Assembly (NCBI GenBank): GCA_030824575.1
Contig: JAVBXL010000214.1
Span: 1-64,000, forward strand
Length of the DNA: 64,000 nucleotides
Source: a bacterium
Lineage (GTDB): Bacteria; Pseudomonadota; Alphaproteobacteria; Sphingomonadales; Sphingomonadaceae
Direction: 5' to 3'
Shown piece after piece: positions 1 through 64,000 of the stretch. The translations under genes were made by a program, and so were the position numbers. The notes under the pieces are model-generated. The model had not been told where the DNA came from. It worked only from the letters and a program-made list of their open reading frames with translations, and made no database searches. Numbering within the stretch: position 1 is the first letter of the stretch; the number at the start of each line of letters is the position of its first letter.

Positions 1-732
1 GCCTATCTCTCCGCAGCGCGCGCGCCCGAGACCACCCTCGCCTATCTCGAAGCGCATATCGAACAGGGGCCGGTACTGGAGGCGCAGGGGTTGGCGCTAG
101 GCACCGTTACCGGCATCGCGGCGCAACTGCGCTATCAGGTAACGCTGCGGGGCATGGCAGGCCATGCCGGCACGACGTCGATGCCCTTGCGGCGCGACGC
201 GCTCGCGGGCGCGGCGGAAGCGATGCTGGCGATTGAGGGACTAGCACGCGATGCCGCATCCGACCTCGTCGCCACGGTGGGACGGATCGAGGCGCTGCCG
301 GGCGCGGCCAATGTCATCCCCGGCGAAGTGCGTTTCACCATCGACGTGCGGTCTGGCGATGCGGCTCGGCGCGATAGCGCCGCGGAGGCGATGATCGACG
401 CCATCACCGCCATCGCCGGCCGCCGCCGGCTGGATGTGGCAACGACGCTGGTCCACGACTTGCCTGCCAGTCCGTGCGATCCGCAACTTACGGGCCTGAT
501 GGACGCCGCCATCGTCGGCACCGGCCAGCCGCCGTTCCGCCTCGTGTCGGGCGCGGGCCATGATGCAATGGTGATGGCGGCGCTGTGCCCGACCGCCATG
601 CTCTTCATCCGCTGCAAGGATGGGGTCAGCCATAACCCGGCAGAACATGTCGATCCCGCTGACGCGGAAGCGGCATTGCAGGCTATGCTGGGCTTCATAG
701 AGAGATTGGGAGAGTGTGTTGCCACCGCTTGA
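1..732 (+). CDS. Allantoate amidohydrolase (M20/HyuC family), 5' end missing
   Basis: The reading frame is open from the first base, so the N-terminal part lies outside the window; about 243 C-terminal residues are visible. HIEQGPVLE, AGHAGTTSMPLRRDAL, GAGHDAM and FIRCKDGVSHNPAEHV match the dimerisation and metal/substrate-binding parts of M20 family allantoate amidohydrolases and N-carbamoyl-L-amino acid hydrolases. In this family allantoate is hydrolysed to ureidoglycine, CO2 and ammonia in the cytoplasm using a two-metal site. The gene overlaps the downstream aminotransferase by 17 bases. The allantoinase and the ureidoglycine aminotransferase next to it make allantoate a better substrate guess than a carbamoyl amino acid, but the family alone does not decide this. 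Confidence 0.85.
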   Translation, partial: AYLSAARAPETTLAYLEAHIEQGPVLEAQGLALGTVTGIAAQLRYQVTLRGMAGHAGTTSMPLRRDALAGAAEAMLAIEGLARDAASDLVATVGRIEALPGAANVIPGEVRFTIDVRSGDAARRDSAAEAMIDAITAIAGRRRLDVATTLVHDLPASPCDPQLTGLMDAAIVGTGQPPFRLVSGAGHDAMVMAALCPTAMLFIRCKDGVSHNPAEHVDPADAEAALQAMLGFIERLGECVATA

Positions 733-1957
733 TCCGAACTTATTTGGCGAGATCGACCCGCCCCAGCGGCTGCTGATGGGTCCGGGGCCGGTCAACGCCC
801 ATCCCCGCGTTCTGCGCGCCATGTCCGCCGATCTGCTGGGCCAGTTCGACCCGGAAATGACCGGCTATATGAACCAGGTCATGGCGCTGTACCGCCCGAT
901 CTTCGGCACTCAGAACCAGTGGACGATGCTGGTAGATGGCACCGCGCGGGCGGGGATCGAGGCGGCGCTGGTCAGCCTGGTCGCGCCGGGCGACACCGTG
1001 CTGGTGGTGAATTTCGGCCGCTTCGGCCTGCTGCTTACGGAAATATTGGGCCGCATCGGCGCGCGGGTCGAAACGGTGGAAGCGTCCTGGGGCGAAATCG
1101 TGCCGATGGACGCCATCGCTGCCGCGATCGAACGGGTGCAGCCCAGGGTCGTCGCGACCATCCATGGCGACACCTCGACCACCATTGCGCAACCGCTCGA
1201 CGGGCTGGGCGCGCTCTGCGCGGCGGCGGGGGCGCTGCTCTATGTCGATGCGACCGCGACGATCGGCGGCATGGCAATCGCCGCCGATCGCTGGGGCGCG
1301 GACATCGTCACCGGCGGCTTGCAGAAATGCCTGGGCGGGCCTTCCGGCTCGGCGCCGATCACCATCTCCGACAAGGCGGCGGCGTTGATCCAGGGCCGCA
1401 AGCGGGTCGAAGCCGGCATCCGCCGCGACGACATCAGCGACGGGGCGGGGCCGCGCATCGGCTCCAACTATTTCGATCTCGCCATGATTATGGATTATTG
1501 GAGCGACAAGCGCCTGAACCATCATACCGAGGCAACGTCGATGCTCTATGCCGCGCGGGAATGCGCGCGGATCATGCTGGGCGAGGGGCTGGAGGCCCGC
1601 TACGCCCGCCACGAAGCCGCCGGGCGCGCCATGACCATAGGGCTGCGCGCCATGGGGCTGACCGTCTTCGGCGACGACGCGCATCGCATGACCAATGTGA
1701 CGGGCGTCTTCATTCCGCAGGGCGTGGACGGCGAGCGGGTGCGCACGATGATGCGCGATGCGTTCGAGATCGAGATCGGCACCGCCTTCGGTCCGTTGCA
1801 AGGCCGCATCTGGCGGATCGGCACGATGGGCTATAACGCGATGAAGCATAAGGTTCTGATCACGCTCGGCGCGCTGGAGGCCTGCTTGCGGCAGGAGGGG
1901 TTCGCCCTGCCCGCGGGTGAAGCGGTGCGCGCTGCGATGGCGGCGTGGGACGCATGA
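716..1957 (+). CDS. pucG: (S)-ureidoglycine-glyoxylate aminotransferase, PucG type
   Basis: This is a 413-residue class V (fold type I) PLP aminotransferase. LLMGPGPVN near residue 20 and TGGLQKCLGGPSG near residue 200, with the probable Schiff-base lysine in LQK, match the alanine/serine-glyoxylate aminotransferase group. In ureide operons this member transfers the amino group of ureidoglycine to glyoxylate, giving oxalurate and glycine. A GTG start at 716 is chosen: it is preceded by a purine-rich GGGAGAG and lies inside the end of the allantoate amidohydrolase gene. Its position between that gene and the allantoinase, coupled to both, favours PucG over a serine-glyoxylate aminotransferase. 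Confidence 0.85.
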   Translation: MLPPLDPNLFGEIDPPQRLLMGPGPVNAHPRVLRAMSADLLGQFDPEMTGYMNQVMALYRPIFGTQNQWTMLVDGTARAGIEAALVSLVAPGDTVLVVNFGRFGLLLTEILGRIGARVETVEASWGEIVPMDAIAAAIERVQPRVVATIHGDTSTTIAQPLDGLGALCAAAGALLYVDATATIGGMAIAADRWGADIVTGGLQKCLGGPSGSAPITISDKAAALIQGRKRVEAGIRRDDISDGAGPRIGSNYFDLAMIMDYWSDKRLNHHTEATSMLYAARECARIMLGEGLEARYARHEAAGRAMTIGLRAMGLTVFGDDAHRMTNVTGVFIPQGVDGERVRTMMRDAFEIEIGTAFGPLQGRIWRIGTMGYNAMKHKVLITLGALEACLRQEGFALPAGEAVRAAMAAWDA

Positions 1958-2829
1958 CCTCGCCCCGCGACCTTATCGGCTATGGCGCGTCGCCGCCCGA
2001 TCCGCGCTGGCCGGGCGGCGCGCGGGTCGCGGTGCAGTTCGTCATCAATTATGAGGAAGGCGCGGAGAATAGCGTCCTCAACGGCGACAGGGGGTCCGAA
2101 GCCTTCCTGTCCGAAATGGTTGGGGCGCAGAGCCATGCCGACCGGGCGATGGCGATGGAAAGCCTGTATGAATATGGCGGCCGTGCCGGGTTCTGGCGAC
2201 TGCACCGGATCTTCACGCAGCGCGGCCTGCCGGTCACGGTCTTTGGCGTGGCCAAGGCGATGGCGATGAACCCGGACGCGATCGAAGCGATGCTGGCGGC
2301 GGACTGGGAAATCGCCAGTCATGGCCTGAAATGGATCGACTATCAAACCGTGCCCGAAGACGTCGAGCGCGCGCATATTACCGAAGCGATCGCGCTGCAC
2401 ACCAGCCTGACCGGCAGCCGACCGCTGGGCTGGTATCAGGGCCGCACATCGCCCAACACCGCGCGGCTGGTGCGGGAGGAAGGCGGCTTCGTCTATGATG
2501 CGGACAGCTATGCCGACGACCTACCCTATTATGATAGGGGGCAACTCATCGTCCCCTATACGCTCGACGCCAACGACATGAAGATGGTCGCCTATAACGG
2601 CTTTACCGAGGGCGATCAGTTCTTCCGCTACCTGCGCGACACGTTCGACCAGTTGCGGGAAGAAGGCGGGCGGATGATGTCGATCGGCCTGCATGGCCGC
2701 ATCGCGGGACGCCCGGCCCGCGCCCGCGCCCTGGCCCGTTTCCTCGACCATGTGATTGCCAGCGGCGACGCCTGGGTCGCGCGCCGCATCGATATCGCCC
2801 GCCACTGGATGGAGGTTCACCCGCTATGA
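1954..2829 (+). CDS. puuE: Allantoinase, PuuE (polysaccharide deacetylase-like) type
   Basis: This 291-residue protein belongs to the NodB/polysaccharide deacetylase superfamily. The segments FVINYEEGAENS, LYEYGGRAGFWRL, EIASHGLKWIDY, GWYQGRTSPNTARL and YDADSYADDLPYY are typical of PuuE, the metal-independent allantoinase that opens allantoin to allantoate and is unrelated to amidohydrolase-type AllB. The ATG at 1954 overlaps the pucG stop as ATGA; a GTG at 1945 in the same frame is possible but less likely. The gene overlaps the next one by four bases. The call is strong because family and neighbours agree. Confidence 0.92.
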   Translation: MTSPRDLIGYGASPPDPRWPGGARVAVQFVINYEEGAENSVLNGDRGSEAFLSEMVGAQSHADRAMAMESLYEYGGRAGFWRLHRIFTQRGLPVTVFGVAKAMAMNPDAIEAMLAADWEIASHGLKWIDYQTVPEDVERAHITEAIALHTSLTGSRPLGWYQGRTSPNTARLVREEGGFVYDADSYADDLPYYDRGQLIVPYTLDANDMKMVAYNGFTEGDQFFRYLRDTFDQLREEGGRMMSIGLHGRIAGRPARARALARFLDHVIASGDAWVARRIDIARHWMEVHPL

Positions 2830-3206
2830 CGATAGACGATCCCGTGCTGCTCGCCGAAATGACCGCCGCCTTTGCCGAATATGAGCGGGCGCTGATGGAG
2901 GACGACATCCCGGCGATGGACGCCCTGTTCCACGATGCGCCGACCACCAACCGATATGGCGTGGGCGAGGTGCTTTACGGCATTGAGGAGATACGGGCGT
3001 TCCGCAAGGGTCGCGGCGGATCGCCGCAGCGCACATTGGGGAAGGTCGCAATAACCGTCTATGGCGACGCTTTCGCCACCGCCGACGCCGAATTTTTCCG
3101 TGAGAATAGCGACCGGCGCGGTCGCCAGACGCAAAGCTGGGTCAAGTTCGCCGATGGCTGGAAAGTCGTGTCGGCGCATGTCTCGCTGGAGGGAAACACG
3201 CATTGA
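2826..3206 (+). CDS. HpxZ/AtzH-like NTF2-fold protein
   Basis: This is a short 126-residue protein of the AtzH-like (DUF3225) group of NTF2-fold proteins. EYERALMEDDIPAMDALF, the RYGVGEVLYG segment and the C-terminal SWVKFADGWKVVSAHVS are characteristic. Relatives named HpxZ occur beside oxalurate amidohydrolase genes in hpx purine operons; AtzH relatives help in 1-carboxybiuret/allophanate breakdown. Since the aminotransferase two genes upstream should make oxalurate, a role in oxalurate use is reasonable, but its reaction is not established by the sequence. It overlaps puuE by ATGA and uraD by TTGA. Confidence 0.75.
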   Translation: MTIDDPVLLAEMTAAFAEYERALMEDDIPAMDALFHDAPTTNRYGVGEVLYGIEEIRAFRKGRGGSPQRTLGKVAITVYGDAFATADAEFFRENSDRRGRQTQSWVKFADGWKVVSAHVSLEGNTH

Positions 3207-3655
3207 CCGGCCCCCAACAAGCATTGTTCGAACATAGCCCTTGGATAGAGGCGCGGGCCGATGCGCGCACGTCGTCCGGGGACCGCTGGGCGGACCTGAT
3301 GGCGGTGGTCCGCAGCGCCAGCGGCGAGGAGCAACTGGCCCTGATCCGCGCTCATCCCGAACTGGCGGGCAAGGCCGCGATCGACCGAACACTGACCGAC
3401 GCCTCAGCGGCGGAACAGGCGTCGGCCGGGCTGGATCGGCTGACGCCGCAAGACTATGCGCGCTTCCATGCGCTCAACACCGCCTACCGGGAGCGCTTCG
3501 GTTTCCCCTTCATCATCTGCGTGCGGCTGACCGACAAGGCGGGGATATTGACGTCCATGGAAGCGCGTCTGCGCCACGAGCGGGACGAGGAGATCGCCAC
3601 CGCCATCGCCCAGATCGGCGAGATCGTTCGGTTACGGTTGGGGGATATGACATGA
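3203..3655 (+). CDS. uraD: OHCU decarboxylase
   Basis: This 150-residue protein matches 2-oxo-4-hydroxy-4-carboxy-5-ureidoimidazoline (OHCU) decarboxylase, which makes S-allantoin from the product of HIU hydrolase. The N-terminal FEHSPWIEARA carries the catalytic His region, LALIRAHPELAGKA is the typical substrate-site block, and FPFIICVR is the conserved core strand. The start is a TTG overlapping the preceding stop as TTGA, which implies translational coupling. A 132-bp palindromic repeat starts 10 bases after the stop codon. Confidence 0.93.
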   Translation: MTGPQQALFEHSPWIEARADARTSSGDRWADLMAVVRSASGEEQLALIRAHPELAGKAAIDRTLTDASAAEQASAGLDRLTPQDYARFHALNTAYRERFGFPFIICVRLTDKAGILTSMEARLRHERDEEIATAIAQIGEIVRLRLGDMT

Positions 3656-3665
3656 GGGCCGTTCG

Positions 3666-3797
3666 CATTCCTCCCCGACACGGGGAGGTGGTGCCGCAAA
3701 GCGGTGACGGAGGGGGCTATCCTCCTGGCGCAGCGCGTGGGGATATCCCCCTCCACCACCCTGCGGGCGGTCCCCCTCCCCGTATCGGGGAGGAATG
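3666..3797. repeat. 132-bp palindromic intergenic element with 22-bp terminal inverted repeats
   Basis: The two ends are inverted copies: CATTCCTCCCCGACACGGGG near 3666 and, read on the other strand from 3797, CATTCCTCCCCGATACGGGG, with one mismatch over 22 bases. Each end is itself a small hairpin (CCTCCCCG/CGGGGAGG). The inner 40 bases of the two halves are also similar when one is reverse-complemented, so the whole element can fold into one long imperfect hairpin. It resembles the palindromic MITE or REP-like intergenic elements seen in many sphingomonads and Caulobacter. The right end supplies GGGGAGG, the apparent ribosome-binding site of the next gene, and its last three bases are themselves an in-frame ATG. 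Confidence 0.8.
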
Positions 3798-3800
3798 GGC

Positions 3801-5219
3801 ATGATCGGCCTGCCCGCCCTGGAAGCGGACCTCGCCCGCCAACTGTCGCTGATCGGCTTCGGCGGCGCGGACTGGACCCGGCCGCGCGCCCATCCCGACG
3901 GTCACGTCCATGACGTCGTGATCGTCGGCGGCGGGCAGAGCGGGCTTGCCGCGACCTTCGGGCTGCTCCGCGAGCGGGTGTCCAACATCCTGGTCATCGA
4001 CGAAAGCCCCGCAGGACTGGAGGGGCCATGGGACAGCTATGCGCGGATGATTACGCTGCGCACGCCCAAGATGCTGAACCCGATCGACTTCGGCGTTCCC
4101 GCCCTCACCTATCGCGCCTGGTGGGAGGCGCAGCACGGGACGGCAGGCTGGGACGCGGTCGATAAGATCGCGCGCGGCGACTGGATGGCCTATCTGCGTT
4201 GGTATCGGCGGGTGCTGGCGCTGCCGGTGCGCAACGATACGCGCCTGACGCTGATCGAGCCGATCGGGGACGAGCTGCACCGGTTGCATCTGGACGGGCA
4301 AGCGCCGCTACTGGCGCGCAAGGTCATATTGGCGACCGGCATCCAGGGCGGCGGGCAGTGGCATACCCCCGCGATGGTCCGCAAGGCCCTGCCCCGCCAT
4401 CTCTACGCCCACACCAGCGAGCCGATCGACTATGCCGCGCTGGCAGGCAAGCGGATCGGCATATTGGGCGGCGGGGCGTCCGCGTTCGACAATGCCCATG
4501 CGGCGATGCGCCTGGGCGTGGCGGAAGCGCATGTCTTCATCCGGCGCAAGAGCCTGCCGCGGATCAACCCGATCCGTTTCATGGAGCGGGTCGGGTTCAC
4601 TGGCCGCTATCCTGCACTCGATGACGCGACCAAATATCGGGTGATGGCGAGTTTCCTGGGACATAACCAGCCGCCCACCAACGACACCTTCGATCGCGCG
4701 GCGGCCTGGCCCGGTTTCGCGCTGCATCTGGGCGCGCCATGGCTGGATGTGAGACAAGAAGATGGACAGGTCTGCGTGAACACGCCGCAGGGCGAACAGA
4801 TGTTCGATTTCGTGGTCCTGTCGACCGGCCTGGTCAGCGACCCCGGCCTGCGCCCCGAACTGGCGGGGCTGGCACCGCATATCGCGCGCTGGGCCGATCG
4901 CTTCACCCCGCCGGCCAGCGAAGGCAATACGCTGATCGACGCGCATCCCTATCTCGGCCCCGGCTTTCAACTCCTGCCACGCGACGCGGCGGGCGAGGCA
5001 GCCCTGCACGGCTTGTTCGCCTTCAACTATTCGGCGCTCATCAGCCTGGGCCTCTCCGCCTCGGCCCTGTCGGGGTTGCAGACCGCCCTGCCCCGGCTGG
5101 TCCGCGGCATCACCGACCAGCTGTTCCTGGACGACAAGGACGCGCTGGTCGCCGACCTGATCGCCTATGATGAAGCGGAATTTATCGGCCAATGGCCGCG
5201 CCAGGAGGCGGCCGAATGA
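3801..5219 (+). CDS. hpyO: FAD-dependent urate hydroxylase, probable HpyO type
   Basis: This is a 472-residue two-dinucleotide-fold flavoprotein. VVIVGGGQSGLAATFG near residue 40 binds FAD, KRIGILGGGASAFDNA near residue 220 is the NAD(P)H site, and VVLSTGLVSD is the ATG-like motif of flavin monooxygenases. No uricase or HpxO-type hydroxylase is visible in the operon, and the gene sits directly before HIU hydrolase and after OHCU decarboxylase, so it fills the urate to 5-hydroxyisourate step. HpyO, reported from Xanthomonas as a non-homologous counterpart of HpxO, is the best match by context. The ATG at 3801 has a better-spaced ribosome-binding site than the ATG at 3795. Another flavin-dependent oxidation cannot be ruled out. 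Confidence 0.72.
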   Translation: MIGLPALEADLARQLSLIGFGGADWTRPRAHPDGHVHDVVIVGGGQSGLAATFGLLRERVSNILVIDESPAGLEGPWDSYARMITLRTPKMLNPIDFGVPALTYRAWWEAQHGTAGWDAVDKIARGDWMAYLRWYRRVLALPVRNDTRLTLIEPIGDELHRLHLDGQAPLLARKVILATGIQGGGQWHTPAMVRKALPRHLYAHTSEPIDYAALAGKRIGILGGGASAFDNAHAAMRLGVAEAHVFIRRKSLPRINPIRFMERVGFTGRYPALDDATKYRVMASFLGHNQPPTNDTFDRAAAWPGFALHLGAPWLDVRQEDGQVCVNTPQGEQMFDFVVLSTGLVSDPGLRPELAGLAPHIARWADRFTPPASEGNTLIDAHPYLGPGFQLLPRDAAGEAALHGLFAFNYSALISLGLSASALSGLQTALPRLVRGITDQLFLDDKDALVADLIAYDEAEFIGQWPRQEAAE

Positions 5220-5545
5220 CCAGCCTGTCCACCCATGTCCTCGACACCGCCCATGGCTGCCCGGCCGACGGGGTGGCGATCCAATTACTGTCAGCGGACG
5301 GCGCGCTATTGTTCGCAGGCGCCACCAATGCGGACGGGCGCTGCCCCGGCCTGCCCCCGATCGATCCCGGCCGCTACCAGCTGACATTCGCGGTCGCGGC
5401 CTATTATCGGGCGCGCGGGACCGTGCTGGCCGACCCGCCTTTCCTTGACGTTATAACTGTCCAGTTCGGTGTTTCAGACGATGGCCATTATCATGTGCCG
5501 TTGCTGCTATCGCCCTATGGCTATTCGACTTATCGGGGCAGTTGA
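5216..5545 (+). CDS. hiuH: 5-hydroxyisourate hydrolase (transthyretin-like)
   Basis: This 109-residue protein begins LSTHVLDTAHGCPA, has an internal DGRC block and ends in SPYGYSTYRGS. The C-terminal YRGS is the signature separating HIU hydrolases from true transthyretins. The His of the STHVLD block and the Arg and Tyr/Ser of the C-terminus form the active site. It hydrolyses 5-hydroxyisourate to OHCU, the substrate of UraD. It overlaps the hydroxylase gene by ATGA and stops one base before xdhA. No signal peptide is seen, so it is cytoplasmic. Confidence 0.95.
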   Translation: MTSLSTHVLDTAHGCPADGVAIQLLSADGALLFAGATNADGRCPGLPPIDPGRYQLTFAVAAYYRARGTVLADPPFLDVITVQFGVSDDGHYHVPLLLSPYGYSTYRGS

Positions 5546-5546
5546 A

Positions 5547-6969
<1,423 letters not shown>

Positions 6970-6977
<8 letters not shown>

Positions 6978-9279
6978 GCGCGATCCCGGCCTGCCGGCGC
7001 TGGCGAAACCGTCCAACCCGCATGACAGCGCCGCCCTGCATGTCAGCGGCCTCGCCCGCTATGCCGACGACCTGCCGGAACCGACGGCGATGCTGCACCT
7101 GGCCTTCGGTCAAAGCAAGGAGGCCCATGCGCGCATCACGGCGATCGACCTGACCGCCGTGCGCGCCGCGCCGGGCGTGGTCGCGGTCTATACCGCCGCC
7201 GACATTCCGGGTGCCAATGATGTCAGCCCGGTCGCGGGCGACGATCGGCTGCTGGCAGATCGCGAGGTCATCTGCGTCGGCCAGCCCATCTTCCTGGTGG
7301 CTGCGACCAGCCAGCGCGCCGCGCGGCAGGGCGCACGGTTGGGCGAGATCGCCTACGAACCGCTGCCCGCGCATCTGACGATTGCGGACGCCCGCGCTGC
7401 CGCGTCGTTGATCGAGCCGACCCAGCGCATGGCGCGGGGCGACGCCGCCGCCGCGCTGGCGCAGGCGCCCCATCGTCTGACCGGTGGCTTCGACATGGGC
7501 GGGCAGGATCATTTCTATCTGGAGGGCCAGGTCGCGATCGCGACGCCGGGTGAGGATGGACAGATGCATGTCCTGTCCTCCACCCAGCATCCCAGCGAAG
7601 TGCAGCATCTGGTCGCGCATATGCTCTGTCGCCGTTCCGCCGACGTGACGGTCGAGGTGCGGCGCATGGGCGGCGCGTTCGGGGGCAAGGAGACCCAGGC
7701 CGCTCTCTTCGCCGCTGCCGCTGCTCTGGTCGCGGACAAGACGGGACGCCCCGCCAAGTTCCGCTGCGACCGCGACGACGATATGGTGATGACTGGCAAG
7801 CGGCATGACTTCCGGGTCGATTATGAGACGGGCTTTGACGCACAGGGCCGCGTACTGGCACTCAAGCTGGGGCTCGCTTCCCGCTGCGGCGCGACCGTCG
7901 ACCTCTCCCCCGCGATCAACGACCGGGCGATGTTCCATGCTGACAATTGCTATCACCTCCCCGCGATCGAGATTATTTCGGAACGGCTGAAAACCCACAC
8001 AGTCTCCGCAACAGCCTTTCGCGGCTTTGGCGGACCGCAAGGGATGCTGGCGATCGAACGGGTCATGGACGATGTCGCCGCGCATCTGGGCGTCGATCCG
8101 ATCGATGTGCGGATCGCCAATCTCTATGGCCCCGGCCGCGATGTGACGCCTTATGACATGCAATTGACGGACAATATAGCGCCCCAGCTGATCGCCCGGT
8201 TGCGCGCGGACGCCCGCTATGACGCACGGCGGCAGGCGATCGCCGCGTTCAACGCGCGCAATCCGGTGTTGAAGAAAGGGATCGCGCTAACCCCGGTGAA
8301 ATTCGGCATCAGTTTCACCACCACGCATCTCAACCAGGCCGGCGCGCTGGTCCATGTCTATGCCGACGGCAGCATCCAGATCAATCATGGCGGCACCGAG
8401 ATGGGGCAGGGTCTCTATATCAAGGTGGCGCAGGTGGTGGCCGATGTGTTCGCCGTGCCAGTGGGACAGGTGCGGATCACCGCGACGCGGACGGACAAGG
8501 TGCCCAATACCTCCGCGACGGCGGCGTCGTCGGGCGCGGATTTGAATGGCATGGCGGCCTACAACGCCGCGATGACGATCCGCGACCGGCTGACTGCCTT
8601 CGCTGCGCGCAGCTTTGGTTGCGGAGAGAAAGCCGTGCGTTTCTCGGACGGTGTGGTGCAGATCGGGACGGAATGGATGGGCTTCGGCGACCTCTGCCGC
8701 AAGGCGCATATGGGCCGCATCTCGCTCTCCTCGACCGGCTATTACGCCACGCCCGACATCGTTTATGACCGCGCCGCACATAAGGGGCGGCCTTTTTACT
8801 ATTTCGCCTATGGCGCAGCGGTGGCGGAGGTGGCGATCGACACGCTGACCGGCGAGCATCGGGTGCTGGCGGTCGATATCCTGCATGATGTCGGCAAATC
8901 GCTGAACCCGGTGATCGACATCGGCCAGATCGAGGGCGGCTTCCTGCAAGGCCAGGGATGGCTCACCACCGAGGAACTCGTGTGGGATGACAAGGGCCGG
9001 CTGCTGACCCATTCGCCCGCAACCTACAAGATCCCGACCGCGTCGGACCGGCCGCGCCATCTGTCGATCCAGCTGTGGGACGGGGAGAATGTGCAGCCGA
9101 CGATCAACCGGTCCAAGGCGGTGGGCGAGCCGCCCTTCATGCTGGCCATCTCGGTCTTTTCCGCGCTTCATCAGGCGATCGCCGCCGTCGCGCCGGACAA
9201 GCGCGCTTTGCCCCCGCTGGATGCACCAGCCACGCCCGAACGGATATTGCGCGCCATCGCGGACCATCGCGCCGCATGA
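6970..9279 (+). CDS. xdhB: Xanthine dehydrogenase molybdenum subunit
   Basis: The 769-residue protein has the molybdopterin-binding subunit layout: the a/b hammerhead near residues 20-130, MGGAFGGKETQAA near 236, AFRGFGGPQG near 350, GGTEMGQGLY near 477 and GEPPFML near 719, whose Glu is the catalytic base of the xanthine oxidase family. Together with XdhA it oxidises hypoxanthine and xanthine to urate. It overlaps xdhA by eight bases and xdhC by ATGA, so the three are translated as a coupled set. No twin-arginine signal is present, consistent with a cytoplasmic enzyme. Confidence 0.95.
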
Positions 9280-10196
9280 GCGACTGGCTGGCATGGATGA
9301 AGAATGTGGCGGCGAGCGAACCGGCCGCGCTGGTCAGCGTACTGGCGAGCGAGGGGTCGGCACCGCGGGGCGCGGGCACGCGGATGCTGGTGAGCGCCGA
9401 CCGGCTGTTCGGGACGATCGGCGGGGGCCAATTGGAGCACCGCGCAATCGAGCAGGCGCACATCATATTGGCGCTGCCGCCGGGCAGCTGGCGGGTGCAG
9501 GATTATCCGCTGGGACCGTTGCTGGGCCAATGTTGCGGCGGGCGGGTGCGGTTGCTGATCGAGCATGTCGATCCCGCTGCGCTCGACTGGCTGGCCGATG
9601 CAGCGGAGGAGCGGGTGCTGGTGTCGACCCTGACGCCGGGACGGATCGAGCGCCATGTCAGTGCGAAGGCCGCACCCACCGCGCTGTCGGCGCGGGGCGA
9701 CCGGCCGCGCGAGGGCGCGACCTTCGCCGAGATGATCGGCCAGCGCCGCCGCCCGCTCTATCTGTTCGGCGCGGGCCATGTCGGCCAGGCGATCGCCCGC
9801 CATGCGCAGGCGCTACCGCTACGCCTCGCCTGGTTCGACACGCGGCCCTTGTTCGAGACGATCGACGGCGTCGCCATCGTGCCGGAGGATGCGATCGCGC
9901 AATGTGTGACTGAAGCGCCCGATGACGCCGCGATGCTGATCCTGACCCATGACCATGCGCTCGACTATCGGCTGACCCGCGCTGCGCTGGAGCGGGGACC
10001 GATCGCCTTTGTCGGCCTCATCGGATCACAGACCAAGCGGGCGCGATTCCATAGCCGAATGGAGCGCGACGGCGTTTCGCAGACGGCGCGCGCGCGGCTG
10101 ACCTGCCCGATCGGGATAAGCGGCGTGACCGGCAAGGAACCGGACGTGATCGCCATCGCGGCCCTCGCGCAATTGTTGCAACTGGAGCGGTCATGA
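9276..10196 (+). CDS. xdhC: Xanthine dehydrogenase accessory protein XdhC
   Basis: This 306-residue protein has the XdhC N-terminal domain (SVLASEGSAPRGAGTRMLV, then GTIGGGQLEHRA) and a C-terminal Rossmann domain beginning LYLFGAGHVGQAIARHAQ near residue 165. XdhC family proteins bind the molybdenum cofactor, help its sulfuration and insert it into the XdhB subunit. The conserved CCGG segment (GQCCGGRVRLL) contains the cysteines involved in cofactor binding. It starts with ATGA overlap at the xdhB stop and ends with ATGA overlap at the guanine deaminase start. Confidence 0.94.
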   Translation: MSDWLAWMKNVAASEPAALVSVLASEGSAPRGAGTRMLVSADRLFGTIGGGQLEHRAIEQAHIILALPPGSWRVQDYPLGPLLGQCCGGRVRLLIEHVDPAALDWLADAAEERVLVSTLTPGRIERHVSAKAAPTALSARGDRPREGATFAEMIGQRRRPLYLFGAGHVGQAIARHAQALPLRLAWFDTRPLFETIDGVAIVPEDAIAQCVTEAPDDAAMLILTHDHALDYRLTRAALERGPIAFVGLIGSQTKRARFHSRMERDGVSQTARARLTCPIGISGVTGKEPDVIAIAALAQLLQLERS

Positions 10197-11473
10197 CGGT
10201 CCGGGCCTTTCGCGGCGAAATCCTGTCGGTGGCGCATGATCCTCTGATCTGTCCCGACGCCGTGCGGCATGAGCCGGACGGACTGCTGGTGGTGGAGGAT
10301 GGCATCATCGTCGCGCGCGGCGCTTATGCCGACCTCGCGCCGGTTCACGCCGATGTTCCGGTCGAGACGCTGCCGGGACTGATCGTGCCGGGCTTCATCG
10401 ACGCCCATGTCCATTATCCGCAGATGGACCGGATCGCCTCGCATGGCGAACAACTGCTCGACTGGCTTGATCGCCATATCTTTCCGGCGGAAAAAGCCTT
10501 CGCCGACCGCAGCCATGCCGACCTGGTCGCCGGGCTGTTTCTGGACGAACTGCTGCGGAACGGCACCACCAGCGCCCTGGTCTTTCCCACCGTCCATGCC
10601 CATTCGGTCGATGCGCTGTTCAACGCGGCGCTTGCCCGGAATATGCGGATAATTTCCGGCAAAGTGCTGATGGATTTGGGACCGGAGGGGCTGGCCGACA
10701 CGCCGGAAACGGCACGTACCGAGAGCGAGGCGCTGATCGGCCGGTGGCGCGGCAAGGGGCGGCTGGGTTACGCCGTGACGCCGCGTTTCGCGCTGACCTC
10801 GTCCGATACGCAGCTGCATATCGCAGGCGCGCTGCTGGCGACGCATCCAGATGTGCTGCTGCACACCCATCTGGCCGAGAATGAACGCGAATGTGCGGCG
10901 GTGGCGGCGCGTTTCCTCGACGCGGCCGACTATCTGGACGCCTATGACCGTTTCGGGCTGGTGGGCGCGCGGTCGGTCTTCGCCCACGGCATCCATCTGT
11001 CCGACCGCGCCTGCGCCCGGATGGGGGAGAGCGGCGCGGGGATCGCGGTCTGCCCGACCTCCAACCTGTTTCTGGGGTCGGGCTTTTTCGACTTCAGCCA
11101 AGCCGCGCGGCATGGGTTGAAGCTTGGCCTTGGCACCGATGTTGGCGCAGGCACCAGCTTTGCAATGCTGTACACCGCCGGGATCGCCTATCAGGCGGCG
11201 CTGATGCGCGGGCATCGGCTCGATCCGTTTCGCGCGCTGTATCTGGCCACGGCGGGCAGCGCGGCGCTGCTGCATATCGGCGATAAGGTCGGCGGATTGC
11301 TGCTAGGGCAGGAGGCCGATTTCCTCGTGCTGGACCCTGCCGCTACGCCGCTGCTGGCGAGACGCACCATCGGCGCGGACATTGCCGAACGGCTGTTCGC
11401 GTTGCAGATATTGGGCGATGACCGGGCCGTCGCGGGCACCTATATCATGGGGCGGCGCGTCGACTGCGCATGA
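10193..11473 (+). CDS. guaD: Guanine deaminase
   Basis: This 426-residue amidohydrolase shows PGFIDAHVHYPQMDRI near residue 67, which is diagnostic for guanine deaminase, then THLAENERECA near residue 223, HGIHLSD and LGTDVGAGTS, which provide the remaining zinc ligands. It deaminates guanine to xanthine for XdhAB. The start overlaps the xdhC stop as ATGA. No export signal is present. The neighbouring xanthine dehydrogenase genes make the assignment firm. Confidence 0.94.
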   Translation: MTVRAFRGEILSVAHDPLICPDAVRHEPDGLLVVEDGIIVARGAYADLAPVHADVPVETLPGLIVPGFIDAHVHYPQMDRIASHGEQLLDWLDRHIFPAEKAFADRSHADLVAGLFLDELLRNGTTSALVFPTVHAHSVDALFNAALARNMRIISGKVLMDLGPEGLADTPETARTESEALIGRWRGKGRLGYAVTPRFALTSSDTQLHIAGALLATHPDVLLHTHLAENERECAAVAARFLDAADYLDAYDRFGLVGARSVFAHGIHLSDRACARMGESGAGIAVCPTSNLFLGSGFFDFSQAARHGLKLGLGTDVGAGTSFAMLYTAGIAYQAALMRGHRLDPFRALYLATAGSAALLHIGDKVGGLLLGQEADFLVLDPAATPLLARRTIGADIAERLFALQILGDDRAVAGTYIMGRRVDCA

Positions 11474-11483
11474 TGGAAAGACG

Positions 11484-12179
11484 ATGACGATCAAGCTTAT
11501 CTGCCTCGATGCCGACGACACGCTCTGGCACAATATGCGCCATTTCAATGCCACCGAAGAAGCGCTGGTGGCGATGTTGCAGCCCTTCGCCGACGATCAT
11601 GTCACGCGCGACCGGTTGATCGCGTGCGAAACGCGCAACCTCAAACTTTATGGCTATGGGGCCAAGGGCTTCACTTTGTCGATGATCGAGACGGCCGTGG
11701 ACCTGGCGGGCGACAATCTGTCCAAGTCGCTGGTATCCGATATCCTGGCCGCCGGGCGCACCCTGCTCGCCCATCCGGTCGAACTGTTCGACGATGTGCT
11801 GGAGACGCTGGAGGCGTTGTCGCATCTGGGCAAGGTCGTGCTGGTGACGAAAGGTGACCTGCTGCACCAGGAAAGCAAGCTGGCGGCGTCCGGGCTGGGC
11901 GACCTGTTCAGCGGGATCGAAATCGTCAGCGACAAGACGCCGGACACCTTCACCCGAATCTTCGCCCAATATGGCGTTGCGGGGGACCAGGCGGTGATGG
12001 CCGGCGATTCGCTGCGGTCGGACATCAACCCCGCGCTGGAGGCGGGGGCCTGGGCGGCGTATATCCCGCAGGACGGTGCGTGGGCGCATGAAATGGGCCG
12101 GGTGCCCGATGACCATGCGCGCTTCCGCCTGCTGGACCGGCTAGGCGATTTGCCGGATTGGGTGCGGTCGATCCATTGA
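11484..12179 (+). CDS. HAD-superfamily hydrolase
   Basis: This 231-residue HAD phosphatase begins with motif I DADDTLW near residue 9 (nucleophile and general acid aspartates). It has motif II VTKGD near residue 122 and motif III/IV K followed by MAGDSLRSDI near residue 172, with an alpha-helical cap in between. The gene starts 10 bases after guaD, so it is probably the last member of the operon. A nucleotidase feeding nucleosides into the pathway is one possibility, but the substrate cannot be read from the sequence. Confidence 0.75.
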   Translation: MTIKLICLDADDTLWHNMRHFNATEEALVAMLQPFADDHVTRDRLIACETRNLKLYGYGAKGFTLSMIETAVDLAGDNLSKSLVSDILAAGRTLLAHPVELFDDVLETLEALSHLGKVVLVTKGDLLHQESKLAASGLGDLFSGIEIVSDKTPDTFTRIFAQYGVAGDQAVMAGDSLRSDINPALEAGAWAAYIPQDGAWAHEMGRVPDDHARFRLLDRLGDLPDWVRSIH

Positions 12180-12196
12180 TGCGCGCATTGCGGCAA

Positions 12197-12235
12197 CACG
12201 CCGTCGCCGGGATTGCATTTGCGGGCGGCGGCGTG
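12197..12235. terminator. GC-rich hairpin between the HAD gene and adenine deaminase
   Basis: CACGCCGTCGCC at 12197-12208 pairs with GGCGGCGGCGTG at 12224-12235 with one G-T pair, around a 15-base loop. There is no T-tract, so it may be a weak or Rho-assisted terminator, an RNA-stabilising stem or a processing site at the end of the xdh-guaD operon. It lies 19 bases before the adenine deaminase start. Confidence 0.45.
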
Positions 12236-12254
12236 CCCGCCTAGAGTCGGGGCC

Positions 12255-13271
12255 ATGATCGATCTCGACGCCTTTATCACTGGCCTGCCCAAGGCCGAAC
12301 TCCATCTCCATATCGAGGGTAGCCTGGAGCCGGAACTGATGTTCGCCCTCGCCCGGCGCAATGGCGTCGCCATCCCTTATGCGGATGTGGAAGCGGTGCG
12401 TGCTGCCTATGCGTTCGGCAATTTGCAGGATTTCCTCGACATCTATTATGCCGGGGCGGACGTGCTGCGGACGCAGCAGGATTTCCACGACCTCGCCACC
12501 GCCTATTTCGATCGCGCCGCGGCCGACGGCGTTGCCCATGCCGAAATCATGTTCGACCCGCAGACCCACACAGCGCGCGGCATCCCCTTCGCCGCGGTGA
12601 TCGAGGGGCTGTTGTCCGCTTGTGCCGAAGCGCAGGCGCGCCATGGCATGACCAGCCTGCTGATCCTGAGCTTCCTGCGCCACCTGAGCGAGGAGGACGC
12701 CGTTGCGACGCTGGCGGAAGCCGAACCCTGGCTTGATCGGATCGCAGCGGTCGGACTCGATTCCTCGGAAATGGGCCACCCGCCCGAGAAATTCACGCGC
12801 GTGTTCGCCACGGCGCGGGAGAAGGGCCTCCGCCTGGTCGCCCATGCGGGGGAGGAAGGGCCGCCCGCCTATGTGATGCAAGCGCTCGATTTGCTGAAAG
12901 TTGACCGGATCGACCATGGCAACCGCGCGCTGGAAGATGCTGCGCTCGTCGAACGGCTGGCGCGCGAAGGCATGACGCTGACCGTCTGCCCGCTTTCCAA
13001 CCTCAAGCTCTGCGTGATTGATGCGATCGAAGATCATCCGATCGACCGCATGCTGGCGCTGGGCCTGAAAGCGACCATCAATTCGGACGACCCCGCTTAT
13101 TTCGGTGGCTATGTCGCGGACAATTATCGGGCGGTCGCGGGGGCACGCGGGCTGGACCGGGGTCAACTGGCGACATTGGCGCGCAACAGCTTTACCGGCT
13201 CGTTCCTGCCGGAGGAGGCCGTGGCCGCGCATCTGGCTGGGCTGGACGACTATCTGGCAGAACAGGCTTAA
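12255..13271 (+). CDS. Adenine deaminase, adenosine-deaminase-like type
   Basis: The 338-residue protein has the metal-dependent ADA fold: [15 protein letters not shown] near residue 14 supplies the first zinc histidines, HAGEEGPP near 197, DRIDHGNRA near 218, and [13 protein letters not shown] near 275 the catalytic aspartates. [14 protein letters not shown] and the GHPP segment place it with Pseudomonas-type proteins first called adenosine deaminases but acting on adenine. It would convert adenine to hypoxanthine for XdhAB. The ATG at 12255 gives the usual [17 protein letters not shown] start. Adenosine cannot be fully excluded as substrate. Confidence 0.8.
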
Positions 13272-13284
13272 AATCGCATGCTGT

Positions 13285-13310
13285 CATGCTCCGGCGAAGG
13301 CCGGAGCATG
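13285..13310. terminator. Bidirectional hairpin between convergent genes
   Basis: CATGCTCCGGC at 13285-13295 and GCCGGAGCATG at 13300-13310 form a perfect 11-bp stem with a GAAG loop. It sits in the 45-base gap between adenine deaminase and the convergent LOG-family gene. It has no long T-tract, so termination would be modest. The CCGGCGAAGGCCGG core is also a common sphingomonad intergenic repeat motif. Confidence 0.65.
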
Positions 13311-13316
13311 GCTTAC

Positions 13317-13895
13317 CTAAACATCACCGTCGCCAAGCCAATGTTCGGTCCGGGGCGGCAGATATTGGGCGATTCGATCAAGCATCAGTTCGGGATCGCG
13401 CTCGATCAGCAGCATCGCGCGATGTTCGGGCTTCAGGAACCCCTCCGCCACGACATGATCGATAAAGCCCGACATGCCGCTGTAGAAGCCGTTGACGTCC
13501 AGCATCCCCACCGGCTTTTCATGATAGCCCAGTTGCGACCAGCACCAAGCCTCGAACATCTCTTCAAAGGTGCCAATGCCGCCGGGCAGCGTCACGAATC
13601 CGTCCGCCAGCTTCGCCATCAGCGCCTTGCGCTCATGCATGGTCTGGACGACATGCAGTTCGCTGATCCCCTGATGGTCATGTTCGCGGGCGCGCAGCGC
13701 TTCGGGGATGACGCCGATCACCTCGCCGCCCGCTGCGCAGGCTGCATCGGCGACCACGCCCATCAGGCCGACGGTGCCGCCGCCATAGACCAGGCCGATG
13801 CCGCGCTGCGCCAGCAATGTCCCGAACTGCTCCGCCGCTTCTCGATAGACAGGTAGCCGCCCCGGCGACGAACCGAGGAACACGCAGATCCGCAT
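13317..13895 (-). CDS. LOG-family (TIGR00730) nucleotide phosphoribohydrolase
   Basis: This 192-residue Rossmann-like protein has the LOG signature: VFLGSSPG at the N-terminus, YGGGTVGLMG near residue 37, HERKALMAKLADGFVTLPGGIGTFEE near 87-112 (the PGGxGTxxE motif) and QLGYHEKPVG. Family members cleave the base-ribose bond of nucleoside 5'-monophosphates, best known with cytokinin nucleotides. Here it sits beside purine genes and a phosphoribosyltransferase, so turnover of AMP-like nucleotides is a plausible role. The natural substrate is not established. Confidence 0.88.
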   Translation of the reverse strand: MRICVFLGSSPGRLPVYREAAEQFGTLLAQRGIGLVYGGGTVGLMGVVADAACAAGGEVIGVIPEALRAREHDHQGISELHVVQTMHERKALMAKLADGFVTLPGGIGTFEEMFEAWCWSQLGYHEKPVGMLDVNGFYSGMSGFIDHVVAEGFLKPEHRAMLLIERDPELMLDRIAQYLPPRTEHWLGDGDV

Positions 13896-13924
13896 CCGCC
13901 CGTCGCGGCCGCTCTTGTCCCCGC

Positions 13925-14455
13925 TCAGGACAGGCGCTCAGGCACGGACAGCGCCTCCTCCACGATATCGTCGCTGGCGCCGACCGATTCCCAGGGAAAA
14001 ACGAACCAGCGCTTGTCGCTGTCGCGATCGATCATGCTCGCCCAATAATCGACCGTCTGGCGCGACCGGCTGTTGGACATCAGCACGGCGAAGCGCAGAT
14101 TGCTGGCGTCGCAGCGATTGTCGGCCAGCAAGCGGCGGATATAGTCGATCGTGCCGCCGCTGTCGTTGATGTCGTCCACGAACAGCAGTTTCACGCCGGC
14201 CGCGCTCTTGGCCGCGACCTTGCCCAGCAGTTCGTCGGCAAAGCCCGGCACCTTGCTGCTATGGTCGATCGAGAGCATCGGCAGTTTGAGCTGGTGCGAG
14301 ATATAGACCGCCGGGACCAGTCCGCCGCGGCCGATGCCGATGATGAAGTCGGGCGTCCAGTCGCCCTCCCCCACCTGGCGCGCGACGGTCTGCACGTCGG
14401 CGAGGAAGGCGTCATAGCCGATGTAGAAAAGTTCGGGTTCAGCGGTGCTGCTCAT
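13925..14455 (-). CDS. Purine-type phosphoribosyltransferase
   Basis: This 176-residue protein has the type I phosphoribosyltransferase fold. LLFVDDINDSGGTI near residue 90 is the PRPP-binding loop and IIGIGRGGLVPAVYIS near residue 38 the other phosphate-binding strand-turn. It is similar to Gpt/hypoxanthine-xanthine salvage enzymes, which join a purine base to PRPP. The start at 14455 gives the usual N-terminus; an in-frame ATG at 14494 has an AGGCGGG upstream and would add 13 residues. Its location beside the purine genes favours purine salvage. Confidence 0.8.
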   Translation of the reverse strand: MSSTAEPELFYIGYDAFLADVQTVARQVGEGDWTPDFIIGIGRGGLVPAVYISHQLKLPMLSIDHSSKVPGFADELLGKVAAKSAAGVKLLFVDDINDSGGTIDYIRRLLADNRCDASNLRFAVLMSNSRSRQTVDYWASMIDRDSDKRWFVFPWESVGASDDIVEEALSVPERLS

Positions 14456-14541
14456 GAAAAGCGAATCCAGTTGGTCGGGGATGGATATGAGCATGCCGAT
14501 TATCCCGCCTGCGCCAAGGGGGCAATCGGCGGTAACGCGGA

Positions 14542-15474
14542 TCAGAGGTCGGCGCGTTCGATCGAGACGGGATAGCTGAGTTGCGCAAAGCCGCTCTCTA
14601 TCTCGCCCAGGACGATCCCCGCCGCGTAAGACGGGGTGCGCGCCGCCGCGGTGCAGAGCGCCAGCGTCATCGGCCGCAGGATCGGATCGGAAATGCGGGT
14701 GAAGGAAAGGGTGCCGCGCTGCACCTCCGTAATCACGTCGAGCGAGGTCAATATGCCGATGCCGACCCCCTGCATGACCAGCGAGGTGATCATCTGGATA
14801 TTGTCGGAACTGGCGGCGGGTTCGATCATGAGGCCGCTGGTCCCTTCCAGCACGGCGATCTGCTGGCACACCGCCAGCGGCTCGGCCGGGACGATCAATG
14901 GCGATCCGGCGCAGGCGGAAAAGCGGGCCTCGCGCTGCTCGCCAAAGGGGTGGCCGGCGGGGGTGAGGAAGCCCAGGACGACCTCGACAAAGGAGCGCAC
15001 GGTCAGGTCGCGATAGGATTGCGGTTCGAACAATATGCCGAAATCCGCTTCGCCGCTGGCAATGGCTTCGCGCACCCGGTCGTTTTCCAGCACCCGCACG
15101 CCAATGGTGATGCCCGGATAGCGGCTCTGGATCGCGCGGATCGCGCCGGGGATATAGCCCTTCGCCAGCGCGTCGATGATGGCGATGTCGACATGGCCAC
15201 GCTTGAGGCCGCGCAGATCCTCTATCTGGGCGCGAACGTCGGACAGATTTTTCTGCCAGCGCCCGCCCGCCGCCATCATGATTTCCCCGGCCGCGGTCAG
15301 ACGCAGGCCGGTTGGCAACCGTTCGAACAGCGGCATCCCCAAGTCCGCCTCCACATTCAAAATCTGTCGGTCGATGGCGGAAGCGGAGATATTGAGTTCG
15401 TCCGCCGCCTTGCGGATCGACCCCAGTCGGCCGACCGCCATGAAGTAGCGCAGAAAACGCGAAAATGCCGGCAT
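14542..15474 (-). CDS. LysR-family transcriptional regulator
   Basis: The 310-residue protein has an N-terminal winged helix (residues about 5-62, LGSIRKAADELNISASAIDRQI) and a LysR substrate-binding domain from about residue 90. Its gene is divergent from the exported purine nucleoside locus at 15579 and next to purine salvage genes, so it probably controls one or both sets in response to a purine or ureide. The 104-base divergent region carries a short inverted repeat that could be its site. Confidence 0.9.
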   Translation of the reverse strand: MPAFSRFLRYFMAVGRLGSIRKAADELNISASAIDRQILNVEADLGMPLFERLPTGLRLTAAGEIMMAAGGRWQKNLSDVRAQIEDLRGLKRGHVDIAIIDALAKGYIPGAIRAIQSRYPGITIGVRVLENDRVREAIASGEADFGILFEPQSYRDLTVRSFVEVVLGFLTPAGHPFGEQREARFSACAGSPLIVPAEPLAVCQQIAVLEGTSGLMIEPAASSDNIQMITSLVMQGVGIGILTSLDVITEVQRGTLSFTRISDPILRPMTLALCTAAARTPSYAAGIVLGEIESGFAQLSYPVSIERADL

Positions 15475-15512
15475 GGACCCACCCTAATTTTTGCAACACT
15501 CCGTAGGATTCA

Positions 15513-15528
15513 TTGCGTTTGATCGCAT
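15513..15528. promoter_or_regulatory. Possible LysR operator in the divergent region
   Basis: TGCG-N6-CGCA (15514-15527), inside TTGCGTTTGATCGCAT, is an inverted repeat roughly matching the spaced dyads bound by LysR proteins. It lies between the LysR gene and the first nucleoside gene, where such a regulator normally binds. The match is short, so this is only a candidate. Confidence 0.35.
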
Positions 15529-15578
15529 CAGGTCAAGCCCTTAATCGCACCGCAGAGTGAAATAGTGGGGATGCAAGG

Positions 15579-16709
15579 GTGGTGGGGTCCGCAAGACAGG
15601 CGATGATGGCGATGGCCGTGACGGTCGCGGCGCTGGCCTGCCCGTCATTGGGCCGTGCTGCCGAACCGCCTGTGCCGGCGCTGCCGTCCGTCAAGCCGAT
15701 CCCGGTCAAGGTCATCGTCGTCGCCAATTTCGAACCCGGCGAGGATATGGGCGATGCGCCCGGCGAGTTCCAGCTCTGGGCCGAGCGCGAGAAGCTGACT
15801 GAGGTCATCCCGATCAAGGGTGCGCTACACCCGCTGCGCCGCAATGCGGCAGGACTATACGGCATGTGCTGGGGCAGCCCGGACACGATGTTGGGCGGCG
15901 TTGCCGAACAGTTGATGAGCCTTTTGCTCGACCCGCGCTTCGATTTCAGCAAGACCTACTGGCTGTTTACCGGCATATCGGGCGTCGATCCGCAAATCGC
16001 ATCGGTCGGCAGCGCCGCCTGGTCGCGCTGGGTGGTGCAGGGCGACACATTGCGGGAATTTGACGATCGCGAAGTGGGCAAGGACTGGCCCTATGGCCTG
16101 TTCGCAATCGGAGCCGACGCGCCCAACACGCTGCCCCAGAATACCGAGAGCTTCGCTGGCTTCACCGATACCGGCAAGCTGACGATGTCGGTGAAGCTGA
16201 ACCAAAGCCTGGCGCAATGGGCCTATGATCGCACCAAGGATGTGGCCATTCCCGACAGTCCGGCGCTGCAAAAGGCGCGGGCAGCGTGGGCCGGCTATCC
16301 CAATGCGCAAAAGCCGCCCTTCGTGCTGATGGGCGAGACGCTGGGGTCAGTCCGCTACTGGCATGGCCCCGGCCGCACCCAATGGGCGCGCGACTGGGTG
16401 AAGCTGTGGACCGGCGGCAAGGGTCGCTTCGCCATGACCAACATGGAAAGCCAATCGCTGGCCGGCGCCATGGCGATCGCCGCGAAACAAAGGCTGGTCG
16501 ACCCGGCGCGCGTGCTGGTATTGCGCACCGGCAGCAATCCGTCCATGCCGCCGCCGGGCCGATCGGCCGTCGAAAGCGTCGCCGATGAGGGCGCGGGCCA
16601 GGTCGCGGCTTTTGAGGCCAATTATCGCGTCGGCGTGCCGGTGGTGCATGAATTGCTGAGCCATTGGGACAGCTACAAGGATCATGTGCCGGGAACCGAT
16701 CCGCAATGA
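15579..16709 (+). CDS. Exported purine nucleoside 'permease' family (NUP) protein, probable nucleoside-cleaving enzyme
   Basis: The 376-residue protein starts with a signal peptide (basic MVGSARQ, hydrophobic core, cut near LGRAAEPP) and then shows no membrane segments. VANFEPGEDMGDAPGEFQLW, YPNAQKPPFVLMG and the SNPSMPPPG block identify the NUP family (PF06516), named after a yeast purine nucleoside permease but related in fold to nucleoside phosphorylases. NMESQSLAGA near residue 288 resembles the Met-Glu motif that binds ribose in that superfamily. A periplasmic enzyme that splits purine nucleosides is therefore more likely than a transporter. The GTG at 15579 keeps the basic n-region; ATG 15603 is the alternative. 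It is coupled to the adenosine deaminase by ATGA. Confidence 0.8.
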   Translation: MVGSARQAMMAMAVTVAALACPSLGRAAEPPVPALPSVKPIPVKVIVVANFEPGEDMGDAPGEFQLWAEREKLTEVIPIKGALHPLRRNAAGLYGMCWGSPDTMLGGVAEQLMSLLLDPRFDFSKTYWLFTGISGVDPQIASVGSAAWSRWVVQGDTLREFDDREVGKDWPYGLFAIGADAPNTLPQNTESFAGFTDTGKLTMSVKLNQSLAQWAYDRTKDVAIPDSPALQKARAAWAGYPNAQKPPFVLMGETLGSVRYWHGPGRTQWARDWVKLWTGGKGRFAMTNMESQSLAGAMAIAAKQRLVDPARVLVLRTGSNPSMPPPGRSAVESVADEGAGQVAAFEANYRVGVPVVHELLSHWDSYKDHVPGTDPQ

Positions 16710-18235
16710 AGCGTGGCCTGGCCCTCATGACCTCGCTGGCCGTGCTGTCGCCGGCTGCGGCGCAGACGACAAGCGGAGAAGCGGCTGCGGCCGCCCTGTT
16801 CGACCGGCTGGCGGACAGTCCGCCCGCGCTGCGGCTGTTCCTCAAGGCGATGCCCAAGGGCGGCGACCTGCACAATCATCTGGGCGGCACCCCCTATGCG
16901 GAAGATTATCTGCGCTGGGCGGCGCAGGCGGGCCTGTGCGTGGACGATAGCGGCACCCGCGTCGTCGCGCCGCCCTGCCCCGAAGCGCGGACGGTCAAAC
17001 ATGTGGGCGAACAGACCCCCTTCGCCTTCGCCCGGCTGGTCGATGCCATGTCGACGCGCGGCGTGCAGCAGGGCGTGGGCGCCAATGACGTGTCCGGCCA
17101 TACGCAGTTTTTCGGCAGTTTCGAACGGTTCGGCCCGACTGGCCCGGTCGCGGACACCGGCGCCTTGGTTGTCGCACGGCAAGTCGCGGCGGGCGATCGG
17201 GTTGGCTATTTGGAACTGATCCACAATCCCGACGCACTGATCGCAGCGACGCTGGGCGCAGCGGACGTAAAGCTGGACGCCAGCGGCCTGGCTGCCTTTT
17301 ACAGCCAAGCGATCAAGGCGGCGAAGCCCGTCATCGATCGGGCGATCGCGGAACTGGATGCGAACGAAGCAGCGGCGGGCAAGGCGCTGGCCTGTGGCGG
17401 CGCGAACCCCGATCCCGGCTGCGGCATCGCCATCCGCTATCTCGCGTGGGGATGGCGCGACCTTCCCCCGGCGCAGGCCTTCACCTCGCTGATCCTCGCC
17501 TTCGCCTTGGCCGATCGCGATCCGCGCTATGTCGGCATCAACATCGTGCAGCCGGAAGATTGGGTGATCGCGCTGCGCGACTATGACCTGCACATGGCGA
17601 TGGTCCGCTTTCTGGCGGAGCGGCACCCCCGCGTGCATCGCACCCTGCACGCGGGCGAACTGGCGTTCGGCCTAGTGCCGCCCGCCGGCTTGCGCGACCA
17701 TATCGCCAAGGCGCTGGACGCCGGCGCAGAGCGGATCGGCCATGGCACCGCTATCGCTTACGAGGATGACGCCATCGCCACCCTGGCGCGGATGGCGCGC
17801 GACGATGTCGCGGTGGAAATCAACCTGACCAGCAATGCTGTCATATTGGGGGTGAAGGGCGACGATCACCCGCTGCGCCTTTATCGCCGGGCGGGCGTTC
17901 CGACGCTGCTGTCGACAGACGACCAGGGCATATTGCGCACCGACATGACCCAGGAATATCTGCGCGCCGCGCGCGAACAGGGCATGGGCTATGCGGATCT
18001 CAAGCAGATGGCGCGCACCAGCCTAGAGCAGGCGTTCGTCGACGGGGCCAGCATTTGGGCGGACAGGCATGTTGGCACACGCGCCCCGCCCTGCGCCGCG
18101 GGCTGGACCGACGATCGCTGTCGCAGTCTCGCACGATCCAGTTCCAAGGCCGCACTTCAAATCCAATTGGAGGAAGATTTCCAGGCTTTCGAAGGTGTTA
18201 CCGTTTCCAGCTTTAATAAATCGATCGTGCCGTAA
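16706..18235 (+). CDS. Exported adenosine deaminase
   Basis: The 509-residue protein begins with a signal peptide (MKRGLALMTSLAVLSPAAAQ). It has the ADA metal-site motifs GGDLHNHLGGT near residue 53, HRTLHAGEL near 313, ERIGHGTAI near 344 and LLSTDDQGI near 408. It resembles the secreted ADGF/ADA2-like group, longer than cytoplasmic enzymes, with an inserted segment containing cysteines (CVDD, PPCPEA, ACGG, DPGCG) that may form periplasmic disulfides. It would deaminate adenosine or deoxyadenosine to inosine outside the cytoplasm. It overlaps the NUP gene by ATGA, so both act together on nucleosides. Confidence 0.88.
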   Translation: MKRGLALMTSLAVLSPAAAQTTSGEAAAAALFDRLADSPPALRLFLKAMPKGGDLHNHLGGTPYAEDYLRWAAQAGLCVDDSGTRVVAPPCPEARTVKHVGEQTPFAFARLVDAMSTRGVQQGVGANDVSGHTQFFGSFERFGPTGPVADTGALVVARQVAAGDRVGYLELIHNPDALIAATLGAADVKLDASGLAAFYSQAIKAAKPVIDRAIAELDANEAAAGKALACGGANPDPGCGIAIRYLAWGWRDLPPAQAFTSLILAFALADRDPRYVGINIVQPEDWVIALRDYDLHMAMVRFLAERHPRVHRTLHAGELAFGLVPPAGLRDHIAKALDAGAERIGHGTAIAYEDDAIATLARMARDDVAVEINLTSNAVILGVKGDDHPLRLYRRAGVPTLLSTDDQGILRTDMTQEYLRAAREQGMGYADLKQMARTSLEQAFVDGASIWADRHVGTRAPPCAAGWTDDRCRSLARSSSKAALQIQLEEDFQAFEGVTVSSFNKSIVP

Positions 18236-18421
18236 AAACTCGACGAAGACTGAAATAATAACGATAAAAACAAGACATTTTCTTTGCTGCGCCGCGTCAA
18301 GACTATTAGCATGACGCATTGCAGCATCAAAAATTTTCATAGGAGAGGCAGACAGCAGGGACAACCGGCTGGCGAAGCTGTGGGGATTTACGCTTCGTCG
18401 CCATTATAAAGGGGGCTCAAC

Positions 18422-20932
18422 ATGGCGCATTATCTGCCTTTTCATCGTTCTAATAATCATGCTGCGCGGCAACATCGTTCGCGACCGGGATCGACCGCCA
18501 TCGCCACGCTGGCGTTGCTGTCCTGCACCGCCCTAAGTCCTGGGCTGAGTTCCGCCGCCTGGGCGCAGACGCCCGCGCCGGAGGATGCGCCAGAGCCGAC
18601 CGCCGAAATCGTCGTCACCGGCGCACTCGACGCGCTGCCGATCAAGAATGTCGGTTCGATTTTCGGCTTCGACAAGACGATCCTTGAAACCCCGCGCTCC
18701 GCATCGACCATCAGCAGCGAGCAGATGGAGCGGTTCGGCATCACCGACATTTATGACTTGGTTGCGCAGGCGCCCGGCACCTTCACCAACAGCTTCTTCG
18801 GCGTCGGCGGCGCGCTCGACATTCGCGGCACGCCCGGCGAAGTCTATTTCCGCGGCATGCGTCGCCTGGACAATCCGGGCAACTATCCCACGCCCATCGG
18901 CGCATCGGACCGCATCGACATCGTCCGCGGCCCGGCGTCGCCCATTTTCGGTCCCTCCAAGACCGGCGGCTACATGAATTTCGTGCCGAAATCGGCGCGC
19001 GTCGCCGACGGCAAGCTGCGCGACAAGGCGAGTGGCGAAATCAGCTACACCCGCGGCAGCTGGGACATGAACGTAGTCAAGGGCAATGTCTCCGGCCCAC
19101 TGAAGATCGGCGAGCAGGAATTTGGTTACAGCCTGTTCGGCCAATATGAGGATGACGGCAGCTATTATCGCAACATGTCGACCAAGCAGACCATCCTGCA
19201 AGGCTCCTTCGACACCGACCTGTCCGACCATGTCCGCATCGAATTTGGCGGCCAGTATCAAAATTACAAAGGCCAGCAAAATGGCGGCTGGAACCGCCTG
19301 ACCCAGGCGCTGGTCGACGACGGCACCTATATCACCGGACAGGCACAGCCGCTGGATACCAGTGGCGACGGGCAGATTTCGCAGCAGGAAATCAAGGCTT
19401 CGGTACCGGGCGGATTCTCAATCTTCGGCAACTTCTCCTGCCCCAACAGCACCTTCAGCCCCTTCGCCAGCGGCTTTACCGACGCCTGCTTCACGTCGAC
19501 CTATCCCAGCCTGGCGCTGACCAACACCGGCACGACGAAGCTCAGTCGCCGCGATGTGCTGACCGGCAAGGACGACCGTTTGGTCAACCGGGGTTCGACC
19601 TTCTACTTCGACGCTATCTACACCGCGGACAGCGGTTTCGAGCTGAAGAACCAGTGGTTCTACGACAGCTATGAAAATATGAACGAGAACGCCTATGGCT
19701 TCGCACAATTCCATGACAGCTGGGTGATCGAGGACAAGATCGTCGCATCCAAGACGCTGGAAAGCAGCGCGGGCAAATTCTCCTTCCAGCTGTCGCCGTC
19801 GGTCCGCTACACCAAGTTCGCGCATGGCGACGACTTCAACTATGAATATTTCCACCGCGTCGACCTGACGGTGGGCTATGATGCGTTGTCGGACCGGTTG
19901 CTGTCGACCGAGTGCGATTGCGACTACACCAATTATGTCGTCGGCCATTATAGCGACCTGGCGCTCGCGGGGCTGGTCGATCTCGACTTCGCCTTCGGCT
20001 TGGATGTGACGCTGGGCGCGCGCTACGACCATCTGGACGTCAAGGCGACCAACATCACCTCGAAGATGGAAGCCCCCGCGGCCGGCCTGGCGGCGAACAA
20101 TGCCAGCGGCAGCAAGGGCGCCTGGTCCTGGTCGGGCAGCGCATCCTACAAGCTGCCCTTCGGCCTGATCCCCTATGGCACCATCGCGAAGCAATCGACG
20201 GTGATCGCGGGTCAAGGGGCGGAAATCTATCCGGCCGATGTCGCGGGTGGCACCTTCCTGTCCGCCTCCAAACTCTATGAAGGCGGCATCAAGGGCAGTT
20301 GGCTCGACAACAAGCTCTATGCGGCCGTGTCGGTCTATAAGCAGAAGCGCACCGATTATAATATTCAGTCGATCACGGTGAACCAGTCGGTCGAGACGAA
20401 GGGGCTGGAGGCGGAATTTCGCTGGTCGGTCGATCGGCACCTGCTCATTACCGGCGCTTACACCCACACCAATGTCTATAATCTGACCGCGTTGCAGGAC
20501 GGCAGCCTGTTCAGCTTCTTTGGCATCGAGGATCTGGTGAACGTGTCCGATCCGACCCTCTATCTGGGCGGCCAGCCGATCGGGCTGGTGCCGATCAACA
20601 GCAGGAACGATTCCAAGCGTGCGGGTATTCCTGAAAATATGTATTCGGCCACCGCAACCTATGCGTTCGACTTCGGCCTCGCCCTGTCGGGCAGTCTGGT
20701 GCATGTCGAGTCGGTCTATTCGGGCCAAAGCCAGGCGGTGAAGCTGCCGGCCTATACCACCGTGGACCTGGGTGTATCGTTCGAAACCGGACCGATGCTG
20801 TTGCGCCTGGTCGTGAAGAACGCGACCAACGAGGAATATTTCCGCGCCAACTTCACCGAATTGTTCGGCAGCACCATCGTCCTGCCGGAACGGCCGCGCA
20901 GCTTCCAGGCGTCCGCCGTCTATAAATTCTGA
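18422..20932 (+). CDS. TonB-dependent receptor of the purine nucleoside locus
   Basis: The 836-residue outer-membrane receptor has a long signal peptide ending near AAWAQ, a plug domain (TAEIVVTGALDALPIKN, ETPRSASTISSEQ, DIYDLVAQAPG, YFRGMRR, DIVRGPASPIFG) and a 22-strand barrel ending in an aromatic ...ASAVYKF. Its plug resembles the siderophore-receptor subgroup, unlike the two other receptors in the window. The neighbours are nucleoside enzymes and a base transporter, so a nucleoside or related compound is the likely ligand. AAAGGGGG precedes the ATG at 18422. The 186-base leader is AT-rich for this genome and probably holds the promoter. Confidence 0.9.
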   Translation: MAHYLPFHRSNNHAARQHRSRPGSTAIATLALLSCTALSPGLSSAAWAQTPAPEDAPEPTAEIVVTGALDALPIKNVGSIFGFDKTILETPRSASTISSEQMERFGITDIYDLVAQAPGTFTNSFFGVGGALDIRGTPGEVYFRGMRRLDNPGNYPTPIGASDRIDIVRGPASPIFGPSKTGGYMNFVPKSARVADGKLRDKASGEISYTRGSWDMNVVKGNVSGPLKIGEQEFGYSLFGQYEDDGSYYRNMSTKQTILQGSFDTDLSDHVRIEFGGQYQNYKGQQNGGWNRLTQALVDDGTYITGQAQPLDTSGDGQISQQEIKASVPGGFSIFGNFSCPNSTFSPFASGFTDACFTSTYPSLALTNTGTTKLSRRDVLTGKDDRLVNRGSTFYFDAIYTADSGFELKNQWFYDSYENMNENAYGFAQFHDSWVIEDKIVASKTLESSAGKFSFQLSPSVRYTKFAHGDDFNYEYFHRVDLTVGYDALSDRLLSTECDCDYTNYVVGHYSDLALAGLVDLDFAFGLDVTLGARYDHLDVKATNITSKMEAPAAGLAANNASGSKGAWSWSGSASYKLPFGLIPYGTIAKQSTVIAGQGAEIYPADVAGGTFLSASKLYEGGIKGSWLDNKLYAAVSVYKQKRTDYNIQSITVNQSVETKGLEAEFRWSVDRHLLITGAYTHTNVYNLTALQDGSLFSFFGIEDLVNVSDPTLYLGGQPIGLVPINSRNDSKRAGIPENMYSATATYAFDFGLALSGSLVHVESVYSGQSQAVKLPAYTTVDLGVSFETGPMLLRLVVKNATNEEYFRANFTELFGSTIVLPERPRSFQASAVYKF

Positions 20933-20940
20933 TCTGTTTC

Positions 20941-20976
20941 GGGGAGCGCAGCATCTCTGTGCTCCCCGTCCCTTTT
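20941..20976 (+). terminator. Hairpin with T-tract behind the receptor gene
   Basis: GGGGAGCGCAG at 20941-20951 pairs with CTGTGCTCCCC at 20957-20967 (11 bp including one G-T pair) around a CATCT loop, followed by GTCCCTTTT. It lies 8 bases after the receptor stop and 19 bases before the next start codon at 20996. The short T-tract suggests partial read-through into the second NUP gene. Confidence 0.8.
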
Positions 20977-20995
20977 ACCGGAAGGCCCTGCGCCG

Positions 20996-22105
20996 ATGCC
21001 ATTTGCTGTCCGCCGCCTGATTGGGACTGCCTGGGCCTGCCTTGCCCTGTTTGGGGTCGGGACGGCCGGGGCCGCGTCACCAACGGTCGATGCCGTTCTT
21101 GCCTGTGTCCCCGGCAAGCCGTGCGCCACGAGCCTGCCCGTCCGCATGGTCATCGTCACCATGTTCGAAATCGGCGCGGATGAGGGCGATGCCCCCGGCG
21201 AGTTCCAGTTGTGGAAGGAAAGACGGCAGCTAAATGTCCGCATCCCCTTCCCCCAATCCTGGCACGACCTCTATTACAACCCAGACACCCAGATATTGGC
21301 GATGGTGACCGGCGTCGGCACCGCGCGGTCCGCCACCGCGACCATGGCGCTGGGCCTCGACCCACGCTTCGACCTGTCCAAAGCCTATTGGCTGGTCGCA
21401 GGCATCGCCGGCATCGACCCGCAGGACGCATCAATCGGATCGGCCGCTTGGGCGCGCTACAGCGTCGACGGCGATCTGGTCCATGAGATTGACGCACGCG
21501 AAATACCCAAAGGCTGGGCATCGGGCTTCTTCGCGCTCGACCGCAAGGGACCGGACGACCTCAATCCGCCTGATACCGATGGCCGGACCTTCGCCATGAA
21601 CCCCAAGCTGGTCGACTGGGCCTATGCCCTGACCAAAGACACGCCCCTACCCGACGATCCGGGCGTGGCGGCGGCGCGGGCAGCCTATAAGGGCTATCCC
21701 AATGCCCAGCGCCCGCCCTTCGTCCTGATCGGCGACCAATTGTCGGCCATGACCTTCTGGCACGGCAAGCTAATGAACGACTGGGCCAATGACTGGGTCA
21801 AGCGCGCCACCCAGGGCAAGGGCGAGTTTGTCACCTCCGCCATGGAAGAAACAGGTACGTTCCAGGCGCTGACCTATCTGGACAAGGTCGGACGGGCGGA
21901 CAAGCAGCGGGTCATGCTGTTGCGATCGGGCAGCAACTATTCCATGCCGCCGCCCGGCGTGACCGCCGCCGACAATCTACTGCGTGAAAATGAAGGCTAT
22001 TCCGGCATGCGGGCATCACTCGAAAGCCTGTATCTGGTCGGATCGAAAGTCGTGGACGAATTGCTGGATCATTGGGACCGGTACGAGCAGGCACCGCCGC
22101 AATGA
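20996..22105 (+). CDS. Second exported NUP-family protein, probable nucleoside-cleaving enzyme
   Basis: The 369-residue protein is a diverged paralogue of the protein at 15579. A signal peptide (MPFAVRRLIGTAWACLALFG, cut near AGAAS) is followed by DEGDAPGEFQLWKER, YPNAQRPPFVLIGD, TSAMEETGTFQA and RSGSNYSMPPPG. It also lacks membrane segments. AMEETG occupies the Met-Glu position of the nucleoside phosphorylase fold, and RSGSN the position of the usual (V/I)SD motif, with Asn in place of Asp. The pair may differ in base preference. The start follows GAAGG, and the gene is coupled by ATGA to the NCS2 transporter, linking base release to base uptake. Confidence 0.8.
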   Translation: MPFAVRRLIGTAWACLALFGVGTAGAASPTVDAVLACVPGKPCATSLPVRMVIVTMFEIGADEGDAPGEFQLWKERRQLNVRIPFPQSWHDLYYNPDTQILAMVTGVGTARSATATMALGLDPRFDLSKAYWLVAGIAGIDPQDASIGSAAWARYSVDGDLVHEIDAREIPKGWASGFFALDRKGPDDLNPPDTDGRTFAMNPKLVDWAYALTKDTPLPDDPGVAAARAAYKGYPNAQRPPFVLIGDQLSAMTFWHGKLMNDWANDWVKRATQGKGEFVTSAMEETGTFQALTYLDKVGRADKQRVMLLRSGSNYSMPPPGVTAADNLLRENEGYSGMRASLESLYLVGSKVVDELLDHWDRYEQAPPQ

Positions 22106-23493
22106 CCGCAGCGCCGCTCGCCATACCGCAGGCTGCGCCTGAGCAGCCAACGGGAATGACGGCGGCGCAGGCGCGCGACCCCGATCACTTCCCCGGCCTG
22201 GCCATCGCCATCCCGCTGGGCATCCAGCATGTGCTGGCCATGTTCGTCAGCAACATCACGCCCGCCATCATCATCGCGGGTGCCGCCGGGTTCGGCTATG
22301 GATCGGCGGACCCCGGCGCGCTGATTTACATGATCCAGATGGCGATGTTGTTCGCCGGCCTGACCACCCTGCTTCAGACGGTGGGCGTGGGACCGGTGGG
22401 TGCGCGCCTGCCCCTGGTGCAGGGCACCAGCTTTGCCTTTCTCCCGGTCATCATCCCGATCTGCGCCGGGCGCGGGGTGGACGCCATGGCGGAACTGACC
22501 GCCGCGGCGCTGTGTGGCGGGTTGTTTCATGCGGTGCTGAGCATGTTCGTGGGCCGCATCCGCTTCGCCCTGCCGCCGCTGGTCACGGGCCTGGTCGTGC
22601 TGATGATCGCCCTGTCGCTGATGCGGGTCGGCATCCAATATGCCGCCGGCGGGGTCATGGCGCAGGGTACGCCGGCCTATGGCGCGGGCGCAGGCTGGCT
22701 GCTGGCGGGCGTGGTCATCGTCACGACGCTGGGGCTCAGCTTTTTCGCGCGAGGCCTGTGGTCCACCGCGTCTGTCCTGCTGGGACTGCTGGCTGGCTAT
22801 GCTCTCGCCGCCGCTATGGGCCGCGTGTCGCTGGCCCCGATCGGCACCGCCCCTGTCGTCATGCTGCCCGATCCGTTCCATTTCGGTTTCGCTCTGTCGG
22901 CGTCCGCTATATTGGGCTTCTGCCTGATGGGCTTCATCTCCGCGATCGAATCGATCGCCGACGTGTCCGCCATCTGCGAAGCCAATGTCGGTCGCCCGGC
23001 ACGCGACAGCGAATTGATTGGCGCAACGGCCGCCGATGGCGTGGGAACGGCGATCGGCGCGCTGTTCGGGGCCATGCCCAATACGAGCTTCAGCCAGAAT
23101 GTAGGATTGATCGCCATCACTGGCATCGTCAGCCGCCATGTCGTGACGGTCGGCGCGCTGTTCCTGGTGCTGTGCGGATTGGTGCCGAAGATCGGCGCGG
23201 CGATCACCACCATACCGATCGAGGTGCTGGGTGGCGGGGTGATATTGATGTTCGGCATGGTCGCGTCGGCCGCCCTGTCCATGCTGTCGGCGGTCGCATG
23301 GACCCAGCGCAACATGCTGATTTTCGGCCTCGCCTTGTCTCTGGGCATCGGCCTTGAACTCGAACCCGACGCGCTGTCGCACCTGCCAGCATCCGCGCGC
23401 ATCATCCTGGCGTCCGGCGTGCTGCCGGCTGCGGTGGTGGCGGTGATACTCAACCTGATCGTGCCGGGCCGGACGGCCGTGCCGCAGAACTGA
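22102..23493 (+). CDS. NCS2-family xanthine/uracil-type nucleobase symporter
   Basis: The 463-residue inner-membrane protein has about 12-14 hydrophobic segments. It carries NCS2 motifs: IPLGIQHVLAMFVSNI near residue 35, LPLVQGTSFAFLP near 105, AIESIADVSAICEANVGRP with the substrate-site Glu near 290, and MPNTSFSQNVGLIAITG near 330, the family signature. Members import xanthine, hypoxanthine, urate or uracil with protons. ATGA overlap with the NUP gene and the nearby xanthine dehydrogenase operon favour a purine base. It ends seven bases before the convergent LacI gene. Confidence 0.92.
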   Translation: MTAAPLAIPQAAPEQPTGMTAAQARDPDHFPGLAIAIPLGIQHVLAMFVSNITPAIIIAGAAGFGYGSADPGALIYMIQMAMLFAGLTTLLQTVGVGPVGARLPLVQGTSFAFLPVIIPICAGRGVDAMAELTAAALCGGLFHAVLSMFVGRIRFALPPLVTGLVVLMIALSLMRVGIQYAAGGVMAQGTPAYGAGAGWLLAGVVIVTTLGLSFFARGLWSTASVLLGLLAGYALAAAMGRVSLAPIGTAPVVMLPDPFHFGFALSASAILGFCLMGFISAIESIADVSAICEANVGRPARDSELIGATAADGVGTAIGALFGAMPNTSFSQNVGLIAITGIVSRHVVTVGALFLVLCGLVPKIGAAITTIPIEVLGGGVILMFGMVASAALSMLSAVAWTQRNMLIFGLALSLGIGLELEPDALSHLPASARIILASGVLPAAVVAVILNLIVPGRTAVPQN

Positions 23494-23500
23494 CCTGCCC

Positions 23501-24535
23501 CTATCCGGCCGTGCTGCGCCGCACGACCAGCCTGGTTCCCAGCGTGCAGGGCGGCGGAGGCCGACCCTCCACTTGCGCGACCAGCGTGTCGACCAGCAAT
23601 TGTCCGGCCCCCTTCATGTCCTGCATGATGGTGGTCAGCGGCGGCGTGGTCAGGCTGGCGGCCGGGATATCGTCGAAGCCGATAATGGCGACGTCGCCCG
23701 GAACGGACAGGCCCGCCTCCGCCAGCGCGCGCATCGCACCGATCGCGATCAGGTCGCTCGCCGCAAATATCGCGTCGAAGGGCTTGGCCCGCGCGATCAG
23801 CGTCCGGGCGGCGGCATGGCCGGCATCCTCGGCCGTCAGCGCATCGACCTGCAACGCTGGATCGGGGGCGATGCCGGACGTGGCCATCGCCTGACACAGG
23901 CCAGTGAAGCGATCGGCAAATTCGGGATAATGTTCGTCCGCCTGGCCCAGAAAGGCGATGCGGCGGCGGCCGAGACTGAGCAGATGCTCGCCGGCCAGGC
24001 GGCCCGCCCCGACATTGTCCGATCCCACGGTCGGCCCGATCGTGTCCTCCCCTGCCGACCCCCAGCGGACGAAATGGGTGCCATGATCGACCAGTTCGGT
24101 CAGCCGCCGGGCGTAGAGCGTATAGTCGCCATAGCCCAGCAGGATGAGGCCGTCGGCGCGGTGGCTGTCCTGGTAACGGACATGCCAGTCATCCTCCATC
24201 TTCTGAAAGGAGATGAGCAGGTCCAGCCCGCGCGTGCCGCATTGCCGGGTGATGGACCCCAGCATGGCGAGGAAGAAGGGATTGATGTTCGATTCGTCCG
24301 GGGTCGGGTCTTCGAAGAACAGCAGCGCGATCGTGTTCGACCGTTGCGAGCGGAGCGACGAAGCGTTCTTGTCCACCGAATAATTGAGTTCGCGCGCGAT
24401 CGCCTCGATCCGCTGCCGGGTGGCCAGGCTGACCGATCGCGATCCGCGCAGCGCGCGGCTGACCGTGGGCTGCGACACGCCGGCCAGATAGGCGATGTCG
24501 AAGCTGGTCGGCTTGCTGCTGGGCTGGCGCCCCAT
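23501..24535 (-). CDS. LacI-family regulator of the maltodextrin locus
   Basis: The 344-residue repressor-type protein has the LacI helix-turn-helix (SFDIAYLAGVSQPTVSRALRG near residues 12-31), the hinge-helix region, and a periplasmic-binding-protein-like sensor domain with IFAASDLIAIGAMRAL and GDVAIIGFDDIPAAS. The ATG at 24535 is preceded by AAGGAT; an ORF extending further upstream has no support. The gene is divergent from the receptor and starch enzymes, so it most likely represses them and responds to maltose or a maltodextrin. A palindrome in the shared intergenic region is its candidate site. Confidence 0.88.
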   Translation of the reverse strand: MGRQPSSKPTSFDIAYLAGVSQPTVSRALRGSRSVSLATRQRIEAIARELNYSVDKNASSLRSQRSNTIALLFFEDPTPDESNINPFFLAMLGSITRQCGTRGLDLLISFQKMEDDWHVRYQDSHRADGLILLGYGDYTLYARRLTELVDHGTHFVRWGSAGEDTIGPTVGSDNVGAGRLAGEHLLSLGRRRIAFLGQADEHYPEFADRFTGLCQAMATSGIAPDPALQVDALTAEDAGHAAARTLIARAKPFDAIFAASDLIAIGAMRALAEAGLSVPGDVAIIGFDDIPAASLTTPPLTTIMQDMKGAGQLLVDTLVAQVEGRPPPPCTLGTRLVVRRSTAG

Positions 24536-24659
24536 ATCCTTCTCCCGGCGCAGTGAATACGCCACAGCCATGGTAGGGCCACGCTGAAAACAAGGCAATT
24601 GCGTCCTTCCGGGCGAGGCCCATCGTGACATGACGGCCACAGTCGGGGCCTGTGCATAT

Positions 24660-24675
24660 ATGCGTATACGTATGC
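24660..24675. promoter_or_regulatory. Candidate LacI-family operator
   Basis: ATGCGTATACGTATGC contains two overlapping palindromes, CGTATACG and ATACGTAT. GTATACGTATGC forms a CG-centred dyad with one mismatched pair, the symmetry LacI-family proteins use. GCATATATGC lies directly upstream. The site is 126-154 bases from the two divergent starts, in the only regulatory region shared by the LacI gene and the receptor. The 278-base intergenic region holds no other clear signal. Confidence 0.5.
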
Positions 24676-24813
24676 CTTATAGCCGGGTGGCGCGAACGGG
24701 GCGTATGACCGACCCACCCGCAGGAACGTGGCGCTTCACAGCCATGCTTGCGGCCAGGGTTTCCAGCACCGGCGAACAGGGTCTGTCCGGTGTCCATGGG
24801 GGAGAGGATCAAA

Positions 24814-27519
24814 GTGGCTCATCATCATCATCGCGTCCGTTTGTTCGGCGCATCGCTTCTGGCCATCATGGCGACGGCGGCCGCCAGCCCCGCCTTCGCG
24901 CAGGACGCGCCGCAGGCCGACGCCGCGCCGCAGGATGCGGCCAGCGACACGATCGTCGTCACCGGCTTCCGCGCCGCGTTGCAGAGCGCCGTCAACACGA
25001 AAAAGAACGCCGCGCAGATCGTGGAATCGGTATCGGCCGAGGATATTGGCAAGCTGCCCGACGCATCGATCGGGGAATCCATCGCCCGCCTGCCCGGCCT
25101 GACGTCGCAGCGCTTGTTCGGCCGCGCCAATTCGATCGCGATCCGCGGCGCCAGCGCCGACCTCTCCTCCACCACGCTCAATGGCCGCCCGCAGACGTCG
25201 ACCGGCGAACAGCGTAATGTCGAATTCGACCAATATCCGTCCGAAGTCGTCAGCCGCGTCGATGTGTTCAAGTCGCCCCAGGCCAACCTCATCAACCAGG
25301 GCCTGGCCGGCACCGTCGACATCCGCACCATCCGCCCGCTCGACTATGGCAAAGAACTGTTCTCGGTCGGCGCGCGTGGCGTCTATACCGACTTGGGCAA
25401 GGTCAATGCCGACAGCAAGGACAAGGGCTATCGCCTGACCGGCACCTATGTCGGCCAGTTCGCGGGCGACCGCATCGGGGTGTCGCTGTCGGCCGCCTAT
25501 AATGATGAACCCTATCAGTCGAAGGAGTTCGAGGCCTGGGGCTATGCCGACGGGCCGAACGGCGACAAGGTGATCGGCGGCATCAAGCCGTTCGGCGTCT
25601 CGACCCAGTTGAAGCGCCTGGGCATCCAGGGCGCGGTGCAGGTGCAGGCGACCGACACGCTGCTCCTGACCTTCGATGGCTTTTACGGCGACTTCAAGGA
25701 AAAGCAGATCAAGCGCGGCGTCGAATTTCCGCTCTACTGGAGCGGCGCGACGCTGGTCCCCGCCAGCATCGGCACCGACGGCGATTTCATCAACAAGGGC
25801 ACCTTCACCGGCGTCGAGGCGGTGGTCAACAACCATGGCTATGAGCGCAAGTCGAAGATCTTCTCCGGCGGGTTCAACGGCAAATATACCGGTGACGATG
25901 GCTGGTCGGCCAGTTTCGATTTCGGCTATTCGCGCACCGACCGCAACGAATTGTCGCTGGAGTCGAACGCGGGCACTGGTTACGGGCCCGGCAATGGCGC
26001 GACCGACACGCTGGATTTCGTGAGCGGTGCAAAGGGCACGCGCTTCACCTCCAGTCTGCTCGACTATAGCGATCCCAATCTGATGGTGTTGACCGACCCG
26101 CTCGGCTGGGGTGGCGGCGCACCGCTAGGCCATCAGGAAGGCTATTATAACAACCGCATCATCGATGATGAGATCAAGAGCTATCAGGTCGAGTTCGGCA
26201 AGGAGATCGAGGGAGGCTTCCTGTCGAAGATCACCGCGGGGCTGGGCTATGTCGACCGCACCAAGGCCAAGACGCCCGAAGAATATGTGCTGAACCTGGC
26301 CAATGGCGCAACGTCGCTTGTGCTGCCGGAGCAGTATCGTCTGGCCGCCACGGACCTCAGCTTCCTGGGCATCGGCCCGATCCTGTCCTACGACCCGTTC
26401 AAGCTGCTGGCCGACGGCGTGTATATCAAGACGCTGAACCCCAGCAAGGACGTGCCGGCCAAGGCCTATTCGGTGACCGAGCGGGTGATGTCGGCCTATC
26501 TGATGGCCAATATCAAGTCGGACGTGGGATCGGCGGAACTGACCGGCAATATCGGCGTACTCGCGCAGAATACCGAACAGAAGTCGCGCGGTTTCGTAAA
26601 CCTGGCGGCGGCCGACCTGGTGCCGACCACACGGGGCGACAATTATTGGGACGTGCTGCCCAGCATGAACTTGTCGCTGCGCTTTCCCAGCGATTTCATC
26701 GTCCGCCTGGCGGCCGCGCGCGAAATCCAGCGGCCCCGGTTCGAAGATATGAAGGTCAGCCTGGACTATGGCTATAACACGGCCAGCGGGGTCATCACCG
26801 GCACCGGCGGCAACCCCACCCTGCGCCCTTATCGCGCCTGGGCGGCGGACCTGAATTTCGAGAAATATTTCGGGACCAAGGGCTATGTAAGCTTGCAATT
26901 GTTCGCCAAGAAGCTGCAAAGCTATGTCTATCGGGAGACAGCGGCGTTCGATTACACCGGCCTGCCGATCGTCCTACCGCCGGGCGTCACCGATCCCGAC
27001 GGCACGCTGACCCGTCCGGTCAACGGCAAGGGTGGCAAGCTCTACGGCTTCGAGGTCGCCGGCACCGTGCCGTTCGACATCGTGACGCCGGCGCTGGACG
27101 GCTTTGGCCTGACCGGCGGCGTCGGTTATACAAAGACCAGCATCAAGCCCGGCGTGGGCGCGGCTTCGGAAGACCTGCCCGATTATTCGCGCTGGGTCGC
27201 CAATGGCACGCTGTTCTTCGAGAAATGGGGCTTCAACGCCCGCGCTTCGGCCCGCTACCGTTCCGCCTTCGTCGGCCAGTTCGTCGGCTTCGGAGGCGAG
27301 CGCGAGTTGCGCCGGGCCTTGAGCGAAACCATCGTCGACGGACAGGTCGGCTATGATTTCCAGAAGGGCAGCGCGCTGGAAGGGCTGGCGATCTTCGTGC
27401 AGGGCCAGAATCTGACCGACGAACCCTTCGTATCGGTCGATACCGGCGCGTCGATCCAGGTCCGCAACTATCAAAGCTATGGCCGCCGCTTCATGGCGGG
27501 CTTCAACTACCGCTTCTGA
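24814..27519 (+). CDS. TonB-dependent receptor, maltodextrin type
   Basis: The receptor has about 901 residues. After a signal peptide ending ASPAFAQ it shows the plug motifs DTIVVTGFRAALQSAVNTK, VSAEDIGKLPDASIGESIA and INQGLAGTVDIRTI, typical of the Caulobacter-type carbohydrate receptor subgroup (TIGR01782), and a barrel ending FMAGFNYRF. It should import maltodextrins energised by TonB. The GTG at 24814 is chosen because GGAGAGG sits six bases upstream; the in-frame ATG at 24796 lacks such a site. The start MAHHHH is natural. Downstream are three alpha-glucan hydrolases. Confidence 0.9.
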   Translation: MAHHHHRVRLFGASLLAIMATAAASPAFAQDAPQADAAPQDAASDTIVVTGFRAALQSAVNTKKNAAQIVESVSAEDIGKLPDASIGESIARLPGLTSQRLFGRANSIAIRGASADLSSTTLNGRPQTSTGEQRNVEFDQYPSEVVSRVDVFKSPQANLINQGLAGTVDIRTIRPLDYGKELFSVGARGVYTDLGKVNADSKDKGYRLTGTYVGQFAGDRIGVSLSAAYNDEPYQSKEFEAWGYADGPNGDKVIGGIKPFGVSTQLKRLGIQGAVQVQATDTLLLTFDGFYGDFKEKQIKRGVEFPLYWSGATLVPASIGTDGDFINKGTFTGVEAVVNNHGYERKSKIFSGGFNGKYTGDDGWSASFDFGYSRTDRNELSLESNAGTGYGPGNGATDTLDFVSGAKGTRFTSSLLDYSDPNLMVLTDPLGWGGGAPLGHQEGYYNNRIIDDEIKSYQVEFGKEIEGGFLSKITAGLGYVDRTKAKTPEEYVLNLANGATSLVLPEQYRLAATDLSFLGIGPILSYDPFKLLADGVYIKTLNPSKDVPAKAYSVTERVMSAYLMANIKSDVGSAELTGNIGVLAQNTEQKSRGFVNLAAADLVPTTRGDNYWDVLPSMNLSLRFPSDFIVRLAAAREIQRPRFEDMKVSLDYGYNTASGVITGTGGNPTLRPYRAWAADLNFEKYFGTKGYVSLQLFAKKLQSYVYRETAAFDYTGLPIVLPPGVTDPDGTLTRPVNGKGGKLYGFEVAGTVPFDIVTPALDGFGLTGGVGYTKTSIKPGVGAASEDLPDYSRWVANGTLFFEKWGFNARASARYRSAFVGQFVGFGGERELRRALSETIVDGQVGYDFQKGSALEGLAIFVQGQNLTDEPFVSVDTGASIQVRNYQSYGRRFMAGFNYRF

Positions 27520-27530
27520 TGTGTAGAGTG

Positions 27531-27564
27531 GCCCGGCGGCCTTGTCGCCGCCGGGCCTTTTCCC
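27531..27564 (+). terminator. Hairpin with T-tract behind the maltodextrin receptor
   Basis: GCCCGGCGGC at 27531-27540 and GCCGCCGGGC at 27547-27556 form a perfect 10-bp stem with a CTTGTC loop, followed by CTTTTCCC. It is 11 bases after the receptor stop and 23 bases before the GH13 start codon. It may act as a leaky terminator between receptor and enzymes. Confidence 0.8.
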
Positions 27565-27587
27565 AAGGTTCAAGCAAAGGGGTGCCC

Positions 27588-29420
27588 ATGATGGGTCGAA
27601 CGGCCACGAGATTTTTCGTGACAGCCGCCGGGATCGGTGCGGCTCTCCTGGGCGCGCCGCTGGCGATCGCCGATACGCTGGCCGACTTGCGCGCCCGCAC
27701 GCCGGAACAGGAGATCGTCTATTTCGTCCTGCCCGATCGTTTCGCCAATGGCGACCGCAAGAATGACAAGGGCGGCCTGAAGGGCGGCCCGCTCCAGACC
27801 GGCTATGACCCCACATCGCGCGCCTTCTATCATGGCGGCGACCTGAAGGGGCTGACTGCGAAGCTGGACTATATCAAGGGGCTGGGCGCGACTGCGATCT
27901 GGCTGGCACCGGTGTTCAAAAACAAGCCGGTGCAGGGTACCCAGGGACAGGAAAGCGCGGGCTATCACGGCTATTGGGTGACCGACTTCACCACCGTCGA
28001 TCCGCATTTCGGCAGCGACGCCGACTTCAAGGCGCTAGTCGATGCGGCGCACAAGCGCGGCATGAAAGTCTATATGGACATCATCGCCAACCATACCGCC
28101 GATGTGATCCAATATCGCGAAAGCCCGACCAGCGCGGCGTCCTATCGCAGCAAGGGGGAATATCCCTGGTCGCGCCGGGGTGGCGTGGCGGGCGCGCCGA
28201 TCAATGCGGGTTTCGCCGGCGACCAGGATGGCAGCGTCGCGAACTGGGCGAAGCTGACCGATCCGGCCTTCGCCTACACCCCGGTCGTGCCGAAGGACGA
28301 GGAAAGGGTCAAAGTCCCCGCCTGGCTCAACGACCCTATCTATTATCACAATCGCGGCGACACCGACTGGAAGGGCGAAAGTTCGCAGTATGGCGATTTC
28401 GTCGGGCTGGACGACCTTGCCACCGAAGACCCACGCGTGGTGGCCGGCTTCATCGCCATCTATAAAGGCTGGATCGATCGCTTCGGCATCGACGGATACC
28501 GCATCGACACCGCGCGCCATGTGAATGCGGAATTTTGGCGCGCCTTCATTCCCGCCATCCGCGCCCATGCCACGGCAAAGGGCATCCCCAACTTCCATGT
28601 GTTCGGCGAAGTCGCCACCGACGCCTATGATCCGGCTTTGCTGGCCAGCTGGACGCGCAACGCCGGATTTCCCGCCGTGCTGGACTTCGCCTTCATGCGC
28701 GCGGCCGTCGATGCAGCCAGCGGCAAGACCGGCACGGACCTGCTGGCGCGGCTGGGGGAGGATGATGCCCTTTATGAAGGCGGCAAGGCGGCGGCGCTGC
28801 AACTCCCGACCTTCCTGGGCAATCATGACGCGGGCCGCTTCGCCTGGTTCCTGCGGCAGGCGAAGCCGGGCATGAGCGTGAAGGAGGAACTGGCGCGCGC
28901 CCTGCTCGGCCATGCGATGCTGCTGACGCTGCGCGGCGTGCCCACGCTCTATTATGGCGACGAGCAGGGTTTTGCCGGCACCGGCAACGATCAGCAGGCG
29001 CGGCAGGACATGTTCGCGTCCAAGGTCGCCGAATATAATGCGGACAGGCTGATCGGCACGGCGTCGACCACCGCGACCGACAATTTCCACGCTGACCATC
29101 CACTGTACCGGGCGATAGCAAAGCTGGCGAAAATCCGCCGCGATACCCCCGCCTTGTCGCGCGGCGCGACCGTGCTGAGCGCCAGTTCGGACAAGCCCGG
29201 CCTGTTCGCCGTGTCCCGCATCGATCCCGATACGGGCCGCGAAGTCCTGGTCGCCTTCAATACGGCCGCGACGCCCTATTCCGGTTATGTCGCGGTCGAT
29301 CCGGCCAGCGGCGGCTTCACGTCGCTGATCGGCGCCTGCCCCGCCGCGCCGCAAGCGCCAGGCAGCCTCGCCTTGTCCCTCCCCGCCTTCGGCTACGCCG
29401 TCTGCGCCGCCCACCCCTAA
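27588..29420 (+). CDS. Exported GH13 alpha-amylase-family enzyme
   Basis: The 610-residue protein has a signal peptide (MMGRTATRFFVTAAGIGAAL, cut near IAD) and a GH13 barrel. VYMDIIANHTADV is region I, GIDGYRIDTARHVN near residue 300 holds the nucleophile Asp, HVFGEVATD near 340 the acid/base Glu, and FLGNHDAGRF near 410 the transition-state Asp. A C-terminal beta domain follows. It likely cuts starch or maltodextrin, or cyclodextrin, in the periplasm or at the outer membrane. AAAGGGGT precedes the ATG. It is the first enzyme after the receptor. Confidence 0.92.
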   Translation: MMGRTATRFFVTAAGIGAALLGAPLAIADTLADLRARTPEQEIVYFVLPDRFANGDRKNDKGGLKGGPLQTGYDPTSRAFYHGGDLKGLTAKLDYIKGLGATAIWLAPVFKNKPVQGTQGQESAGYHGYWVTDFTTVDPHFGSDADFKALVDAAHKRGMKVYMDIIANHTADVIQYRESPTSAASYRSKGEYPWSRRGGVAGAPINAGFAGDQDGSVANWAKLTDPAFAYTPVVPKDEERVKVPAWLNDPIYYHNRGDTDWKGESSQYGDFVGLDDLATEDPRVVAGFIAIYKGWIDRFGIDGYRIDTARHVNAEFWRAFIPAIRAHATAKGIPNFHVFGEVATDAYDPALLASWTRNAGFPAVLDFAFMRAAVDAASGKTGTDLLARLGEDDALYEGGKAAALQLPTFLGNHDAGRFAWFLRQAKPGMSVKEELARALLGHAMLLTLRGVPTLYYGDEQGFAGTGNDQQARQDMFASKVAEYNADRLIGTASTTATDNFHADHPLYRAIAKLAKIRRDTPALSRGATVLSASSDKPGLFAVSRIDPDTGREVLVAFNTAATPYSGYVAVDPASGGFTSLIGACPAAPQAPGSLALSLPAFGYAVCAAHP

Positions 29421-29437
29421 CCGCCGGAACGCCCCTT

Positions 29438-31045
29438 ATGACGCTTGCGACGACATCGACCGATCAGCCCTGGTGGAAGGGGGCGGTGATCTATCAAATC
29501 TATCCGCGCAGTTTTCAGGACAGCAATCATGACGGCATCGGCGACCTGAACGGGATCACTCAACGGCTGGAGCATATTGCCCGGCTCGGCGCGGACGCGA
29601 TCTGGATATCGCCCTTCTTCACATCCCCCATGCGCGATTTCGGATATGACATTGCGGACTATTGCGACGTCGATCCGATCTTCGGCACGCTGGCGGATTT
29701 CGATGCGCTGATCGCCCGTGCACATGATTTGGGTCTGAAAGTCACGATCGATCAGGTCTATGCCCATACGTCGGACCTTCACGACTGGTTCGCGCAAAGC
29801 CGCGCCAGCCGGACCGGTGACAAGGCCGACTGGTTCGTCTGGGTCGATCCCAAGCAAGACGGCACCCCGCCCAACAACTGGCAGTCGGTCTTCGGCGGTC
29901 CCGCCTGGACCTGGGACGGGCGGCGCGGCCAATATTATATGCATCAGTTTTTGACCAGCCAGCCGCAGCTCAACGTCCATAACCCGGCGGTGCAGGATGC
30001 GCTGCTGGACGCGATGCGCTTCTGGCTGGATCGCGGCGTGGACGGCTTCCGCCTCGATGCGCTCAACCATTCGATGCACGATCCCCTGCTGCGCGACAAT
30101 CCGCCTGCGCCCGATACCGGCAAGCCGCGCACGCGGTCCTTCGATTTCCAGATCAAGCGCTACAGCCAGTCGCACCCCGGCGTGGTCGATTTCATCAAGC
30201 GCATCCGCACGCTATGCGACGAATATGGCGCGATCTTCACCGTGGCGGAGGTGGGCGGCGACCTTTCCGAGACGGAGATGAAGGCCTATACGGCGGGCGA
30301 AACCCACCTCAACAGCGCCTATGGCTTCAACTTCCTCTATGCCGATGCGTTGACGCCCGCTCTGGTCGCCGACACGGTCGATCGCTGGCCCGACGAACCG
30401 GGCATGGGCTGGCCAAGCTGGGCGTTCGAAAATCACGATGCGCCGCGTGCGCTGTCCCGTTGGTGCGCGGCGGAGGATCGCCCGGCGTTCGGGCGCTTGA
30501 AGGCGATGCTGCTGGTCGCGCTGCGCGGCAACGCCATCCTCTATCAGGGCGAGGAACTGGGGATCACCCAGGTCGATATCCCCTTCGAACGGCTGCAAGA
30601 CCCCGAAGCGATCGCCAATTGGCCGCTGACCCTGTCCCGCGACGGCGCGCGCACGCCATTGCCATGGGCGGCCGATGCAGCGCAGGCGGGCTTTTCCAGC
30701 GTCGAACCTTGGTTACCCCATGGTGCGGATCATCTGGCGCTGGCGGTTGACGCGCAGGAGGCTGACCCAGCGTCGCTGCTGAACCACACCCGCGCAATGC
30801 TGGCGCTGCGCAAGGCGAACCCGGCGCTGCGCCATGGTAGCCTGGAGATATTGGTCGCCGACGATCAGCGACTGTTGTTCCGCCGTACCGCCGATGGCCA
30901 GTCGCTTCTCTGCCTGTTCAATCTGTCGGCCGAGCCGGCGGAATGGCCCGAAGATATCGCCCCCACCAACAAGCTGCTGTCTGCCGTCAATGGCGCCACG
31001 CCCGGTGCCCTGCCGCCCTTCGGCGCGCTGATGATCGAAGAATAA
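29438..31045 (+). CDS. GH13 alpha-glucosidase (oligo-1,6/maltodextrin type)
   Basis: This 535-residue cytoplasmic-type enzyme (no signal peptide) begins WWKGAVIYQIYPRSF, the hallmark of GH13 subfamilies 23/30 alpha-glucosidases. Catalytic residues lie in GVDGFRLDALNH near residue 204 (nucleophile), FTVAEVGGD near 270 (acid/base) and WAFENHDAPRA near 331. It releases glucose from maltose or maltodextrins that reach the cytoplasm. It lies 17 bases after the exported GH13 gene and 12 before GH97. Confidence 0.92.
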   Translation: MTLATTSTDQPWWKGAVIYQIYPRSFQDSNHDGIGDLNGITQRLEHIARLGADAIWISPFFTSPMRDFGYDIADYCDVDPIFGTLADFDALIARAHDLGLKVTIDQVYAHTSDLHDWFAQSRASRTGDKADWFVWVDPKQDGTPPNNWQSVFGGPAWTWDGRRGQYYMHQFLTSQPQLNVHNPAVQDALLDAMRFWLDRGVDGFRLDALNHSMHDPLLRDNPPAPDTGKPRTRSFDFQIKRYSQSHPGVVDFIKRIRTLCDEYGAIFTVAEVGGDLSETEMKAYTAGETHLNSAYGFNFLYADALTPALVADTVDRWPDEPGMGWPSWAFENHDAPRALSRWCAAEDRPAFGRLKAMLLVALRGNAILYQGEELGITQVDIPFERLQDPEAIANWPLTLSRDGARTPLPWAADAAQAGFSSVEPWLPHGADHLALAVDAQEADPASLLNHTRAMLALRKANPALRHGSLEILVADDQRLLFRRTADGQSLLCLFNLSAEPAEWPEDIAPTNKLLSAVNGATPGALPPFGALMIEE

Positions 31046-31057
31046 GGAGATATCCCA

Positions 31058-33112
31058 ATGCTGAATCCGTCGCTGCGCGCCTGCGCGCTGGCCCTTCCGC
31101 TCGTCTGCATAACGCCGGTCCTTGGGCAGGAAGCCCGCCCGGCCGTCACCTCCGCCTCGCCCGACGGGTCGATCGTGCTGACCGTCTCCACCGACAATGA
31201 CAGCCGCCCCACCTGGTCGCTGTCGCGCAAGGGCAAGCTGCTGATCGCGCCGTCCAAGCTGGGCTTCATTCTGACCGATGGCCTCAACATGGTGCGCGGC
31301 TTTTCCATCGCCGGGTCAGCCACGGGCCAGGGCGACAATCGCTGGGAGCAGCCCTGGGGCGAGCGCCGCTTCGTCACCGACCGTTATAATGAAGTGACGG
31401 TCCGCTTTCACCAGTCGGATGTGCAGGGCGCGCGGCAGATGAACGTGCATTTCCGCCTGTTCGATAATGGCGTCGGCTTCCGCTACGAACTGCCGCAGCA
31501 GCCCGGCCTCAAAACGATGAAGATCGCCGACGAAACGACCGAGTTCGACATCGCGCCCAAGGGGCAGGCCTGGTGGATTCCGGGCGGCGAATGGAACCGC
31601 TACGAACAGGTCTATCAAAAGACCCCGATCGACGCCGTGTCCACCGCGCATACGCCCATCACCATGCGGCTGGACGATGGCACGCATCTGAGCTTCCACG
31701 AAGCCGCGCTGGTCGATTATGCGGCCTATTGGCTGAAACGCGCAACCGGCCAGACCTTCCGCACCACCTTGTCGCCCTCGTCGCAAGGGGCGCGGGTGAT
31801 CCGCGATCTGCCGTTCAACACGCCCTGGCGCGCGATCCGCATTGCCGACAGCGCGGCGGGGCTGGTCGAGAATGACCTGGAACTCAACCTCAACGAACCC
31901 AATAAGCTGGGCGATGTCAGCTGGTTCAAGCCTGCAAAATATATCGGCATCTGGTGGGGCATGATCCGCGGCGACTGGACGTGGGCGGAAGGGCCGAAAC
32001 ACGGCGCGACCACCGCGCGGACGAAGCAATATATCGATTTTGCCGCCAAACACGGCTTTCGCGGCGTGCTGGTCGAAGGATGGGACAAGGGCTGGAACGG
32101 CGACTGGTTCGGCCATGGCGACGATTTCAGCTACACCCAGTCCACGCCCGATTTCGACCTACAGGGTCTGGCCGCCTATGCCAGGAAGAAAGGCGTCCAC
32201 CTGATCGGCCATCATGAAACCGGCGGCAACATCGCCAATTATGAGGCGCAGTTGGACGACGCGATGAAGCTTTATGGCGGCCTCGGCATCGATGTCGTCA
32301 AGACCGGCTATGTCGCGGACGCAGGCGGGATCATCGCGCCGGGCGATCGGCCGGGCCAGACCCGCATGGAATATCATGACGGCCAGCGCATGGCGCAACA
32401 TCATCTGCGCGTCGTGGAGACGGCGGCCAAATATCATGTCGCGGTCAACGCGCATGAGCCGATCAAGGACACCGGTTTGCGCCGCACCTATCCCAACTGG
32501 GTCGGGCGCGAAGGCGCGCGCGGCATGGAATATAATGCCTGGGGCACCTTCGCGAACGGGCCGGACCATGAACCGACCCTGGTCTATACGCGGATGCTGT
32601 CTGGCCCGATTGACTTCACGCCGGGCGTGCTGAGCCTGGAAGGGGCGGACCATGCACCGCTGGCGTCCACGCTCGCCAAGCAACTCGGCCTCTATCTCGC
32701 CCTCTATTCGCCGATCCAGATGGCGGCGGACTTTGTAGAGACGCTGGCCAAATATCCCAGGGAACTGGATTTCATATCCAAGGTGCCGGCCGACTGGAAC
32801 GAAAGCCATCTGATCGCGGGCGAAGTGGGCGATTATGCCATGTTCGCGCGCAAGGATCGCCATAGCGAGAACTGGTATGTCGGCGGCGTCAACGATGCCA
32901 CGGCGCGGACGGTGTCGCTCAACTTCGACTATCTGGAACCGGGTAGAAGCTACAACGCCACCATCTACAAGGATGGCGAAGGCGCAACCTATCTGACCGA
33001 CGCGCGGCACAAGATCGCCTATGAAACGCGGACCATCCGCAAGGGTGATCGTTACGATCTGTGGCTGGCGCCGGGCGGCGGTGCGGCGATGCGGCTGGTG
33101 CCTAGCCAATAA
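31058..33112 (+). CDS. GH97 alpha-glucosidase, SusB-like
   Basis: The 684-residue protein has a signal peptide (cut near VLGQEARP), the GH97 N-terminal beta-sandwich (SPDGSIVLTVSTDNDSRPTW), a TIM barrel and a C-terminal sheet domain. HHETGG near residue 384, NAHEPIKDTG near 464 and GREGARGMEY near 482 match the glutamates of inverting SusB-type enzymes rather than the retaining subgroup. It would release glucose from maltodextrins in the periplasm. AAGGAG precedes the ATG. A terminator follows, ending this operon. Confidence 0.93.
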   Translation: MLNPSLRACALALPLVCITPVLGQEARPAVTSASPDGSIVLTVSTDNDSRPTWSLSRKGKLLIAPSKLGFILTDGLNMVRGFSIAGSATGQGDNRWEQPWGERRFVTDRYNEVTVRFHQSDVQGARQMNVHFRLFDNGVGFRYELPQQPGLKTMKIADETTEFDIAPKGQAWWIPGGEWNRYEQVYQKTPIDAVSTAHTPITMRLDDGTHLSFHEAALVDYAAYWLKRATGQTFRTTLSPSSQGARVIRDLPFNTPWRAIRIADSAAGLVENDLELNLNEPNKLGDVSWFKPAKYIGIWWGMIRGDWTWAEGPKHGATTARTKQYIDFAAKHGFRGVLVEGWDKGWNGDWFGHGDDFSYTQSTPDFDLQGLAAYARKKGVHLIGHHETGGNIANYEAQLDDAMKLYGGLGIDVVKTGYVADAGGIIAPGDRPGQTRMEYHDGQRMAQHHLRVVETAAKYHVAVNAHEPIKDTGLRRTYPNWVGREGARGMEYNAWGTFANGPDHEPTLVYTRMLSGPIDFTPGVLSLEGADHAPLASTLAKQLGLYLALYSPIQMAADFVETLAKYPRELDFISKVPADWNESHLIAGEVGDYAMFARKDRHSENWYVGGVNDATARTVSLNFDYLEPGRSYNATIYKDGEGATYLTDARHKIAYETRTIRKGDRYDLWLAPGGGAAMRLVPSQ

Positions 33113-33144
33113 GGAATCCGGCCTTTGAGGCCGGTCTTCCCCAT

Positions 33145-33182
33145 CCCCGGATCGGACTGCACGCCGGTCCGGGGGCTTTTTA
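33145..33182 (+). terminator. Terminator of the maltodextrin operon
   Basis: CCCCGGATCGG at 33145-33155 pairs with CCGGTCCGGGG at 33164-33174 (11 bp with one G-T pair) around an 8-base loop, followed by GCTTTTTAT. It ends at the stop codon of the convergent dehydrogenase gene. GGCCTTTGAGGCC, a second small hairpin, precedes it at 33120-33132. Confidence 0.88.
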
Positions 33183-33944
33183 TCAGCGCGGTGCCATGCG
33201 GATCGCGCCGTCCAGGCGTATGACTTCGCCGTTCAGCATCGGATTGCGGACGATGCTTTCCACCAGCTGCGCATATTCGGATGGTTTGCCGAGGCGGCTG
33301 GGGTGCGGCACCTGCGCGCCCAATGCGTCCTGCACATTTTGCGGGAAGGCTTCCAGCATCGGCGTCAGGAAGATGCCCGGCGCGATCGTCATCACGCGGA
33401 TCTTGTGCTGGGCCAGGTCGCGGGCGATCGGCAGGGTCATGCCGACCACGCCGCCCTTGGACGCGCTATAGGCCGCCTGGCCGATCTGTCCGTCATAGGC
33501 CGCGACCGATGCGGTGTTGACGATCACGCCGCGTTCGCCATCAACCTCTTCCGCCACCGCAAGCCGGGCGGAGAATTTGGCGATCATGTTGAAACTGCCG
33601 ATCAGGTTGACCGTCACCGTCTTGGCGAAGGTGTCGAGCGGATGGGGAACATTCTCCTTGCCCACCGTCTTGATCGCGGGCGCGATGCCGGCGCAATTGA
33701 CCAGGATGCGGGCGACGCCGTGCGCCGCTTGGGCCGCGTCCAAGCCCGCCGAAACGCTGGCGTCGTCGGCGACGTTGACAGCGACATAGACACCTCCCAG
33801 CGCTTGCGCGGTCGCCTGTCCGGCCTCTTCATTCAGGTCGAAGATCGCGACCTTCGCGCCCTGCTGCGCCAGCATCGTGGCCGTCGCCCTGCCCAGGCCC
33901 GATGCGCCGCCGGTAACGATCGCTGCTACGCCGTTGATGTCCAT
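33183..33944 (-). CDS. SDR 3-hydroxyacyl-CoA dehydrogenase (HSD10-like)
   Basis: The 253-residue short-chain dehydrogenase has the NAD-binding VTGGASGLGRATA near residue 10, NCAGIAPA near 83 and the catalytic Ser-Tyr-Lys (TASVAAY, QAAYSASKGG near 155-165). GKENVPHPLDTFAKTVTVN and the length are characteristic of type II 3-hydroxyacyl-CoA / 3-hydroxy-2-methylbutyryl-CoA dehydrogenases. With the thiolase and acyl-CoA dehydrogenase upstream it would perform the third step of beta-oxidation of a short or branched acyl-CoA. It is the last gene of the operon. Confidence 0.88.
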   Translation of the reverse strand: MDINGVAAIVTGGASGLGRATATMLAQQGAKVAIFDLNEEAGQATAQALGGVYVAVNVADDASVSAGLDAAQAAHGVARILVNCAGIAPAIKTVGKENVPHPLDTFAKTVTVNLIGSFNMIAKFSARLAVAEEVDGERGVIVNTASVAAYDGQIGQAAYSASKGGVVGMTLPIARDLAQHKIRVMTIAPGIFLTPMLEAFPQNVQDALGAQVPHPSRLGKPSEYAQLVESIVRNPMLNGEVIRLDGAIRMAPR

Positions 33945-33957
33945 TTCCCTGTCTCCT

Positions 33958-35142
33958 TCAGATCAGTTCGATCGCCATGGCGGTGGCTTCGCCGCCGCCG
34001 ATGCACAGGCTCGCCACGCCGCGCTTCAGGCCGCGCCTTTCGAGCGCCGCAATCAGCGTCGCCAAAATGCGCGCGCCCGATGCGCCGATCGGATGACCCA
34101 GCGCGGTCGCGCCGCCATTGACGTTGATCCGGTCGGCCGGGATGCCCAGTTCCTTCGCGGCGATCATGGCGACCACGGCAAAGGCTTCGTTGACTTCGAA
34201 CAGGTCGACATCCGCGACCGACCAGTCGGCCTTCTCCAGCACCTTGCGCATGGCCGGCACCGGCGCGGTGGTGAATTTGGACGGCTCATGCGCATGGCCT
34301 GCGGTGGCGACGACCTTCGCCACCGTCTTGAGGCCCAGCTTCGCCGCCACGCTGGCGCGGGTCATGACCAGCGCCGCCGCGCCATCCGAGATGGAGGAGG
34401 CGTTGGCCGCGGTGATGGTGCCGTCCTTGACGAAGGCGGGCTTCAACGACGGGATCTTCTCCGGCCTGGCCTTGCCCGGCTGCTCGTCGGTGTCGACGAT
34501 CGTGTCGCCGCCGCGCCCCTTCACCGTGACCGGCGTGATCTCGCGCACGAACGCCCCGCTGCCGATCGCGGCATTGGCGCGTTCGAGCGAGCGGATAGCA
34601 TAGGCGTCCTGATCCTCGCGCGTGAACTGATAATCGCGCACCGCTTCTTCCGCGAACACGCCCATCGCCTTGCCCGGTTCATAGGCGTCTTCCAGCCCGT
34701 CCATCATCATCGTGTCGATCACGCGGTCATGGCCGATGCGCGCGCCGGACCGATGCTTGGGCAGGGCATAGGGCGCGTTGCTCATGCTTTCCATGCCACC
34801 CGCGATCACGATGTCCGCTGCACCACTGGCGAGCGCCTCATGCGCCATGATCGCGGCCTGCATGCCGGAGCCGCACATCTTGTTGACGGTCGTAGCCTCC
34901 GTATTGAGGCCAAGCCCTGCGCCCAGCGCCGCTTGTCGCGCCGGCGCCTGGCCCAGGCCAGCGGGCAGGACGCAGCCCATATAAATGCGGTCGACGGCAT
35001 CATTCGCCACGCCCGCGCGTTCGACCGCGGCCTTGACCGCTGCGGCACCCAGATCGGTGGCCTTGACCGAGGACAATGCGCCCTGGAACCCGCCCATGGG
35101 GGTGCGGGCATAGCCTGCGATGACAATAGGATCGTCCTGCAT
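33958..35142 (-). CDS. Acetyl-CoA acetyltransferase (thiolase)
   Basis: The 394-residue thiolase has the acylated cysteine in VNKMCGSGMQAA near residue 88, the VNGGATALGHPIGASGAR block near 345 (catalytic His) and CIGGGEATAMAIE near the C-terminus with the second cysteine. It cleaves acetoacetyl-CoA or 2-methylacetoacetyl-CoA, or condenses acetyl-CoA. Its position between the acyl-CoA dehydrogenase and the HSD10-like dehydrogenase suggests a degradative role. Gaps to neighbours are 13 and 14 bases, so one transcript is likely. Confidence 0.93.
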   Translation of the reverse strand: MQDDPIVIAGYARTPMGGFQGALSSVKATDLGAAAVKAAVERAGVANDAVDRIYMGCVLPAGLGQAPARQAALGAGLGLNTEATTVNKMCGSGMQAAIMAHEALASGAADIVIAGGMESMSNAPYALPKHRSGARIGHDRVIDTMMMDGLEDAYEPGKAMGVFAEEAVRDYQFTREDQDAYAIRSLERANAAIGSGAFVREITPVTVKGRGGDTIVDTDEQPGKARPEKIPSLKPAFVKDGTITAANASSISDGAAALVMTRASVAAKLGLKTVAKVVATAGHAHEPSKFTTAPVPAMRKVLEKADWSVADVDLFEVNEAFAVVAMIAAKELGIPADRINVNGGATALGHPIGASGARILATLIAALERRGLKRGVASLCIGGGEATAMAIELI

Positions 35143-35156
35143 CTTATGACTCCTGC

Positions 35157-36281
35157 TTAAAGGCTGCGCGCGATGACCATGCGCTGAATGTCCGACGTAC
35201 CTTCATAAATTTGGCACACGCGCACATCGCGATAGATTTTGGCGACGCCATATTCCTCCAGATAGCCATAGCCACCCAGCGTTTGCAGCGCGCCGGACAC
35301 GATTGCCTCGGCCGCTTCGGACGCGAACAATTTGGCCATGGACGCTTCGGCAAGGCAGGGCAGGCCCGCATCCTTGGTCCGTGCGGCGTGCAGGACGAGT
35401 TGCCGTGCCGCCTCCAACCGGGTGGCGAGGTCGGCCAAGCGAAAGCCCACCGCCTGATGATCGATGATGGCCTTGCCGAAGCTCTTGCGATCCTTGGCAT
35501 AGGCGACCGCGATATCGAGCGCGGCCTGCGCCATGCCGACACATTGGGCGGCGATGCCGATGCGGCCAGTTTCCAGATTGGCGAGCGCGATGCGGTAACC
35601 CTGCCCTGGCTGACCGATCAGCAGGTCATCCTCCACGAACATGTCGTCGAAACGCAAGGCGCAGGTGTCGGACGCGCCTTGCCCCATCTTATGCTCGACC
35701 TTGTCCACGCCATAGCCGGGCCGGTCGGTCGGCACGATGAAGACGGACAGACCCTTCTTGCCCGCATCAGGATCAGTGACGGCGACGATCATGGTAAGGC
35801 CGGCGATCTTGCCCGATGTGATGAACTGTTTGGCGCCGGTGATGCGCCAGCCGCCATCGACCTTTATGGCGCGGGTGCGCACCGCCGAGGCGTCGGACCC
35901 GGCGTCGGCTTCGGTCAGCGCGAAGGCACCGATGGTGCGCCCGCCGATCAGGTCGGGCAGGAAGCGCGCCTTCTGCGCGTCGCTGCCATCCTTGAGCAGG
36001 CCGGACACGAGGATCGAGTTCTGGATGGAGACTATGGTCGAAAGCGCGCCGTCGGCTGCCGCGATCTCCATCAGAGCCAAGGCGTAGGAAACGGCGTCCG
36101 TTTCCGCGCCGCCAAAGGCTTCGGGCGCGGTCATGCCCCACAGGCCAAGGCCCGCCATGTCGTGGAACAGTTCGGGCGGATAGCCGCCTTGCGCTTCGAA
36201 CCGAGCGCTGTGCGGGCGGATCGTTTCCTGCGCGAAATCGCGCACGGTGTCGCGGATGGCGGCCTGAATCTCGGTCAGCAT
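35157..36281 (-). CDS. Acyl-CoA dehydrogenase, short/branched-chain type
   Basis: The 374-residue flavoenzyme has FALTEADAGSDASAVRT near residue 118 and WRITGAKQFITSG near 144 for FAD and substrate binding, and CQIYEGTSDIQRMVIAR at the end with the catalytic Glu. It oxidises an acyl-CoA to the 2-enoyl-CoA, passing electrons to ETF. No enoyl-CoA hydratase is present in this operon, so that step must be supplied elsewhere. A TTGACA-type promoter lies just upstream, shared with the divergent TetR gene. Confidence 0.92.
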   Translation of the reverse strand: MLTEIQAAIRDTVRDFAQETIRPHSARFEAQGGYPPELFHDMAGLGLWGMTAPEAFGGAETDAVSYALALMEIAAADGALSTIVSIQNSILVSGLLKDGSDAQKARFLPDLIGGRTIGAFALTEADAGSDASAVRTRAIKVDGGWRITGAKQFITSGKIAGLTMIVAVTDPDAGKKGLSVFIVPTDRPGYGVDKVEHKMGQGASDTCALRFDDMFVEDDLLIGQPGQGYRIALANLETGRIGIAAQCVGMAQAALDIAVAYAKDRKSFGKAIIDHQAVGFRLADLATRLEAARQLVLHAARTKDAGLPCLAEASMAKLFASEAAEAIVSGALQTLGGYGYLEEYGVAKIYRDVRVCQIYEGTSDIQRMVIARSL

Positions 36282-36312
36282 AAACTCACTCGTATTTTAT
36301 CTACTCATGGGT

Positions 36313-36341
36313 ATATTGATTGTCTGAGGGTTTCTTGTCAA
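36313..36341 (-). promoter_or_regulatory. Probable promoter of the acyl-CoA dehydrogenase operon
   Basis: On the minus strand TTGACA (36341-36336) is followed after 17 bases by CAATAT (36318-36313), close to the alphaproteobacterial -10 pattern CTATAT. Transcription would begin about 25 bases before the acyl-CoA dehydrogenase start. The adjacent TetR gene is divergent, so its product may bind here. Confidence 0.55.
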
Positions 36342-36362
36342 TGCTCCAGATGCTCAAAGGAG

Positions 36363-37016
36363 ATGTTCTTGCCCAAGTCTGCCGTCCCTGTTTCTGCCAC
36401 CGCCCTGCCCTCCCCCTTCCGTAGCAAGGCGGAGCGGGAACAGGACCGGGCGGACAAGCGCGCAGCCGTACTGTTGGCCGCAGTGCGGATGTTCAATGCG
36501 CGCGGCTATCATGCCGCCTCGCTGGACGATGTCGCCGCCAGCCTGGGCGTCAGCAAGCCGACCATTTATCATTATCTGGGCAATAAGGAGCAGGTGCTGG
36601 TCGAATGCGTCAATCGCGGCCTGTCGATGCTGCGCGACGCCGCGGATGCGGCGGCGCGCGCGCCCGGCAGCGGCCATGACCGGCTGCGCGCTTTCCTGCT
36701 GCGCTATGCCTGCATCAACATGGACGATTTCGGCCGCTGCGTAATCCGCACCAATGAAGAGGTGCTATCGATGGATAGCGCCATCCAGTTCCGCGCGCGC
36801 AAGCGGGAGATTGACGATGCGGTGCGCGGGATGATCGCGGAGGGGATCGCAGACGGATCGATTGCGCCGGTGGATATCCGCTTTGCCTCCTTCGCACTGG
36901 CGGGGGCGCTCAACTGGCCGGCGCGCTGGCATGATCCCGATGGGCCGATGAGTCCGGCAGAGGTCGCGGAAAAGCTGGTCGATATCGCGCTGGGTGGCCT
37001 TACGCCGCGGGGTTGA
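36363..37016 (+). CDS. TetR-family regulator
   Basis: The 217-residue protein has a TetR DNA-binding domain near residues 35-85 (VRMFNARGYHAASLDDVAAS, then LGVSKPTIYHYLGNKEQVL) and a helical ligand-binding C-terminal domain. It is divergent from the acyl-CoA degradation operon and likely represses it, responding to an acyl-CoA or related acid. AAAGGAG directly abuts the ATG at 36363 but is six bases before an in-frame TTG at 36369, which may be the true start. The stop is four bases from the convergent ligD stop. Confidence 0.85.
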   Translation: MFLPKSAVPVSATALPSPFRSKAEREQDRADKRAAVLLAAVRMFNARGYHAASLDDVAASLGVSKPTIYHYLGNKEQVLVECVNRGLSMLRDAADAAARAPGSGHDRLRAFLLRYACINMDDFGRCVIRTNEEVLSMDSAIQFRARKREIDDAVRGMIAEGIADGSIAPVDIRFASFALAGALNWPARWHDPDGPMSPAEVAEKLVDIALGGLTPRG

Positions 37017-37020
37017 CGGG

Positions 37021-39522
37021 TCAAATATCAGGCAACGCTTGCGCGGCGAAGCCCCAGCCTTTCAGACTTGTGGCACGATCGAGCAGCGTTTCCGTGTCGC
37101 CGATCGAGAAGGGATGCGCGTCCTTGATGCCGTCGAGTTCGTCCCAGTCGATCGGGATCGCCACCGGTGCCCCGGCGCGGGCGCGCGCCGAATAGGGCAG
37201 GACGGCGGTGCTGCCGCGCTGGTTGCGCAGCCAGTCGATGAAGATCTTGTCCTTGCGCTTGGCCTTGCTCATGGTCGCGACGAAGCGGTCGGGCTCGGCT
37301 GCGCTCAGCGCCTGGGCGAAGCGGGACGCGAAATCCTTGTGCGTCTCCCAGTCATGGCCCGGCGTCAGCGGCACGACGACATGCACGCCCTTCCCGCCCG
37401 ACAGCATGGCGAAGGAGACGAGGCCGATATCGGACAACCGCGCGCGAATGTCCTGCGCCGCCGCTTTCACCCGGTCGAAATCCATGCCTTCGTCGGGATC
37501 GAGGTCGAATATCATGCGGTCGGGCCGTTCCACCGCGTCCGTGCGGCTGGCCCAGCCATGAAATTCGATCGTGCCCATCTGGACGCAGGCGAGCAATCCC
37601 TCGGCATCCTCGACATAGATATAATCCTCGCTGCCGCCGTCTTTCTCACCGATAGCCACCTGATGCACCGCCTTGCCGAAGGCGCCGCTGTCATGCTTTT
37701 GGAAGAAGCATTTTTTCGCCCGGCCCTGTGGGCAGCGGACCAGGCTGATCGGGCGGCGGGCGGCGAAGGGTAGCATGAGGGGCGCGATCGCGGCATAATA
37801 GTCGGCCAGTTCGCCCTTGGTCTGGTCGCTTTCAGGGAAAATGACGCGGTCGCGGTTAGTGATCGTAACGGCGGGCGTCGCTTTGGGCACGGCGACGGGC
37901 TTTTCTGGCGCGACCGCTTTTGCCGGCTTGTCGGTGCGCAGGCCCAGGAAGCTGGCATGGCGGACGCGGCCGTCTGCGGTAAATTCGGCGAAGGCGATTT
38001 CGGCGACCAGCTTGGGTTTCAGCCAGGTCGCGCCGCGCGCTTCGGTCCGGGGTACTTCAAGCGGTGCCTTATCCGTTTCGAGCGGGGTCATCGCCTTGGC
38101 GAGCCTATCCATCACTTCCGCGTCGAAGCCGGTGCCGACCTTGCCCTTATAGACCAGCGCCTTGCCCTCATGCTGGGCGAGCAGCAGCGACGCGAAGGGG
38201 CGACCGCGCGCGGCACTCGCGCTGCGGCCGATGATAATAAACTCCTGCCGCCGTGTGCATTTGACTTTAACCCAGTTGCGCGTGCGGTCGCCGCGATAGG
38301 GGGCGTCGATCCGCTTGGAGATGATCCCCTCCTGCCCCGCTTCGCACAGTGAACGATACAGCGCCTCCCCCGCGCCGATGACATGATCGGCGACCTGGAC
38401 CGGCGGGGTTGCCGCCTTGAGCAGCGCTTCCAGCCGCTCCTTCCGCTCGATCTGCGGCATCGCCTTCATATCCTGACCCTCCAGCGAAAGCAGGTCGAAA
38501 GCGAAGAAATGAACGGGCGTATCCTCGCGCTGCGCGCCATGGCCACGCTTCAGGACCGATTGGAGCGCTGAGAAACTGGGATTGCCGTCATCGCCGAAAG
38601 CGACGATCTCTCCGTCGATCAGGGCGGGCGGCAGGTCGAGGGACGCGATCGCGGAGGCGAGCGGCCGGAACTTGTCGGTCCAGTCCAGGCCGCTGCGGGT
38701 GAAGATGCGCACCTGTTCCCCCGCCACCGCAGCGAGCGCGCGATAACCGTCGAACTTAATCTCGTGCAGCCAGTCATTACCCGCAGGCACGTCGTCCACC
38801 AGCGTCGCGAGTTGGGGTTTGGCGAAGCCGGGCGGCTTGGTCCCAACCTTGCGCGGCTTGGCCGCGACCTTTTCATTATGATCGCGCGCCGCCTGCATCT
38901 TGCCGGCGAAGGCCTTGCCCTTCACCCCGGCGAGCGACTGGGCACCCGCCTTGTCCGCCGCGATTTCCGCCATCGAACGCCCGGTCAGCACGCTGGTCAA
39001 CGCCCGTTCGACCAACTGGTCGCCTTCGCCCGCGTCGGCGTCCTCGATCTTGCGCAGCAGCCAGTTTTCGCGCTTTTCCTTTGGCCGCCCTTTCATGCGG
39101 ACCAGCAGCCATTCGCCCTTCATCCGTTCGCCATCCAGGGTGAAGTGCAAATGGCCTTTTTCCAGATCCTTGGCGCTCTTGCCTTCCACCGGCTGCCAAG
39201 TGCCGCGATCCCACAGCATCACCGTGCCGCCGCCATATTCGCCTTCGGGTATCAATCCCTCGAAATCGCCATAGCTCAACGGATGATCCTCGGTCCGCAC
39301 CGCAAGGCGCTTGTCGGCCGGGTCGATGCTCGGCCCCCTGGTCACGGCCCAGCTTTTGAGAACGCCGTCGATTTCCAGCCGGAAATCCCAGTGCAGCCGG
39401 GTCGCATCATGTTTTTGCACGACGAAGCTGTTGCCGCCTGTCGTCGTTACCGCGCCCTTTGGCTCGCGGGTTCGGGCGAAGTCGCGTTTGGCGTTATAGG
39501 CGGCGAGCGGATCGCGGGCCAT
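37021..39522 (-). CDS. ligD: Multidomain DNA ligase D for non-homologous end joining
   Basis: The 833-residue protein has the order phosphoesterase, ligase, polymerase. The 3'-phosphoesterase part spans about residues 30-170 (QKHDATRLHWDFRLE, GLIPEGEYGGGTVMLWD). The ATP-dependent ligase part spans about 235-530, with the adenylated lysine in LHEIKFDGYRAL near residue 255. The archaeo-eukaryotic primase-like polymerase follows at about 555-830 (RVIFPESDQTKGELADYY, then FDLDPDEGMDFD with the metal aspartates). It repairs double-strand breaks together with Ku, whose gene lies three bases upstream in the same direction. All key residues look intact. Confidence 0.95.
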   Translation of the reverse strand: MARDPLAAYNAKRDFARTREPKGAVTTTGGNSFVVQKHDATRLHWDFRLEIDGVLKSWAVTRGPSIDPADKRLAVRTEDHPLSYGDFEGLIPEGEYGGGTVMLWDRGTWQPVEGKSAKDLEKGHLHFTLDGERMKGEWLLVRMKGRPKEKRENWLLRKIEDADAGEGDQLVERALTSVLTGRSMAEIAADKAGAQSLAGVKGKAFAGKMQAARDHNEKVAAKPRKVGTKPPGFAKPQLATLVDDVPAGNDWLHEIKFDGYRALAAVAGEQVRIFTRSGLDWTDKFRPLASAIASLDLPPALIDGEIVAFGDDGNPSFSALQSVLKRGHGAQREDTPVHFFAFDLLSLEGQDMKAMPQIERKERLEALLKAATPPVQVADHVIGAGEALYRSLCEAGQEGIISKRIDAPYRGDRTRNWVKVKCTRRQEFIIIGRSASAARGRPFASLLLAQHEGKALVYKGKVGTGFDAEVMDRLAKAMTPLETDKAPLEVPRTEARGATWLKPKLVAEIAFAEFTADGRVRHASFLGLRTDKPAKAVAPEKPVAVPKATPAVTITNRDRVIFPESDQTKGELADYYAAIAPLMLPFAARRPISLVRCPQGRAKKCFFQKHDSGAFGKAVHQVAIGEKDGGSEDYIYVEDAEGLLACVQMGTIEFHGWASRTDAVERPDRMIFDLDPDEGMDFDRVKAAAQDIRARLSDIGLVSFAMLSGGKGVHVVVPLTPGHDWETHKDFASRFAQALSAAEPDRFVATMSKAKRKDKIFIDWLRNQRGSTAVLPYSARARAGAPVAIPIDWDELDGIKDAHPFSIGDTETLLDRATSLKGWGFAAQALPDI

Positions 39523-39525
39523 GAA

Positions 39526-40398
39526 TCAGGCGCTTTTGCGCTTGGCTGGCGTGCGGGGCTTGGTCGCGGCCGCCTTGGCCGGCGCTTTTTTCGCCGGCGT
39601 CGCCTTGCCCCCATCGCCGACCGATTTCTTGAGCGCCGCCATCAGGTCGATCACATTGCCGCCCTTGGCGCTGGTCGGCTCCTCGACATCCTCGATGATC
39701 CGCTTGCCCTTGGCCTTCTTCTTTTTTTCGATCAGCCGCTGGAGGGCGTCGACATAGCGGTCGTGAAACTCCTCCGGCTTGAAGGGCGCGGTCTTCTTTT
39801 CGATGATGGTGGTGGCGAGGTCCAGCAGGTCTGCGTCGGCCTTGTCGTCGGGCAGATTGCGGAAATAGGTCTGGGCGCGGGTCACTTCGTCGGCATAGCG
39901 CAGCACTTCCAGCACCAGCCCACGGCCGCAGGGCTTCAACGACACAAGCTGCTCACGCCCGCGCACCGACAATTGGCCAAGGCCGACCTTCTTCGTCTGG
40001 CGCAGCGCGTCGCGCAACACGGCATAGGCTTCCTCCGCCAGGTCGTCTGCCGGAACCACGAAATAGGGCTTTTCATAGTAGAGTACATCGATCGCATCGG
40101 ATTCGACGAACTGGACCAACTCCAGCGTCTTGCGGCTCTCGATCTTTACCGCCTCGATTTCTTCCTCCTCCAACAGCACGTAATTGCCTTTGGAAATTTC
40201 AAAGCCCTTGAGGATTTCGTCGCGGTCCACCGGGCCGACGCCCTGCACGACCTTTTCATAGCTGATTGGCTTGCCGGTCGGCTCATGGATCTGGCGAAAG
40301 GATATTGCTGCGCCGGAGCGGGTGGCCGGATAGATTTCCACCGGGATCGATACAAGGGCCAGCCGAATCTGCCCCTGCCAATATGCGCGTGCTGCCAT
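39526..40398 (-). CDS. ku: Non-homologous end-joining protein Ku
   Basis: This 290-residue bacterial Ku begins MAARAYWQGQIRLALVSIPVEIY, has FRQIHEPTGKPISYEKVVQG near residue 36 and a central DNA-encircling domain. A lysine-, alanine- and proline-rich tail (KKAPAKAAATKPRTPAKR) probably contacts DNA or LigD. It binds DNA ends as a homodimer and recruits LigD. The ATG at 40398 has GGAGGT upstream, so the longer frame to 40479 is not used. It is divergent from katG across 177 bases. Confidence 0.95.
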   Translation of the reverse strand: MAARAYWQGQIRLALVSIPVEIYPATRSGAAISFRQIHEPTGKPISYEKVVQGVGPVDRDEILKGFEISKGNYVLLEEEEIEAVKIESRKTLELVQFVESDAIDVLYYEKPYFVVPADDLAEEAYAVLRDALRQTKKVGLGQLSVRGREQLVSLKPCGRGLVLEVLRYADEVTRAQTYFRNLPDDKADADLLDLATTIIEKKTAPFKPEEFHDRYVDALQRLIEKKKKAKGKRIIEDVEEPTSAKGGNVIDLMAALKKSVGDGGKATPAKKAPAKAAATKPRTPAKRKSA

Positions 40399-40483
40399 GT
40401 GACCACCTCCGCTCGCATCAGCGCCCGACCGACCCGGAAGTTCCTTACGATCATGAAACGTCATCACCCTGCCTTCCACTCAT

Positions 40484-40508
40484 ATTATCGATCAGACAAA
40501 GCGATATT
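40484..40508. promoter_or_regulatory. Candidate OxyR (LysR-type) site upstream of katG
   Basis: TATCG at 40486-40490 and CGATA at 40502-40506 are inverted arms separated by 11 bases, extended by A/T matches on both sides with one mismatch. This is the T-N11-A type dyad of LysR proteins, and OxyR is the usual activator of katG. It lies just before a possible promoter. No OxyR gene is in the window. Confidence 0.5.
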
Positions 40509-40515
40509 CCCGGCT

Positions 40516-40543
40516 TTGTTCGGCTGGACTATGCTCCTACAAA
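40516..40543 (+). promoter_or_regulatory. Possible katG promoter
   Basis: TTGTTC at 40516-40521 and TACAAA at 40538-40543 are separated by 16 bases, a moderate match to a housekeeping promoter. Its -35 begins 10 bases after the candidate OxyR dyad, a position suitable for activation. AGGAGA precedes the katG ATG. Confidence 0.35.
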
Positions 40544-40560
40544 ATGCAGCAGGGACTTGA

Positions 40561-42780
<2,220 letters not shown>

Positions 42781-42795
42781 TTAAGACAGCGACTT

Positions 42796-42834
42796 GGACA
42801 GTGCGCAGCGCTTGCACGGCGCTGCGAACTGTCC
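42796..42834. terminator. Strong bidirectional hairpin between katG and the GH35-like gene
   Basis: GGACAGT (42796-42802) and GCAGCGC (42805-42811) pair with GCGCTGC (42819-42825) and ACTGTCC (42828-42834), giving about 15 paired positions with one internal mismatch and a 7-base loop. It lies between the convergent stops of katG and the GH35-like gene. There is no T-tract on either side, so it may be a Rho-assisted or 3'-end-protecting structure. Confidence 0.65.
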
Positions 42835-42840
42835 GAGGCG

Positions 42841-44451
42841 TTACCGATAGCGACCCATCGTCACCTTGATCCACACTGGCTGGTCAATCATGTTCAGGCC
42901 ATAATCGGTCTGGTCGCCGTTCCATACGCGGTCCATGACCCATGCGCCCTTGTCGAAATGCCCCTCCTCCACTTTGAGGAACATGCCGCCCGGCGCGCCG
43001 CCCGCTTTTGCGGCGAAGTTCAGGCGGACATGGTCGCCGGTGAAGAGAAATTCGTTCGCTGATAATTGCGCGACCACCGCGCCGCCGGTCGGCTCGCTCG
43101 CCCAGGCGGGGCGATCGGCCTCAGGAAACCATTCCCGCTGGCCGAACTGCCATTGGCCAAAGCTGGCGGTAATGGTCCAGTCGCCCATGGTCGTGCTGAC
43201 GGGCGTGCCGTCGTCGGGCTTGGCTGTGCCCCAGACCGGATGATCGTAGGCGATTTTGGCCCAGGGAGCGGACGCCAAGGCCCGATATTTCTGCGCGAAA
43301 GCATCCAGCGTGGCGTCGTCCAGGCGCTTGGCCCCCAACGGATAGTTGTAATAGCCGGTATCATCCATGCCGAACGGCGCGAAGCCGATCGCGCCGCGTC
43401 CCAGCGCCGCCCAGAAATAGCGGGCATATTCGGCGGCATTGCCGATTTCCGGCACCATCAGCGCATTGTCGGGCCGCGTGTAGAGATCGAGATGCTTGAA
43501 GACGTTGCGGCTGGCCCGGTCGTAAATATCGGGCGCTGCGAAATCGATCGAGGGGGCCGCCGCCTTCCAGATGTCGATGACGTCGCCCTGCGGCCCGCCG
43601 CTCGATAACGCCTGCGGATCGGGCTTGCCGAACGGGTCGCCCAGCGCCGCGTTCACATACATGGGCAGCGGCTTGATCGCCTTGCCGGCGCTGGCCAGCG
43701 CCTCGATATAGCGGGCGGTGTGCCAGGTGTTGAAAGCGCGGTCGGCCTGATCGCCGAAGACGGTCGCCCAATCGCCGCCGGGCTTTTGCAGCGCCTTGGT
43801 CAGCGCCGCGGGGACCGGGCCGTCGAATAGCTTCTGCGCGGCGGTGCTGTAGTCGCGGGGGTTTTTATAGCTGCCGACTTCATTTTCCGGCTGCACCAGA
43901 ATGACCGTATTCTGGGCGTCATGGTCGCGAATATAGGTCATCAACGCCAGGAAGGCGCGTTTGTCCGCCGCCAGCGTCGCCGCGCCATGGGGCGACAGCA
44001 CGCCATGATCCTGCCCATCCTTCGTCTTCATGCGCGGGAAGCGGCGGTTGTCGAGCTTCACCCAGTCGGGCGTATAGGACAGGCCGGTATTCTTCCATGC
44101 GCCGAACCAGAGCAGGACGATGCGCTTGTCATGCTTGCGCGCCTCATCCAGCAAAGTCTGGACGAAGCTGAAGTCGAATTTCCCTTCCTGCGGCTCCAGT
44201 TGCTCCCAGGCGATCGGCGCTTCGACCGTGTTCGCGCCGATCCGGTCCAGCACCGGCCAGACCTTTGCCAGCGGTGCGGCATAATTGCTGCTGTTGTTGA
44301 CCTGCCCGCCCAATATCAGGAAAGGCGCGCCATCGACGATCAGTGCGTGGCGGCCCGCTTTGGTTGCGATATGGGGCGTGTCGCCCTGCGCAAGAGCAGG
44401 GGTGGCGAGCAGCAGGGACGCGGCGATCAGGGTCCGGGTGAGGATCATCAA
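42841..44451 (-). CDS. GH35-like beta-galactosidase with C-terminal DUF5597 domain
   Basis: The 536-residue exported protein has a signal peptide (cut near ALAQGD), a GH35-type barrel and a C-terminal sheet domain of the DUF5597 type found in Xanthomonas and Caulobacter beta-galactosidases. FLILGGQVNNSSNYA and APIAWEQLEPQEGKFDF mark the barrel. VQPENEVGS near residue 188 holds the acid/base Glu and MVPEIGNAAEYAR near 333 the nucleophile Glu. It probably removes galactose from galactosylated xyloglucan oligosaccharides in the periplasm. It is the last gene of the fucose operon, eight bases after the mutarotase. Confidence 0.85.
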   Translation of the reverse strand: MMILTRTLIAASLLLATPALAQGDTPHIATKAGRHALIVDGAPFLILGGQVNNSSNYAAPLAKVWPVLDRIGANTVEAPIAWEQLEPQEGKFDFSFVQTLLDEARKHDKRIVLLWFGAWKNTGLSYTPDWVKLDNRRFPRMKTKDGQDHGVLSPHGAATLAADKRAFLALMTYIRDHDAQNTVILVQPENEVGSYKNPRDYSTAAQKLFDGPVPAALTKALQKPGGDWATVFGDQADRAFNTWHTARYIEALASAGKAIKPLPMYVNAALGDPFGKPDPQALSSGGPQGDVIDIWKAAAPSIDFAAPDIYDRASRNVFKHLDLYTRPDNALMVPEIGNAAEYARYFWAALGRGAIGFAPFGMDDTGYYNYPLGAKRLDDATLDAFAQKYRALASAPWAKIAYDHPVWGTAKPDDGTPVSTTMGDWTITASFGQWQFGQREWFPEADRPAWASEPTGGAVVAQLSANEFLFTGDHVRLNFAAKAGGAPGGMFLKVEEGHFDKGAWVMDRVWNGDQTDYGLNMIDQPVWIKVTMGRYR

Positions 44452-44459
44452 GGTGCCTT

Positions 44460-44807
44460 TCAGGGCTGTTCATCAAGAGAGAAGATGCGGGCCGCCTGCG
44501 TCCATTTGGCGTCGGGCTTGGCCCAGGGCAGCGGGCGCTGGACAGCATCCATCTGCGCTTCCCAGGCCTGCACCGCCGGGTCGGCGGCGTCGGCCGCCGC
44601 CTTGTTCGCCGGATCATAATCGGTGCCGGTTTCCATCAGCATGACCAGCCGGTTGCCGCTGCGGTAGATGTCCATGGCGGTAACATCGGCCGCGCGGATG
44701 CTGGCGGCGATTGCGGGCGGCAGCGCGCCGGATGCGTGCCACGCCTCATAGTGCGCGATGGCCGCCGCGTCGTCGGCCAGGTCGATCAGCAGGACGTGCC
44801 GCATCAA
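44460..44807 (-). CDS. L-fucose/L-rhamnose mutarotase (RhaM-like)
   Basis: The 115-residue protein belongs to the RhaM (DUF718) family of 6-deoxyhexose mutarotases. IAHYEAWHASGALPPAI near residue 17 includes the conserved His and Trp/Pro region, and TAMDIYRSGNRLVMLMET the core strands. Family members interconvert alpha and beta anomers of L-rhamnose or related sugars. In this operon, with a fucose permease and fucose-type dehydrogenases, L-fucose is the more likely substrate. It overlaps the dehydrogenase gene by ATGA. Confidence 0.85.
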   Translation of the reverse strand: MMRHVLLIDLADDAAAIAHYEAWHASGALPPAIAASIRAADVTAMDIYRSGNRLVMLMETGTDYDPANKAAADAADPAVQAWEAQMDAVQRPLPWAKPDAKWTQAARIFSLDEQP

Positions 44808-45535
44808 TTGACCCAGCCGCCGTCGATCACATGGACCGCGCCGCTGGTGAAGGACGCTTCGTCGCTGGCGAGGTACAGCACCAGCGCAGCGATCTCCTCC
44901 GCCCGGCCGAGCCGGCCCATCGGCTGGCGCGCAGCGAAGGCCGCCTGTGCCGCCGCATAATCACCAGTGTCATGGAGGCGCTGTTGCAGGGAAGGCGTGT
45001 CGATCGTGCCGGGACAGATGCAGTTGCAGCGCACGCCCTGCCCCACGAAATCGGCCGCCACAGCCTTGGTCAGGCCGATGACGCCCGCTTTGCTCGCGCC
45101 ATAGGCGAAGCGGTTGGGGATGCCCTTCACCGAACTGGCGATGGAGGACATGTTGACGATCGATCCCGCGCCCCTCTCCACCATGCCGGGCAGGAACGCG
45201 CGGATCGTATGATACATGGCGGTCATGTTGAGCGAAAGGGCGAAATCCCAATCTTCCTGCGGACATTCGAGGATGTTGCCGGCATGGACCACGCCCGCGA
45301 TATTGGCGAGGATGTCGATCGCGCCCACCTCCTGCGCCAGCGCCCGCACCGCCGCACCGTCAGTCACGTCGAGCGCGCGCAGGTCGCAGCCTTCCAGCCC
45401 GTCGAGCGCGTCGCGGTCCCGGTCAGTCGCGATCACCTGCGCGCCTTCCGCCACGAAGCGCTGCGCCGTTGCCCGGCCGATGCCCCGCGCTGCTGCTGTG
45501 ATGAGGGCCACCTTGCCCGCGAGCCGCGCGCTCAT
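44804..45535 (-). CDS. SDR dehydrogenase, probable 2-keto-3-deoxy-L-fuconate dehydrogenase
   Basis: The 243-residue short-chain dehydrogenase has VALITAAARGIGRATAQRF near residue 9 for NAD binding, NIAGVVHAGN near 87, and catalytic MSSIASS/AYGASKAG near 133-150. CNCICPGTIDTPSLQQRL near 175 resembles the 2-keto-3-deoxy-L-fuconate dehydrogenase of Xanthomonas. This enzyme oxidises C4 of the keto-deoxy acid on the way to pyruvate and lactate. It overlaps both neighbours by four bases, so stoichiometric expression is likely. Another sugar acid is possible. Confidence 0.82.
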   Translation of the reverse strand: MSARLAGKVALITAAARGIGRATAQRFVAEGAQVIATDRDRDALDGLEGCDLRALDVTDGAAVRALAQEVGAIDILANIAGVVHAGNILECPQEDWDFALSLNMTAMYHTIRAFLPGMVERGAGSIVNMSSIASSVKGIPNRFAYGASKAGVIGLTKAVAADFVGQGVRCNCICPGTIDTPSLQQRLHDTGDYAAAQAAFAARQPMGRLGRAEEIAALVLYLASDEASFTSGAVHVIDGGWVN

Positions 45536-46734
45536 GCGCGGGCTTTCGTGGGCAGACAGTCGGGGCCGATGGGATCGAACGCCTTGTAGGTCAAAATAAA
45601 CTCCTGATGGCCCAATTGTTCGGAGATACTGCGTTCGCCCGCAGCAACGCTGAGCACCTTGTCGTAGATTTCCGTGCCGACCTGCTCCAGCGTGGCCTCG
45701 CCTTCCAATATGCGCCCAGCGTTGACGTCCATGTCAGCGGCCAGGCGGCGGCCAGTGTCGGGATTGGCGCAGATCTTGATGACCGGCGATATGGCCGATC
45801 CGACCACCGACCCGCGCCCGGTAGTGAAGAGCGTCAGATGCGCGCCGCAGGCGATCAGTTCGACTATCTCCGCATTGTCGGAGATATTGGGGAAACCGAA
45901 GCGCGGTTCGCCATCGGGCACCACGTCGAGCAGATAGAGACCGCCGGTGGGCGGCAGGTCGCCCGGCTTCAATATTCCGTCGATGGTCGACGAGCCGGAC
46001 TTGCTATAGGCACCCATCGACTTTTCCTCTTGCGTCGTCAGGCCACCTTCCGCATTGCCGGGCGCGAAGCTGCCAAAGCCCATGATCGTGTAATAGCGTT
46101 CCGCCTTCTGCACGCATTCCTCTATCGCGACGGCGAGTTCCGGCGTGCGGGCGCGGTCGGCCATGATCGTCTCACACCCGACCAGTTCGCCCGTTTCTTC
46201 GAAAATGCAGGCAGCGCCCTCCGCGACCAGCCGGTCGAAGGCGCGGCCGACCGCCGGGTTGGCGGTGATGCCGCTGGTCCCGTCCGACCCACCGCAGATG
46301 GTGCCGACGATCAGTTCCTCCACGCCCATCGGCCCGCGCGGCACATCAGCGATGGCCGCGCGCACCCGCGCCACCGCTTCCACGCCCGCTGCGATCGTCG
46401 CGGCGGTGCCGCCCGTTTCCTGAATCACCAGCAATTCGGCGGGCCGCCCGCTCGCCCGCGCCACCGCCAGCAGCCGCTCTCGATTGAAACTCTCGCACCC
46501 CAGCGACACGATCACGAGGCCGCCGACATTGGGATGGGTGGCGATCGCCTCCATCACCTTGGCCGCATAGGCATTGGGATAGCAGCCGGGGAAGCCGATC
46601 AGCTGGACGTCGGGATCGTCCGCCTTGTCCACGATCCGCCGTGCGACATGATGCGCGCATTCGACCAGATAGGCGACCGCAACGACGTTGCGGATGCCCT
46701 TGCGCCCATCCTGCCGGAGCCAGGCCTGGATCAT
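45532..46734 (-). CDS. UxaA-type sugar acid dehydratase, large domain (probable L-fuconate dehydratase)
   Basis: The 400-residue protein matches the C-terminal catalytic domain of altronate/galactarate dehydratases (UxaA family). RQDGRKGIRNVVAVAYLVEC at the start, FPGCYPNAYAAKVM near 48, SLGCESFN near 77, VGTICGGSDGTSGITANPA near 143 and FTTGRGSVVGSAISPVIKI near 307 are typical. In full-length relatives an N-terminal SAF domain precedes it; here that domain is attached to the upstream aldo/keto reductase. The operon suggests L-fuconate as substrate, in place of an enolase-type fuconate dehydratase. It overlaps both neighbours by ATGA. Confidence 0.8.
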   Translation of the reverse strand: MIQAWLRQDGRKGIRNVVAVAYLVECAHHVARRIVDKADDPDVQLIGFPGCYPNAYAAKVMEAIATHPNVGGLVIVSLGCESFNRERLLAVARASGRPAELLVIQETGGTAATIAAGVEAVARVRAAIADVPRGPMGVEELIVGTICGGSDGTSGITANPAVGRAFDRLVAEGAACIFEETGELVGCETIMADRARTPELAVAIEECVQKAERYYTIMGFGSFAPGNAEGGLTTQEEKSMGAYSKSGSSTIDGILKPGDLPPTGGLYLLDVVPDGEPRFGFPNISDNAEIVELIACGAHLTLFTTGRGSVVGSAISPVIKICANPDTGRRLAADMDVNAGRILEGEATLEQVGTEIYDKVLSVAAGERSISEQLGHQEFILTYKAFDPIGPDCLPTKARA

Positions 46735-47990
46735 GCGCCTTCCTCCAGCGCGGTGCGCGTGTGGCTGCTGATATAATCGCTTTTCATATTATGCATGTGT
46801 ACCCAGTCGCCGCTGACGGCATTGGCGGTCATCGACCCGATCGGCGCGCCATATTTGATGACCTTGTCCCCGGCACTCAGCGGCGCGCGGGCGATCTTGT
46901 GGCCGATGGCGATGCCTTCGCGCGCGGGGATCGTCCCGCCCGATACCGGAAGGATATCGCCCGCTTCGATTGCGCGAACGCAGATTAGGACATTATCGTC
47001 CGGATGCAGCAGGATCAGGCGTGCGTCGTCCTGCAACATGGGAAGCTCTTTCAGTGAGGCGTCTAGCGCGGGCCAAAGCGCATCGGGCAATGCGGTCGAG
47101 AGGCGGGTCATGGTGTCGGCGACCTGATCCGCGCCGACCAGGCCGGGAATGACGCTGACGACGGTGGGATGGCGGAGCGGGAATTGCAACGCTGCGGCGG
47201 GCAGCGAAGCATGGAAGGCGGCACAGGCGTCCGACAGGCGCTGCGCCTTGGCCATTATGTCCGCGCTGGGCACGGCATAGTCGAAATGGAGCGGACCGCT
47301 AAGATCGCGCGCCAATATGCCGCTATTATAGGGGCCGCCGACGATGACCTGCACGCCCAATTCCACGCAGCGTGCCAGCAATCGCTCAGCGCTGCGATCG
47401 AGCAGCGTATAGCGCCCGGCGAGCAGGATCATGTCCAGTGCGACATGGTCGAGTACCTCGTCGCAGATCGCGACTTCATTGACGCCGATGCCGATCGCGC
47501 CGATCGCGCCCGCATCGCGCAAGTCGCACATCGCGCGGTAGCCGCCGTTCAGGAAGGCGCGCAGGTGGCGATCGTGATCGTCGCCATGGGTCGCCCGGCC
47601 GAGATCATGGGCGAGCAGCAGGTCGATCCGGTCGCGGCCAAGCCGCGCGCAGCTGCCCTCGAAAGATCGTAGCACCGCGTCATGGCCATAGTCGAAGACC
47701 GGATCATAGGGATCGGCATCGACGAAACCGTGCCGTTCGCCCTGCGCATCGGTCGGTGCCAGCAGACGGCCGACCTTGGTCGACAGGACCGCTTCGTCCG
47801 CCGGATCGCGCGCCGCCAACATCGCACCCAGCCGCCGTTCGGCCAGGCCGAAGCCATAATGGGGCGCGGTGTCATAATAGCGGATGCCCACGTCCCAGGC
47901 GGCGTCCAGCGTAACGCGCGCCTCCGCGTCACTGACGGCGCGATAGAGGTTACCGATAGGCGCGGTGCCCATGCCGAGACGTGGGATCAT
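46731..47990 (-). CDS. Aldo/keto reductase (probable L-fucose dehydrogenase) fused to a UxaA-type SAF domain
   Basis: This 419-residue protein has two parts. Residues 1 to about 315 form an aldo/keto reductase of the L-fucose/D-threo-aldose dehydrogenase type, with the tetrad Asp40, Tyr45, Lys72 and His128 (YYDTAPHYGFG, LSTKVGR, LLAHDLG) and the cofactor end PGLVGADQVADT. From about residue 325 to the end lies a SAF domain as found at the N-terminus of UxaA dehydratases (IARAPLSAGDKVIKYGAPIG, SGDWVHMHNMKSDY). The frame is continuous, and the UxaA catalytic domain is the next gene, overlapping by ATGA. The first part would oxidise L-fucose to the lactone; the second should partner the dehydratase. 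Confidence 0.85.
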   Translation of the reverse strand: MIPRLGMGTAPIGNLYRAVSDAEARVTLDAAWDVGIRYYDTAPHYGFGLAERRLGAMLAARDPADEAVLSTKVGRLLAPTDAQGERHGFVDADPYDPVFDYGHDAVLRSFEGSCARLGRDRIDLLLAHDLGRATHGDDHDRHLRAFLNGGYRAMCDLRDAGAIGAIGIGVNEVAICDEVLDHVALDMILLAGRYTLLDRSAERLLARCVELGVQVIVGGPYNSGILARDLSGPLHFDYAVPSADIMAKAQRLSDACAAFHASLPAAALQFPLRHPTVVSVIPGLVGADQVADTMTRLSTALPDALWPALDASLKELPMLQDDARLILLHPDDNVLICVRAIEAGDILPVSGGTIPAREGIAIGHKIARAPLSAGDKVIKYGAPIGSMTANAVSGDWVHMHNMKSDYISSHTRTALEEGA

Positions 47991-49210
47991 GCCGGCAACT
48001 CCCGACGCGCGGCGCGGGCGTACAGCGCCACGACCGCGAAGCAGACCGCGGGCACGACCATCGCCGCCCGGATCGTGCCGGCCAGGTCGGATAGCAGGCC
48101 CATCGCCATGGTCAGCACCGCGCCGCCGATGATCGCCATCACGATCATTGATGCACCCGCTTTGGTCAGTGGTCCCAAGCCGCGCAGCGACAGGACAAAG
48201 ATGCTCGGGTACATGATCGACATGAAGAAGCTGGTCGCCACCAGCGCGACAAGGCCGACGAGGCCGCCCGCCACCGCCACCAGCGACAGGATGATATTGA
48301 TCGCCGCGAAAAGCACCATCAGCCGCGCGCCGTCGAACCGGGATAGCAAGGCCGCGCCGATGAAACGGCCGATCATGAACAACGCCAGCGACAGGGTGAG
48401 CAGCCAGGCCGCCTTTTGCGCGCCGATGCCGGGCATGACGCTTTGCGCATAGCGGATCAGGTAGCTCCAGATGCCGACCTGCGCGCCGACATAGAAAAAT
48501 TGCGCGGCCACTCCCGCCATGTAGCGCGGCCGGCGAAGCAACGCGCCATAGCCCGCCAGCGCCGACCCGCCGCTGCCGTCTGCCTGAGTGGCGGCGCGAG
48601 GAAAGCGGGTGAAGGCCAGCACCGCGGCCCAGCCCAGCACGACCGCCGCGATACCGAGATAAGGGAGTTGCACCGCCGCCGCGCCCGCCGCGCCCTGTTG
48701 TGGCGCATCGGACAGGATCAGCGTCGCACCCAGCGCCACGCCGGCGATCGACCCCAGCGGGTTGAACGCCTGCGCCAGGTTGAGGCGCTGCGCCGCCCCC
48801 TCCACCGGTCCCATCGCCGCGACCATCGGATTGGCCGCCGTTTCCAGAAAGGCCAGGCCGCTGGCGATTACGAACAGGGCGAACAGGAAAAAGCCATAGC
48901 TCAGTTGCGTCGAGGCCGGCAGGAACAGCAGCGCGCCGCCGCCGAACAGCAGCAGGCCAAGGATGACCGTCGCCTTATAGCCCAGCCGCTCGGCCGCCAG
49001 CGCGGCGGGAATGGCGAAACAGAAATAGCCGAGATAGAAGGCCGACTGGACCAGGCCCGACTGGAAATCCGACAGCGAAAAGACGTGCCGGAAATGGGCG
49101 ATCAGCACGTCGTTGAGGTTGTTCGCCACTCCCCACAGGAAGAAGAGGCCGGTGGTCAGGACCATCGCCGCCCGGCTGCGCCGTTCGACGCCGGCTTGCT
49201 GAATGTGCAT
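47987..49210 (-). CDS. fucP: L-fucose permease (FucP-like MFS transporter)
   Basis: The 407-residue inner-membrane protein has 12 predicted helices and FHS-family motifs: TGLFFLWGVANNLNDVLIAHF near residue 20, QSAFYLGYFCFAIPAALAAER near 55 and ETAANPMVAAMGP near 122, as in the L-fucose/H+ symporter. The ATG at 49210 has GAGAGG eight bases upstream; the longer frame up to 49306 runs through a terminator hairpin and is unlikely. It overlaps the fusion gene by ATGA and starts only about 21 bases after that terminator. Confidence 0.88.
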   Translation of the reverse strand: MHIQQAGVERRSRAAMVLTTGLFFLWGVANNLNDVLIAHFRHVFSLSDFQSGLVQSAFYLGYFCFAIPAALAAERLGYKATVILGLLLFGGGALLFLPASTQLSYGFFLFALFVIASGLAFLETAANPMVAAMGPVEGAAQRLNLAQAFNPLGSIAGVALGATLILSDAPQQGAAGAAAVQLPYLGIAAVVLGWAAVLAFTRFPRAATQADGSGGSALAGYGALLRRPRYMAGVAAQFFYVGAQVGIWSYLIRYAQSVMPGIGAQKAAWLLTLSLALFMIGRFIGAALLSRFDGARLMVLFAAINIILSLVAVAGGLVGLVALVATSFFMSIMYPSIFVLSLRGLGPLTKAGASMIVMAIIGGAVLTMAMGLLSDLAGTIRAAMVVPAVCFAVVALYARAARRELPA

Positions 49211-49231
49211 CAGTTCATCCTCTCTCTTCCT

Positions 49232-49268
49232 AAAAAGGTAGACCGGTCCTTTAAGGGGCCGGTCTACC
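49232..49268 (-). terminator. Hairpin with T-tract between the receptor and fucP
   Basis: On the minus strand GGTAGACCGG and CCGGTCTACC (49268-49259 and 49246-49237) form a perfect 10-bp stem around a 12-base loop, followed directly by TTTTT. It lies 34 bases after the receptor stop and about 21 before the fucP start. It is the clearest of the three receptor-linked terminators in this window. Confidence 0.88.
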
Positions 49269-49302
49269 AGGGGAGGGACGGTAGAAACGCCCGCATGGCG
49301 GA

Positions 49303-51996
49303 TCAATAGGTGATGCGGGCGGTCAGACTGATGCGACGGTCGTTGACGACGACGTCGCGCGGACGGCTGTCGATCCCGAAATAGGTGGACCGGCGCGTAT
49401 TGGTCAGGTTCACGCCATCTACCGCCAGGGCGAATTGCGGCGTGACATTATAGCTGACTGATGCGTCCAGCTGACCGAAGGGCTTGTTGAAGATTGGCAG
49501 GTTGCCGGTTCCGTTGCCCGCCGTCGTGACGACATATTTGCTGCGCCAGTTATAGGCGACGCGCGCGGACAGGCCGCCCAGCTCGTAGATGCCGACGATA
49601 TTATAATTATATTTCGACAGCAATTCCAGCGGCACGTTGACGACCGGGCCGGTCGTCGCCGGAGACGGCGCCTTTGAATCTACATAAGTGAAGTTCGCCT
49701 GCATGCCCAGGCCACTGAGCGGTCCAGGCAGGAAGTCGAAGAACTGCTGATAGGCCAGTTCAAACCCCTTCACCTTGCCCTTGGCGACATTGTTGAACGA
49801 CGTGACCTGATATTCATATGTGTTGCCATTGTTGAAGGTTACGTCGCGGGCCGCGACGGCCGTCTGAATATAGTTTTTGATGTTTTTGTAGAATCCGGCG
49901 GCTGTCAGCGACCCGGTCCGGGAGAAATACCATTCCAGCGACAGGTCGAGATTGTCCGACTTCATCGGCTTTAGATAGGGGTTCCCACCGCTGGTCAGGT
50001 GCAACTGATCCTGCTGCGCCTGGCCTGGTTCGGTGATGTTGAGGCTGGGGTTCAACTGGCCAAAGCTGGGCCGCGAAATATTCTTCGCCGCCGCTAGGCG
50101 CAGTTGCAGGTCGTCGGCCAGGTGAACGCGCAGGTTCAGGCTGGGCAGCACCGAGGTATAGCTGCGCGACGCATTGATGGGATTGAACTCGGCCGGGCCG
50201 TTGCTTTCGGTGCCGTCGGGGTTCTGGATGATCGCGATCTGCTGGTAGAAGCCCGATACGTCGAGATCGGTGCGCACGACGCGCACGCCGATATTGCCAT
50301 CGACAGGATCGGTCTTGAAGAAGGCGGTGGCATAGCTGGTCCAGGTCTTTTGGCGCTGCGCGTTGGTGCCGCTCTGGACATAGGCCGGCGGGCCGGCGAT
50401 ACCCAGCGTGTCGAGCGTATCCTGATAGTTGCGGATGATGCCGCGATTGAAGGCGATGATGTTGCCGAACAGGTCGGCGTCGCCGCGGAAGAAGTTGCTG
50501 AGGTCGACATTTTCCAGCTGGCTGGGGATACCGGCCAGGCCGGTGTAGCGATAGCCGGTGTCGATCGTCCGGTTCTTGCGATCAGCAAAGCGGATACCCG
50601 CCTTGATCGACGAGAGGATGCCTGCGTCGAAGCGATATTCGGCGTCCAGCCTTGCCGTCCTGTCCGACGCCTTCGATTCGTTGAGATTGTCGAGGTAGAA
50701 GGCGCTGTTGTAGGTCGCCGGATTGGCAAGGCCAGTGGCCGAACCGATATTCACGACCGGCACCGATCCCGAAATATCCTGATACAGCGTATCGGCGGTG
50801 CCGTTCAGGCCGAAGATCGAACGCAGATTTTTCGTTTTTGCGTCCACATATTGGCCGTCGGCCGTAACGGTCAGGTTGGCGCTCGGCTTCCATTTCAGAT
50901 TCAGCGAATAATCGGTCGTCTTCGACCGGCGCGTTTCCGCACTGGTGTTGTTGCCGACGGGCAGGTTGATGAATGTGCCGCTCTGAAAATCGCCATTATC
51001 GGCATAGGTGAACGGCGCGCCTGGCAGCGGCTGGATCGCGCTGTTCGACGTATAGGCGAAGAAGCTATAGTCGTCGTAGCGGAACTTATAATCCGAACGG
51101 AAGACTTCGGCGGTCAACTCCAGCGTGTCGCTGGGGCGCCACTGGACCGATACGTCGGTGCCCAGGCGGCGGCGGTCGCCATAGACTTCGCCAATGCCGG
51201 TGCCGTGGGGCAGCGTGGTCACCTGACCGGTGCGGCCCAAGGTCGCCAGCACGGCGGCATCGCCGGGCACAGAGGGATCGAGCGTATAGAAAGGCTCGGT
51301 CGAAATAGTATCCTGACGGAAGGCGGTCTTCTGGAAGGAGACACTGGCAAGGATGCCGATCTCACCGATGCCCGTGTCCCAACGGTTGCTCAGCAGGAGC
51401 GAGGCCGACGGCTTGTAACGGTCGACCAGGTCGAAATGACTCTGGGTCAGGGATGCCGCCGCCTTGAAACCGTCAAAGTCGAACGCTTTGCGGGTGCGGA
51501 AATTGATCGTGCCCGACAACTGATCTTCGATCAGGTCGGCCGACGGATTTTTATAGACGTCGATGCCGGACAGCAGTTCAGAAGGAATATCCTCCAGGTT
51601 AAGCTGGTTGGCGCCGCTGGCGGTGAAGATGTCGCGACCGTTCAGTTCGGTCCGCACCTGAGTCAGGCCGCGGATCGCGACTGAACTGCCTTCGCCAAAA
51701 CGGCGCTGGACCTGGATGCCGGGAATGCGCTGGAGCGCCTCTGCGACGTTGCGGTCAGGCAGCTTGCCGATGTCTTCCGCGACGATCGAATCGACGATGA
51801 CGTCGCTGTTGCGCTTGATCGCCTGGGCGCTCGACAGGCTGGCGCGGACGCCGGTGACGACGATGTCGCCTTCGGTCGCGGCGGGCTGCGGCGGCGTGGC
51901 TTCCTGCGCGTGGACGTTGCTCCCCAGCGCGATGCTGGCGATCGAAATGCCGGCCAGCAACGCAGCGCGACGCGGCATAGGCGTGATCTTGGTCAT
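49303..51996 (-). CDS. TonB-dependent receptor of the xyloglucan/fucose locus
   Basis: The receptor has about 897 residues: signal peptide to SNVHAQE, plug motifs GDIVVTGVRASLSSAQAIK, IVAEDIGKLPDRNVAEAL and DQLSGTINFRTRKAF (carbohydrate-type TIGR01782 subgroup), and a barrel ending RRISLTARITY. It should carry glycan fragments, probably xyloglucan oligosaccharides, across the outer membrane. The ATG at 51996 has GAAGGGG upstream. The gene is divergent from the IclR regulator, with a clear inverted repeat between them. Confidence 0.9.
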   Translation of the reverse strand: MTKITPMPRRAALLAGISIASIALGSNVHAQEATPPQPAATEGDIVVTGVRASLSSAQAIKRNSDVIVDSIVAEDIGKLPDRNVAEALQRIPGIQVQRRFGEGSSVAIRGLTQVRTELNGRDIFTASGANQLNLEDIPSELLSGIDVYKNPSADLIEDQLSGTINFRTRKAFDFDGFKAAASLTQSHFDLVDRYKPSASLLLSNRWDTGIGEIGILASVSFQKTAFRQDTISTEPFYTLDPSVPGDAAVLATLGRTGQVTTLPHGTGIGEVYGDRRRLGTDVSVQWRPSDTLELTAEVFRSDYKFRYDDYSFFAYTSNSAIQPLPGAPFTYADNGDFQSGTFINLPVGNNTSAETRRSKTTDYSLNLKWKPSANLTVTADGQYVDAKTKNLRSIFGLNGTADTLYQDISGSVPVVNIGSATGLANPATYNSAFYLDNLNESKASDRTARLDAEYRFDAGILSSIKAGIRFADRKNRTIDTGYRYTGLAGIPSQLENVDLSNFFRGDADLFGNIIAFNRGIIRNYQDTLDTLGIAGPPAYVQSGTNAQRQKTWTSYATAFFKTDPVDGNIGVRVVRTDLDVSGFYQQIAIIQNPDGTESNGPAEFNPINASRSYTSVLPSLNLRVHLADDLQLRLAAAKNISRPSFGQLNPSLNITEPGQAQQDQLHLTSGGNPYLKPMKSDNLDLSLEWYFSRTGSLTAAGFYKNIKNYIQTAVAARDVTFNNGNTYEYQVTSFNNVAKGKVKGFELAYQQFFDFLPGPLSGLGMQANFTYVDSKAPSPATTGPVVNVPLELLSKYNYNIVGIYELGGLSARVAYNWRSKYVVTTAGNGTGNLPIFNKPFGQLDASVSYNVTPQFALAVDGVNLTNTRRSTYFGIDSRPRDVVVNDRRISLTARITY

Positions 51997-52138
51997 GAAA
52001 CCCCTTCCTCTCCCTGACGCCCCGATCGGAGCGTTCGACTCGCGACCACTTCGGGCCGCCGAAAACCTTCCCTTATGCGCCTCGTCCCGCTTTGGGAGCG
52101 GTAACAAGGCGACCCTCCATTACTCCCACATTTTGAAT

Positions 52139-52164
52139 TATGAAATATAAAAATTGATTTCATA
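52139..52164. promoter_or_regulatory. Candidate IclR operator
   Basis: TATGAAAT (52139-52146) and ATTTCATA (52157-52164) are perfect inverted arms separated by 10 bases in an AT-rich stretch that contrasts with the surrounding GC-rich sequence. The site lies between the receptor gene and the divergent IclR gene. TGAAA/TTTCA arms recall sites of KdgR-like IclR proteins, though with wider spacing. Confidence 0.6.
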
Positions 52165-52239
52165 TGTGGACAGTGGTTAGAAAGAGGCACCGGCAAGGCG
52201 GCTCCGATACCCAGGAGCATCGGTTCGGGGAGGAGCAGA

Positions 52240-53025
52240 ATGACCGGCAAGTCGCGCTATCAGGCGCCCGCCCTGACAAAGGGGCTTGAGATATTGGAAT
52301 TGCTCGCCGCCGCCAGCGATCCGTTGATAATGTCTGACATATCCATCGCTCTGGGCCGGTCGGTCAGCGAAATTTTCCGCATGTTGCAGGTGCTGGAAGA
52401 GCATGGTTATATCGCCCGTGCCGAGGAAGGCTATCGCCTGACCAACCGGCTGTTTGCGCTTGGCATGAGCCAGCCGCCGATTCGCGACCTCGCCTCCACC
52501 GCCCTGCCGGTGATGCAGGATTTGGCGCGCAGGGCCGGGCAGAGCTGTCACCTAGCCGTCGCGTCAGGCGCGGAAATGGTCGTCATCATCGCCATTGAAG
52601 CACCGGGCCTGTCGGGCTTTGCCGTGCGCGTGGGCTATCGCCGGCCGCTGCACCGGTCCAATTCCGGGCGCATCCTGCTCGCCTTCCAGCCGCCCGAGGC
52701 GCGGACGGCGATGCTGGACGACATCCGCGCCACCGGCGAGACGCTGGACGAGGCCGAATTGACCGAACGGCTCGACGCGGCGGTGGCCAATGGCGGCGCG
52801 ATTTCGCCCAGCCCGATGCTGACCGGCATCACCGACCTGTCCGCGCCGATCCTGGCCGGCGGGGTTGCACGCGCCGCGCTGACCATGCCCTTCGTCGATG
52901 GCGCGGCGAACCGGGCGACGGTGGAGGCGTGCAGCCAGTTGGTGCGCGACGCGGCCGCCACGATCGGCGGCGCGATGTCGCCGATCATGCTGGTGCCCCC
53001 TCGCGAGGTGGAGGGCGGACAATGA
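52240..53025 (+). CDS. IclR-family regulator
   Basis: The 261-residue protein has an N-terminal winged helix (residues about 8-65: ALTKGLEILELLAAASDPLIM, EIFRMLQVLEEHGYIAR) and an IclR effector domain (GYRRPLHRSNSGRILLAF near 130, GITDLSAPILAGG near 197). GGGAGGAG precedes the ATG. It leads the plus-strand glycoside hydrolase operon and is divergent from the receptor, so it probably controls both in response to a sugar or sugar acid. It overlaps the esterase gene by ATGA. Confidence 0.92.
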   Translation: MTGKSRYQAPALTKGLEILELLAAASDPLIMSDISIALGRSVSEIFRMLQVLEEHGYIARAEEGYRLTNRLFALGMSQPPIRDLASTALPVMQDLARRAGQSCHLAVASGAEMVVIIAIEAPGLSGFAVRVGYRRPLHRSNSGRILLAFQPPEARTAMLDDIRATGETLDEAELTERLDAAVANGGAISPSPMLTGITDLSAPILAGGVARAALTMPFVDGAANRATVEACSQLVRDAAATIGGAMSPIMLVPPREVEGGQ

Positions 53026-53990
53026 GCGACATGGACCGGCGTGCCGCCTTGGCGGCGGCGGCGGGATTGGCCGCACTGCCGGGCCTGGCCCGCGCGCAGA
53101 CGAGCGCGGCCGACGAACTGATCGACCTGTGGCCGGGCACGCCGCCGGGCGGGACGGGCGCGTGGATCGTCCGCAAGATCGCCGACCAGTCGAAAGACCC
53201 GGCCACGCCCGATCGCTGGGTCACCGGCATCGCGCGGCCTGTGCTGGTGGTGCGCCGCCCTGCCCGCCCCAATGGCGCGGCTATGCTGGTGGTGCCGGGC
53301 GGCGGCTATGGCTTCCTGTCCTACGACAATGAAGGGACCAGCCAGGCCGCCTGGCTGAATGCGCGCGGCATCACCGCCTTCATCCTGCTCTATCGTCTGC
53401 CGGGCGAAGGCTGGGCGCGGCGTCAGGATGTGCCGTTGCAGGATGCGCAGCGGGCGATGCGAATAATTCGCACTAATGCTGTCCAACTCGGTGTCGCACA
53501 GGACCGGATCGGCGCGCTCGGCTTCTCCGCCGGTGGGCATCTGGCCGGGTCGCTGGCGACGCGCCATGCCGAAGTGGTCTATGATCCCGTCGACGCCGCC
53601 GACCGGCAGGACGCCCGGCCCGATATCGCGGGGCTGGTATATCCGGTCGTCAGTCTCGACGCGCCCTTCACCCATCGTGGATCGCGCGACATGTTGCTGG
53701 GGCCGGACGCATCGACCGACATGCGCCGGGCGCGATCGATTGAGTTGCGGGTCGATGCCGCGACCCCGCCTGTCTTCCTGGTCCATGCGACAGACGACGG
53801 CTTGGTCCCGCCCGCCAACAGCATCGCCCTCTTCCAGGCGATGGAAGCGGCGAGGCGCCCGGTCGCGCTCCATATTTTCGAAGATGGCGGCCATGGCTTT
53901 GGCGTGCGCCTGCCCCGGACGATGCAGGCGTCGGCCTGGCCCGATCTATTCGCAACATTCGCTGCGCGGCATGGGCTGATCCCGGCATGA
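53022..53990 (+). CDS. Exported alpha/beta hydrolase, probable carbohydrate esterase
   Basis: The 322-residue protein has a signal peptide (MDRRAALAAAAGLAALPGLARAQ, possibly Tat type) and an alpha/beta-hydrolase fold like acetylxylan esterase/BD-FAE proteins. LVVPGGGYGFLSYDNEG is the oxyanion region, LGFSAGGHLAGSLA near residue 165 holds the nucleophile Ser, HATDDGLVPPANS near 256 the Asp, and FEDGGHGFG near 287 the His. It likely removes acetyl groups from cell-wall glycans. Both overlap with the IclR gene and the glycoside hydrolases downstream support this role. Confidence 0.82.
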   Translation: MSDMDRRAALAAAAGLAALPGLARAQTSAADELIDLWPGTPPGGTGAWIVRKIADQSKDPATPDRWVTGIARPVLVVRRPARPNGAAMLVVPGGGYGFLSYDNEGTSQAAWLNARGITAFILLYRLPGEGWARRQDVPLQDAQRAMRIIRTNAVQLGVAQDRIGALGFSAGGHLAGSLATRHAEVVYDPVDAADRQDARPDIAGLVYPVVSLDAPFTHRGSRDMLLGPDASTDMRRARSIELRVDAATPPVFLVHATDDGLVPPANSIALFQAMEAARRPVALHIFEDGGHGFGVRLPRTMQASAWPDLFATFAARHGLIPA

Positions 53991-54039
53991 CGACACGCGC
54001 CACCTGGAAGAAGAAGACTGATCAGAAATGAGGAATTGG

Positions 54040-54837
54040 ATGCGGCATCTTATCGCTTGTTGCTGCGCGCTGGCGCTGGGCAGCCCGGCATTCGCCGTGA
54101 GCAAGGTGCCCGGCGACCCGCATGTCGATGACCCGGTCGGCATCGTTGCAGACCCCTGCCCGGCCCATCCCAAGCCGACGGATGAAGCGGGCTGGAAGAT
54201 GTGGAACCTCCATATGCTGACCCGCGATTTCGGGCAGTTATGCCGCTATGCCGCGGACAATAAGGCGATGGAAGGCCAAAGGGTCCGGGCCGTATTCATG
54301 GGCGATTCGATCACCGACAACTGGATCAACGCCGATCCGTCGATGTTCACCGACGGCCTGGTCGATCGCGGCATCAGCGGGCAGACCACGGCGCAGATGC
54401 TGGTGCGCTTCCGCAGCGACGTGATCGCGCTCAAACCGCAGGTCGTCCACATCATGGCGATGACCAATGACATCGCCGGAAACACCGGCGCGGCGACGAT
54501 GAACACGGTGCTGGGCAATATCCAGACTATGGCCGAGCTGGCCGATGCGCATGGGATCAAGGTCGTCCTTGCCTCCGTGCCGCCCGCGGGCGCCTTCCCC
54601 TGGAGTCCGGGGCTGCAACCCGCGCCGCAGATCGCGGCGATCAACAGGTGGCTGTCCGATTATGCACGGAGCCGGGGCTTCACCTATGTCGATTATCATA
54701 GCGCCATGGCGCAGGCGGATGGCGCGATGAAGCCGGGCCTGTCCAGCGATGGCGTGCATCCAACCGCGGCAGGCTATGCGATCATGCGCCCGTTGGCGCG
54801 GCAGGCGATCGACAAGGCGTTGAGGGCCATTCAATGA
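54040..54837 (+). CDS. Exported SGNH/GDSL hydrolase, probable acetylesterase
   Basis: This 265-residue protein has a signal peptide (MRHLIACCCALALGSPAFA) and the four SGNH blocks: FMGDSITDNW (catalytic Ser), RGISGQTT (Gly), AMTNDIAG (Asn) and SSDGVHPTAAG (Asp and His). Such enzymes deacetylate sugars. Acetyl groups on the galactose of xyloglucan are a plausible target here. The ATG at 54040 is taken because GAGGA lies five bases upstream; the in-frame ATG at 54028 has a weaker site. It overlaps the fucosidase gene by ATGA. Confidence 0.87.
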   Translation: MRHLIACCCALALGSPAFAVSKVPGDPHVDDPVGIVADPCPAHPKPTDEAGWKMWNLHMLTRDFGQLCRYAADNKAMEGQRVRAVFMGDSITDNWINADPSMFTDGLVDRGISGQTTAQMLVRFRSDVIALKPQVVHIMAMTNDIAGNTGAATMNTVLGNIQTMAELADAHGIKVVLASVPPAGAFPWSPGLQPAPQIAAINRWLSDYARSRGFTYVDYHSAMAQADGAMKPGLSSDGVHPTAAGYAIMRPLARQAIDKALRAIQ

Positions 54838-56459
54838 CGATGCTGGGACGCCGATCCTTCCTGGCGGGCACCGCTGCGCTGGGCCTAGCCCGCGCTGCCC
54901 GCGCGGCCAGCCCCATGGGCACGATGCGCGGGCCGGTGCAGCCAAGCTGGTCCTCGCTGGTCGTCAACTACCGCTATCCCGACTGGTTCCGCGACGCGAA
55001 GCTGGGGATGTGGTCGCATTGGGGGCCGCAGTCGGTGCCGGCGCAGGGCGACTGGTATGGCCGCTTCATGTATATGCAGGGCCATCCGATGTACGAGCAT
55101 CACCTGAAAACCTACGGCCATCCGTCGGTTTCGGGGATGAAGGACATCCAGAATCTGTGGACCGCCGACAAGTGGGAGCCGGACGCGCTGATCGCCCGCT
55201 ACCAGAAGGCGGGGGCCAAATATTTCATGGCGCTCGCCTGCCATCACGACAATCTGGATTGCTACAACAGCCGTTATCACGCCTGGAACAGCCTGCGCGT
55301 CGGGCCGAAGAAGGATGTGGTCGGCATCTGGGAACAGGCGGCGCGGCGCGCGGGGATGAAGTTTGGCGTGTCCAACCATGCCGCCCATGCCTGGCACTGG
55401 TATCAACCCGCCTATGGCTATGATCCAACAGGCCCGAAGAAGGGCGAGCGCTACGATGCGTTTCGCCTGCGCAAGGCGGACGGCAAGGGGCAATGGTGGG
55501 AGGGCCTCGATCCGCAGGAGCTTTATACCGGCGGCCATGCCGTGTTGCCCGATGGCATCGACACGATCGAGGCGATGGACAAATGGCACGACGCGAATAA
55601 CGGCCAGTGGATCGAAACCGGGCCGAAGGACGACCCGGCCTATGTCACCCGCTGGCTGCTGCGCCAGACCGACCTTGTCGCGAAATATAAGCCCGACATC
55701 GTCTATATGGACGATCATGAACTGCCCTTCGGACCCGTAGGGCTGGAGGCGGCGGCGGACTATTATAACCGATCGATCGACTGGCACGGAAAGATCGATG
55801 TAGTGCTGACGGGCAAGCAGCTCAAACCCTATGCCCGCTTCGGCATGGTGCAGGATGTCGAGCGCGGCTTTACCGACCATCTGTGGGACGAGCCGTGGCA
55901 GACCGACACCTGCATCGGCGACTGGTTCTACAATGAAGCCCGGCTGCACGACAAAAGCTACAAGAGCGCGGAGGAAGTCATCCAGCGGCTGGCCGATGTC
56001 GTTTCGAAGAACGGCAATCTCATGCTCTCCATCCCGCAGCCGGGCGATGGGTCGATCGACAGCGAGACGGAGAAGGTGCTGGACGGCATGGCGGCGTGGA
56101 TGGTCCATGGCGGTGAGGCGATTTTCGGGTCGCGGCCGTGGCGCATCTATGGCGAAGGGCCGACCCAGTTGATCGCAGGGATGCAGAATGAGGAGAAGGC
56201 CAAACCCTTCACCGGCCAGGACATCCGCTTCACGACGAACAAGGGCGCGCTTTACGCGCTGATCCTGGGCAGGCCGGACGCATCTACGACTATCCGCTCA
56301 CTGGCGCGCGGCCGCGTGGGCAGTCAGATCGAACGGGTGACGCTGCTCGGCGGCGGTCCGATCGCCTTTCGTCAGGATGGCGCGGGCCTCCATGTCGACA
56401 TGCCGCAGGGCAGGCATTTCGTTCCGGTTGTCCGCATCGACGGCCGGGGCCTCGTCTAA
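54834..56459 (+). CDS. GH29 alpha-L-fucosidase
   Basis: The 541-residue protein has a Tat-like signal (LGRRSFLAGTAALGLA) and a GH29 barrel. WFRDAKLGMWSHWGPQSVP near residue 50, KAGAKYFMALACHHDN near 128 and DIVYMDDHELPFG near 290, with the nucleophile Asp in MDD, are typical, and NLMLSIPQPGDGSID near 397 ends the barrel. A C-terminal sandwich follows. It would release the terminal L-fucose of fucogalactoxyloglucan, supplying the fucose operon on the other strand. It overlaps the SGNH gene by ATGA. Confidence 0.93.
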   Translation: MTMLGRRSFLAGTAALGLARAARAASPMGTMRGPVQPSWSSLVVNYRYPDWFRDAKLGMWSHWGPQSVPAQGDWYGRFMYMQGHPMYEHHLKTYGHPSVSGMKDIQNLWTADKWEPDALIARYQKAGAKYFMALACHHDNLDCYNSRYHAWNSLRVGPKKDVVGIWEQAARRAGMKFGVSNHAAHAWHWYQPAYGYDPTGPKKGERYDAFRLRKADGKGQWWEGLDPQELYTGGHAVLPDGIDTIEAMDKWHDANNGQWIETGPKDDPAYVTRWLLRQTDLVAKYKPDIVYMDDHELPFGPVGLEAAADYYNRSIDWHGKIDVVLTGKQLKPYARFGMVQDVERGFTDHLWDEPWQTDTCIGDWFYNEARLHDKSYKSAEEVIQRLADVVSKNGNLMLSIPQPGDGSIDSETEKVLDGMAAWMVHGGEAIFGSRPWRIYGEGPTQLIAGMQNEEKAKPFTGQDIRFTTNKGALYALILGRPDASTTIRSLARGRVGSQIERVTLLGGGPIAFRQDGAGLHVDMPQGRHFVPVVRIDGRGLV

Positions 56460-56479
56460 TTACAGGGATTTACAGGGAT
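56460..56479 (+). repeat. Perfect 10-bp tandem duplication at a start codon
   Basis: TTACAGGGAT occurs twice in direct succession at 56460-56469 and 56470-56479, immediately after the fucosidase stop. The second copy runs into the GH31 start codon. Each copy brings an AGGGA that could act in ribosome binding, so the unit may be a replication-slippage duplication of the ribosome-binding site. Confidence 0.8.
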
Positions 56480-58796
56480 GATCGCAAAGAGCTTCAAATG
56501 GATCGCATTGGGCGCATCCTGTCTTACCGCCCCGGCGCTTGCCGACCCAATGGCGCTGCTCGATCGCCATGGCAGCCGGGTGGCGGTCGAACCCTATGCG
56601 CCCAATATCGTGCGGGTGACGATTGCGCTCGATCCTGACCTCGCTTCGGCCGCGCCGGGCGAAGGGCCGAATGCGAAGGCGGACGCGACCGGATGGACCC
56701 ATCGCAGCGATGCCAGCGGCGACATATTCTCTTCTACGGCGCTGACGCTGACGGTCGACGCCCAGCCTTGGCCCAAGGCGCCGACCCAGATGGAGCGCTA
56801 TTTCGCGCCGTCGCTGCCGCCGGTCAGCCTGTCGGTGCAGGACGCCAGCGGCAATGTCCTCGCCAAGATGACCGGCTGGGAAATGGCGCCCGTGACGGTC
56901 AACGGCGAAAAGACGTTCAAGGTCGGCGCCAGCTTCGATTCCCCGGCGGACGAACATTATTATGGTCTGGGCCAAAACCAGGAAGGCAATATGGACCTGC
57001 GCGGCCAGCAGATCGATTGCCAGCATCATTATGACGCTCCGGCTGGGGAAACGGTCTGCGTCCCCTTCATGGTCACGAACAAAGGCTATGGTATCGTCTG
57101 GGATAATCCCGCCCGCACGCTGATCCAGCCCGGCCTGCACAGCAGCACCCATTGGCAGAGCCAGGTGGGCGAGCGCGTCTCATTCTTCGTCATTACCGGC
57201 AAGACGACCGACGAACTTTATGCCGGTTACGCCAAGTTGACAGGCGAAACGCCGCTGCCGCCCAAGGCAGGCTTCGGCCTGATCCAGAGCAAGGCGCGCT
57301 ATGAGAGCCAGCAGGAACTGCTCGATATCGCCAACGGCTATCGCCAGCGTAACCTGCCGCTGGACGTGATGGTGCTCGACTGGTTTTACTGGACCCGCAT
57401 GGGGCAGATGGACATCGACCGCAGCTATTTCCCCGATCCCAAGGGAATGAACGACCAGTTGAACGCCATGGGGATGCGATCCATCATCAGCGTCTGGCCG
57501 CGCTTCGAGCGGGAATCGCGCTATTTCGAGTTTCTCAAGACCAAGGGCTGGTTCCTGCACGACAAGGACGGCAATCCCATCGACGGCCTGCCGATGCGTT
57601 TCGACCGGGCAGGTGCGCTGATCGACAGCACCAACCCGGAAGCGCGCGAATGGTTCTGGGGCAAGATACGGGACAATATCGCGAGCCAGGGCTTCGACTG
57701 GTTCTGGCTGGACGAGACCGAACCGGATCTGGTGCCCGACGGCTATTTCTACGCCAAGGGGTCAGGCGACCGCTATCACAATCTCTTCCCGCTCGTTCAT
57801 ACCACCGGCGTTGCCGAAGGGTCCGAGCGCGACCGGCCCGGTTTCCGCAACATGATCCTGGCCCGCGCCGCCTATCTGGGGTCGCAGCGCAATGGCGGCT
57901 TGTTCTGGTCGTCGGACGTCAAATCGACCTGGGAAGCGTTGCATCGGCAAATCCCCGCCGGCCTCAACTTCACCGCGTCGGGCCTGGCCTATTGGGGCAG
58001 CGACATTGGCGGCTGGCAATGGCCCAAGGGGCCGAAGGCAGAAAACCCGATCCTGGTCGATCCGGCCGGCGCGACGGCGATGGGCGCGGATTATCCCGAC
58101 TATCCCGAACTGTTCGTGCGCTGGTTTCAATATAGCGTCTTTACGCCGACGCTGCGCATCCACGGCCAGCGGCCCGGCACCGCGCTGTGGGAATATGGCA
58201 AGGCGGCCGAGCCGATCCTGGCCGACTGGTTGCGCCTGCGTTATACGCTGATGCCCTATATCTATGCGCTGGGCCGTCACACCTATGACACGGGCGCGCC
58301 GTTCATGCGCGGGCTGTTCATGGATTTCCCGAACGATCCCAAAGTGTCGGACATCGGCGACCAATATATGTTCGGCCCCGCCTTCCTGGTCGCCCCGGTG
58401 ACGGTGCAAGGTCAGACGAAGCGCCCGGTCTATCTGCCCGCCGGGGACGCCTGGTATGATTATTGGACCAACCAGCGGTTCGAAGGCGGCCAGACGATCG
58501 AGGTCGACACGCCGATCAACCGCATCCCGCTTTTCGTCAAGGCCGGGTCGATCGTGCCGATGGGCCTTCAGGTGAAAAGCACGGCGGAAAAACAGGCGCT
58601 GGAAAGCATCCGTGTCTATCCCGGTGCCAACGCCCGTTTCACCCTTTATGACGATGACGGCACCACTAACGCCTATCGCAAGGGCGGCCTGAAGGCGGAC
58701 CTCGTCTGGAACGACGCCGCCAAATCGCTGACGAGCAAGACGAAGCTGCCCACCGGCCAGGCGATCGCCGGGTTGGTGCAGGTCGTCGGTCAATAA
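56478..58796 (+). CDS. GH31 glycosidase, probable alpha-xylosidase
   Basis: The 772-residue exported protein (signal cut near PALAD) has the GH31 N-terminal sandwich with YYGLGQNQEGNMDLRGQ near residue 158 and a TIM barrel. WFWLDETEPD holds nucleophile Asp412, and FWSSDVKSTWEAL the acid/base Asp480. The LRIHGQRPGTALWEYG block and two C-terminal sheet domains complete the family layout. GH31 includes alpha-xylosidases and alpha-glucosidases; the neighbours favour release of xylose from xyloglucan oligosaccharides. It starts 18 bases after the fucosidase and is followed by GH1 after 13 bases. Confidence 0.88.
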   Translation: MIAKSFKWIALGASCLTAPALADPMALLDRHGSRVAVEPYAPNIVRVTIALDPDLASAAPGEGPNAKADATGWTHRSDASGDIFSSTALTLTVDAQPWPKAPTQMERYFAPSLPPVSLSVQDASGNVLAKMTGWEMAPVTVNGEKTFKVGASFDSPADEHYYGLGQNQEGNMDLRGQQIDCQHHYDAPAGETVCVPFMVTNKGYGIVWDNPARTLIQPGLHSSTHWQSQVGERVSFFVITGKTTDELYAGYAKLTGETPLPPKAGFGLIQSKARYESQQELLDIANGYRQRNLPLDVMVLDWFYWTRMGQMDIDRSYFPDPKGMNDQLNAMGMRSIISVWPRFERESRYFEFLKTKGWFLHDKDGNPIDGLPMRFDRAGALIDSTNPEAREWFWGKIRDNIASQGFDWFWLDETEPDLVPDGYFYAKGSGDRYHNLFPLVHTTGVAEGSERDRPGFRNMILARAAYLGSQRNGGLFWSSDVKSTWEALHRQIPAGLNFTASGLAYWGSDIGGWQWPKGPKAENPILVDPAGATAMGADYPDYPELFVRWFQYSVFTPTLRIHGQRPGTALWEYGKAAEPILADWLRLRYTLMPYIYALGRHTYDTGAPFMRGLFMDFPNDPKVSDIGDQYMFGPAFLVAPVTVQGQTKRPVYLPAGDAWYDYWTNQRFEGGQTIEVDTPINRIPLFVKAGSIVPMGLQVKSTAEKQALESIRVYPGANARFTLYDDDGTTNAYRKGGLKADLVWNDAAKSLTSKTKLPTGQAIAGLVQVVGQ

Positions 58797-58809
58797 GGAG
58801 TTTCGCAAT

Positions 58810-60264
58810 ATGACGGGTATCAATCGCCGCGAATTGGGCATTGGATTGGGTGCGGCCGCTCTGGGTGCTGGCCTTGCTGGCGGCACAGCAGTCGCGCAGA
58901 CTGCGCCGGCCGCCTCGCCGCAGGGCGACCGCGCCTTCCCCGCCGACTTCCTGTGGGGCTGCGCCACCGCGGCCTATCAGATCGAGGGCGCGGCGAAGGC
59001 GGATGGGCGCGGCCAGACCAATTGGGACGTATTTTCGCACACGCCGGGCAAGGTCGCCAATGGCGATACCGGCGATGTCGCCTGTGACAGCTATCATCGC
59101 TATGGCGACGATATCGCGCTGCTCAAGGCGCTGGGCGTCAAGGCCTATCGCTTCTCGATCGCCTGGTCGCGCATCTTCCCCGATGGCAGGGGCAAGCCCA
59201 ATGCCAAGGGGCTGGATTATTATAACCGCCTGGTCGACGGGCTGCTGGCCGCCGGCATCACGCCCCATGTCACGATGTTCCACTGGGACTTGCCCCATGC
59301 CCTGCCCGGCGGTTGGCAGAATCGCGACACGGCTTACGCCTTTGCCGATTATGCTGGTTACACCGCCGGCAAGCTCGGTGATCGCGTCCAGCATTTCATG
59401 ACGGTCAACGAACTGCGCTGCTTCACGGACCTGAGCTACATGACCGGTGGCAAGGCGCCGGGCCTGAAGCTGCCGATGGGCGAGGTGAACCAGATCCGCC
59501 ATCATGGCGTGCTGGCCCATGGGCTGGGCGTGCAGGCGATCCGGGCCGCGACCAAGGCGGGGACGCAGGTCGGCATCGCCGACAATCCCAGCGTCTATGT
59601 GCCCGCGATCGAGACGCCGGAGCATATCGAGGCAGTGAAGAAGGCGGTGCGTGAGGAGAACGCCATGTTCCTGACCGCGATCATGGAGGGCCGCTATATC
59701 GACAGCTACCTGACCGCGCAGGGCAAGGACGCGCCCAACGTCAAAGACGGCGATATGACGCTGATCGGTGCGCCGCTCGATTTCCTGTCGGTCAATGTCT
59801 ATACCGGCAACACTGTGCGTGCCGATCCGTCTTCGCTCGCCGGGTACAAGATATTGCCGCATCCGGGCCAGGCGCCCCGTATGCCCTCCCCCTGGCTCTA
59901 TGTGACGCCGGAGGTCATCTATTGGGGGATGCGGGCGATCAGCGAAAACTGGAAGCCCAAGGGGCTATACATCTCGGAAAATGGCTGTTCCGCGGACGAC
60001 AAGGTGGCCGAGGACGGCAAGGTCTATGACACCGACCGGGTCATGTATCTGCGCAATTACCTGACCCACCTGCAACGCGCCACGCGCGAGGGGATTCCGG
60101 TAAAGGGCTATTTCGTGTGGAGCCTGATGGACAATTTCGAGTGGGAAGATGGCTATACCAAGCTGTTTGGCATCCACCATGTCGATTTCAAGACCCAGAA
60201 GCGGACGCCCAAGCTCTCCGCCGACTGGTATCGCGAACTGGTGCGCACCAACAAGCTGGTGTGA
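58810..60264 (+). CDS. GH1 beta-glucosidase, exported
   Basis: The 484-residue enzyme has a Tat-type signal (INRRELGIGLGAAALGAG) followed by FLWGCATAAYQIEGA, GVKAYRFSIAWSRIFPDG and the GH1 barrel. The acid/base Glu201 lies in TVNELRCF, where most GH1 proteins have NEP, and the nucleophile Glu390 in LYISENGCS. It should split the cello-oligosaccharide backbone left after side-chain removal. It is the last gene of the plus-strand operon and is followed by a terminator. Confidence 0.93.
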   Translation: MTGINRRELGIGLGAAALGAGLAGGTAVAQTAPAASPQGDRAFPADFLWGCATAAYQIEGAAKADGRGQTNWDVFSHTPGKVANGDTGDVACDSYHRYGDDIALLKALGVKAYRFSIAWSRIFPDGRGKPNAKGLDYYNRLVDGLLAAGITPHVTMFHWDLPHALPGGWQNRDTAYAFADYAGYTAGKLGDRVQHFMTVNELRCFTDLSYMTGGKAPGLKLPMGEVNQIRHHGVLAHGLGVQAIRAATKAGTQVGIADNPSVYVPAIETPEHIEAVKKAVREENAMFLTAIMEGRYIDSYLTAQGKDAPNVKDGDMTLIGAPLDFLSVNVYTGNTVRADPSSLAGYKILPHPGQAPRMPSPWLYVTPEVIYWGMRAISENWKPKGLYISENGCSADDKVAEDGKVYDTDRVMYLRNYLTHLQRATREGIPVKGYFVWSLMDNFEWEDGYTKLFGIHHVDFKTQKRTPKLSADWYRELVRTNKLV

Positions 60265-60271
60265 CGGATGA

Positions 60272-60296
60272 GGGGGCGGAATGACCCGCCCCCTTT
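60272..60296. terminator. Terminator between convergent GH1 and GH2 genes
   Basis: GGGGGCGG (60272-60279) and CCGCCCCC (60286-60293) form an 8-bp GC stem with a 6-base loop, followed by TTT. It sits between the convergent stop codons and probably serves both genes. Confidence 0.75.
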
Positions 60297-60299
60297 GCC

Positions 60300-63011
60300 C
60301 TAGCGCTTCGCACCGATCTCCACCTGCGTTTCGCCCAATCCTGCGGCGTGGGCGCGCAGGATGATCCGGCCGGGCCGGTCCGCCTTCACGATCGCCAGCG
60401 CCAGACCGTTGAAGGCGGCGCGGCTGTGCGAGGGGAAGGCGGTGAGATCGGTGGGATCGCCATTGTCCGTGGCGACGATCTGGCCCGGCCCTTCGATCGT
60501 GAAGCGGATATCCTGCTTGGCGGCGGGGACGATCTGGCCGTCCTTGTCCAAGACCTTGAGCGTCACGAAGCTGAGGTCGCGGCCATCGCTGGCGATGGTG
60601 GAACGGTCGGCGGTCAGCGACAGTTTCGCGGCCTCGCCCACGGTGCGGATCGTCTGCGTCGCCCAGGGCTTGCCGGCCTTCCAGGTGACGACCTTCACCT
60701 CGCCCGGCGCATAGACGACATAGTCCCAGCGGAAGCGATATTCATAGTCGCGCTTCTTGATCTTTCCCTCCGACTGGCCGTTGACGAACAGTTCGGCCTC
60801 ATCCGCCGAGGAGAAGACATGGACCGGCGTGATCTGACCGACGCGATCGGGCCAGGTCCAGTGCGGCAGGATATGCGCGAATTGCAAGTCGGGCCGCCAG
60901 CGCGCTTGATAGAGCCAGAAGCGATCCTTGGGGAAACCGGCCAGATCGAGGATGCCCGAATAGCTGCTGCGCGACGTGTAGTAAGGTGTGGGTTCGCCCA
61001 GATAGTCAAAGCCTGTCCAGACAAATTCGCCCGCGACATAGGGGTTCTGGTCATCCGCCGCCCAGACCCGGTCGGGCGAGGAGCCGAAATCGGCGGCGTG
61101 CAGTTCATAGGCGGACACCTGATGCGTGTCGGGATTGCCGCCCGACCAGGGTCGCACCGGGCCGCTGATCGCGCCGGCGACAGGGAACATATATTCGCCC
61201 CGGCTGGACAGCGCCGACGCGCTTTCGGTGGACAGGATCACCTTGTCAGGGAATTTCGCGCGGAAAGCGGGATATTGGCCGATGATGCCGCGAATGCCCG
61301 CGCCCTGATAGTTGAGGCTGATGGCATCGACCGTGGTGGGCAACAGCATGTCCGCCTTGGCGAAGTTCATGGCACCCGTCGCGAGGCGCGTGGGGTCTTC
61401 CTCATGGGCGATGGCGACCAGTTCGCGGCCGATCTTCGCGCCCGCTTCGCCGTCATATTGTTCGCCGACTTCGTTGCCGACGCTCCACATGATGATCGAG
61501 GGATGGTTGCGGTCGCGGCGCAGCATCGACCGCAGGTCCGCTTCGTGCCAGTCGGGGAAGATTAGGTGGAAGTCGTGCGGCGTCTTCTTCTTTTCCCAAC
61601 TGTCGAATATCTCGTCCATCACCAGGAAGCCTATCTGGTCGGTGAGTTCCAGCAGTTCGGGCGCGGGCGGATTATGGCTCATGCGCACGGCGTTAGTGCC
61701 CATTTCGCGCAGGATTTCGAGCTGGCGCTCCGCCGCGCGACGGCTGAAGGCCGCGCCGATCGCGCCGAGGTCATGATGATTATTGACGCCGCGCAACGGG
61801 ATATGTTCGCCGTTGACGATTACGCCCTTGTCGGGATCGAACCGGATGTCACGCACGCCGAAACGGGTTTCGTAGGTGTCGATCGTCCTGCCGCCCTGTG
61901 TCACGGTGGACAGGGCGACATAGCGGTTGGGCTGTTGCGTCGGTGGCGGCCCCCAGAGGCGCGGGTTGTTGAGGATCGTGCTGCCGTTCAGCACCACCTT
62001 GGCACCTGGCGCGATGCTGGCGGACTGGCGCGCGATGCTGGCGACGGGGCGGCCGGCGCGCTTGCCGTTGGCGTCCAAGGCGTAGAGGGCGGTGGCGACT
62101 TCGACCTGCGCCGCCTTTTCGTCGTCATTGTCGATCGTCAGGCTGAGATCGATGGTGGCGCGATCCTTGGCGACCTGCGGCGTGCGGACGGTGCCGCCCC
62201 ACTGGCCGACATGCACCTTGTTGGCGGTGGTGAGGCTGATATCGCGGTAGAGGCCGCCGCCAGGATACCAGCGCGCCGACGCGGCCGGGTTGTCGAGCCG
62301 GATGGCGAGCTGGTTCTTACCTCCCGGCACCGCATAGGGCGTCAGGTCGAGGCGGAAGCTGTTATAGCCATAAGGCCAGCCGCCAACCAATTGGCCGTTG
62401 AGCCAGACGGTAGCGTAGGACATCGCCCCTTCGACATCGAGGAAGATCGACTTGCCCTTTTCGCGCGCGGGTATGTCGAGCGTCTTGCGATACCAGCCGA
62501 TACCCCAGCTGGGCAGGCGACCCATGCCGCCATAGGGGCCATCCTTGATGAACGGCCCGGCGATCGCCCAGTCGTGCGGCAGGTCGACATGGGTCCAGGC
62601 GCTGTCGTTAAAATTCCCCTGCACATAGGGCACATCCCCGCCCGGGTTGCCTGCGGGGCGGACATGATGTTTGGCCGCATCCTTGATGAAAGGATTGGCG
62701 CTGGGGAGTATCCACGGCTTGAGCAGCTGCGCGCCGCCGCCGTCTACCTTCACGGCTGCGTCGGCGGGCGTATCCGCCAGCTTGCCGTCGCCTGTATCCG
62801 CAATCGGCGGGCGGACGTCATAGCGCAAGTCGGTGGTGAGGCCGGCTGGGTCGCCCTTGGTAAAGCGCCAGTCGCGGCTGATCGACACGCTGTCGGCGGC
62901 AATGGCGGAGGGGGTGACGCTCGCCGCGACCAACGCGGTCAGGCCCGTCATGGCGACCGCCCGTCCCCGCATGAATCGCGATCGCGACAACGACATGGAC
63001 AGTTGTATCAT
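60300..63011 (-). CDS. GH2 beta-galactosidase, exported
   Basis: The roughly 903-residue enzyme has a signal peptide (cut near SAIAADS), a GH2 sugar-binding domain (HVDLPHDWAIAGPF, WYRKTLDIPA), an immunoglobulin-like domain and a TIM barrel. LRGVNNHHDLGAIGAAF, MSHNPPAPELLELTD, WSVGNEVGEQ (acid/base Glu near residue 512) and ILSTESASALSSRG (nucleophile Glu near 594) are present, followed by extra C-terminal domains of DUF4982 type. It likely removes beta-galactose from side chains. The ATG at 63011 is seven bases after GGGAGG; 63014 is an alternative. A LacI-type box precedes it. Confidence 0.9.
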   Translation of the reverse strand: MIQLSMSLSRSRFMRGRAVAMTGLTALVAASVTPSAIAADSVSISRDWRFTKGDPAGLTTDLRYDVRPPIADTGDGKLADTPADAAVKVDGGGAQLLKPWILPSANPFIKDAAKHHVRPAGNPGGDVPYVQGNFNDSAWTHVDLPHDWAIAGPFIKDGPYGGMGRLPSWGIGWYRKTLDIPAREKGKSIFLDVEGAMSYATVWLNGQLVGGWPYGYNSFRLDLTPYAVPGGKNQLAIRLDNPAASARWYPGGGLYRDISLTTANKVHVGQWGGTVRTPQVAKDRATIDLSLTIDNDDEKAAQVEVATALYALDANGKRAGRPVASIARQSASIAPGAKVVLNGSTILNNPRLWGPPPTQQPNRYVALSTVTQGGRTIDTYETRFGVRDIRFDPDKGVIVNGEHIPLRGVNNHHDLGAIGAAFSRRAAERQLEILREMGTNAVRMSHNPPAPELLELTDQIGFLVMDEIFDSWEKKKTPHDFHLIFPDWHEADLRSMLRRDRNHPSIIMWSVGNEVGEQYDGEAGAKIGRELVAIAHEEDPTRLATGAMNFAKADMLLPTTVDAISLNYQGAGIRGIIGQYPAFRAKFPDKVILSTESASALSSRGEYMFPVAGAISGPVRPWSGGNPDTHQVSAYELHAADFGSSPDRVWAADDQNPYVAGEFVWTGFDYLGEPTPYYTSRSSYSGILDLAGFPKDRFWLYQARWRPDLQFAHILPHWTWPDRVGQITPVHVFSSADEAELFVNGQSEGKIKKRDYEYRFRWDYVVYAPGEVKVVTWKAGKPWATQTIRTVGEAAKLSLTADRSTIASDGRDLSFVTLKVLDKDGQIVPAAKQDIRFTIEGPGQIVATDNGDPTDLTAFPSHSRAAFNGLALAIVKADRPGRIILRAHAAGLGETQVEIGAKR

Positions 63012-63038
63012 CATTTCCCCTCCCGGCCTTCCGCAATC

Positions 63039-63052
63039 TGGTAGCGTTATCA
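63039..63052. promoter_or_regulatory. LacI-type operator-like box upstream of the GH2 gene
   Basis: TGGTAGCGTTATCA matches the 14-base box known for xylose/xylan genes in Xanthomonas and Caulobacter (TGGTAGCGCTAACA) at 12 of 14 positions and has a central CG dyad. It lies 28 bases before the GH2 start. No LacI gene is adjacent, so a regulator encoded elsewhere may control this gene. Confidence 0.5.
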
Positions 63053-63155
63053 TTACTCTGAGCGATAGCGTCCGGGTTGGCAAGAGTGGAAGTCGCGATC
63101 GGCAATCGGCCAGGCACATAGGCCGATCCCGATGGTGGAAAATGCATGGTGCCGG

Positions 63156-64000
63156 TCAGGCACCCAGACGGTTGATGGGCGGCGGCGCGACGGGAAGCAC
63201 TATGTCACCGGGCATGGCCGGGGGCAGGCTGCGGCCGCCCGCGCCGCTCAGCAGCGCGTCGAAATAGGCGATGGTGTGGACCAGCCCTTCGCGCAGCCGT
63301 ACCGTCGGCTCCCAGTCCAGCGCGGCGCGGGCGCGGGCAATGTCCGGGCGGCGCTGGCGCGGATCGTCGGCGGGCAGCGGCCGCATGACGATGGGGGAGG
63401 ACGATCCGGTCAGCGCCACGATCATGTCGGCCAGTTCGACCATGGTGAACTCGTCGGGATTGCCGATATTGATCGGCCCGGTGGTCCTGTCGTCGCTGGC
63501 CATCAGCCGCAACAGCCCCTCGATCAGATCGCCCACATAGCAGAAGGATCGGGTCTGCGTGCCGTCGCCATAGAGAGTGATGGGCTGGCCGAGCAGCGCC
63601 TGGCAGATGAAGTTGGACACGACGCGCCCGTCCGCCGGGTCCATGCGCGGGCCATAGGTGTTGAAGATGCGCGCGACCTTGATCCGCACACGGCCTTCGC
63701 GATGATAGTCGAAGAAGAGGGTTTCGGCGCAGCGCTTGCCCTCATCATAGCAGGCGCGCGGGCCGATGGGGTTCACATGGCCCCAATACTCCTCCTGCTG
63801 CGGATGGACTTCGGGGTCGCCATAGACTTCGCTGGTCGATGCCTGGAGGATTTTCGCGCCGGTGCGTTTCGCCAGGCCCAGCATGTTGATCGCGCCATGG
63901 ACGCTGGTCTTGGTCGTCTGCACCGGATTGATGCGATATTGCAGCGGCGAGGCCGGACAGGCGAGATTATAGATCTCGTCTACCTCGACATAGAGGGGGA
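63156..64000 (-). CDS. UDP-glucuronate decarboxylase (UDP-xylose synthase), 5' end missing
   Basis: The frame runs off the right end of the window; about 281 C-terminal residues are visible. [71 protein letters not shown] (catalytic Tyr-x-x-x-Lys) and [10 protein letters not shown] are the UXS signature of extended SDR proteins. It converts UDP-glucuronate to UDP-xylose for cell-surface polysaccharides. It is probably the first visible gene of a separate polysaccharide or nucleotide-sugar locus rather than part of the degradation locus. The 144-base gap to the GH2 gene holds the operator-like box. Confidence 0.9.

Follow-up and report, generated by a model that had tools for sequence, protein, structure and literature searches.

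A heteromeric L-fuconate dehydratase has been predicted for Paraburkholderia mimosarum (A19U_RS0100650 and A19U_RS0100655; Watanabe et al. 2019, PMC6336799), and the same report, where it treats the UxaA/GarD superfamily, describes the sulfolactate sulfo-lyase SuyAB, which catalyzes another reaction, as likewise heteromeric. In Campylobacter jejuni, the N- and C-parts of a UxaA-type enzyme are encoded apart (cj0482-cj0483), with L-fuconate dehydration as their proposed function (PMC12566272). The locus described here resembles both. Like the P. mimosarum pair, it has a UxaA/GarD-type dehydratase split over two genes in an L-fucose setting, but its putative small subunit is fused to an aldo/keto reductase (AKR); the P. 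mimosarum pair is predicted from gene context, given as unpublished data (PMC6336799). In C. jejuni an SDR (FucX) acts as fucose dehydrogenase, and the pertinent sections of that study mention no join of an AKR to an SAF domain (PMC12566272).

We propose, with a probability of about 0.72, that the gene encodes an AKR-family L-fucose 1-dehydrogenase bearing the small subunit of a heteromeric L-fuconate dehydratase, and that the dehydrogenase is thereby built into the dehydratase complex. The dehydrogenase and the SAF small subunit would be carried on one chain with a short variable linker, the fused SAF would pair with a separately encoded 400-residue large subunit, the dehydrogenase would become part of the dehydratase complex, and both enzymes would be produced in fixed proportion from one operon. 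The likely gain would be in stoichiometry and assembly. We infer that L-fucose is the substrate, that SAF and large subunit pair, and which reactions the enzymes catalyze. The gene and its junctions lie on the minus strand of the window, the whole 64,000-nucleotide stretch of DNA that was analyzed:

46731..47990, minus strand: fused AKR-SAF gene of 419 codons, ending in TGA (46731-46733)
47055..47990, minus strand: AKR part, residues 1-312, PF00248; closest to L-galactose dehydrogenases among solved entries, by sequence and by fold
47037..47054, minus strand: linker, residues 313-318, between the AKR and SAF matches; the variable stretch begins here
47037..47052, minus strand: candidate internal start, a Shine-Dalgarno-like GAAAGAG motif, 6 bases and ATG (Met318)
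46740..47036, minus strand: SAF part, putative small subunit of a UxaA/GarD-type sugar-acid dehydratase by sequence and predicted-fold matches
46731..46734, minus strand: ATGA overlap of the fusion stop and the large-subunit start
45532..46734, minus strand: 400-residue protein, putative catalytic (large) subunit of the dehydratase with the FucC role; PF04295 (94.9 bits) and PF20629 (269.3 bits)

The first-pass annotation, which named no strand, had described a continuous 419-codon frame joining an AKR to an SAF domain. This is borne out: from 47990 to 46731 the minus strand is a single open frame covering both, and the plus-strand reading of the interval is interrupted by stops. Pfam Aldo_ket_red (PF00248) matches residues 4-312 (profile positions 1-289 of 291; 133.5 bits, E 1e-38). 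By sequence and fold comparison, the nearest solved entries are the L-galactose dehydrogenases 9w6y, 8scc, 7smi and 7ezi. The four residues named earlier as a catalytic tetrad, D40, Y45, K72 and H128, are all in place, and we take them to be the Asp-Tyr-Lys-His tetrad of AKRs. The AKR part is a probable L-fucose/L-galactose type 1-dehydrogenase with the FucA role.

The SAF domain spans approximately residues 318-415. Residues 326-403 match the galactarate dehydratase N-terminus (TIGR03248, E 1.3e-6), and residues 324-404 match the altronate hydrolase N-domain (3k3s, E 2e-11). With the Pfam SAF model (PF08666), the window protein goes unrecognized at E 0.01; in our alignment of 103 sequences (fused proteins together with free AKRs and SAFs), the model recognizes 51. 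A profile built from 55 SAF sequences retrieved 3k3s (1.9e-26), 3laz (1.1e-11) and residues 18-89 of 6u7l (2.9e-10), with nothing else below 0.4 in this structure-sequence search. The predicted SAF fold aligns to 3k3s with an rmsd of 0.9 Å (TM 0.93 by target length). An AlphaFold2 model of the whole fusion has a mean pLDDT of 93.3 and a pTM of 0.80, with pLDDT dipping to 76 at residues 311-320.

The adjoining gene, overlapping by ATGA, had been named as the source of the matching catalytic domain, and it does encode a 400-residue protein with GD_AH_second and GD_AH_C domains, in which a Pfam search finds no SAF domain. It matches 6u7l with E 1.3e-40. Its C26, C51, C80 and C147 are constant in 112/112 rows and C393 in 107/107; for the UxaA/GarD superfamily, four conserved iron-binding cysteines are reported (PMC6336799). 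The remaining genes of the neighborhood are:

42841..44451, minus strand: GH35-family beta-galactosidase-like protein, DUF5597; NF051902 475 bits, just missing the cut-off of 500
44460..44807, minus strand: RhaM-family mutarotase; PF05336, E 3.6e-22
44804..45535, minus strand: SDR, probable L-2-keto-3-deoxyfuconate (L-KDF) 4-dehydrogenase; 8xwk/8y11/8y4j, E ~1e-93
47987..49306, minus strand: L-fucose:H+ symporter FucP; TIGR00885 356 bits (cut-off 280.4); its stop overlaps the fusion start
49303..52107, minus strand: TonB-dependent receptor; TIGR01782 731 bits
52240..53025, plus strand: IclR-family regulator
54834..56459, plus strand: GH29 alpha-L-fucosidase; PF01120, E 8e-76

The window also holds a LigD-type DNA ligase (37021-39522, minus strand) adjoining a gene at 39526-40479 (minus strand), presumably for a Ku-like protein, and, next to this pair, a catalase-peroxidase-like gene (40576-42780, plus strand).

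Genes for uptake, mutarotase, dehydrogenase, dehydratase and L-KDF dehydrogenase are thus clustered, and the operon points to non-phosphorylative L-fucose catabolism. The L-fucose context is suggested by FucP scoring above its cut-off, the SDR resembling L-KDF dehydrogenase, the GH29 fucosidase, and an AKR nearest to L-galactose dehydrogenases; the SDR entries 8xwk, 8y11 and 8y4j are the L-KDFDH of H. huttiense, as given in the structural part of PMC11199699. L-fucose is the best substrate guess from these neighbors, with L-galactose and D-arabinose as alternatives; a comparable AKR of P. mimosarum is described as using both D-arabinose and L-fucose in the passage of PMC6336799 that concerns it. 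The AKR product is a lactone, and a lactonase step separates the AKR and dehydratase steps in the pathway as outlined in PMC11199699. No lactonase gene was found adjoining the window's operon, and the closest L-fuconolactonase homolog in the genome (41% identical) lies on another contig (C142), away from the fucose genes.

The distribution of the fusion was surveyed through large-subunit orthologs (E <= 1e-80). These occur in 18/397 genomes of the family, 11/385 of the class, 16/398 of the phylum, 25/94 of the window's genus (g1, putative Sphingobium), 47/201 of genus g91 (putative Sphingomonas) and 1/2 of genus g30, samples that overlap one another. Further loci came from a set of 152 relatives, of which the best 80 were kept, and one ortholog search gave 48 matches, of which 47 were taken in (45 new, two present already) and one, G1289, was left out. 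Dropped before counting were 12 loci taken as duplicates of G loci (L006-L017), two single-chain SAF-UxaA proteins (L031, L032) that share only 33-35% identity with the large subunit of the window, and loci without a UxaA match above 300 bits. The final set comprises 112 de-duplicated loci, the window included. An SAF was called free when its frame had no match to the other eight profiles.

By this definition the SAF is free in 79 loci, as a gene of ~100 aa whose SAF begins at an in-frame start codon in every case; it is fused to an AKR in 30 loci and to a lactonase-type protein in two, and in one no SAF was found. That one, L150, has a large-subunit ortholog with no recognizable SAF gene upstream. 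The SAF adjoins the large-subunit gene in 111/112 loci and is fused to its own catalytic subunit in none of the 111, the distant L031 and L032 lying outside this set. The 30 AKR-SAF fusions are 19 loci of the window's genus (window included), 10 g91 loci from nine genomes (one carrying two) and L130 of g30. This identical frame in 30/112 loci rules out a frameshift, sequencing or assembly artefact; the fusion is real and conserved. The earlier description of a split dehydratase whose SAF rides on the AKR of the first pathway step therefore holds, but a split as such is nothing peculiar to this gene, given the 79 free SAFs, and had already been predicted in the account of a heteromeric L-fuconate dehydratase (PMC6336799).

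Both lactonase-SAF fusions (L029:3528-4667, a gammaproteobacterial MAG; L137:4907-6004, genome G311) place the SAF at the C-terminus of a lactonase-type amidohydrolase and are adjoined by the same large subunit. Pfam Amidohydro_2 is found in the fusion partner, which we take to be a COG3618-type amidohydrolase, and the SAF part of L137 matches PF08666 above its cut-off. These joins parallel the window's fusion with a different partner. Separately, a 5451-base contig of the window's own assembly (L285; G000 contig C161) carries a second SAF end, a large subunit (96% identical), an SDR and a mutarotase; this may be a second strain or a duplicate, the assembly having a contamination of 8.93%.

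The two halves of the fusion are both under purifying selection, with dN/dS of 0.18 for the AKR and 0.13 for the SAF across 18 Sphingobium loci, against 0.56 for the linker (16 alignment columns). At 13 positions of the SAF, one residue accounts for at least 95% of the sequences compared (up to 111 loci). In the 30 fusions the majority residue is kept at all of these, without exception at 12 and in 29/30 at the remaining one. Linkers of the 30 fusions come in 11 different lengths; that all are multiples of three follows from the definition of "fused", so it is the 11 lengths that carry weight. In nine of the 30, the 12 codons preceding the SAF core include no ATG, GTG or TTG, and in five (L228, L236, L239, L240, L243) the stretch free of in-frame starts extends to 20 codons.

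Eight genomes (G1306, G1261, G1142, G1145, G1158, G1381, G1204 and the window's) were searched for SAF domains. G1306 (L236), G1261 (L239) and G1142 (L234) have a single match, the fused one; in L234 the nearest ATGs are 14-15 codons off. Since in G1306 and G1261 the sole SAF match is fused and has no start within 20 codons upstream, these genomes must make their SAF as a fusion. A further match turns up in G1145, G1158 and G1381, where its frame spans 506-628 aa and probably encodes a single-chain UxaA; the unfused G1204 has two matches. The window's genome has no complete match besides the fusion, just a fragment where a contig ends. As the near-invariant residues of free SAF subunits are kept, the SAF part has very likely retained its function for the large subunit, with which the fusion very likely assembles.

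In a tree of AKR, SAF and UxaA (70 loci), the fused g91/g30 clade (11 rows) is sister to a clade of the window's genus with 19 fused and five unfused loci (support 99/97); within the latter clade, the unfused L229-L233 branch as the sister group of the 19 fused loci with modest support (94/89). A UxaA-only tree from a quick search does not settle the order of these clades. A single clade of all 30 fusions is rejected (p-AU 0.0075). AKR and SAF were thus either fused twice, or fused once and later split in L229-L233; two changes are needed either way. These five near-identical loci of the window's genus encode AKR and SAF separately, the two genes sharing a ATGCTTGA overlap in phase 1, against phase 2 in the other 35 unfused AKR-SAF loci, which favors the re-split history; L229-L233 are possibly a re-split of a former fusion. 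The two-fusion history is favored by relic start codons that differ between the two fused clades. The join is in any case dispensable for persistence of the operon, as L229-L233 show. Origin through loss of a lactonase gene between AKR and SAF was rejected: in unfused sphingomonad relatives with the AKR before the SAF the two already adjoin, and four fused loci (L130, L228, L243, L244) have a lactonase upstream. A lactonase lies within the fetched stretch in 4/30 fused and 31/40 unfused loci, a comparison that holds two independent pairs only and stretches of unequal length.

The strongest competitor to a dehydrogenase built into the dehydratase, though we give it somewhat less than an even chance, is a neutral join: a chance stop loss between overlapping, co-translated genes, tolerated thanks to a free, exposed SAF N-terminus, with dehydratase function kept and no benefit gained. 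All 40 unfused loci with the AKR directly upstream of the SAF satisfy a 20-nt rule for proximity and 35/40 are in ATGA phase, so that a small indel would be enough for fusion, and the unfused form persists within the window's own genus (L229-L233). Other close pairs nevertheless stay apart. Among neighboring domain pairs no more than 150 nt apart, the fused share is 30/70 for AKR-SAF and 2/8 for Lac-SAF, as against 0/111 for SAF-UxaA, 0/69 for UxaA-SDR, 0/34 for Lac-AKR, 0/31 for SDR-Mut, 0/28 for TonB-FucP, 0/26 for FucP-AKR, 0/22 for Mut-GH35, 0/15 for FucP-SDR, 0/13 for AKR-Lac, 0/8 for SDR-Lac and zero in smaller classes, counts that refer to related species rather than independent events. 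The one further case, FucP-Lac (1/14), is a one-genome duplication: L230:2588-4723 holds FucP and lactonase in a single frame through a short duplication absent from four near relatives, and could be an assembly error. Joins in these operons therefore concentrate at the SAF N-terminus. The 32 SAF fusions go back to three or four events (AKR-SAF once or twice, Lac-SAF apparently twice in distant rows), and the N-terminal bias is explained equally well by a free SAF N-terminus or by benefit. On the side of benefit, the SAF could be a reusable docking piece that, fused to the preceding enzyme (the AKR dehydrogenase in sphingomonads, the lactonase in two other lineages), plugs this enzyme into the dehydratase; the result would be an L-fucose metabolon to deal with the labile lactone, and selection would be the reason why the join arose separately. 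We think such a role unlikely. That the SAF part has left the dehydratase for another role, such as stabilizing or regulating the AKR, is hardly credible: nothing was found in its favor, the SAF residues are equally conserved in fusions and free SAFs, an intact large subunit adjoins the fusion, and the window's genome lacks another complete SAF match.

It is also possible, though doubtful, that the gene in the window's lineage has two products, the full fusion and a free SAF initiated at the codon-318 ATG, which would make the tether optional. This ATG aligns with the actual SAF start of the unfused L229-L233, and 17 of the 19 Sphingobium fusions keep an ATG seven codons upstream of the SAF core, mostly after GAAAGR. 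It may be a mere relic of the old start. Anti-SD pairing upstream of it has a median of -4.9 kcal/mol, against -2.2 at 210 internal Met codons (p 2.9e-4, too small a value as the rows are related). Similar values are found at 73 free SAF starts (-4.6) and 19 SDR starts (-4.8), but UxaA starts pair much better (-9.3). The anti-SD letters used are our assumption; the 16S 3' end sought to confirm them was not found, the one match not being recognizably 16S. The linker Lys is encoded by AAA in 9/10 aligned rows, where the AKR and UxaA domains have 22 AAA to 206 AAG; a second Lys column, within the SAF, is AAA in 19/19, so codon choice proves little and the bias is merely suggestive. The nine fusions with no start codon close to the SAF core also speak against a second product. 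We retain the dehydrogenase built into the dehydratase complex as the preferred reading. Channelling of sugar acid through the fusion, which the first-pass annotation had suggested, is only a possibility; the join skips the lactonase step that lies between the two joined enzymes, and a review states, where it discusses such tests, that fusion by itself did not promote channelling (PMC4921024).

The SAF fold and catalytic domains of E. coli GarD (6u7l) and the UxaA N-domain (3k3s) match those of the window. In 6u7l, however, SAF and catalytic part form one chain, whereas here the SAF is attached to another enzyme. The L-galactose dehydrogenases nearest to the AKR (~26-28% identity) give matches that stop before the SAF. 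For the SuyAB subunits, we know of no fusion to a pathway enzyme. Automatic labels such as "aldo/keto reductase" or "UxaA family hydrolase" overlook half of such proteins. No description of an AKR-SAF or lactonase-SAF fusion was found in full-text searches of open PMC papers; the split dehydratase is already known, and the fusion partner of the SAF is the element undescribed in the open PMC literature. Whether fused neighbors form working metabolons is a long-standing question. AKR-SAF, lactonase-SAF, fully split and possibly re-split forms, the last within one genus, make up a natural series in one operon type, which offers matched natural proteins for the effects of tethering on flux, stability and lactone leakage. 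Like the metabolic gene fusions or "Rosetta stone" proteins treated in the corresponding section of PMC4921024, the window's gene puts enzymes of one pathway into one chain; it differs from those described there in joining an enzyme to the subunit of another enzyme, with the lactonase step skipped.
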